Of a stretch of 64,000 bases of DNA, positions 1 to 64,000 are shown piece by piece (positions within the stretch are counted from its first letter, which is position 1; the number at the start of each line of letters is the position of its first letter). Below the pieces are notes generated by a model, which was not told the origin of the DNA, searched no databases, and saw nothing but the letters and a program-made list of their open reading frames with translations. This DNA comes from Apostichopus japonicus (Eukaryota; Echinodermata; Holothuroidea; Aspidochirotida; Stichopodidae): assembly GCF_037975245.1 (NCBI RefSeq), contig NC_092567.1, positions 21,736,376 through 21,800,375 of the forward strand, given 5' to 3'. Position numbers and translations under genes: made by a program.

Positions 1-717
1 ATATTTGAAAAATTTCTTAACTTTTCAACTTCCACTTACTGTAACTATTTAAAATGAAACTTGACTTCATGTCAAGCTACAGTAAGTTCTTTTGATGTAC
101 ATCATTATGAGAGTTTTAGCATCAAACAACATTGCAAAGAAGAACATAATATATTCCAAAGTCGTCAGTATTTCCCCCGCCTTGCCCCTCCCCTCCCCTC
201 CCCCACCCACCCTTCCTCTCCTTCCAAATATCCTAGAAAGTCAAATAAAGGCTGATTACTCTTGTACTCAAAAGTTGAAATGGAAGCATTTTACTGCCAT
301 CCTCAAGAGCATCTGTACCCATCATAGACTCTGACCTTTCTCTATATCTGGGAATAATTTGTAGGAGCACTTTTTTAGGAGATGTTTAGCCAAAATTTTT
401 AGCATTCTAAATTAGGGGGAGGGGGAGGGGAGGGGATGGGGAGGGGGAATACTGGTGACATTTAAATGACTGAAATGAACAAATTTACAGACTCAAAAGT
501 GTGTCTACTGATATAGAACCTCTTTTTTTTTCCTTCTCTCTTTCCCTGTCTCTCTCATTTTCTTTGCTATGTTTATTTTTGTCGTTCTTGCCTTTCACCC
601 ATTTGAACATGAAGTTAAATTATTCATTATTGTATATATACATGTATACAGCAGGCAACTCAAATTTGTATTAATTTGCCTACTAAACTGTGGCAACGCT
701 CTTTGTTCCCTTCGCAG
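1..717 (+). other. KIM-PTP intron, 5' side open to the left
   Basis: No exon was recognised. It holds a C-rich run (about 178-222), a G-rich run (about 414-447) and a pyrimidine tract before the acceptor at 716-717. Confidence 0.5.
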
Positions 718-20414
<19,697 letters not shown>

Positions 20415-20576
20415 AACGAGAGGGGACTTGCGCACCTATCAAAGATGGACCCCATGACCCCTCGAAGGAGGTGCATCGAGGAGGACCAAATGGTTTTGGT
20501 TTCAATTTGTTTACACCCTTCCCGCACCCCTGCCTGCACTAACTGACACCTGGTCAATTTTCAGTGGATCGTAAAG

Positions 20577-20582
20577 AATAAA
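20577..20582 (+). terminator. candidate poly(A) signal of the KIM-PTP gene
   Basis: AATAAA lies 163 bp after the stop codon. Further AATAAA hexamers at 20797-20802 and 21234-21239 are equally possible sites. Transcript ends would decide. Confidence 0.4.
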
Positions 20583-22312
20583 TAACGAACTACGGCAGAT
20601 TCTCATGAGGATCGAATCCAAGCAGATGTTACTAAGATATACAAATTTAACCGCAGACTACCGCATGAAATGGTCAAGATACATTCGACTATAATACCCC
20701 TTTGTCGGTACGCTTTGGTACTTTCCTGGAAAGTGAACAGTTGGTGATGCACCTTCTCCCTGGGGTCAAAGACTCCATCTCATTTTGGATAGGTGCAATA
20801 AAGAAGAAGGAGGATACGATGCCATGCAATACCCATAGACCATTCCAAACTTTTCAACTAAGTTTCAAATGTATCCAAGGAAAAATTGAAAAAAGTATTT
20901 CCAAACAATTTGTAAGATATTGGAGACTTCCTATAGTTTGGCAGACTTGTTAGAAAGTATCATTCCTATATTTTGGCTGTAGTCAGATCATCATTATTAT
21001 TATTATAATTAGGAATATTATCATTACTATTATTATTCTTATTATTATCATTATTATTATTATTAATAATATATTATGAACTATTAATTATTGTTTCTAT
21101 TTGTTATGTAAAGATAAATCCTTATTTTTGTGTAAAATTTAATATGCAGCTGTTTACAATTAAGGCTTTGCCACCAACTATGAATATGCATGCAGTTAAT
21201 TAGCATACAATTGAAATCTAATCAGTTGCATCGAATAAAAGAGAAGAAGAAGAAAGTAACGGATTAAATGTAGATAGATAAAGACAATCATTAAGTACTA
21301 CTTTCCTTTACCAAACATCTGATTTTGTTACTAAAAGTGAAAAGGTGTACTTTTGTAGCTTGGGAGTCCAAAAATAATTAACATAAATTACGTAGTTATA
21401 GGTCGACTATTTAAAGAATTTTTTTTCATCGATTTGAAAATTTACGAAAACATTTATTGCAACTGATCAAATAATGTTATTTTACCGAGTGATTTGAGAC
21501 ATTTTGAAGATTGGTGTAATAGTAGGTGTACAAGATTTTACCTTTGTGGTCAGTAAAAAAAGAGGACCTTTGACCTTTGTAACACTTTCAGAAATTATTT
21601 TGACTCACAGTGTCCTTCCTTTTCCATTTGTGATAAATTCTGCATTCTCAGAAAAAAAAAAATTAAAAGACATCTGGTTTATCTATGAAACATTTGAAGA
21701 GTGCAATCGTATCTAAACTAGGTTGCTACAGACTTTCTACTTGTCATGACAAACTATTTTAAACCAGGGCTCAGGGTTTGATCCAGAGTTCTCATCACAA
21801 GTTTTGTGCATCATTTGTAAAAGTTGAAGTTGCTTAAACAATGTTGGTAATATTACAATATAGCATCGCTATCAGCATCATATTCTTTTGAGTAGGGGTG
21901 GGGGGACGGGAAGGGGGTCTATGAAATAAATCCACTTCGGGGGTGGGGTGGGGGGAACAAGTTATGAATAATGCGTTGAGCATGCAATGACTTGACTTTT
22001 TGTAGATTTTTCTTCCAACCAAAGTTACTTTCTGCCCTCCCAATACAGAATGTCATCATGTTGTATTCTGTGATCATTATGTGCAAGTCTGTACCATGCA
22101 TGACCTTCGACCCCTGCTTTAAAATGAGGTTATGAATCAAATATTCTAGCATGCTGTAATTTGATAATGAATATCTTACTAACAGAAAGTGTCATGGATA
22201 TATACATGGAGGTATAGAAGCTTGACTTGCCCGGCTCCAGAAGTTGTAGATCAGGTTTGGATACATCTTGAGTGATACTCACTGCTTATATTAGGTGATG
22301 TGTAGATTGGAA

Positions 22313-22712
22313 AATTAATATTCAAGATAGAAATATATATATTCAATAGTTTTGAAAGGTAGTCAAAGGTTAGGAATGAATATTCAATAGTTTGAATGAA
22401 AGCCATATGAATAGTAAAGATTAGAAATGAATATTCAGTAGTTTGCATGAATAGTCTAAAATAAGTCATGTCTTCTTTCTGCAGAAGAGAGCCAAGATCA
22501 GAAGTGAGTAATCGATAGTTCGATTGAATCTTGAACAATTAGTCAAGATAAGAAATTAATATTCAAGAAATTAAGTGAATATTCAATGGTTTGAGATGAT
22601 AGTTATTAGATTAATGCACACAGAAACCAGTTTCAGTGTCATAAATTTCAGTCTTATTGTCATATTGGCAGTTCAGTTCATTAGTTTTATGAATATTCAA
22701 TAGTTCAAAATC
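22313..22712 (+). repeat. degenerate GAATATTCAATAGTTTGA repeats
   Basis: At least seven diverged copies of a motif around GAATATTCAATAGTTTGA occur at irregular spacing of about 45 to 100 bp. This looks like an old tandem array. Confidence 0.65.
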
Positions 22713-25700
22713 AGGTTATTACTGGATTATGGCAGGTAAGGTAATTCAAAATCCCTGTTTACATATCATTCATTCGTTTGCTTTTATTTCTTTTTATTTG
22801 ACAACAATATATACAAACAATAGATAATATTTGGGGGTAACTATGTAGTCGCATATAATATTTAAATATTCAGAAGTTGAGATATCTCTTTGTCACTAGA
22901 TGAAGACAAATAAAAACCTATTTTCGCAATGTCACCTGTTTCTCAGGGCTTATGCAGACAGCAATATGTAGCCATGTGATTGGCTGATTTGAGAATAGGA
23001 AACTAAGTTTGACATGTTGGCTGGTAACTGGAAGGGATATTTAGTTACAGTCTAATTTGAAAAGGAAAATTACTAGCTTTCTAAATGGGCAAATAAAATA
23101 TTTGCCAGAATGCTTGTTGAAAGTGTAAAGTTTACTGATGTAGATGAAATAGGTACACGATGATGAAATTTTATTTAAATCATGAAAAAATAAGCCAAAA
23201 AATAATAATGATTATCATAATAATACCATAATATCATTATTGTGTAAAAAATATATAAGTTGAAATAGGAGAGTGTAATAATTAATATATTTAAAAAAAT
23301 TAAAGAAGAAACTTTGTAAGTTTTAATGAAGTACTAGATTCTCTTGAATTAATTTGTCTTGTACAATATTTAATTTTAACTTCAATCTTCACAGCATTTT
23401 TGTGTGTTTCATGTTTTCCAATTTTCCTTTTTTCTTTATTTGTTTGTCTTCTGAGAATGTCTATTTTTGTTTCCAAGGATTTTCATGAAGTAGATGAAAC
23501 CAAAATCTACTGATTTAATACGTCGAGAAAAAAACGACTGCAAAACATTCTCTTAACTTGTCAAAGAAGTATTATGTAAATTGTTTCTTCCCTTCTACTG
23601 TATCGGCCAATGATATCTCAAGATGAGTAATGATGGTACACACCCCTTTTCCGTTTCAAGCGATGAAACTTATGTAATAACATATTCTCTTATTGAATTT
23701 TCCCGGGCAATGTCATTCTGAGGAACCCATATAAACAAATTTTAACAAAATATTTCGGAAACTTTCTTTGGTGATGTGTGTTGTGAATAAATTTGTGGCC
23801 GATGCATTTAGTCTTTAATTGCAAGTTAATTGGTTAACTGTGGGAGAAAATGTCCATTTATCGAACTAATTAAAAAATGTCATAGTCAGTTACTTATTTC
23901 GCATGTTGTTACCATAATCTATTTTTTTTTGTGAAAGATTCTTTGGCATTTTTACCTTCCCTGCTTATATTGGTTATTTGTCAGTGTAGATTGGTACTAT
24001 CGTAAAGAATTTATGTTTACATTTAATCGATGAATAACACATTTTAAGTATCGTCTATTGAAGCACACTTTACAGTTTTATTTGAAAACAAATAACCAAA
24101 AATTTATTCTGTTTTTCTTGAAGAATGAACAAAACAACAACAACCATTATAAATGTTAGCGCAATATCATTTTAAACATTCCTTCATAGTTTCATTTTTA
24201 TCAGGTATTTGGTTGTGTTTGTTCCTTCAGATTATTTATTCTCTAACATAACTGTATTCTTCTCATTTTTCTTTCCTCTAATATCCTCTCACGCTCAAAA
24301 AAACAAATATAAAATCCCTCATTTCTCATTCACATTGAATTTTGGGGGTGAAACTTTCGTTTAACACTGTTTGTTGTTATAAAACATATTTCCTCTTTCG
24401 TTGTTACGGCCTTTGAAAAGTTTTGGGAAGGTGCAATGATAATTTGAGGTTTTTGTTTGGCTGGAAATAGGGGGTAGGAGGGAGTTGTGGGGATCAATTA
24501 ATTCATTTTTGACCAAAGCAATTCTTTGTTGAGGTTATTTAGAAGTTTTTTTGACATGTTAACATTAGAAGGGTGAGGGAGTTTCTTTCTTTCTTGCCTT
24601 CCTTAGTAAGCCCAAATATGGGTGTTGGAGGGGGGGGGGGGGGGTTGGGGGCATAAGACAATGTAAAATCTTTCAGTTTATAGTGACATGGGTTCACTAC
24701 TCTTCAAGCAGTACATCATACATTTCAGACAAACTGTTTGGGAAAGTAGTATTGAAAATGTTACAAGGTGAAGTGGTAGTCTACTGTTAAAGTGTTTGAC
24801 AGTGAAAGTATAAATATATAAACAAAATTAATTATGGGTGAACTGTTTAATCTGTGTTTCTGCTACCTCCTCATTGCAAGTTATCAATCATTGGAACATT
24901 TTTAATTATTGCTGTGTTTTGTTTGAAATCTCAGTATTATGTACAGTTTTGATTATATTTTTGTTTCGTTTATTCAGTTAATATTGCACAATTATTAATC
25001 AGCATGTGCAGCTAACAGTCGTTCTAAGCATAGATGAATATGTTTTGTTGAATTAATTTAAAAGAAAAAAGAAAAGAAAACGAAGGCAGTCGGTCAAAAG
25101 TTGTCCGACTGAATTGTATTGTCATTAACCGTTTGATTAAAAACATATTCCATGGACCTATTGTAGTAATATACTAAATTAACCATTTTGATGGTAGAGC
25201 ACACTGTGATTGTGAGTCCATATTACAATAGCTTTTTGGTTGATTTAGAATTAATTTGGCTTCATCTATATTAATTATGAAAATAATCATCTTCGGTCAT
25301 GGAGGCAGTTCTCTTCTAGAGTGTTAAGTAGTCACAGCATCAAAAAAGGAGATCAAACCTGAATGGCTCGTAATTTCAGGTGGCGATGTACACTTTTAGC
25401 GCCCGTGGTAGCCCCAAGAAGTACCAGCAAATGGTATACTATTAAACCGAGTGTGAAATAAATATTGAATGTTGTCTCTCCCTATGTGTAATGGATGAAA
25501 ACATGGTTTGAATGTTACTAGAGTTATATCTGTTTCAAGATATGATGGAGATTAGAACAACCTTAACACAAACCCACTGGCCACTTTTGCACCTCCAGCA
25601 CTGGAGTGCAATTGCAATAGGTTCAACAGAGCCCCTTTAAGCCAGTGCAATACCATTGTAGCATTACGGTAACATGTACAGTCAAGTTAAATAGTTCATT

Positions 25701-25765
25701 GAATGTCACCATATGTTTGAAGATGGAGCCATACTGTCTATTAATTCAAAGTCATTTTGGTGGGT

Positions 25766-25912
25766 GAGGATGGAAGAGTAGTTGGGGAGGATGGAAGCAG
25801 GGTGAGAGAGGATGGAAGGGTGATGGGAGAGGATGGAAGAGGGGTGGGGAAGGATGGAAAAGGATTGGGGGAGGATGTAAGAGGAGTGGGAGAGGAATGA
25901 AGAGGGGTAGGT
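25766..25912 (+). repeat. ~21-bp purine-rich minisatellite
   Basis: About seven imperfect copies of a unit close to GGATGGAAGAGGGGTGGGAGA. A short GTGACAGTGGCAT duplication follows directly to about 25945. Confidence 0.85.
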
Positions 25913-26680
25913 AACATGTGACAGTGGCATGTGACAGTGGGGTGATTTGGGACTCCCATTACAGATGGCAACAATTAATATTGTCCCTTTATTAAGTTGT
26001 CTTCTCCTTTACATATTTAATCACAGTCAGTTTAGCAAATGTTAGGTTAAGTTACTTTGAAACTTCATAAAGTTGGCCGTAAGTGTCTTTTAAAGCCCAG
26101 TTTATTTGTATTAATGGTAATTAGAAGGTCACAAAGTTACTTTAGGAAAGTTCCCAATTATTTAATCTTATATTGCTTTTCTTTTCGTTTCCCTATTTGG
26201 CCTTACGTGAAAGTAAAATGTGGGCATTTGTCACACAACTATATTTAAGAGTGAGTTTACATTTCCAAGAACAAACACCCTTTTTGTGGTTTATGAGTAC
26301 CTTAACAAATTAAACTATGTTTGATCTTTCGAAAAGGCTGATAGGTTTGGGATATCCGTCGCTTACAGGTTGCAACACACATACATTGATTGGCCAGTGA
26401 AAATGTTTTCAAAAGCATGTGTTTTAGAAACGTTCAATGTTAGATATGAATGTCTGACCTCCCTCAGTATTTTATGTTCCTTAAAAAAAGAAAAAAAAGT
26501 AAAGAATTTATGTTGCATGCTTTACTCATGTTGGTGGTAAGAAGATTGCTAATTATTGCAGTTGTAATTTGTTGTGGCTTTTTAATGAAAAGATGTTTAA
26601 AGTCATGAGCTTAATGGATTCAGTTTGGATTGAAACTATTTTGCTTGTTGGTATACTGGATGTGGACTGGGATTGGGTAG

Positions 26681-26757
26681 CCAGAGTTTGCTCACTAGTA
26701 AAAGAGCCAAAGATATTAGTAGTTGTCCTCTCAGCTCTCAGTACAAGCAAACTCTGG
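26681..26757. repeat. hairpin-forming inverted repeat
   Basis: Perfect 12-bp arms, CCAGAGTTTGCT (26681-26692) and AGCAAACTCTGG (26746-26757), enclose 53 bp. No flanking target duplication was found. Confidence 0.6.
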
Positions 26758-29700
26758 AGTTAGTTGTGAAGAAAAAGTTTTCTCAAATGTACCATGAGAA
26801 CTTAAAGTTAAGCTAAGAAGGGCAAAAAAACGACTTGAGGAACAAACCTTGGAATTTGCAATAGGTAGATGTTTTACAGGATGGAAACGAATGGTCGGCC
26901 GAAGAAGAAACTAATCGTGGCTCCACCTTTTTTTTTTGGCACCTTAAACTTGATACTCTGAGAAAGACGGTGCCATCAAAAATTCTAACAAATATGTCGT
27001 CAAAGACAGACAGGGTGTTTTGGTCAGGGCATCATCATCAGAAAATGCTGCTTCTAGTTTGTTTCTTTAATCCCAAAAGAGATTTTTGAAAAGTCATCAA
27101 ATACCATCAGATTCAACTGAAAGAATCCTATGCCAGAATGAAATATTCCTATATAAATATATATATATGTATTGGAAAAAAAAATTACACAAATGCACAA
27201 ATCAACTTGAACTCTGCTGGTGTTATGGCAAAAGGCATAGTAAGGCAATGGAACTTCGACATTGAATGAAGCAAGAAATATTTGGCATTTTTAAGATATT
27301 ATCTCCATAAAAGAATGTTTTAAAGCAAGGGAGTATCCCCTGTTGTACTGGCGGAGATGCTTGTAAAAGCTAAGACCACTTTATGAGATGTCATTTATTC
27401 ATATTCCTGGTCGTGTAACATGTCAGTTCTATCAGAGAGTGGTCACATAGAAGTCCAATTTTTTGAGAGCTGCGAATTAACGTATTGCCTCACATCGTTC
27501 AGAACATAACTGTGTGTACTGAGTAACTGCCTCATTAACATACATGATACATTCTCGTTCAACTGCCAGTTTCAGAGGGGAAAAAAATCAGGCAAAAGTA
27601 AATATATCTATATCTATATAATTTTAGTTCAAGATGTTCAGGAAAAAATTAAAAAACGTGTAGATATTTATTGTAAAAAAAAAACATAGTATCAAAGATT
27701 TTATCATGGAGTACCAGAACATTTGAAAAAATTTGTCATTTATCCCTGAAATTTATTGTTTTTCAACATTAGAATTACATTCATTTCTTATGGTTTTTTT
27801 TCCTTTCTTCTGTTTTGTTTCTCTTTGCCTTCGTGTTTAGAAGTCTTACAAAGTATCATTGTAGAGAGTTTACTATGAGAGTGAAACCTTCAAAATTATA
27901 GTTTTAAGACATTTGCCCATCTTATAAAGTATCTAAGTGTTTAATCTAGGGGTGAATGTTTGAAAAACAAAAGGAATATTTTCAGAATTTACTTCCATTA
28001 TTTATGAAATATATTTGCTGTGGTAAGTTCAACAGTTTCTTTGTTGGGTCATTTTTCCAGTGTTTATCATGAATAAAGACTAAGAAGTCCAAATTAATGT
28101 TATCCACAGAAACTGACACAGAGTGCAAGCAAACATTTCATCCCTTGCAAGAGTCCAAGCCTGACAAGAGTTCAATTCGGGGTGGGAGGAGTCTGGTACA
28201 AAGAATAATGTATTCTCATATTTATAATATACTGGAGGCAAACATGAAGACTTAAAATGGGGACTAGGGTGACATTACTGTCTATGGTCTGCCCTGGCTC
28301 TCAGCACCACTAAATATCTCAGAGGAAACTGACAGTCAGGGATCCTGCTCAGTCATTGGTTATTGTGTCAGTAAGTAAGAGAGGAGTTTGAGTGATTATG
28401 GAAAGTGAGATAGCAAAGTGAAATCTATTTAAAAAACATGCATAGTACTTTACAACACTTGTCTCAAACTACATGCAGTAGTCACACTTTCATATATTTA
28501 TGTGTATGTTACAATGCCCTTTAGGAATGTGTAACAAGTTAGAGAATAGATCAATTCACCTAGTTGTATCAGCCCCCACCCCTCCCCCCCCCCTAATCAC
28601 AGCAACTATTTGTGTGCAAATTGTGCAATAGGACTAATTTATACAGTTTTCTCCATGTCACAATGTTTTACAAACTTAATCTTCTTAACTTCCATCAGCC
28701 CCTCTTCCTTTTATACTGTACCCAATGCACAGGCCGGAATACGGAAGGATATAAATTCTCTTGAGGAAACATGATATTACATTACATGATCAAATAAAGT
28801 ACCACATGTGTATCATACATGTGTAGAAATATCTTATCACAAGAAGGCCCAAGCCCTTTGTACAAACTCCAGTCCCAAAGATTCCCTATAAATACTCCAA
28901 GTTTATCTCCTCATAAGGTTCTGCAAGCCACATTTATAGGGTTCTGAAAACTACTCCACCAACAAAAACCTGGCTCTAGGTCGCATTTGATCCACCCATG
29001 GTTAGATAGAGCCACATACTGTTACATTATCTTTCTTTTAAAGCAATACAATAAACTATCACGGAACCACCAGAATAAACAATTCTACAAAGAATGCAGC
29101 TTCACGATACAACGTTGTTGTACCAAACATATACATCAAACTGATTCTAAGGACAACTTCCAAAGCAACTGCATTTTCCTTAATACAAATGTCACTCACT
29201 TACGATCAATCTGCACCAATAGCATACAATCGAATCTGTGTCAGCAACTTGCATGAAAATGAATTCCAGAAACATTTCAAATTCTCAGAGTGAACTCCAC
29301 ACTAACTATTGTTGAGCAGAGAAGCAACAGGGGTAATGCTTATTCCAAATTCTGCATTCTTGAAAATGTTTATGACTACATCTCAAACCAAAATGTGTCA
29401 GACACAGTACAAAGCTATACTAGATTCTCAGTGATGAAAAATACTTTTCCCACAAGAAACGGGTTGTATCCAGCCCTTCCTCCCAGGCAAGTAGTACACA
29501 TTGTCAATATTTTGTGAATTTTTTAGGCTTGGTGAATTTCATTTCTCACAAAATATCTAATATAGCATTGTTCTGTATAAAACAGGTGCTATTCATCTTT
29601 GCATTTGTGATAGCAACTGGCCCACTTTTCATACAATTTTGCTACACACCATAACAGATAAAATAAGTTCCCCAAAATTTGCTAATGCCACCAGCCCAGT

Positions 29701-29810
29701 TATGACAAACAGCTATTTAACTATATTCAGTATCAATAGGGTGAGATAAGAAAACTGAAGGTTACAAATTTACCAAGGCTAACACTGGAAGCACCAGCAA
29801 GTCAGGTACA

Positions 29811-29816
29811 TTTAAT
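29811..29816 (-). terminator. candidate poly(A) signal of TAF11
   Basis: ATTAAA on the - strand, about 154 bp past the TAF11 stop. No nearer AATAAA was seen on that strand. Confidence 0.35.
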
Positions 29817-29969
29817 TCTTCATACCAGTGTTTCATGCAAAAAAAGACCTTCCTTTTCGCGCACCTCATGGATATAATGTTCTACCATATTCTCGAATGG
29901 TTGAGCAATGCTGTTTCACCTTATATATTCATAAGATACCTGTAGGTCTTAATCATTCTTGTCCGCATT

Positions 29970-30758
29970 TTATCTAAACATGGTTTTCTTAACTCTTGTG
30001 AGAGCCACCTTATTTTCCTGTTTGAGTCTCCTAGCTGCCTCACGTATATGCTTGGGTCTGAGAGGACCTGTGTCTCCCCACTGATGCATCACGTCCAAAC
30101 CCTTCTCCACAATTTCTCCCACATAAACCTTTGCAACACCAGACATAGCAATCACCACATTCTGTGAAATAGATCCCCCTGTAACAGATTGCATGTACCT
30201 CTTAATCACTGCCTTGGGAAAAGAAGACCTCCGGTACATTTCGTATCGATCCAGTTGATCCTCTGAAAATGCTGCCACCAACAGTGACATCTTCATTCTT
30301 TGTTCCTCGTCTAATTCCTCTTTGCTCTTTTCTACCTGATTGTCCGAGATGAGAGTCTGTGAAGATGTCTCTTCTTCCACAAGAGATGTCTCATTCTTGT
30401 CCTGCTCTTGGGATGGCTGACTTAAAGTAGGTTCTGTGATTGCACTTTCTTGTGACATGGGAGAGTTTGACAGTCCATAATCTGTTTTTGGCACAGTGTC
30501 GGATTTCTGGCTTGAGGAATCAAAGTCAGTTGCAGTAAAAGAGAAGGGAGATACACTTTTTCTGGTTTCCAATGACTTATGTCCCCTTTCATTGATTTCT
30601 TGATCAGGTTCAATTTCCTCAAAAGCTTGAGAATGAACATTGTCTAATTTCGGTTTTCCCTCCACAGGAAAATCATCAAAATCTGGGGTTTTAGGGCGAA
30701 GTATTGATTCTGGTGACCCAGGAGGAGACCCTTGAATAGGCCAGTTCGTCCAATCCAT
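29970..30758 (-). CDS. TAF11: TFIID subunit 11 (TAF11)
   Basis: TAF11 is a nuclear subunit of TFIID that pairs with TAF13 through a histone fold and helps load TBP on core promoters. The 262-residue product is in one open exon and is longer than the human protein (211). Residues 1-150 are acidic, Ser/Pro-rich and poorly conserved. From about 158 to 247 the histone fold is clear: [20 protein letters not shown], then [20 protein letters not shown], then [13 protein letters not shown], close to vertebrate TAF11. The TAA is at 29970-29972. The ATG at 30758 comes directly after a good splice acceptor (ttgttttacag on this strand), so a 5' UTR exon probably lies upstream. The gene is head to head with the E2-like gene. 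Confidence 0.95.
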
Positions 30759-31138
30759 CTGTAAAACAAGCAGGAAGAACTGTAACAGGAGGTTAATTGT
30801 TACTGTTGACAGTGTTAGGCTGGGCTACAATTACTTTGGTATGATACTACTTTAACATGGAAAATTGAAACCGAGGCAAATGAACAGAAAATTCAAATCA
30901 AAATAACTAACATAACGCTTTTATTAAGTAGCACGATACGTTTTGACCTGACACCCAAAGGAGTTGAAAGTTTCTTTCTATAGATGCTGTTGACAATGAC
31001 ACTAGCCTATTGCTTACGTGTTAGAGTAGGCCTAGGGTACATTGGTAGGCAACATTTCGTGGAACTAGGCCTACGGTAGCAAATACAGTAGGTGGAAGAA
31101 CAAATATTCAACATAAAAAGAGATGATTGAAATGTTAC

Positions 31139-31330
31139 CTTCTTTCTTAAATGAAGCCTTGAGTCGCACGATATATTTTTTCAGTGTGAATACCGGCTTT
31201 CTATGCGAATGGCAAGCTGCGCATTATTTGATTTCCAAAGTTGCTCTTTGCTATCGCAGCAAAGAAAAGGTAGACTGCCTTCAGGAAACACTATGTTACA
31301 ATGAATTCTGGATATCGGTAACGTCTAAGT
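31139..31330 (-). promoter_or_regulatory. possible 5' UTR exon of TAF11
   Basis: On the - strand AAG|GTAACA at 31139/31138 could be the donor that pairs with the acceptor next to the TAF11 start. The upstream limit is a guess; the region is moderately GC-rich and has no conserved frame. Confidence 0.2.
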
Positions 31331-31823
31331 GTTTCATGCTGACGTAAATTTGATCGCGCATAGAGCTGCACGTACTGTATGTACAAGCATGGAGGTAAAA
31401 ACAGAGATAGTAGCATGACAAATGTGAATTTCTTGTCTGGCAGTCGAAGATTTGTACAGAAAGATCGCATAGAAATTGGACCAAAGTCGAGGGTGTATGC
31501 ACACAACCAGCTTGGGGAAGTCCTGTGTACATATACCAGGGTTGGGAGAACATTGTAAATCTGATTAAAAAAGTAGCTACTAAGTTGAAAATTAAGGACG
31601 TTTCATACTGTCACTTCTTCGCAAAAATGCTGGGAGATTTACAAATATGGACAGAAAATTGCATGTTGCCGGAACTTACATACAAGTACATAAAATAGTC
31701 AGAAACAATCTTAATTTTCAGTAAAACCTTTTTTTTCTTCAAACAAATCACAAAAGCCAAATTCTATCAATTTAGCTTTTCAAACGCCAATATACTGATA
31801 CGAACTTAAGTAGTACGTACAGC

Positions 31824-32197
31824 CAGTGGCGTAGGAAGGTACTTTTGAGTGGGGGGGGGGGGCTGAAGACTGATGGCCGGCCTGGGGGAGGGGTCCAAGG
31901 GGAGGGGGTGTCCCCCTCCCCTTTGGATTTTTTTTGCATTTCCAGGTGGACTCAGATGCAATTTGGTGCAATATAGCACACTTCAACACCCACTCCATTT
32001 TGTAAAGAATTTTGCATTTTCACCTGGCCTTAGATGCAATTTGGTGCTTCAAATGAGATTTTTTTCTCATTTGGAAATGAAAAAGGGGTTTCCTGACTTG
32101 CGGAGCGGGGGGGCGGAACGATACTTCCGCCCCCCCATATTTTTCACTGGGGGGCTGGCGCCCCCCCCCCCCCAGCCCCCCGGTTCCTACGCCCTTG
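31824..32197. mobile_element. hAT-type MITE with 8-bp target duplication
   Basis: The element starts CAGTGGCGTAGGAAGG and ends with the reverse complement of CAAGGGCGTAGGAACC. A perfect 8-bp direct repeat CGTACAGC flanks it (31816-31823 and 32198-32205), the duplication length of hAT transposons. A G run (31849-31862) and C run (about 32161-32180) lie inside the two ends. The middle has two similar blocks containing AGATGCAATTTGGTGC. There is no transposase; open frames through it are G/C-run artefacts. Confidence 0.85.
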
Positions 32198-32742
32198 CGT
32201 ACAGCAAAATGTCATTATCCAACACGAGGATCTTCTACACGGTACCCAGAGCCCCCTTCCCTTCCCCAAATTTCTATGCTCTGTACATATCAGAAAAATG
32301 TTTATTTTACCCTTCCTGCCTCTTTGAACTAGCGATTTTCGATGAACTGAGCTGGACACGATTTCTAGATAATTCGTTCACGAAGCTACAATTCGTTCAG
32401 CGCAGCAATGAAACTGAAGGGTAGTTCCTACGATACATAGTAGAATTGTAAACCATAGAAAACAGAAAAGGATAGAGACGAGAGTCGTGGACACTTAGAT
32501 GAATGTCCGAGGGGGAGGGTGGTTCTGGGAGGCCATCGAAGTTATATAACTTATGTATATTTCGACGTATACGCCGATGGGAAAGTCGTCGAATTTAATG
32601 TGATTTACGTATATGCCGTAATGAGAAGGGTTGCGATAAAGCACTTGACTATTATTAGAACCATTGCATGTTTACGTTTTACAGTTTGGAGTGATGCAAT
32701 CGAGTTTCAACCGTATGTCGCAATTACCAGATGATGAAAGAA

Positions 32743-32750
32743 TATAAAAA
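32743..32750 (+). promoter_or_regulatory. TATA box of the E2-like gene (candidate)
   Basis: TATAAAAA precedes a short stretch that ends at a possible 5' UTR donor (gaattgag|gtatgg, 32818/32819). A start site near 32773 would give a 5' UTR exon of about 45 bp, spliced to the acceptor ttattacag at 33250, 20 bp before the ATG. The arrangement is coherent but inferred. Confidence 0.45.
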
Positions 32751-33270
32751 GGTGGTAGCAACAATATCTACTTTTATTTATCATCAGAATTTAGACAGAA
32801 GAGAAACAACGAATTGAGGTATGGGTTAAACATTTGTTTTCAATTGTAACTTGTCATCAAACATGGTGATCTTGTCACTCTTCGGACGCGAAGCTAGTCC
32901 TCCAACGTGATGAACATGTGGTAGCTTAATTTACGTTAGGTGAAACGTAATTCTAAACCATGCGGTAACGTACCGTTTCAGTAACTTGATGTAGGATAAA
33001 CGTTAGTCGGCAGATTAGGGAGAGGAATGAAGATCTCACCAGACGTTCATACATTGATGCTGACCTTTTCCGTCAGATTAGATTCAGCTAACCATATGAT
33101 TCCTAACTAGGCTGAAGCCGAAGGCTTATACTTAGTTATAGGAGCATAACCTAGTGTGAAAGAGTGCAGTTATTTATGCCTACTGCATGTCCGAGCTTTC
33201 TGGTGTGACTGCATATTGAGTGCAAGCAGATATACCAACCCTTATTACAGAATCCACATAAAGGCAAAGC

Positions 33271-33438
33271 ATGGGAGTCCTAAGCGTTGCGAAAGACTTT
33301 CAGAATTTGGTAAAAAATATCAGCAGTTTTTCTGATGGACAAGCATCCGTATGCTATTACACCGATGATATGAGTCTCATCAAAGTCCTCATAGGGCCTA
33401 CAGGTGGACTGTACAAGGATGGAGAATTTATCTTTTCG
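33271..33438 (+). CDS. E2-like protein exon 1
   Basis: The exon encodes 56 residues from ATG: the first helix (AKDFQNLVKNI) and strands ending GLYKDGEFIFS. An in-frame 5' extension is not needed, as an acceptor lies 20 bp upstream of the ATG. Confidence 0.82.
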
Positions 33439-34775
33439 GTGAGTTATTCTCATTTCTACAAGTTACAATTTATGTTAATTGCATTTGTGTTACTTCAAAT
33501 TGATTGGCAACAAAACTAATGAACATGCACTGTATATATGCGTTCCGTCATCATTATATGTGCACTTGTTCTTTCTCACAATGACAATATGGTCATAATA
33601 CTATTTAACAGCCAAAAATATTGTCATTACCCGATAGCCAACTCCTCAGGAGAGTATATATGGTTTCCATACTGCAATATATGCCGATACGTTCAGCCCC
33701 TGACCCATGACAAGGCAGAGCCAATCACATGTATAGCCAGTGCTTCAGGAAAATTCCCTTTCACAAACTGAAACTGCTCAACTGTTTATATACAGTAATT
33801 AACTCTATAATTACAAATAATCAAATGCTTGTAACCAAATAGATCTCTTTTTAAAGCATTTAGATCAAGCAGTGGCCTGCACAAAGGGGTTCCAGGGGAG
33901 GGGCATGCTCCCATCTGTGTCGTCAGGTAACTGCATGTTCAGTCAGGATATTTTTCACATTCAGTCATGGAAAAACTAGACTGCTCCAGACCCCAGGATA
34001 CCATTCCAATAATGTTTCATTCCCCTAGCTAAACCAGTTGGGTGTAAATTAGAATTTTCCACCCTGACCCCGCCCCCGAACCTTGGACATCTGTGCGTAT
34101 TACTAAGGTTGGGGACATCCAAGTATGAGTGACAATACCTTGGCTTAGTCTGCATGATGCAATGTACCTACTGAGTCAAAATTCATTGTTTAACTTTGAC
34201 ATTTCAATACATATGGATTGACTTTTGTAGTTGATATTGAATCTTTACAGATTAAGCCTGACCTGCTCAGACCAGACCAAGCACCTGATGTTCGCTGCCT
34301 GACACAGATTTATCACCCCAACATAGATACAATCGAAGATGACGGAGATCTTTGCCTTAATCTCTTCGAAGAATGGCAAAGCCATTTCAGTCTGCAAGAT
34401 GTCGTACAGGGTCTCTTGTTCCTACTTTACAATCCAAACTTGGAAGACGCCCTCTGTCCCATTTTTTCTCCCGATATGACGATGGAAGAATTTACTACAA
34501 ACGTGAAGCGTTCATTGAATGGGGAGGCGATTGAAGGCTACCATTTCCCAAAGAACCAGACAAAACCCAGACCAGAAGCAGATAGAACAGACACAGATTG
34601 CAATGGTAGCACAGAATACAGCAAGGAAGTGAGCTTTGAATCTGGCAAATTTGGTAATAATTACAAGCAAATTGCCAAGAGCGTCATGAGTTCTGCTGAA
34701 CCGCAAATGACGAAAAACATTGCAAATGTTAATATGTTTGAAGATGGACTAACTCTGTCCACTGCAAAAAGATAA
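33271..34775 (+). CDS. UBC-fold E2-like protein (nearest to NEDD8 E2s UBE2M/UBE2F)
   Basis: E2 enzymes carry ubiquitin or a ubiquitin-like protein on a cysteine. Two exons, 33271-33438 and 34251-34775, join in phase 0 (donor gtgagt, acceptor tttacag) to give 230 residues. The join reads GEFIFS-IKPDLL, the usual E2 strand 3 region. HPN is at 78-80 and the likely catalytic cysteine is C91 in GDLCLNLFEEW. YHPNID, CLNL, the LxxxPNLED block and a final EGYHF resemble UBE2M. Odd points: three extra residues between HPN and the cysteine, no UBE2M-style amino-terminal E1-docking arm, and a polar tail of about 70 residues after the domain. Membership of the E2 superfamily is firm; the modifier it carries is not known. 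Confidence 0.85.
34251..34775 (+). CDS. E2-like protein exon 2
   Basis: The exon starts after acceptor atctttacag and encodes the HPN motif, active-site cysteine, C-terminal helices and a tail rich in Lys, Glu, Asn and Ser. It stops at TAA 34773-34775. The open frame upstream of 34251 is intron. Confidence 0.87.
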   Translation: MKPDLLRPDQAPDVRCLTQIYHPNIDTIEDDGDLCLNLFEEWQSHFSLQDVVQGLLFLLYNPNLEDALCPIFSPDMTMEEFTTNVKRSLNGEAIEGYHFPKNQTKPRPEADRTDTDCNGSTEYSKEVSFESGKFGNNYKQIAKSVMSSAEPQMTKNIANVNMFEDGLTLSTAKR

Positions 34776-35258
34776 TAGCAGAACCATGAGGTAACAGTAG
34801 ATTTCATACAAGGACATTTTTAACTTATCAGAGTCAGTCAACTGCATAAAAAAGGGGGGGGGTGAAGGGGGGGGAACAGGATGTACCCGTAGGCTCATTA
34901 TGTACGTTGAAACCCAAGTTCTAAATATTGACAGCTGAGTGGATCAACAACGCCAGTCAACTGCAAAAGGAAACAAAAATGGGAGGGTATAGTTGGCTCA
35001 TTATTAGTTGGCTCATTATGTCGTACCCCAAACTCAAATTCAGTCAAATGCAAAACAAACATTATCGTGCAACCAGTTTCATGAGGTATGTTGATTCCCA
35101 AATTGAATATGTTGCATCAATTGGTCCAAATTTTGATGATTATGGAGATTGGTAAAATCAGTATTGATTATTGACATACAAAAATCATTTGTAATTCACT
35201 TGAACGAATTAGTAATTAATTGCTTTGAAAAAGTTTGAATTATTAATTTTTATGAATG

Positions 35259-35264
35259 AATAAA
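35259..35264 (+). terminator. candidate poly(A) signal of the E2-like gene
   Basis: AATAAA, 484 bp after the stop, in an AT-rich stretch. Confidence 0.3.
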
Positions 35265-35875
35265 TAATTCATACAAATGAAAAGAAACATAGTTTTCAAA
35301 TTGCAATAATAGGATTTTGTAGTTAGACTGTATATATTTGCAAAATGACAAAAATATAGCAAAACGATCAGCAATATATTGCTGGTAGGTTTCATAGGTT
35401 GTGGTGAACCAAAAGAACTAGTTGCGACTCCTGCTAATTTTAGCAGAATCAGTAAAATTATGCAAACTTAAAAGAGACCATGTACCAACCAAGAAAGTGG
35501 GACTGAAGTGTGGGAGGTGGGAAAGCTCATGTTGAAGTAAACACAGATGTGCAATTATTATTTAAAACAAATTAAGTTAAGTTCAACAAAATCAATGGGC
35601 ATAGAAAATATAAGAGGAAAATTAAAGATATTAAGTCCAAGTTGTTTCAAGTCAATTTAAACATTGTCTTTCTACCTATTGCAATAATTATTATTAAGTT
35701 CCACTTGAACTGTGCACATGGATAAACATAAGTAAAGAGATGCCTTTAATACCCATTGATTATTTTTATTCCCTGCCGAAAGCGAAAGGAATTTATGAGA
35801 TGGTGAAAGCAGTGCGTGTGTGTGTGTGTGTATGTGACACCTGCTATTAAATATGATAACACAAATAGCTCATGT

Positions 35876-36085
35876 TAGATTAACTTCCTGCTTGGTATGT
35901 AGATCTGTCTTATTGAGTACAAGAACCCTATTCAGTTTTCTGTGAAGGTCAAAAGTCTAAAAACTTTGTAAATATGTAAGTCAAAAAGTTGATTGAACGT
36001 CATACTTGTTTCGTCAATCTTGCTCGGTGAGCACAAGAACCCTATTGAAATTGATAGGTCAGCAGAGGTCAAAGTATGAAACCTT
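35876..36085 (+). repeat. diverged ~105-bp direct repeat pair
   Basis: Two copies share a core close to GAGYACAAGAACCCTATT followed by AGGTCAAA, about 110 bp apart. It resembles a dispersed repeat rather than a gene. Confidence 0.5.
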
Positions 36086-39000
36086 GTAAAAATGATACCT
36101 TAAAGAGTTACATCTTGGAAGTTCAAAGGTGATATGTGGATTCCCATTGTTGATTGTTTAAGTTCATTGATATGAACAACGTGTATGGCATTCACAGAAG
36201 CATAAATTAAGTTTCTAAATATTTTTTTTTCCTTGACTTTTTCGATTGATGGTAAAACAGGCAAATTAACAAAGTGTGCGATAGAATATTATAAGAACTT
36301 GCTGGTTTCAAAAAGCTAAAATGAAACAATAGCCCAAAGGTGCCCACTTACCAATTTTGAAAGGTTCCTGATGTATGACCATCCTTCCTTTGCTCTCAGG
36401 GTATTAAATTTGTAATCCAGTTTTATTTCAATCTTTTTTTTTAAAGTTAAGGCTGCATTTGGGTGTGTGTGAATGGGAAGGAAGGGGTGAGGGAGGGGGA
36501 TGAGGAAGTTTCTTATGAGTCATTGGGCATTAATGAGTGATTTAGTTTTATACTTTTGAATCTTTTTGCTCTACCAATCATGCTGCTACAAGAAAATTTG
36601 TATAAATTTTGCCTTCAGCTGTTATCATCATATGAAATTGAATAAAGTGGTATGCACACTGCTAAAGTATTTTTTTGTTTACTTTACTGGTTCTGTTTAC
36701 TCTATATGCAGATTAATACCAACCAGCCATTTTAAGGTAATCAAATGTTTGGAAGGTCTGCATAGGGAAGCAAAATGCTGTTAAATGGTGTCATCACCCT
36801 TGAGAAATTATTACCCTGTAGTTATGAAAACTTTGTCAAAACAAGGAGCTGCTACTCTAACAGCAGCTCCCTGGTCAAACTATCTTGACAGTCCAGACAT
36901 TTTTCAACCAGTTGTAAATCTACCCATTACTGGCCATCCATATGCTCTTGTCAAACCCTAAACTGAAAAAGAAAATGTGTATGCTGTTCCAGTTGTGTTA
37001 TGGATATTGCAATCAGGCTTGATAACAACAAGGTGAGAGGGTGGGGGTACCATTTAACCTGTCTTTTGTTGAATGTTGAACATTCCTGTCGAAATGAATC
37101 ACACAATTTTCAATCGGTCAGACTTTCACAACAAAAGACAAGCACTACAAATTTGTTTAACTTTCTTGGTTTATCTATTAACTTTGAATATAGCACACAC
37201 TCACATGGAGTAAAAAAAAAAATGCGAGAAACAGATGGGGATGAAATATACAGATTGTTCAATATTTAACACTAACAAAAATAATCTACTCTTTCGTTCT
37301 GATCAAGCTTTGAACATTATTTACTCCATGTTTCCAGTCAATTACAAAAATAGTACACTCCATGATACACGTACAACCTCTGTGAATCATCTTTTAACTA
37401 AAAATCAGGTATACAAAATGCTAAATGCTCGGATATATTTTCTCCTTGCCTAAAGGAAAAAAAAAACAAAAGAAAAAAACAGTGGTAAAACAAAAATTTG
37501 CATAATGTAAAATTTGGATGTCCAGATTTGATTTGCAACGGCAAGAGTAGGTGGTCTCCATGGAAACAGCTGCCAAAGAAAATGTTCAGGGTAAAGAAGA
37601 GGAATTGGGCTGAATGGAGAAAGTCATTGATCAAATTTAGCACAAAGTGGTTATACAAAACTCCTGTTGCTATGGAGATGAACCAAACATAGGAAAAAGA
37701 ATATTTTAAATAAAGTACAAACACTATATAAGTATAGTGGTATTCTTATGGCTCCATTTCACTTCCTCAAGTCTACTTCATTTGAAATATTTTGCTGCAG
37801 AATCAATCTGAGAGGACGGTTTCAAGGCATGTTACATAGGTCAACCCATTTTCAAATCAAGATATGTTTAATCTACCGAGATATAACCAATACAAACTGG
37901 AACCCATATATTTGAAGAATAATTTCATCTTTGTTGTATAACAATTCCGAAATCGTGGAGAAAGATATAAATTAATTAACTACTATACATGCTTCTAATA
38001 TTTTGACAAAATACTACGTAGCAATTTACATAACGAAAACAAAACCTGGAAAAATAAAATTAGAAAGAAGCAAATGTGTCCAATCAAAAATATCTCCAGC
38101 TCAGATTAATGCATTTCAGCTTAATTTACCTGAAAGGAAGTTGTTCTATTTGAAAGATAATTTCATCTAAATCTCTCAATTTGCTTTCATGATGAGGTAA
38201 CTAACCAGTTTTTAACCTACAAACTAGTGGCATCCCCTCCATGTAAACAAACTACGATCAACTTGAGTCTACTGCAAAAGATTGGTTAAACTGGAAACTT
38301 TTCTTCCCTACAAGATCTGTATTTAACAGATAAGTACACTGCAAGATGTAAAACACAACCCCAACACCCCCCCCCCGGCCCCAGGGCAATTTAATTGCTT
38401 TTACTATCAAGGGTCTAGAGTCATCACCAGGAAAGCTGTCCATTTACATAACTAAGACAACTACAGATCCCACATGGATAAGATTGGATCATTGTTATCT
38501 CTGTGCTATATTTATTTGCCATCAAAGTTTTTAAAGAATGATATTTTACCGAAAGGCTGTACGAGGAGAACCTAATATCGACAAGTTGTAGTAGATGACA
38601 TTCAAGTGGGGTGAAAACATGAAAGGTAAAGCGGACCAAAAAGGACCCAATTCAGCACATTGGTATTAACCTGATTCATTGTAAATAGTCAATGGTTTAT
38701 TTACATTTAAAACTCATGGTTATATACGACTGCTGTGGTATGCCCAATTACTTCCTGTAATGACAGTACATGCAGCAGCAGCCTAAGTCACTTTATGAAA
38801 ATGCTTCTACCCGAAACTGACAGCTGTTTGTCAAGCCAGGTCAACTTTGTGATCAATTGCGACACAATATCAATCAAATCATGATGTCAAGTCACCCCCC
38901 CCCCTCCCCCCTCAACATTATCTATTTGATACCATCATGAATAATTCAAACATTAACCTGGGTCCAGTAAGTTATAGCCCGGACGATGCATTGCCGACCC

Positions 39001-39278
39001 GACCATTGGCAAATATAATATACTAAAGGGTTTTGTCATAATTGAGCAACAGTTTTGGCAGACAAATGTAAAAATTATGACTTGTTCCAAGCTTTCTTTG
39101 GAAGAGCATATGTGGAAAAGTTGCTAATTTAATTAATATTCAAGGTGGGATCATCGAGGGCATACAACTTCATTTCCTAGGACGACACAAGACTCGTAAC
39201 CCTCAGGCACCTATTTGGAACACCTTTCCAAAAATAAGAGAAGAGGTTGTTTTTTTTTCTTCTTTCTTTTCTCCCTTT

Positions 39279-39383
39279 TCAGAATTCATCGTGTCTGGTA
39301 AGAGCTTCACCAAAGTCTGTAGCTTGGCTTCCGACAAACAGGTCATACTGATCCAAGATCTCTCGCTTTGTCAGTTGGTCATC
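39279..39383 (-). CDS. CALU: calumenin exon 6: EF-hand 6 and HDEF tail
   Basis: After acceptor ctctcag it encodes [20 protein letters not shown] and then the end ALTRHDEF, with TGA at 39279-39281. HDEF is the ER-retention form found in calumenin. Confidence 0.95.
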
Positions 39384-42300
39384 CTGAGAGAAAGAAATAT
39401 TAATAGGAATATTACTCAGAAATTAATATTTCATAAATAAATATTTGCAGAAATGAATATGAGTTTGAATGAGAAAAAAAATTTGTCTACCATCCTTTAT
39501 AAACTATAACACTTTGATAGTATTGTATGAATTCTCTCCTTGGGATTTCGTACAAAAGGCAGTTGTCTCCTGCGCTCCCTCCCCCCCATCCCCAAAGTTC
39601 AGGCCACAACATTCAGGTTAGTTTACTGGCTATATGCCAGGTGATCTCCCCCATTTGCCAGTACAGAAAAGGTACTTGTATTTTTCTGCCAGTAGATATC
39701 TAGAGTTTGAAGAGATGATAAGGCGGGAAATAAAAAACAGGCATGTTCTTTGTGCCTAACAAAAGCCCTGCATTGATGTTTATTTATCAGCAAATATTAT
39801 TGGGCTCTTCCCTCTACAGTACCAATATTGTGAATTTCTAGGCCTGATATGTCAACAACTTGAGCATCATCTCCACAGAGTAATGGTACATAGCCCCACC
39901 ATCCTCACCTTGTTAACGTCCGTCTCGTACATGAGGTGCTTAGCTTCTGCCTCGGCGTGGTCGTACTCCGTCGGTAAGATCCACTCACCGATCTCCTGAG
40001 AGTTCATCTTCCCATCGCCGTCCCTGTCCCGGTAAAGACCAAACTGTTCTCGTTCTTGGGCGACCCACGCCGGTTCGTCCTCACCTTCCGTCTCCGGTTT
40101 GAACATGTCACCTGGTGCAGACGAAAATAATCAACTTTATAGCTCCACCAAGCAGCAAAGAGGGACTAGGAAAGATTGTCACCATGTCAGACTCTGAGAC
40201 TACGGAGTACAGAATGTTAGCCATGGCATTCTGGCATCCAAATACATTCTTGTATTCATAAAGCAATAATTGACACTAAAGAAATGGAATATGAGAGGTG
40301 TAAAGTATGCAAATGGTTGCTTTCTATTTTCCAGGTGATCTATTTTCCACTTTTGTCCAGGACTCCATGCCATATTTTTGTCATTGGTAATCTGTAGTGT
40401 CATAATACTTCAGTTCAGAGAGTTAAAAAAAATTTGCTACATTCTGGTACTAAACTAGTCTTTTAATGAAAGATACGCTTAATTAACATCCTAAAGTCAA
40501 TTTAAGTTGTACCAGGAATAACGGAATTAAACAAAACTTCAACAGGTCGCAAATATATCAAAAGAAAACATTACCTTTAAATTGTGTGGCACAAATGTTT
40601 CTGTACTGCTCTTATGTGATTTTTAACTCTACATAGTACAAGCTCCTAATTAGTTGTAACTACATCTAGGTTCCATAGTTTTCTGGACTGCTCCAAATGA
40701 TTTGTGACTCTACTTTGTAGCTCTGTCAAATAAATAGTAACTATATGTAGGCCTCTACGGATAAATTATCCAACAATGCATGAATATAACATGGTGGCAT
40801 TCAGAATATGAAGTGCAAATTTGAGGCTTCAAGTTTCACACGGTTCATAGGGTGCTGGTTAGCTTACCTATGTACTCTTCCAGTGAAAGAAAACCATCTC
40901 CGTCTATGTCGATGTCCTCCAGTGTCTCTTCGATGACGATGTTCCTCATATGAGGTGACTCCTCGGGATGCAGGAAACTGGTGAATTCTTCTATGGTTAG
41001 ATCCCCGTCGCGATCCTGGTCTGCGTGGAACCACCTCTTCTTGTCTCTGCGGATCATTTTGCGGAAGTCCAATCTCTCGTTTTCCTCTAATCGCACTAGT
41101 TCTGCCTCTAAAAGATTTAGAAAACGAGAAAATGGGCTTGTAACTTAGGCAAATCTTTCTGTGACAGTGACAAAAACTGTGAGCTCTGAGGGGGGGCTTA
41201 CCCCCCCCCCAACCCACCTACCATGCAACAACAAACAGCTGAGAATACTAATCCACCAACCCTCCCCCAGCCCAGCCCCATTCTATGCTACAGTACACCA
41301 CAAGTTAAGGATATTTCCTCCCTTCACCCATTTAGTGAACAAGCTGATATGACAAAATTCTCTTTCACTTTAATATGAACAACATGCCACATCACCAACT
41401 TCCAACCACCCCCCCTCCTTCCCCCTCACCTCATCTCTCTCCATTCCCTACCATCTTATTTCCACCTTTATCTTTCTTTGACTGACCTGTTACATCCTAC
41501 TTTAATTATTTATTGAATTAAAGTAATTACGTCATTGATGTCAACTGCTTGTTCTCCTGTTAAGGTGATAGAGATCCATGAACAGGAGACACTGACAAAA
41601 CTTTCAGAAACGGCAACCAAGAGGAGAAGGGAGGGGGGGGTGGGGCGGGGCTCTTGGAGGCAGGATAACTGTGAATATTTAGGGATACACGATAAATAGA
41701 CATCATGGGACTATAGTCATGACTTTGGTTTTTGTTCTTTGTTTGCTTCAGTTCTGGAAAAGAGACCAGAGTTTGCTTTGAGGTTACCCCAATATTTGAA
41801 ATCCTACGTACACACCCAAGGGATTCACGTTCCATCAAGCAACGGACGGTTTCTCTGTTTTACAATGGTTATGACAGGCACTCACCCAACTTTGGTGTAG
41901 TTATTAGTACTCCATAGGCCATGTAAATATATTCCCCAATGGTAACCTTTCCATCCCTATTATAGTCTCGAATTTTCCAAACACTGGCGGAATGAGCCAC
42001 GTTTGATAAATGCTGAATGTAGATAACAGGAAGTATCTCAAGGAAGGTCAAAGGTCATGAATGCTGAAACATGCATTAGTATATATGCAGGAGTATGATG
42101 AGCGAACAAAAAAAAAAATAAAGCAATGTTAGCTAGGGCCACACCATCTGAGGAATGCTCATAGCATTGGTCACCACTCATGGAAAGATTTTTTTGTAAT
42201 GTTTAGAAATTTCAGTTTTGGCATTCACAACCTTTGACATGAGGGGAAACGATTAGGATACCAGATGTCTAGGCTGAAATGTGGTAAGGTATCCTTAAAT

Positions 42301-44307
42301 ACATACCAGATAGACTACTGTATGTGGTTTCATTATATTCATTCCATGTAAGTTTGTCATCGGCATCTTGGTTGTGAGCCTTCCATTGCCTATCAACATC
42401 CTCAAATATGTAACGTTTCTACAAACGAAGATGGAAAAAAAGCAGGTAAATGGGTAAGTTTGGTGAATGGAAGCAAAAGAAATTTGATACAGCATTACTG
42501 GCACATACCAATACAGTATTAAATAGATGAAATAAATTCACAGAAGATATAATACTGAGGTACATAGTTCCATAATTTTCAGGAAAAATGGAAGTTTTCC
42601 ACAATTATCATACAAACATCCTCTGAACTGGAAGTTATCATCTTATATCTGACTATAGGGTAAAGTAGCTGAATTCACCAGAAAAGGCGGTGACTTTGAG
42701 AGGGCAAATTTCAGTTGCAGTTGTGATTTGGTGTATAATTTTAGTGACAATGACAGCCAGTTGGGACAATTTTTGATATACTCTAGTGTCAAGTCGCGCT
42801 TCAGAGCACTTGTATTGTCAGTACCAGCAGTATGAATATCAGGAACTGTTTGTACTGTCAACACCGGTGCTTTAAAGCATGATATTGGAGTACAGTTTAG
42901 AGAGGTATTAGCATTAGGAAATTGTCCCAACTGGCTGACAATGCACATAGTGAGCTACTTTCAAAGCTTGCCTGTCTCTGCAAAGGGTTTCAAGGTCATA
43001 AGTATTGCCCCAAAACTAAGCATGTTAAAATACCGCTAACCAGTTTTTAAAAGTACTTTCCTGAAGGTTCTGACTGCACTCCAAATTATTCACAGACATG
43101 GAATCAGTCAAATAAACTACTAAGTAAGCAACAAATGCTCTGAGCAAAGAAGTAAAATACTTGCTGAAATGACCATTAAATTGACTGTTCTAGTATATTG
43201 ATGGCTACTGAATGACCTTAAAGGGAATCTCAGGCTAATCGCTGAAATCTCTAATACTGAATACAAAGATTGGTTGAAATTGACATCGAGGTATTGCATC
43301 ACCCGAGGAAATAATCACGGACGAGACTTGCTGGACTTACCTGTTGATGTTCAATATGTTTCTTTAACTCTTCCATCGTAACATATCCATCCCTGTCACT
43401 GTCTATTCTGTCAACGATTTTACTGCAGAGGAAACACCAGAAAATTGGGATATATATATGTATGCAAGATTTTAACAAGTAGGCCCTGCCACATCAAATG
43501 GTGAAGAATTCTTCATCAGTAATGTGAAAAGAACCAATAACGTGACACAGAAGTCATGAAATTCAACTGAATATACTAGGAGGTAAACTTACGATGATAA
43601 TATAAATGTTTTACAATACAATTATGATCTGAAATATTTCATTTTTTACAAAGTATTTGTAGTAAAATACATGAAAGGAACAGCCTTCCTAATTCATGAC
43701 TATATGAAAGAATGAACAGTGAAGACTATTTATGACACTTTGTGCATGTATGCACACAGCTTTTGCCATTTTGGGTCCATGTATTGCAATGAATTAATGA
43801 CTGTTCCACAGTTCTACCTAGCATAGTTTCAGCAAGTGTTGTACATGTCAGGCTTCAAAACACTTGCTGTGGGCTGTACACCCTTCTGACAGTATTTGTA
43901 TGGATATCCTATTCCTAACTTCCAGCAAGATAGCTTTGAAAACATTACATGAAATTCGCGTGTAACTAGTAAGAGACTAGAGTGGTATTAGCATTACAAA
44001 ATTGTCCCAACTGGCTGTGCATAGCGTGGTACAAATTGTTAGAGATGCTCCACCCAACTTACCCAAGCCTGTCTCTGCTCTCCTCCGGTGTCAAAGATTC
44101 AAACGTTTTCGCATCTTCATCCCCTAAAAACGCATCGTGGTCATAGTCTGCATTATGCTGGTGACCATCTCCTTCGTAATGTTCTTGGCCACTTAATTTG
44201 GGATCTTTTCTAATCCTGTCACTTTCTGCAGGTTTGGCAGACACAAGTCTTGATGTGGCAAGAAACAGAGCTAGTGCCAGCACCGTACACTGTGATAAGT
44301 ACTGCAT
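39279..44307 (-). CDS. CALU: calumenin (CREC-family EF-hand protein of the secretory pathway)
   Basis: Calumenin is a low-affinity calcium protein of the ER and secretory route. Exons in transcript order: 44307-44063, 43422-43341, then either 42418-42307 (A) or 42012-41886 (B), then 41107-40868, 40111-39909, 39383-39279. With A the product is 328 residues, with B 333 (human 315). A signal peptide ([15 protein letters not shown], cut near residue 24) comes first. EF loops by residue (form A): 1 [12 protein letters not shown] (89-100), 2 in exon A or B, 3 [12 protein letters not shown] (176-187), 4 [12 protein letters not shown] (213-224), 5 [12 protein letters not shown] (255-266), 6 [12 protein letters not shown] (291-302). 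It ends HDEF, the calumenin ER-retention signal, after [11 protein letters not shown]. All junctions are GT-AG and keep frame. Confidence 0.96.
39909..40111 (-). CDS. CALU: calumenin exon 5: EF-hand 5
   Basis: The 203-bp exon has acceptor tgcaccag and donor GTGAGG. It encodes [12 protein letters not shown], the loop [12 protein letters not shown], and [20 protein letters not shown], nearly identical in pattern to vertebrate calumenin. EF-hand 6 starts at its end (DVNK). Confidence 0.95.
40868..41107 (-). CDS. CALU: calumenin exon 4: EF-hands 3 and 4
   Basis: The 240-bp exon has acceptor cttttag and donor GTAAGC. It encodes [20 protein letters not shown], then FLHPEE, a CREC hallmark, and [17 protein letters not shown]. 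Both loops are canonical. It completes the Glu codon begun by exon 3A or 3B. Confidence 0.95.
41886..42012 (-). CDS. CALU: calumenin exon 3B: alternative EF-hand 2, canonical loop
   Basis: The 127-bp exon lies 294 bp downstream of 3A, with acceptor acattcag and donor GTGAGT. It has the same phases as 3A (in at 0, out with one base). It encodes [15 protein letters not shown], the loop [12 protein letters not shown], and YIYMAYGVL plus six more residues. Its first 36 residues align with 3A without gaps, sharing W12, K13, D20, K22, T24, E27, Y28, Y33 and L36. Joining 3A to 3B shifts frame and meets a stop, so the two should be mutually exclusive. Confidence 0.82.
42307..42418 (-). CDS. CALU: calumenin exon 3A: EF-hand 2, degenerate loop
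   Basis: The 112-bp exon enters in phase 0 after acceptor tttgtag and leaves one base before donor GTATGT. It encodes [16 protein letters not shown] and the loop [12 protein letters not shown]. Position 1 is Asn and position 6 is Asp rather than Gly, so calcium binding may be weak. It matches vertebrate calumenin RWIYEDVERQWK closely and is probably the ancestral form. Confidence 0.93.
42753..42935. mobile_element. small TIR element in a calumenin intron
   Basis: The ends are ACAGCCAGTTGGGACAATTT and, inverted, GCCAGTTGGGACAATTT. A perfect 8-bp repeat TGACAATG flanks it (42745-42752, 42936-42943). It is 183 bp with no coding capacity, in the intron between calumenin exons 2 and 3A. The 8-bp duplication fits hAT or P-type insertion. 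Confidence 0.75.
43341..43422 (-). CDS. CALU: calumenin exon 2: EF-hand 1
   Basis: The 82-bp exon has acceptor tctgcag and donor GTAAGT. It encodes [19 protein letters not shown] with a canonical loop, then KKHIEHQQ. It ends in phase 0. Confidence 0.95.
43976..44023. mobile_element. solo right end of the same TIR family
   Basis: GGTATTAGCATTA then AAATTGTCCCAACTGGCTG repeats the right end of the 42753-42935 element. No left end was seen nearby. It is in calumenin intron 1. Confidence 0.65.
44063..44307 (-). CDS. CALU: calumenin exon 1: signal peptide and acidic amino terminus
   Basis: The exon begins with ATG at 44307. A hydrophobic leader is followed by a His/Asp-rich stretch ([14 protein letters not shown]) and [11 protein letters not shown], typical of the CREC family. 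Donor GTAAGT; two bases of a Gly codon are left over. Confidence 0.94.
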
Positions 44308-44488
44308 CTTTGTATATAACGTTGTGTAACGTTATTCGACGAGTCTTTTAGAAAAATCCACACCAATATTAAACTTCAACTTTCAAGCGAGAGATATATA
44401 CCCTGTAAACCTGTTGCAAGACTTTGATGCTTTCTTCGTCGTCAAATTTCTTTCACACTTTGGTACTAACGAACGATTCGTCGCTCGT

Positions 44489-44497
44489 CGGTCTTAT
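44489..44497 (-). promoter_or_regulatory. candidate calumenin core promoter
   Basis: ATATAAGA on the - strand lies about 185 bp upstream of the ATG. ATTGG (CCAAT-box) sequences follow further upstream near 44597 and 44636 on that strand. A second TATA-like site, TATAAAAG, is at 44712-44719. Which one is used cannot be told. Confidence 0.3.
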
Positions 44498-47169
44498 ATC
44501 TAGTGCTGTACCGGTGATCAATGATCGTAAACGAATAGAAGTGTAAACGTGGACAGTGTTTTAGAAGTTGACCTGTTGGGTCATATCATGTATTGTCCAA
44601 TCAGACAGCGTTATTTTGGAGGCTCGTCTATTATAACCAATCAACTTTTGTTATACATAAATTCTTTCCGTATTGATATATTTTTGTATTATGAAAGCTG
44701 ATTGGTTAAAGCTTTTATAAACACCCTTCATTTACCAACACACGCCACGTTTTCGCTTACATTGCAACTTAGCAACTGATAGCAAGGAAATGTTTCTATA
44801 ATTAGGAAGCACACTAATTTGGTAACACTAGAAAGTTCCAAAGAATTTGAACATGGATCGGTCGGTTCTGTCAGGTTAATACTTTTTCATGGCGTGATAT
44901 ATTAAGATATACAGCTAGTTGGGCGGTTCAAAATTACGTTACTCTCAAGAAAATGTTCCTACACCTATTAATGACATATCCACTAACATAACTGTTGGAA
45001 CACTGGGTACTCATCACCCTGCCCCTCACTGTACCCTTTTCTGCTTGCGACGTAGAGCTGTAGCCAATTAAGTATGGTCGCAACACCATCTTCAATTATT
45101 CGCGACACCTTTTGTTAGATTTGGCAATAATGTGTCATTTCCGCAGTCCAGGTTAGGTCCTGCCCTGTACAATGCATAAGAAATGCTAACCGATGAACAA
45201 TGGAAGAATTATCCTGACATGTCCAGGGATGAACAAATGTTACAGGAAGAGTTTTGATTGATCAACCAAATGTACAATATCAAGTTCGGGGAATGATTCT
45301 ACGGGTGGGACAAAGGTAGAGGTATGGGTGGTTGGGGAGGGGTCACTTTCCCACAGGCGCAGTCGATATCAGGAATATAACACCGATTTCCGAGTACTTC
45401 TAAAGAACGAGCAAAAGAAAAACAATCACTTGCTCGTATTATAATTTAAGCGATTTTTTTCTAGTTTTATGTATCATTATCATTGCTGATCTTCATAGTG
45501 GGGAGGTGGATATGTGAATACGTGCCTTTTTCAAGTTTTGTGGAATTTAAAATGTCCCCTTTCATTAATTACAAGTACAGGTCCATTTTACCTGTCTTTT
45601 CTTAATACAATATATATAAGCCTACCTTGTATTTTTTTATTTTTTTGGTCTCTCCTCTCCTCAGTTTGAAGTCTTCATTTTACCTTAAATATGTTATGAA
45701 AATTTTATGAAAAAAACACATTATTCCATCTATCTCTTTATGGGCTTACGAAGTTCATATTGACACCCCCCCCCCACCCTATACAGCTTTCTTGACATAG
45801 GCCTACTTCTAATGACCAACTCTTGCCGGCGGTTAGGACACGTTCACATATCCACGTATCCCTGACATAATATACCTGTTATGAAAATAATAATAATAAT
45901 CCTAATTGCTTTAGCTATACCGAAAATGACATATGAATGACCCTTTGAGAGCAGACTCCCCGGAGGCAGTTATTTTTGCATCGCGCGGTAACAGATGGGA
46001 CACGTCACCGTATGTATCCAAGGAAGTATAGCCTGAGTGTATAATGCAAATACCACGTACCATACTTCAATCTAGTATATAGGCCTACACATTAATATAC
46101 ATTAGCGATATATCTGGCGATTTAAAGGAGCATTCTCTCGATTGATAGTAGCTAAAATTAATATTCAAACAAATTCATATTACAAGGAGGGTCCACTAGG
46201 AAGTACTCAGTATACAGCAAACTATACTGAAGGATTTCCTCTTTCAATTTTTGAATACAAACATTGCGCACAATATTCTTCGCATTTGCATACATTCATA
46301 ACCAGGTCAACACATTATTTGCCTATATGATTTGGGATGACGGATCCTTTTACCACAGCTATATATATATTTCAATTAGGAGAGGTGTTAAATTTAGGCG
46401 TAATATATGTAATAAAGTTTGTTAAACATAATTTTTCGACTTCATAGCTTAACTTTAAAAATTTCTTTTCATCTGTGCTTACTCATCACAGTTTTGTTTC
46501 AAAATGGAACGTGGACACCACTGTAACCCCCTCCCCCTATTATTCACCCTTCCCCATGTGTCACGTTTCAGCTTTACAACTCAGTAATAGGTGAATAACC
46601 ATTCCCTGCCCCCTGCTCTTCCCTATCACCCCAGCCTCTACAACTATATGAAATTGTACAGATACCCTCGATGTACAAAGATAAATAAATGACACGTACA
46701 CCACACAATGGCCAGTGAAGATAGCTTACCATGTGTACATATTTTGGTACGGAGCCTAACATTCTATAGCGTTACGGCCACATACAATACGTTGCATTGA
46801 AAGTGAAAACCTCTGCAGAGATGGAATAGCTTCCCTTTGACCTCGGATGATGACAACGAACACGCTGGAAGTTTTCACATCATCGATTGTGTGGTATTAT
46901 GTCGGAATGAAAACAGGACGACGATAGGTCTGGATTGTTTCCTATATAGCGATATTATCTTATGAAGCAATTACGTAGGCATATACAGGAGGGCATAAAG
47001 GCCATAATAGCACACGTGGAACTGAAAATATGTACTATAGTTGCATGGTTTGGTTTACAGTTAGTTACCATTGGCACGTCATTTAAAAACTAAGTTGAGT
47101 AGTTCATTTCTGGCCATTGTCAAGAGGTACACAGGTACCATATAGTAGGGCGTGACACTCATTTGATAG

Positions 47170-47410
47170 CAGCGGCGTTACACCAAGGTCGGATTGAAAG
47201 GGGCGAACCACATCCCCCCACACCCGCCCCCACGGGAGCATAAGAAAGGTGCACTCAGTCCATTGCGTTCAAAAGTGACAGGTTCAATATCATCAAGAAG
47301 ATATGGGAACCAAATCTTATTGCGCTAGTGTATTCTTGCAATTGCTCATTTTAGGGGGCATCATTCTGATTCTTGGTACCTGGGCCTCGAATTTAATCGT
47401 TACGCCACTA
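47170..47410. mobile_element. hAT-like MITE, degenerate
   Basis: The ends are CAGCGGCGTTAC and, inverted, TAGTGGCGTAAC. Flanking 8-mers TTTGATAG and CTTGATGG agree at six of eight positions. It is 241 bp and non-coding. Confidence 0.55.
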
Positions 47411-47747
47411 CTTGATGGGCGAGTAGCAAGTGGGTATCATGTGGTAAGCCTATAAACCACTTGCTGGAATTATAGCTGACACAGGTCGGGTATTGAGGTA
47501 TGGTGGGGTGCGGAAGCCTTGAGTAAAACCAATGTTCATTGGTGTTCTAGCAATAACACGCCCGTGTGAGGTATCATTGCCGTGATATTATTAGGGGACA
47601 TCCGCATGCCTCCACCTCCTCCCGTGGTGCAGGCCTGCCATGAATTTCGTATACGAAGACGGAGGTCGATCATTGCTATTGGGATCAAGACTACGCTCCA
47701 TTGCACCATTGCAGTTTACCAGGGTCCCCGTGTCTAAGCTAACCAAA

Positions 47748-47942
47748 TATGGAACGCGAAAAGAGAAAACTTATTTCGTTGTCTAGCTAAGTTTGTTGTT
47801 GTCTTAACAAAAGTTGCTGTTAATTGATGTGTATGCACGCTTTTGCTCAAACTTATGTTGATATCTAAACTTCCGTTGTCTAAACTTACGTCGTTGTCTA
47901 AACTTTAGCAACGAAATAAGTTTTCCCTTTTCGCGTTCCATA
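47748..47942. mobile_element. fold-back element with 34-bp terminal inverted repeats
   Basis: TIRs at 47748-47781 and 47909-47942 start TATGGAACGCGAAAAG and match at 33 of 34 positions. The flanks AACCAAA and AACCACA look like a 7-bp target duplication with one change. The 127-bp centre repeats short GTTGTCTAAACTT-like motifs and codes for nothing. Confidence 0.85.
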
Positions 47943-48336
47943 AACCACAAGCCTGTGATGTGTATATTCATTATATTACGCATGCATGGGTGGTGGTGAG
48001 TTACAAGAGATCGTATGATTCGTATCTAATAGTAATCGAGCAGCGGATTTCTGAAAAGATGTTATCCGTGCAGTAAATACTTCTTTGCAATGTATAGCTC
48101 CATTTCAGCATTTTTTGAAATCTGATTTTGATAAATTTATTGCAGCTTATCGATACAAAAATATCATAACAATCTAGTTAATTAGCATGACCTGTCGACT
48201 GGTCAAGTTTCAATATCAATAAGCAAGGTCAATACATTTTTTTTAGTTCTTCAATATTGATTAATTGGTACTGATATCAAACACGTCTGGTGCGACGATA
48301 TATTGAGAATCGAATCAAGTGCATTAATCACGTGAT

Positions 48337-48656
48337 CAGGTGCGGATCCAGCATATTAAATTGGAGGGCGTGTGGCCCTGGGGGTCGTTGAAACCGAATC
48401 CATGTATGGGGATAAGATAAAACTGAAATTTCAGACTTAAAATGGTGCATTCTGAGGCATACTTAGACTTTAAATTAGGTCTATATTTATGTTTACAAGC
48501 AAGGCTGTGCTAATAACTCTTATCATTAACTTGTGTGTGTTCGTGCGTGCGCGTGCGTGCGTGCGCGCGTGTGTACGTTTGTGTGTTGGAGGGGATGTAA
48601 AAAGGTGATGCACACCATCCCCATGCATACCCCATCTCCTTCTGGATCCGCGCCTC
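48337..48656. mobile_element. hAT-like MITE with GCGGATCCAG ends
   Basis: Left end CAGGTGCGGATCCAG; right end, inverted, GAGGCGCGGATCCAG. It is about 320 bp with no coding capacity. No target duplication is recognisable. The interior 48428-48520 matches 53041-53150. Confidence 0.65.
48531..48590. repeat. TG/CG microsatellite
   Basis: Alternating TG with GCGTGC variants inside the 48337-48656 element; a purine-pyrimidine alternation that could adopt Z-DNA. Confidence 0.8.
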
Positions 48657-50559
48657 TTCATATTGTATCAAACATCTATTTTAATAGAAAAAAACGTTAA
48701 GGCTGGTTTTAACATCGACACACAAAAGGTCGTTGCATAGATATTACAATTCAATGACCAATTTAATCGTATATATATATTTTGTTTTTAGTATATGGTA
48801 ATTACCATGCTCGCCTTTCACAACACCGATACTAAAGATGAAACCAATTATCAACAGATCTCCCCCCCCCCCCCCACTTTCCAAAAAAAAAAAAGTGTAA
48901 CGCAACCAAATTAATTTAATCTTAAAGAGCGCCATCAATTACTTGGAATTCACTGACTTACGTCTCTTGTGGAAACAAGTATTTTCGTATTTGTTATAGT
49001 TTCAATGGTCATACCAGGGATTTGTGACTCCCTGATCATACTATTGATCAAATTTAACTTCTCATTTTTCGTGACGTTACCAGAAATCTTTATTCCAAAC
49101 ATAGAATGCGGTGTCAAAACCATCTCATTGGCAGCGAAGTTGAGTAATTGATTTTCATCATGATACTTGTAACATACTTTGCTTAAATTTACGCTATAAC
49201 CCAAGGGCATGATCGCCCTCCACCCCTCCTCCTCCCCTTCTCTCCGTTGGCTGCTCCATGATATTGTGTAACCGTTTGCAATGGCAAAGAGCCAGATCGG
49301 GCGGTTGAGACAGTTACGTCACAGGGCCCCCAATTGCTTGACCCCGGGCCGGGACTGTATCCCTGACCCCTCGGGTCCTTTACAGGCAAGCCTGCTTAGT
49401 ACCGTTAAAAGTAAGACGTCACATCACAAACGACATACATAGCTGTAATGTCACGCTTTGTCGTTGGTAAACATAGTCGGGAATCAAAATGTAGTACAAC
49501 TATGCTATAACTGCAATGCCGGATTTTGACAATTTCCCATAGTGTGACATCGACACGTGGTCAACGATACCACTGTCTGTACAATGAGTTGTTATATCAA
49601 GTCCCTGGTATGTACACAACTTTGCTCCGAGTCTATGGTGAATCTTCAGGTCATGTTGTTCGCGTGGTCATCTTCAACAGAAGTGTGTTGAAGGGCTAAT
49701 CCCGTAGCCTAGGAATTACGAGTTGGAGTTGAAAATGAATAGGAGGGGTATCGACAATACAGGAGGGCGCATTACTAGTGTCCGGTAACTTGTGTACTTT
49801 TGAACACATTATGTTTACATACATGGGCGGGCAGGGGGGGGGGCACTAATTTCCGCACTTGACAGTGCTAAGTCCCCGTCACTGTGTCCCGGCCAGGTTG
49901 CGGGCCTGTGAAGGGTATAGTATACATCTCATATGCTTCATCGCTACGCAAGGGAAACTTCAGGTTTCAGATATATCATCAGTGCAAACTTATCCCTGTT
50001 GTAAAACCTAGTTTCCTCTGAGAGTAACAAGTAAGTAGAACTTGGAAGTTGGGAATTTCTTTCAGCCATTGACGTGGAATTTAGATTGCTACTGCGTGGT
50101 TAAGGAGTGAAATAATGCTTAATTAAAGTGTGCGGAAAAATCCATGCACTTTCCATGGATATGTAGAATGTGGGAAATATGCATGATCCTATTGTACGTA
50201 TATATACTGCATCCCAACATTTTTGAAAGCTATATGCCAGAGTTTTACCGGTAACATTGTTCAGTCCATTACAAGAATTTCATCACATATTCAAGCTCAA
50301 ATGAAACTAGAATGCGTGTTTCATTGTCTGTACCTTTAAGCAATGGAAAGATTGCCTCCATCTTAAAACATTGACACAAGTACTCTGTACTCCAAGTTTT
50401 TGCCAAAAAAGTTTCCACAAATTTTTCAAGACGCCAACGTAATATGACCTTTGACCGGTAACAATCAGCTGTTTTGCTTGGGTTGAAAATATTTATTTCG
50501 CATGGTAAATAAGGCAAACACTGCATCGTTGTCGTCCCGTATATCTTTGCCACAACAGT

Positions 50560-50656
50560 CGTACGTAAAATAAAATCGTGCAAGCGCTTTTAGCGGAACC
50601 ATACGTTCACATGTTTGTTCTGGGTAAACTTGAACGGAGCTAGTACGTGTAACAAG
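50560..50656 (+). promoter_or_regulatory. possible PTDSS2 5' UTR exon
   Basis: AACAAG|GTATGT at 50656/50657 is a fair donor that could splice to the acceptor at 52146. No promoter motif stands out. This is a guess based on the need for a 5' UTR exon. Confidence 0.2.
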
Positions 50657-52148
50657 GTATGTCAGAATTTTAACGTATTTCCTTTGTTATGAATGGTAAC
50701 CTTGCATGCTCTGTATAAATGTTACCTTTAGATGGTTAAGTGAGCTTAATAGGAAGAGCTCACGTGTTAGCTAAAAGTTATTTTTACCGATATATGCGAT
50801 AAGACTCAAGCCGTGAAGGGGGCGTTCTGAGTCACTTTAGTGTAACACTAACTTAACCAGGTGTTACACAAAGTACTATAACAACGTCTTATTAATAATT
50901 GGAGTAGACATACGCTAAATAAAAACCAAATTTATACTTGGTCTTGCATCAGTGACTCAGTCTACCTGATTTCCATTCAGAGTGTTGAACTTGGATTTTG
51001 TTAACGATAGCTCACAATTAGCATTTTATCATAAAAACATACACTGGTTAGACTGGATACACAAACTCGCTAGGCATAGGCCGCCTCACTGACAGTGACA
51101 GCAGGAAACTGAAGTACGTTAGCCTCTATGCCAAAATAATGTTGCAAGCATCCTGAGTTGAATACACCAGGACTGGCAGGAGCTCTAACTCTTAACTCAT
51201 CAATAGGAGGAAGTCATTTGTCAAATGTGGTTTCATCAGTATGTATTACGCCTAACCACAAGCCTAACACTAACTGTACAAATAGATATTTCTGAACTTG
51301 ACCAGTTTGTTTACAACACTGCATTTGACTAAGTTTGGAATTGACATCCAGTGAAGGATTTTGATGTAAAAGGAGGCTTACGGCAACATTAGTATTATGG
51401 AGATTCGACAAAAGATCTATGAAAGCTTAATGTCGGGTTAGTGTATCTTCATTGCATCTTTCTTGATACAATTTTTCATAAGACTCTAGTTGGAACATGT
51501 GTTGTGCACAATATTCTACTTTGTTTATCCTATTGTGTATGTTGTACTAGGCCTATAGATCTTATTAATTTAACTTAATTTGTGATTGCTTTGATACATC
51601 GTCATTCAAAGGTAATGATTATGCTTTGTACAGTAGATGTAGCTTCTCTGTTATTATCAGTGTATCACCAGAGTAATTAAATATCATTGATGACATGTAT
51701 ACTTGTATCCATGTATAAAGGATTATTTTTAATACACTCATTTTGCTTTCGTCCATGGCAGTCTTCAACATAATACAAGACATCACACTTTATCTTTTTT
51801 TTCTATTCATGTAGTATAGTCTAGACCTGTGTAACTTCATTTGTAACTTCATTCAGATCCAACTTTACTCAGTCCTGTATAAATGTACCAGGAGTTTCAA
51901 CAATATAGGCATATTTCTATTCTTACATGAATCTATAATTATAATTATATAATATTATAATTTATTTGTACTTTTTATATGGTACCATTTTCTTTTTAGG
52001 ATGTATACATTTGTTCTTCAGAATTAATAATGTTAAGGCACAGTTAGTATCTAATTTACCTTTGGGCAATTGTTATTTCCATTTAAATAAGCCAAGGAAC
52101 ATACATACTTTGCATTATTATTTGTTATGTTTATTATATTTGACAGCA

Positions 52149-52300
52149 ATGCCAGCCCACACCAGCGACCTACAGACCCCCTCTGCATATGAGCAGGAGG
52201 AAGAATCGACTGAGAGTGAGGAGGATGGGCAAAGAGATGAAGTACCCCACTCGGTAAAAGTGACAAGGGTCATCGATGATGGAACACAGAGTTTCTTTTG
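52149..52300 (+). CDS. PTDSS2: PTDSS2 coding exon 1
   Basis: The ATG is two bases after an acceptor (tttgacag, 52146), so an upstream 5' UTR exon is expected. The exon encodes a Glu/Ser-rich cytosolic tail and DDGTQSFF, with a Trp codon split at donor gtaaat. Confidence 0.9.
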
Positions 52301-55300
52301 GTAAATTCTCATTTCATAGCTTTTAACTTAATCATTTGTATATGGTTGCTTACCAGTCAAAACGTCCCTTTACCAAAACGTCCCCGTACCAAAATGTCCC
52401 CGCTTTTGGTCAAAATGTCCCCGTAAGTTTTTCAGTGAATTAACGAATTAAGAAAAACAAAAACTATTATACAAGAGGAATTAAAAAAGAATTTGGATGC
52501 GTATACTTTACAATATATATATCTATATCATATTTTAAATTGAGTGAAATCACTTATCGTTTATTAAAATTTTGTCCGCCCTCATAACCGGCACTTCCCA
52601 CTCTTAAAAACTGTGTTTTCAACCTAAACTATACTTATTCTTACTCTTTGATTTGAACTAAAAACATCCACACTTGCATTCCAACTGATTATAAAAGCGG
52701 GGATGTTTTGACTTACGGGGATGTTTTGACTGCAGGGACGTTTTGGTAAAGGGACGTTTTGACTGGATACCATATGGTTGAAGGCCCAAGGCTCATGAGC
52801 TTTCTTCTATGTACATTTACACTGCAAATTAGATACTAAATTCTTGTCCAACAGCCAAACAGGATAATGTATCCTGCTGCTACCAACAGGTTATCAACAC
52901 AAAGATAACTCATTCATACCTAGGCTATCATTATAAATTAAATTCAGTGAAATTCTCACTGTTCAGACGACATGAAAAGAAATTCCCATTTAGTAAGGTG
53001 GGTCTTGGAGTCCTTTCCCAGAAAAAAAAGGAAAAAAAGAATTTTACACTTCAAATGGGGCATTATGAGGTATATAAAGGCTATAAATTAGGTCAATAAT
53101 TAGGTCTAAAGTACATGCCAGGTTCTGCTAATAAATAAATTGAATAATTTCTGTATGGTTGATAGGGAGTTTTCACCCCCACTTGCCGTACCCCTAGATA
53201 TATGGAACTGGTTATACTGTAGCTCCACACTATTCAGCTATGTAGAAAAGTTTTGCTGTAATTGTCTATGTAGAGCCTAGAGGTGGGGTGGACACTTTTA
53301 TGTTGTCACATTGTAATGGAACCCTCAAAGTTAATACTACTACCATTCTAATCTTTGGTTGAATTCTGTAAAATTAATAGTTTGCAAAAAAACTGTTTGC
53401 AAGTTACTGTTGATTCAACACTTCTCCCTTTCCTAATAAATTTGAGGCTGTCATGCTTATTTTATCTGGTTAATTAAAACTCTCTTGTATGTTTGTAATT
53501 AGTGTAATGTATATTTTGTTTAATGGCCACTGGGCTTGTGATGAGATGATAAAATATTTTCAAGTCCGTCAAGTATCAGATAATGATTATCCCTTTGCTT
53601 TGTTTCATATCTTAAAAGATTTGCTTTCAACTAGGAGAGGTATACTATATACTACTATATACAGTATATACTATATAGAACAATCGACTTATTCTAGTGT
53701 TGTGAACTTATAAACCAGAGTTTGAATATCAGTGAATCCACTTTTGGATTACACTTTTACTGAACTTACTCGACATCTGAATGGGAAGGCATATGTTCGC
53801 TCGATCATGTTTCAAATTCAGTTAGAAGCAGAGGTAGCAAAAATAAAAGCTAAGAAGGACTCAAATTCTGGCCATATTTGATAATTTGTAAAGCAGTGGA
53901 AATAAAGATAGCCCCAGCATGTAAGTATAATCCATTCGATGAGTTTTGTTGGCATAATAACTAAGCAATTAGATGTGGGGGGGGGGGGGCGGTGTAGGTT
54001 GTGGATTGGGTGGAGTGAGTGATTGGATAGAAAGGGGTGGAATGGGCTACCACTTTTGTATACAAATGTTGTTGTGTAACAAATGAAAATTAATGCGTAA
54101 AATAAAGACAACCAACAGGAATGTTATAGTTTCTTTTTAAAGGCTGCTAAATACTACAGGTAAACGATTATATATCCCCAAAAAAGCCTGAAAATCTTAC
54201 TATTACATGACCTGTGTCAACTTAAGATATTTAAATGTTTCAATTGTCTACAGTTTTATAGTTTTGCTTTTATATCTTTTCTTACAGGAGAACTCATTCC
54301 GTCACTGTCCTTATTTGTATGTTGGCTGTTTTCCTCTACGTTGCTCTGATCGAAGAACCAAAGAATGACATTAATTACAATACCAAGAGGTTAGTAAGAT
54401 ACATCAAAGTTTAAAAGATTACCTGCATTGTAAAGGGGTCTCTTATTCTCCTCTTTGCTATAAGCAATGGTGACCTCATCAAAGTTGCCCTCCTCCACTC
54501 ACCAGACCCCATTAAGGAGCCGGTTACAATACCTTTAAGCCTGGCATTGTTAGACGGGTCATTGCAAAATTTATTGCTTAGCCATTGACATTCTATGGAA
54601 TACTAAAATTACGTTTAATACAGGAATTCTTCGCAGATGAGTTGAAAAAAGGTTGAAATTATACCTGTTTTTAAAAAATGATCATCCACCTGCTTATTGA
54701 AATTATTACTCGATATCTCTGCTCCCATGTTTTTTAGTTTTCAATGTGCATTCAGAATGTTCTCTTTAGACTTGTTGTAACAGTACAGCAAGATGAGTAT
54801 GGGTGCTACTACAGAGAGTAAATTTAATAAGTGTTCAAATTTCGTGAAGCAGTTTTGAAGCCTCTGAGCTTTAATTCCTTTACTTACACTATGGTTTCTA
54901 TGTACAAAAAAATTGCTATGCATCTTTTGAACTTGTGTAGTAAATTGACCATTTTCCATAGCATTTTTGCGATGCGATGCTGGATAAATGATTCTGTGAA
55001 GTAGAACTTCCCCTGGTATGAGTATACAAGGCTGTGAGCAATAATAATAAAGTGGCCACTTATAACGCCCCATATGTGTCAACTTGACACTCCGGGTCAT
55101 GAGAAATATTTTAAATTATACAGTACAGACTCGGCATGAAATGTAAAGTAGCAAAATAGAGTTGAACAAACATAGTTGACAAAAAGGAATGTTTTCAGAC
55201 TTGTAGTGGGTGAAGGACCTTTCTTGCAATAGTGCAAGTACTGTACATAATTTTGCAGTTGGTTCCTACACTACTATGGGCACTACAAATAACTATGGCA

Positions 55301-58300
55301 CCAGTGTCTATTAAACTTCTATAAATCAGACATGTCTCAAGTACTAGTATGAGTACACAGTACAGATCCACAAGGCAGAATGTGAGGACAGGTAGAAGAT
55401 TAGTACATGTATAGGACTCATATACATAAGTCATGTTGTATCCTGCAAGCAGTAACTCGCGAAGAAGCCTCATTGGCTTATCAAAGCCGCAAGCTGACTG
55501 AAGTCAGTCTCTTACATTCATATTTAACATCCATGATTATGAATTGTCAATTGTCAACAACTCTGTAACTGGATGACATATATATTAATCTTGGAGTGAC
55601 TCGAACCAGGGACTTTATGATTGAAAGGCACCGGCGTTAACCACTGAGCTAACACTCCTATGTGACTCTGACATGTGACTTTGGACTAATGATATTAAGT
55701 AATCTCTCCACTAGAGATCCACATGGTTAATGCATGCAGTTTGAACTTTGTCTAAGCCAAATAGAAGCTTAACTAGTATAGCGCATGGCTGGCTACCTTA
55801 AAGTCACATTGTGAATGGGTTTTTTTTTTGTTCAGTCCAGAAATACTCCTTTTAAGCTGCTCTGTCTGGTTTTGTTTGGTACAGGTGTATCCTAAAGTTT
55901 GTGGAGTGTAATTGACTACTTTATGGCATTCTTGAGCTTTCATTGACCCCAAAAGCCAACAATATATATATTTAAAAATATAAAAGTAAAAGAATGATAT
56001 AAATAGTTAAGAAGGAGACAGAGATATTTTAAACACTTTAAGATAGAAATTCATTATATCGCGATGGACCGTGGGATTTATTGATCGACTCATTATTGAC
56101 CAATTTGACCCACAGAGCACATTGGCTTCGGAAGGTAAGGGGGGAGGGGGGGGGGAGTCGATCTCAATATTTAGCAACCGAATACTTTATGATTCCTGTT
56201 TGCATTTAAAGTTTTGTCACTAAGACATTTCAGCATAGTACATGTCACATGCTAATTGTAAATTTGAGAAAATTTGCACGTTTCTTTGAAACTACAAAGT
56301 AACTGCAATTTTACAAGAGTACTACACTACATTGTAGCAACAAATATAAGTTTTTCTGAATACATAACATGGCATTTTTATCAAATTTTTTGTTAGGATG
56401 ATTGACATTAGAATGTTTAACACAATTTCCTGGGCGACTATTCCTCCCAGTTCATCCCCCTCCCCTCCCCCTGAGGAATGCTGCACAAACCAGTCACTGC
56501 CTCTCACATATGCTAAATCCCAGGGGAAACCCTGCATCACATAGTCAGATAAAACGTATCAGTCATGTATGATGCAGGGATTGTAAAACTAAGACCAGTC
56601 GCATGGAACTAAGTACTTCAGTGCAGTTTAAAAGCTTAATACGAATGTATATTAAACTATATACCACCATTCCGACCTTTATCCTTCCAAGTACAGTATA
56701 TACTGTAATTTGGGAATTAAGTAAAAACAAATAGCGGTGTTTACTTGTTGGCTAATGTTTACTCTGTTTACATATTTGGCTTTGATGTGGGGGAGTAGAT
56801 AACTCCCCAAGGTTAATGGTAGTCTGCAATTAGTTATCCAACCAAATAAGTTGAAAGATTATTTTTAGTTAAAATACATATCTGAATCAAACCGTGCTGC
56901 TCGCTCGTAAAAAAAAAAGGGAGTTTGAGAACCATGCATAATTTAAAGAACCGTTATCAGATGTCAGCTCTGTGTAAGGTTCTCAGGAATAATGCCGTAA
57001 GATTAAGGCTTGCGAGTTTGTGTGTGATATTAAACAGTTTGAGGCTTTCTGTAAACATGGCTTGTCAGAAGCACAGACAGTGCTCAATGAAACAAATACG
57101 TTTCGTTTTCAAATTGTGTACATAGCATGATACCAATTCCGTGCGACGATGAACAGGACAAACTTGCAATGGTTGTCTGGTCGTCTGAGACAACCAAATT
57201 TCTGTTTGGGATACCAAACTCTGCCTTGGAGGTTGTCCAGTTTTGCTGACTTGTAAATGTGCCCGAATGTCAAAGCAGTCGGAGAAAGTCTGTGAGTGCC
57301 GTCTTGGGCAAAGAGAAAAGAATGTTTCTCACCTTAGCTCCAACCAAGGTGGCTGAGGGCGGAGGGCTGAGGGCTTAGTTCAGTGGGGATACCCTCCATG
57401 TTTAGGAATATCATTTCCCATCATCCCTAGGGATCTGTGAATGGCAAAGGGGTTGAGGACTTAGGATGTAAGCTCAAGAATGACGGTTGTGTTGTCTTCT
57501 CCTTTAAGTAGCAAATAAACGTTAACTTTGACAGCAAAGCTTAGTCATAGATCTTTGAGAAAATGATTATTCATATTTCGTTAATATAATAATCCGATTC
57601 AGATTAATAATATTTGTTTTCTCTGTATGTTTCTTTCTATCTTTACCAGAGGTATTCTAGCATGCATTGTTGCCTTTTGTCTTTTTGGAATGACACAAGC
57701 CAAAGATGGTCCCTTCACCCGACCTCACCCTGCCTTCTGGAGGCTCGTCCTCTGTCTCAGTGTGGTTTACGAACTTGCCTTAGTCTACATGCTCTTCCAG
57801 GTAACGTTTAACAGGCCATTCGTTAAAGCAGCTTTTGGAATTCATTTTAATATTAAAAGTCTTTATCATACTGGATATTAAACTTCATAAAATTGTGTTT
57901 CATTTAATAACGTCACTAAGTCTAATTTTGTTTCAAATAATGAAGTAAAATTGTGTGCAATATACTACCGTTTTGTATATATATTTATATGTGTGTGTGT
58001 GGTTAATCTGAAAAGTGTCTAGACAGAAAAATTATTCTCCCTGGAAAAAAGTCATTAATTACTCAATCATTTAAGGAAAAGAATACAGGTCTACAAGGAT
58101 GTGAATAAGGATAAATACAGACTGCAAATCATAGAGGCACACTTCCTTGTCTGCTGCTGTGTCCTCGGAAAGTTAACAGGGAGTGTGATGTAAAATTTCT
58201 AGATAAATATTTGTTGTCCTTTCAAATTCAATCACCCCTCCCCTCCCCCACCCCCACCTTTCTGCAATTTTCAGAAAATAGTTTTGTTGTAAAGAGTCAT

Positions 58301-61300
58301 TGCTTGAGCTGGTAAATTTTAGGAGACAAGTGACTTGAACGAAGTGTTTTCACAGCCTTTCATTGTCATACATGCTAGCCTAAGCTGTCATTGACTTAGT
58401 GCAGTGACTGGAGAGAACGATTCAGTGAGACCCAGGAAATGTACTGTTAATGACTGAATGGATGGCAGACTCGTAACTTGATTTGTTGTACTTGTAGTAC
58501 TGGTCTTGTAGTACAGTTGCCCGTACTCTATGTCATGCGTTTGTACTTTGTGCGTTGTAGAAATCTATCAGAGAGGAAAGTACAAGATCCTCATTAGTAC
58601 AAGATTAACATACTCATCCTCGTGTCTTGCACTCTGCCCACTCAATACTTGTGCTGGTACTCTTACCAAGGGATATTCTACTCGTACTGCACTGTACGTA
58701 CTGGCAGGGAATCACTTATCCAGTGTTGTATCGCAAAATGCTAAAGAAAATTTGACAAATTGCTATATAAGTGTAAAGATGTAATAGCAGTTTTTGCAAA
58801 CACAGAAACAATAGTATTTTATAAGAGAAACATCAGAGCCATGGCAACCACTAGGCAATATTTGAACACTAAATTATTCCATGCCATGACTACAAGCTTT
58901 AGCCATCCTGTTTACAGACATTTTATGTGTGCAGTCTTCTGTAACTTAGGTTGATGGGTACCAGCAAAATAGATTTTATTTGTGAATAATTCTGTAAAAG
59001 GCTGCCATGACTTGAAGTGGTTTGAATTCTCTGGTGCATGAGATACGAGGTGTATTGATGTGTAGTTAATTTGATGTGTAGAGCTCTATCCATCTATAAG
59101 CACACAAGACAAATTAGTACTGTATCTGTTTTTTGTTGTTGCTTATGCTGAAATCTGCTGGCTGAAATTGCTGTGTTGCTCCATGTTCATATAATTTGGA
59201 ATACTGTATATAGTTAATGTACAGACTAATTCATTCTATTTGTCGGTACATTTGTTCTTCCACAACTACAAAACATGTTGGATATAATATTAGATAAGAT
59301 TGAACATTTATTATTTAGGAAAAGCAAAGAATAAGAAAGTAAATATGGTGATTGTTTATACATATAGTTTAGACGATTTGGGAGGGGGAGGGTTGACAAA
59401 AATTGTATCCCTTTTGTTTGGGGTGGGGGGTGGGGGAGGTCAGGAAGTAGTGTTTATTGAGGGGGTAAAGAGGGAGTAACATTACTTTCCCATAGAATCC
59501 TTGTTATTCTTTGTGAAATGTCCAGTGAGGTTTCCAGCAAACATCTTGTGCTGACGGATGGTTAAGAGGGTGGGGGGGTGGGGGAGCAGAGAGGAGGAGG
59601 AGGATGTGAGGGGAGCTCATCTTATTTTACATAATCTGTCAAGATTTCATGCAATATTTGATACAGCTTGCATATATATCCCTTATCTTTTCATCTCAGT
59701 TGAATAGTATTTTCCCAAATATAACTTTTTTTTTTTTTTAATCTACATTTACAGAGTCTCGATGATGCTCGACAGCTGATGAAACACTTTGACCCAGAGT
59801 TGGGTGAACCCCTCCCTGAACGTTCATACGCAGAGGATTGCAGATTCTATGACCCAGAACCACATCCAGATGGGCACTTCCATAACTTCTGGGTGAGGCT
59901 GGTCGATATATAAAAATATAGTGATAATGATTAGATTTGATGATTTGTGATTTTTGTGGAAAATTCATTTTCAGAATAGATGGATCCAATTTAAGGTATG
60001 TTTCTATTTTTTTTTTAAATTGAACTTGAGTCAAGTTTGGTACTTGAATCTATTTAACAAAGCTGGTGATTATATTGGTTTAATAGTTAAAAATTCATTC
60101 ACAGATAATGAAGGAAAGAATTTTCAACTTTCTTCTTGCATGTGAAAAGTGTCCTTTGAGAGAACTGATAAATGTGTATAGTTGGTCAAAATCAGGACTT
60201 CTTGTTGTTTAACATAACGACGTACGCTAAAAGTTCGTCAGTGTTACCCACAAAGTTTAGCTGCTACAAAATTGCTAAGATATTTCAAAAGTACCTTCCT
60301 GGCTGCTTCTGACCCCCCAAACTATATTCCCAGAAATTGAGGGCGTGCTTCAATTATACCATAAATATGTCTCAGTGAGGTATAGATGCTTTGAGGGTGG
60401 CAGTCAAACGCTCGTTGAAATCTGAGAATCAGTGACCAGTATTTGACTTTCAAGCAAATTTGGCGGCGATACTGATGACCTTGTAAGCTGAGCATGTGCT
60501 TCCAAGCTTCCTTGGACTGACAATAGGGGCCATTTCATAGGGTGTGCTAGCAGGGTGCCTGCTGGGGTCCATTTTGAAACAAGATGCTCATAAGAGTCTA
60601 TTAAAGGTACAATAGAATGTTGTTTGAAATGTAAACAATATGTTATCACATTATTTGCAGCCTTGGGGGAGAGGGGGCCTCCCAGTTGTCTCACATATCA
60701 CATTTTGAAGTTTAATATGTTCACAAATCATAACAAATACATTTTCTCTTTTATCCTTTCAGGAAAAATGCGATGTATTCATTTGGGGTCATCTATTCGG
60801 CTGGTGGGCGAAGGTGAGTAAGAATTAATTCATTAAATTGAAATACTAATCTTCTGCTACCGACGTTTGTTTGTCCAAGCGAATGTTTTCTTTACCCACA
60901 ACGGCAACTGCAAAGTATTAGAGTCAACTGGTCAAAAAGCTGACTTGCTTGGGTTTGAAACACTAGTCGGCATACAATGTTAACAGAGTACAACCAAAAG
61001 TCAACATCTGTGGATACCCTTTTATTTTCGAGAAAAGCGGATGTAGTCTGTTCGTTATCAACAGCTATAGTCTGTTGACTCTACAGCCTAGGTTTCCTGG
61101 TAAGAAGTACCAGCAATCCATTTTGTAAGGTTTGTGGTAGTTTTGAGGTAGAAATGTGGGTTGAATCATAGATTACCTCAGTGGCTAGATAAACTAAAAT
61201 AATCATAGAAAATATCAATAAAATATCAATAAATCTGAGTATGGAGCTCACTTAAATTATGTGTTGTTTATGCAATGTTCTCATGGTTATTTCTTATCAA

Positions 61301-63165
61301 TGATTAGGCCCAAGTAATTTGTAATGAAAGTATAAGGATGTCCAAACCCTATTATACAAAGTTCTAATGAATAGGAGTGATGCTTTAAAATTGACATGTT
61401 GAGAAAAGCAAAAACTAAGACCCTGTTGTCCAAGCAACAACCAGAAATAATCCTTTCCCCTTTCGTAATTATAGGCAGGTGTAATGTTTATCTAGGCACA
61501 TACTTTAATTGGTCTTCATGTTTCTTTTACTAGACAGTACAGTTTTCTTATGCTCAAGTTCCATCTACTGTTAAGTGTTTTGCTACAACACAGTCAGTAA
61601 TTTGTAGCTTTATAATATTGACATGGCTCCTCTCTTAAACAGATGTTGATGGTGCGAGATTATTGGTTGTGTAACGTCATCAGCATTCTCTTTGAGGTGC
61701 TCGAGTACACACTGGAACACCAGCTGCCAAACTTTGCAGAATGTTGGTGGGATCACGTAAGTGCACGATCTCATCCTAGTCTTATAAAAGCAACTGTATT
61801 TCTGTGATGTTGATGACTCTGTGGTATCAATAATATAAAATAACCCCAAAAATGTAATAAAAGCCCATATTCAATGAAATTATCAATTTGACTTGCTACC
61901 ATTCATATCACAAAATGGAGAAATTGTCTTAAGGGTTTACGTATGTACCCAATTTATCTATTGGCACATTGTTTCTAAGTTCAGTAGAGTAATGTCTGAG
62001 TGACAACATTTATAGAATGAAAAACCATCATTAACTACTCCCTGGTAATTGATTAATTTTTATTTTGTGAAAAGTTGAATAGGCTGTGTTAGTTTAAGCA
62101 GCAGCTATCGGGTTAATTTTCAATTTCAAAAGAGCACAGAACGTTTTTTGGCAAGAACGGAATTTGAACCAGTGACCTTGGGATTACAGGTTTTTTTTTT
62201 TTTTTTGTGCCCTACCAAGTGAGCTATCCAGCCCTATCACTACCAACGAAAGAGACGTAGCTCCTTGCTTCAGATCTTTATCCCACAGCTTTTAATAAGT
62301 TACTAGTTGTAGCTCATTTCTCTTTGTTGTAATTTAATTTACCACTCTTTTAGTACAATTTGTTACCCAATAGGCTATGATTGATTGCGGTTGTCAACGT
62401 TTCTTGAGTTAGTTAGTCATAGCTCCCATCAATCAGTGACTGCCGTACCAGTGTTTAGTTTCAAACCGTATAGACTGTGCAATAATGCTGGGACAATATT
62501 CATCGAAAGTTCCCTGTGTGGTGTAATAATTTCTTGGCTCGTTGTTAATCAGTCCCAAGAAAGTTTGGTTATTCATTTATTAATCCAACTTTAACATGGG
62601 CAATCTATGCCATTTGACTCTTATGTTGGTTTTGTATATGACGATCAGTCAGTGTTTGATGAAATGCACTGTGACCCCTCTACACGTCTCCCCCAACCCC
62701 CACCCCCATTCACTTGAACATCCACCCTCCTACATTATGATTACCACAAATTGAAAGAAAGAAATCCAACCATCACTTTCGGCATTTATCATAGTGACAT
62801 TACGATAAACATCTCTCCCCCCCCCTCCCCTCTCCCTAAGAGAGAAGAAAAGTCTGTTTGAGAGACATAAGGGTTTCAGAGTCGTGTCAGGGAGGCTGTA
62901 CTCTTGTCAAAGTGTAATGCCGTATTGCTTCTAGATGATTAAACCTCTATACTCTCCATTGGTTTTCTTTGCGTATTTCCAAGCAATCATTAACATCTTC
63001 AATTTGCATAAACTTATGTCCGAATCTTCCGTATTTCCTGCTTCAGTGGCTCCTTGATGCTGTCATCTGTAACGGTCTCGGTATCTGGTTGGGGATGAAG
63101 ACGCTAAACTATCTAAATGCCAGCACCTATCACTGGAGAGGTCTTTGGAGTATCAACACCTACAG
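52149..63165 (+). CDS. PTDSS2: phosphatidylserine synthase 2 (PTDSS2), 5' seven coding exons
   Basis: PTDSS2 is a multi-pass ER (MAM) enzyme that exchanges the ethanolamine of phosphatidylethanolamine for serine. Coding exons: 52149-52300, 54288-54389, 57650-57800, 59755-59892, 60763-60813, 61643-61756, 63047-63165, all GT-AG and in frame. They give 275 residues of the usual ~480. An acidic amino terminus precedes [17 protein letters not shown] (membrane helix 1), YNTKRGILA (helix 2), [17 protein letters not shown] (a family hallmark), helix 3, [45 protein letters not shown] and [13 protein letters not shown]. The blocks are nearly those of vertebrate PTDSS2 and differ from PTDSS1. The rest, with further membrane helices, lies beyond the right edge. 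Confidence 0.96.
52349..52771. mobile_element. 423-bp TIR element with AAAACGTCCC iterations
   Basis: Both ends carry CCAGTCAAAACGTCCC then TTTACCAAAACGTCCC in inverted orientation (52353-52384 and 52735-52766, 32 bp identical). More diverged AAAATGTCCCC-type repeats follow inward, so each arm is about 75 bp. A perfect 9-bp direct repeat ATATGGTTG flanks it (52340-52348 and 52772-52780). It is non-coding and AT-rich inside, and starts 49 bp past the donor of PTDSS2 exon 1. Confidence 0.85.
53041..53150. mobile_element. fragment related to the 48337-48656 element
   Basis: ACTTCAAATGGGGCATTATGA then CTATAAATTAGGTC then TTCTGCTAATAA parallel the interior of 48337-48656. Its ends are not recognisable. 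It lies in PTDSS2 intron 1. Confidence 0.5.
54288..54389 (+). CDS. PTDSS2: PTDSS2 coding exon 2: first membrane helix
   Basis: Acceptor cttacag, donor gttagt. It encodes [15 protein letters not shown] (helix), then [14 protein letters not shown], matching vertebrate LLEETPQDTAYNTK. Confidence 0.94.
54390..57649 (+). other. PTDSS2 intron 2
   Basis: A 3.3-kb intron without further exons. It holds a tRNA-like sequence on the - strand (55592-55659) and a G run near 56139-56157. Confidence 0.65.
55592..55659 (-). repeat. tRNA-like sequence (SINE head or tRNA pseudogene)
   Basis: On the - strand GGAGTGT is followed by box A TAGCTCAGTGGTTAACGCC and a box B GGTTCGAGTC, ending ACTCCA, which pairs with GGAGT. 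The D and T stems do not close and the anticodon loop lacks U33, so this is not a working tRNA gene. Confidence 0.55.
57650..57800 (+). CDS. PTDSS2: PTDSS2 coding exon 3: helices 2 and 3
   Basis: Acceptor tttaccag, donor gtaacg. It encodes [30 protein letters not shown] and a third helix ending YMLFQ. Confidence 0.96.
57801..59754 (+). other. PTDSS2 intron 3
   Basis: A 1.95-kb intron with G-rich runs near 59378-59440 and 59569-59615 and a poly-T acceptor region. No exon or element was recognised. Confidence 0.6.
59755..59892 (+). CDS. PTDSS2: PTDSS2 coding exon 4: lumenal or cytosolic loop
   Basis: Phase 0 at both ends; acceptor atttacag, donor gtgagg. It encodes [28 protein letters not shown] and HFHNFW, matching vertebrate DPKLGVPLPERDYGGNC and DPFHNIW. 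Confidence 0.95.
60763..60813 (+). CDS. PTDSS2: PTDSS2 coding exon 5
   Basis: A 51-bp exon, phase 0, acceptor cctttcag, donor gtgagt. It encodes [17 protein letters not shown], equivalent to vertebrate DKLDGFVPAHFLGWYLK; the histidine and GW are kept. Confidence 0.93.
61643..61756 (+). CDS. PTDSS2: PTDSS2 coding exon 6: conserved core
   Basis: Phase 0, acceptor ttaaacag, donor gtaagt. It encodes [10 protein letters not shown], a helix ([14 protein letters not shown]) and [13 protein letters not shown], the most conserved block of the family. Confidence 0.96.
62150..62236 (-). repeat. tRNA-derived SINE head interrupted by an A-run
   Basis: On the - strand GGGCTGGATAGCTCACTTGG (box A) leads to GGTAGGGCAC, then a run of about 16 A, then CCTGTAATCCCAAGG and TCACTGGTTCAAATTCC (box B). 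Without the A run this would be close to tRNA spacing. It lies in PTDSS2 intron 6. Confidence 0.6.
63047..63165 (+). CDS. PTDSS2: PTDSS2 coding exon 7
   Basis: Acceptor tgcttcag, donor gtgagg, leaving two bases. It encodes [20 protein letters not shown] and then [16 protein letters not shown]. Its 3' half is copied in the intron at 63301-63351. Confidence 0.95.
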
Positions 63166-63440
63166 GTGAGGTATCCATTCATAAGTATTTGAGGCAAAAT
63201 TTGGGGGGAGGGGGGAGTGAAGGGAGGGGTTAAGGAATAATTCCAGTCAGATTTGTACATTGCAGTGCATATGGTGTTCATATGGTTGTTTGTATGGTTG
63301 AATTATCTGAATGCCAGCACTTATCACTGGAGGGGTCTTTGGAGAATCAACATGATGGGGGGTGGGGGTGGGGGAAGAAGGGCTAAGGAATAATTCCTGT
63401 CAGTGTTGTACATTGCGTTGCATATGGTGTTCGTACAGTT
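63107..63440 (+). repeat. PTDSS2: tandem duplication of the PTDSS2 exon 7 end and following intron
   Basis: The segment from 63107 recurs from 63301 (offset 194). A second block, TAAGGAATAATTCC onward, recurs at 63231 and 63384 (offset 153), so about 41 bp around the donor are missing in the second copy. The copied exon part 63301-63351 keeps the frame but has no acceptor and no donor, so it should not be used. Confidence 0.88.
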
Positions 63441-64000
63441 GTTCAAAATGAATGAGTGTATTATCTATCCTATGTCCTTCTGACCAGTATAAAGTATAAT
63501 AGACAACTATTGTTGATTGTTTTTTATTGTTCTCATGTTCATTAATAGCTGGCCCTACCCGCATGCTCATTACTACATGATGATAATAACAGCATGAGGA
63601 TTTTAATTATTATACAAACCTTCTACAAACCTTCATAACAAGGTATCATGGATTTATCGCCGTAAATCATCTTAGTCTGTAAGTAAATTAGTCTTCTTTG
63701 AATTTCAAAAATTGAATGATTCTACAAACGAATGACACTGTCCAAGATATTTTCCCCCAAAGTTTAACGAGCGAGTAATTAAAAACATTGGAATTGTCTC
63801 TCAACATTTCATCGATATTAATATTAATGACATGCAACTATGAAGCAAAAACTAGATCACTTAAGAAATTAACAAAGCTTTGAGTTCTTCATCACTTGAA
63901 AGGAGAATTGAACTGGTCGCGGTGATGATGTGATTGGTTGCTATGGGATTTAAGCTTGAAATATCATAAAGAAAGTTTTCTAACAATTAATGCGATGTCA
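63166..64000 (+). other. PTDSS2 intron 7, open to the right
   Basis: No further PTDSS2 exon (expected to begin near GKMKRIAF in vertebrates) was found before the window ends. It contains the diverged duplicate described next. Confidence 0.7.

Follow-up and report, generated by a model that had tools for sequence, protein, structure and literature searches.

Tandem EF-hand 2 exons of a sea cucumber calumenin gene: a probable mutually exclusive pair that would switch a calcium loop and the sole predicted N-glycosylation site

The closest described system is human CALU, whose exons 4 and 5 are mutually exclusive (PMC5877393, with a CALU supporting figure in PMC4465641), and the parallel to it that was drawn in a preliminary description of the locus treated here is a real one. 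As reported in PMC5877393, the exclusivity was shown via full-length RNA-seq, Sanger sequencing and smRNA FISH, and an exon length of about 194 nt can be derived from the probe coordinates given there. The same exons are named 3 and 4 in PMC3325945, the isoforms being calumenin-1 and calumenin-2, and the intron between them is given as 73 nt (PMC7969005). A 2025 review differs, and speaks of two calumenin gene copies that differ in exon 2 (PMC12516920). Among unrelated genes, the alpha-actinins ACTN1 and ACTN4 carry mutually exclusive EF-hand exons of which only one keeps calcium binding (PMC9741552). Exons 4a and 4b of OGDH are likewise mutually exclusive and give Ca2+-sensitive and -insensitive isoforms via a DxDxD site, at the first position of which a D>A change loses Ca2+ sensitivity (PMC7969005), but the site is not an EF-hand, and exclusion proceeds through distant branch points in a short intron, of which a simple motif scan of the 150 bases upstream of either acceptor gave no sign at the present locus. 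The repeated origin of such pairs within one gene is also a known pattern, human and Drosophila having unrelated tandem exon pairs in 27 orthologous gene families; CALU and echinoderms do not occur in the main text of the paper concerned (PMC9741552). No report of the pair described below was found among the matches listed in the literature on calumenin or CALU (exclusive exons, echinoderm, sea urchin, Apostichopus japonicus).

The calumenin gene of A. japonicus is situated on the minus strand of the window (the whole 64-kb stretch of DNA analysed), its coding part spanning 44307-39279 and its translation ending in RHDEF and a stop codon. Exon 1 (coding part, 44063..44307) begins with the ATG at 44307 and encodes a hydrophobic N-terminus, seen in the translation as a stretch following the start codon, and an acidic region; it has an open frame and a gtaagt donor, and the corresponding exon of a paralogue aligns to it. 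Exon 2 (43341..43422) carries EF-hand 1, exon 4 (40868..41107) EF-hands 3 and 4, and exon 5 (39909..40111) EF-hand 5 together with the beginning of EF-hand 6, all with open frames and loops that can be lined up, and exon 6 (coding part, 39279..39383) contributes, also in an open frame, the remainder of EF-hand 6, HDEF and the stop. Between exons 2 and 4 lie two candidate versions of EF-hand 2, separated by an intron of 294 nt (42013..42306). Exon 3A (42307..42418, 112 nt) has a non-canonical loop and a sequon and is identical at 21/37 positions to the EF-hand 2 exon of the paralogue, and exon 3B (41886..42012, 127 nt), with a canonical loop and without a sequon, is delineated by its frame, EF-hand pattern and alignments and by a drift simulation; an in-frame acceptor upstream, at 42036, could lengthen it by eight residues. 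The protein comprises 328 aa with 3A alone and 333 aa with 3B alone, both frames being open to HDEF, and Pfam EF-hand families score above cut-off. The PS00018 EF-hand pattern matches five of the six loops with 3A and all six with 3B, giving five and six canonical loops, respectively; an intron interrupts EF-hand 6, whose match appears only in the spliced sequence.

Recomputation returned the exon coordinates, phases and splice exits of 3A and 3B given in the preliminary description. The two exons are adjacent, are of the same splice type and have equal phases, each being 1 mod 3 in length, entered in phase 0 and left in phase 1, and the frame is lost if both or neither are used. When 3A is joined to 3B, for which a stop within some 20 codons had been predicted, the stop is observed after 17 codons, inside 3B; 74 nt separate it from the following junction, and three junctions lie downstream of it. 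Skipping both exons also breaks the frame, as had been claimed, the stop falling after three residues of exon 4 and 228 nt before the next junction. By the 50-nt rule for nonsense-mediated decay (NMD), which was used to class premature stops, the positions of these stops make both wrong products, the one with 3A and 3B and the one with neither, predicted NMD targets. The calumenin identity of the gene, the tandem homologous EF-hand 2 exons and the exclusivity enforced by the frame are all backed by the sequence. The two alternative exons for EF-hand 2 in this echinoderm gene are a real pair and very probably a functional one.

The splice sites were assessed with a simple position-weight score, in bits. 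On this scale the acceptors of 3A and 3B reach 6.5 and 2.6 bits and their donors 3.4 and 4.8 bits; the weakest true acceptor in the gene is that of 3B, which counts against its use, and the weakest true donor is that of 3A. Both exons have GT..AG splice sites, and only 4.4% of the AGs and 0.7% of the GTs on both strands of the window reach the scores of those of 3B. Exon 3B is also the sole AG..GT segment on the two strands of the window that combines a length of 60-250 nt, splice scores at least equal to its own, an open phase-0 frame and a length of 1 mod 3, exon 3A dropping out through its weaker donor.

A second calumenin-type gene (L016, L017; C7:26648500-26662900), which also ends in HDEF, lies at a distance of about 4.9 Mb on the contig of the window. 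Its introns around EF-hand 2 occupy the same positions, and its EF-hand 2 loop likewise starts with Asn. The gap-free alignment of 3A and 3B proposed earlier was recovered from residue 1, with 9/37 identities and a BLOSUM62 score of 23, as good as which none of 20000 shuffles proved, and among offsets from -6 to 6 only offset 0 is positive. If splice scores are disregarded, the two introns on either side of 3A contain 52 candidate exons, of which 3B comes out on top; outside the gene, 2269 candidates were scored against 3A, and all fell short of 3B. Alignments, shuffles and candidate ranking agree in pointing to homologous coding sequence in the two exons, as in a mutually exclusive pair. When the loop is left out, the match of 3B to 3A is equalled by 174 of 20000 shuffles and that to EF-hand 2 of the paralogue by 40, and the matches to EF-hands 1, 3, 4, 5 and 6 are poorer (1729 to 17675 of 20000 shuffles as good). 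The non-loop residues, the phases and the position, taken together, therefore identify 3B as a duplicate of the exon for EF-hand 2. Two results count against this: with the loop included, 3B scores 24 against EF-hand 3 and 23 against 3A, and among the 16194 stop-free 37-mers of the window, ranked by their scores against 3A plus the paralogue exon, it comes third, behind 3A and EF-hand 3. No third copy of the exon is evident among the 15 best of these 37-mers. A DNA search of the genome, which included the 3A-3B intron and flank and skipped very common words, found no second region of this kind; a repeat or transposon origin of 3B was considered and set aside, the search having returned only 3B itself.

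Translated in six frames, the 64-kb window contains five matches to PS00018, all within the calumenin gene and one of them 3B, and 150 window-length Markov sequences (first-order, trained on the window without the calumenin exons) gave three matches altogether, corresponding to 0.02 expected per 64 kb. Scored as a whole against Pfam EF-hand_1, the protein reaches 52.3 bits with 3A and 65.1 bits with 3B. However, 3B alone scores 13.3 bits, below the cut-off of 25.4, 3A alone matches no family, and the number of EF-hand_1 stretches recognized by Pfam is four in either isoform, observations that were counted against the pair. The similarity of 3A and 3B, finally, corresponds to 13.6% of the self-score of 3A with free end gaps and to 3.9% with end gaps charged, and thus lies below the setting of at least 15% of the self-score used in a finder of mutually exclusive exons (PMC3228551), a comparison that is approximate, the gap costs being self-chosen, and that likewise counts against the pair.

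The two exons contrast in the canonicality of the loop and in the sequon, which goes beyond what the preliminary description had mentioned. The loop of 3A has an Asn at the first calcium ligand, is without the central Gly and fails PS00018, and the EF-hand 2 loop of the paralogue, NQNGDSKITWHE, likewise fails. The loop of 3B is canonical and passes, so that, at the level of the sequence, one member of the pair is canonical and the other is not. The only N-glycosylation sequon of the protein, NETT at residue 138 (N138), is located in 3A, and 3B has none; in the paralogue, read to exon 4, the only sequon is NQTT, at the same place as the NETT of 3A. The isoform-specific segments also differ in acidity, with eight D/E residues for 3A and three for 3B. 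Exon choice may accordingly be viewed as a possible calcium/glycan switch, in which a change of the calcium site would be accompanied by gain or loss of the sole predicted N-glycan site. We know of no glycan change for the exon pair of alpha-actinin, a cytosolic protein. N131 of the human protein also lies in the exit helix of EF-hand 2, a single residue beyond the sequon position of 3A. In human calumenin-2 it is a predicted glycosylation site, and the mutation N131A leads to degradation, for which the authors name absence of the glycan and misfolding as alternative causes (PMC3325945).

When neutral drift was simulated from 3B, and runs were counted as intact if the open frame, the AG..GT dinucleotides and the EF-hand pattern were all kept, 76, 6, 0 and 0 of 3000 runs were intact at 70%, 50%, 35% and 25% identity, respectively. 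Set against the 24% identity of 3B to 3A, this makes it very likely that selection has held 3B, an indirect argument since the identity counts both branches. It bears directly on the reading of 3B as the defunct remnant of an ancient exon duplication, left unspliced beside a constitutive 3A. The weakest acceptor of the gene, the unremarkable codon usage and the 9/37 identity to 3A would all suit a relic, but at 24% identity the exon still has an open frame, its AG and GT and a fully matching EF-hand pattern, and with none of the 3000 simulations retaining all three features down to 35% identity such a fate appears quite improbable. Codon usage in 3B is not distinctive, 8% of the 127-nt intron segments scoring as well, which counts against an exon in use; among its three frames, frame 0 scores highest, and codon usage was dropped as support. 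A retrocopy recording the splicing was not present among 14 genome matches (best candidates scored), all of which proceed exon by exon. Alternatively, 3B could be a regulated poison exon, spliced in alongside 3A so that the frame shifts, NMD sets in and calumenin output falls, no 3B protein being made. The 294-nt intron permits splicing of both exons, and the ensuing stop inside 3B, with its distance to the next junction and the three junctions beyond, is of the kind such regulation would use. A poison exon requires neither an open EF-hand framed for the joining of exon 2, 3B and exon 4 nor a phase-matched 3' end, however, and an open frame together with an EF-hand is rarely retained in the drift simulation, which renders this reading unlikely.

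The pair could also be homologous to the vertebrate CALU pair, inherited from a deuterostome ancestor with the exon boundaries altered later. The gene family, the gene segment, with both pairs over EF-hand 2, and the presence of two homologous alternative exons are the same in the two cases, and the 5' boundary appears coincident. Yet neither size nor spacing agrees, the human exons being of about 194 nt and separated by 73 nt, as compared to 112 and 127 nt and 294 nt here, and exon 4 of the sea cucumber gene runs uninterrupted through EF-hand 3, within which the human exon presumably ends. Both human alternative exons keep a canonical loop and a sequon, whereas here the canonical loop is found only in 3B and the sequon only in 3A. 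The two human EF-hand 2 stretches are identical at 21/37 positions, and over the same 37 columns 3B shows 11/37 and 9/37 identities to the two human exons (BLOSUM62 36 and 36) and 9/37 to 3A. In addition, no 3B-like exon was found in the introns read around EF-hand 2 of the paralogue, whose positions match those of the present gene, and 3B thus arose after the gene duplication or was lost by the paralogue. Exon size and spacing, and tentatively the similarity pattern, favour two separate duplications, and common descent with the human exons seems unlikely; the 3A/3B pair is, by these sequence comparisons, most likely independent of that of vertebrates. A more distant CREC-like EF-hand gene, ending in VHDEF, was also observed (L018; C11:15507000-15516900). 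Among the other genome contigs relatives were limited to one distant match, in a bacterial MAG, with none in viral contigs, and none of the best 60 of 151 solved structures is named calumenin or reticulocalbin.

The explanation that we consider probable is that 3A and 3B constitute a tandem-duplicated and diverged EF-hand 2 pair, used singly, that switches the Ca2+ loop and the N-glycan and originated independently of the vertebrate pair. Each transcript would carry 3A or 3B. The 3A form would have a weak or empty EF-hand 2 and one N-glycan, and the 3B form six canonical Ca2+ loops, a working EF-hand 2 and no glycan. As an intron of 294 nt has sufficient length for splicing, NMD is preferred over steric hindrance, and wrong combinations would be removed rather than prevented; in the simplest mechanism the splice sites may compete and NMD would clear the wrong products. 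For steric hindrance, the limit between a 5' splice site and the branch point is roughly 50 nt (PMC7969005), which the intron between 3A and 3B clearly exceeds. Exclusion of this type, or through a distant branch point, found no support, given the 294-nt intron and with the best branch-like motifs in a 150-base scan placed 64, 36 and 117 nt before 3B. Folding of the 3A-3B intron gave a z of -3.3, with 1/200 shuffles as good, and 5/100 random window segments have a z as low; an RNA structural switch is not claimed. The same intron contains a 24-nt inverted repeat (42047-42070 and 42215-42238; 83%), the arm nearer 3B covering a decoy acceptor and a branch-like site. A 25-nt inverted repeat with 92% complementarity is present in intron 2 (42748-42772 and 42919-42943), and by eye its arm also occurs in intron 1 at 43984-44017, resembling a foldback element.

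Other genes in the window are of TAF11 type (TAFII28; 29973-30824, minus strand), or encode a ubiquitin-conjugating-enzyme domain (34200-34772, plus strand), exons of a protein tyrosine phosphatase (12638-14007, plus strand) and the start of a phosphatidylserine synthase domain (57585-57878, plus strand). Elsewhere in the assembly, contig C35 (16,099 bases) carries a COX1 that fits Pfam best when translated with table 9, the echinoderm/flatworm code (504.9 bits, as compared to 491.3, 483.3, 474.1 and 472.2 bits with tables 24, 4, 5 and 13), the mitochondrial code thus being of the echinoderm type. Several COX1-like fragments with TGA codons (L022-L026, contig C29) represent pieces of mitochondrial DNA, either a small contig or a nuclear copy. 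A set of 18 differentially expressed genes common to regenerating Hydra, planarian and A. japonicus includes calumenin (PMC5764997), and calumenin-B appears in a table of A. japonicus miR-133 targets (PMC4519775), where either of the two calumenin-type genes may be meant.

The position of the pair below the 15% similarity setting suggests that strongly diverged exon pairs may escape exon finders that rely on similarity thresholds. A naturally sequon-free exon such as 3B could also help to separate loss of the glycan from misfolding as the cause of the N131A phenotype. A more far-reaching proposal, to which we give somewhat less than even credence, is that calumenin of an echinoderm independently re-evolved a mutually exclusive EF-hand 2 exon pair, in the segment that is also paired in vertebrates, in which 3B adds a Ca2+ site absent from the main exons of both paralogues and drops the sole N-glycan site, a single splice choice thereby setting both calcium binding and glycan-dependent stability. 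If the independent origin holds true, deuterostomes would on at least two occasions have duplicated the same short EF-hand 2 segment of this ER/secreted calcium-binding protein and turned the copies into alternatives, a sign that selection favours having EF-hand 2 of calumenin in two forms.
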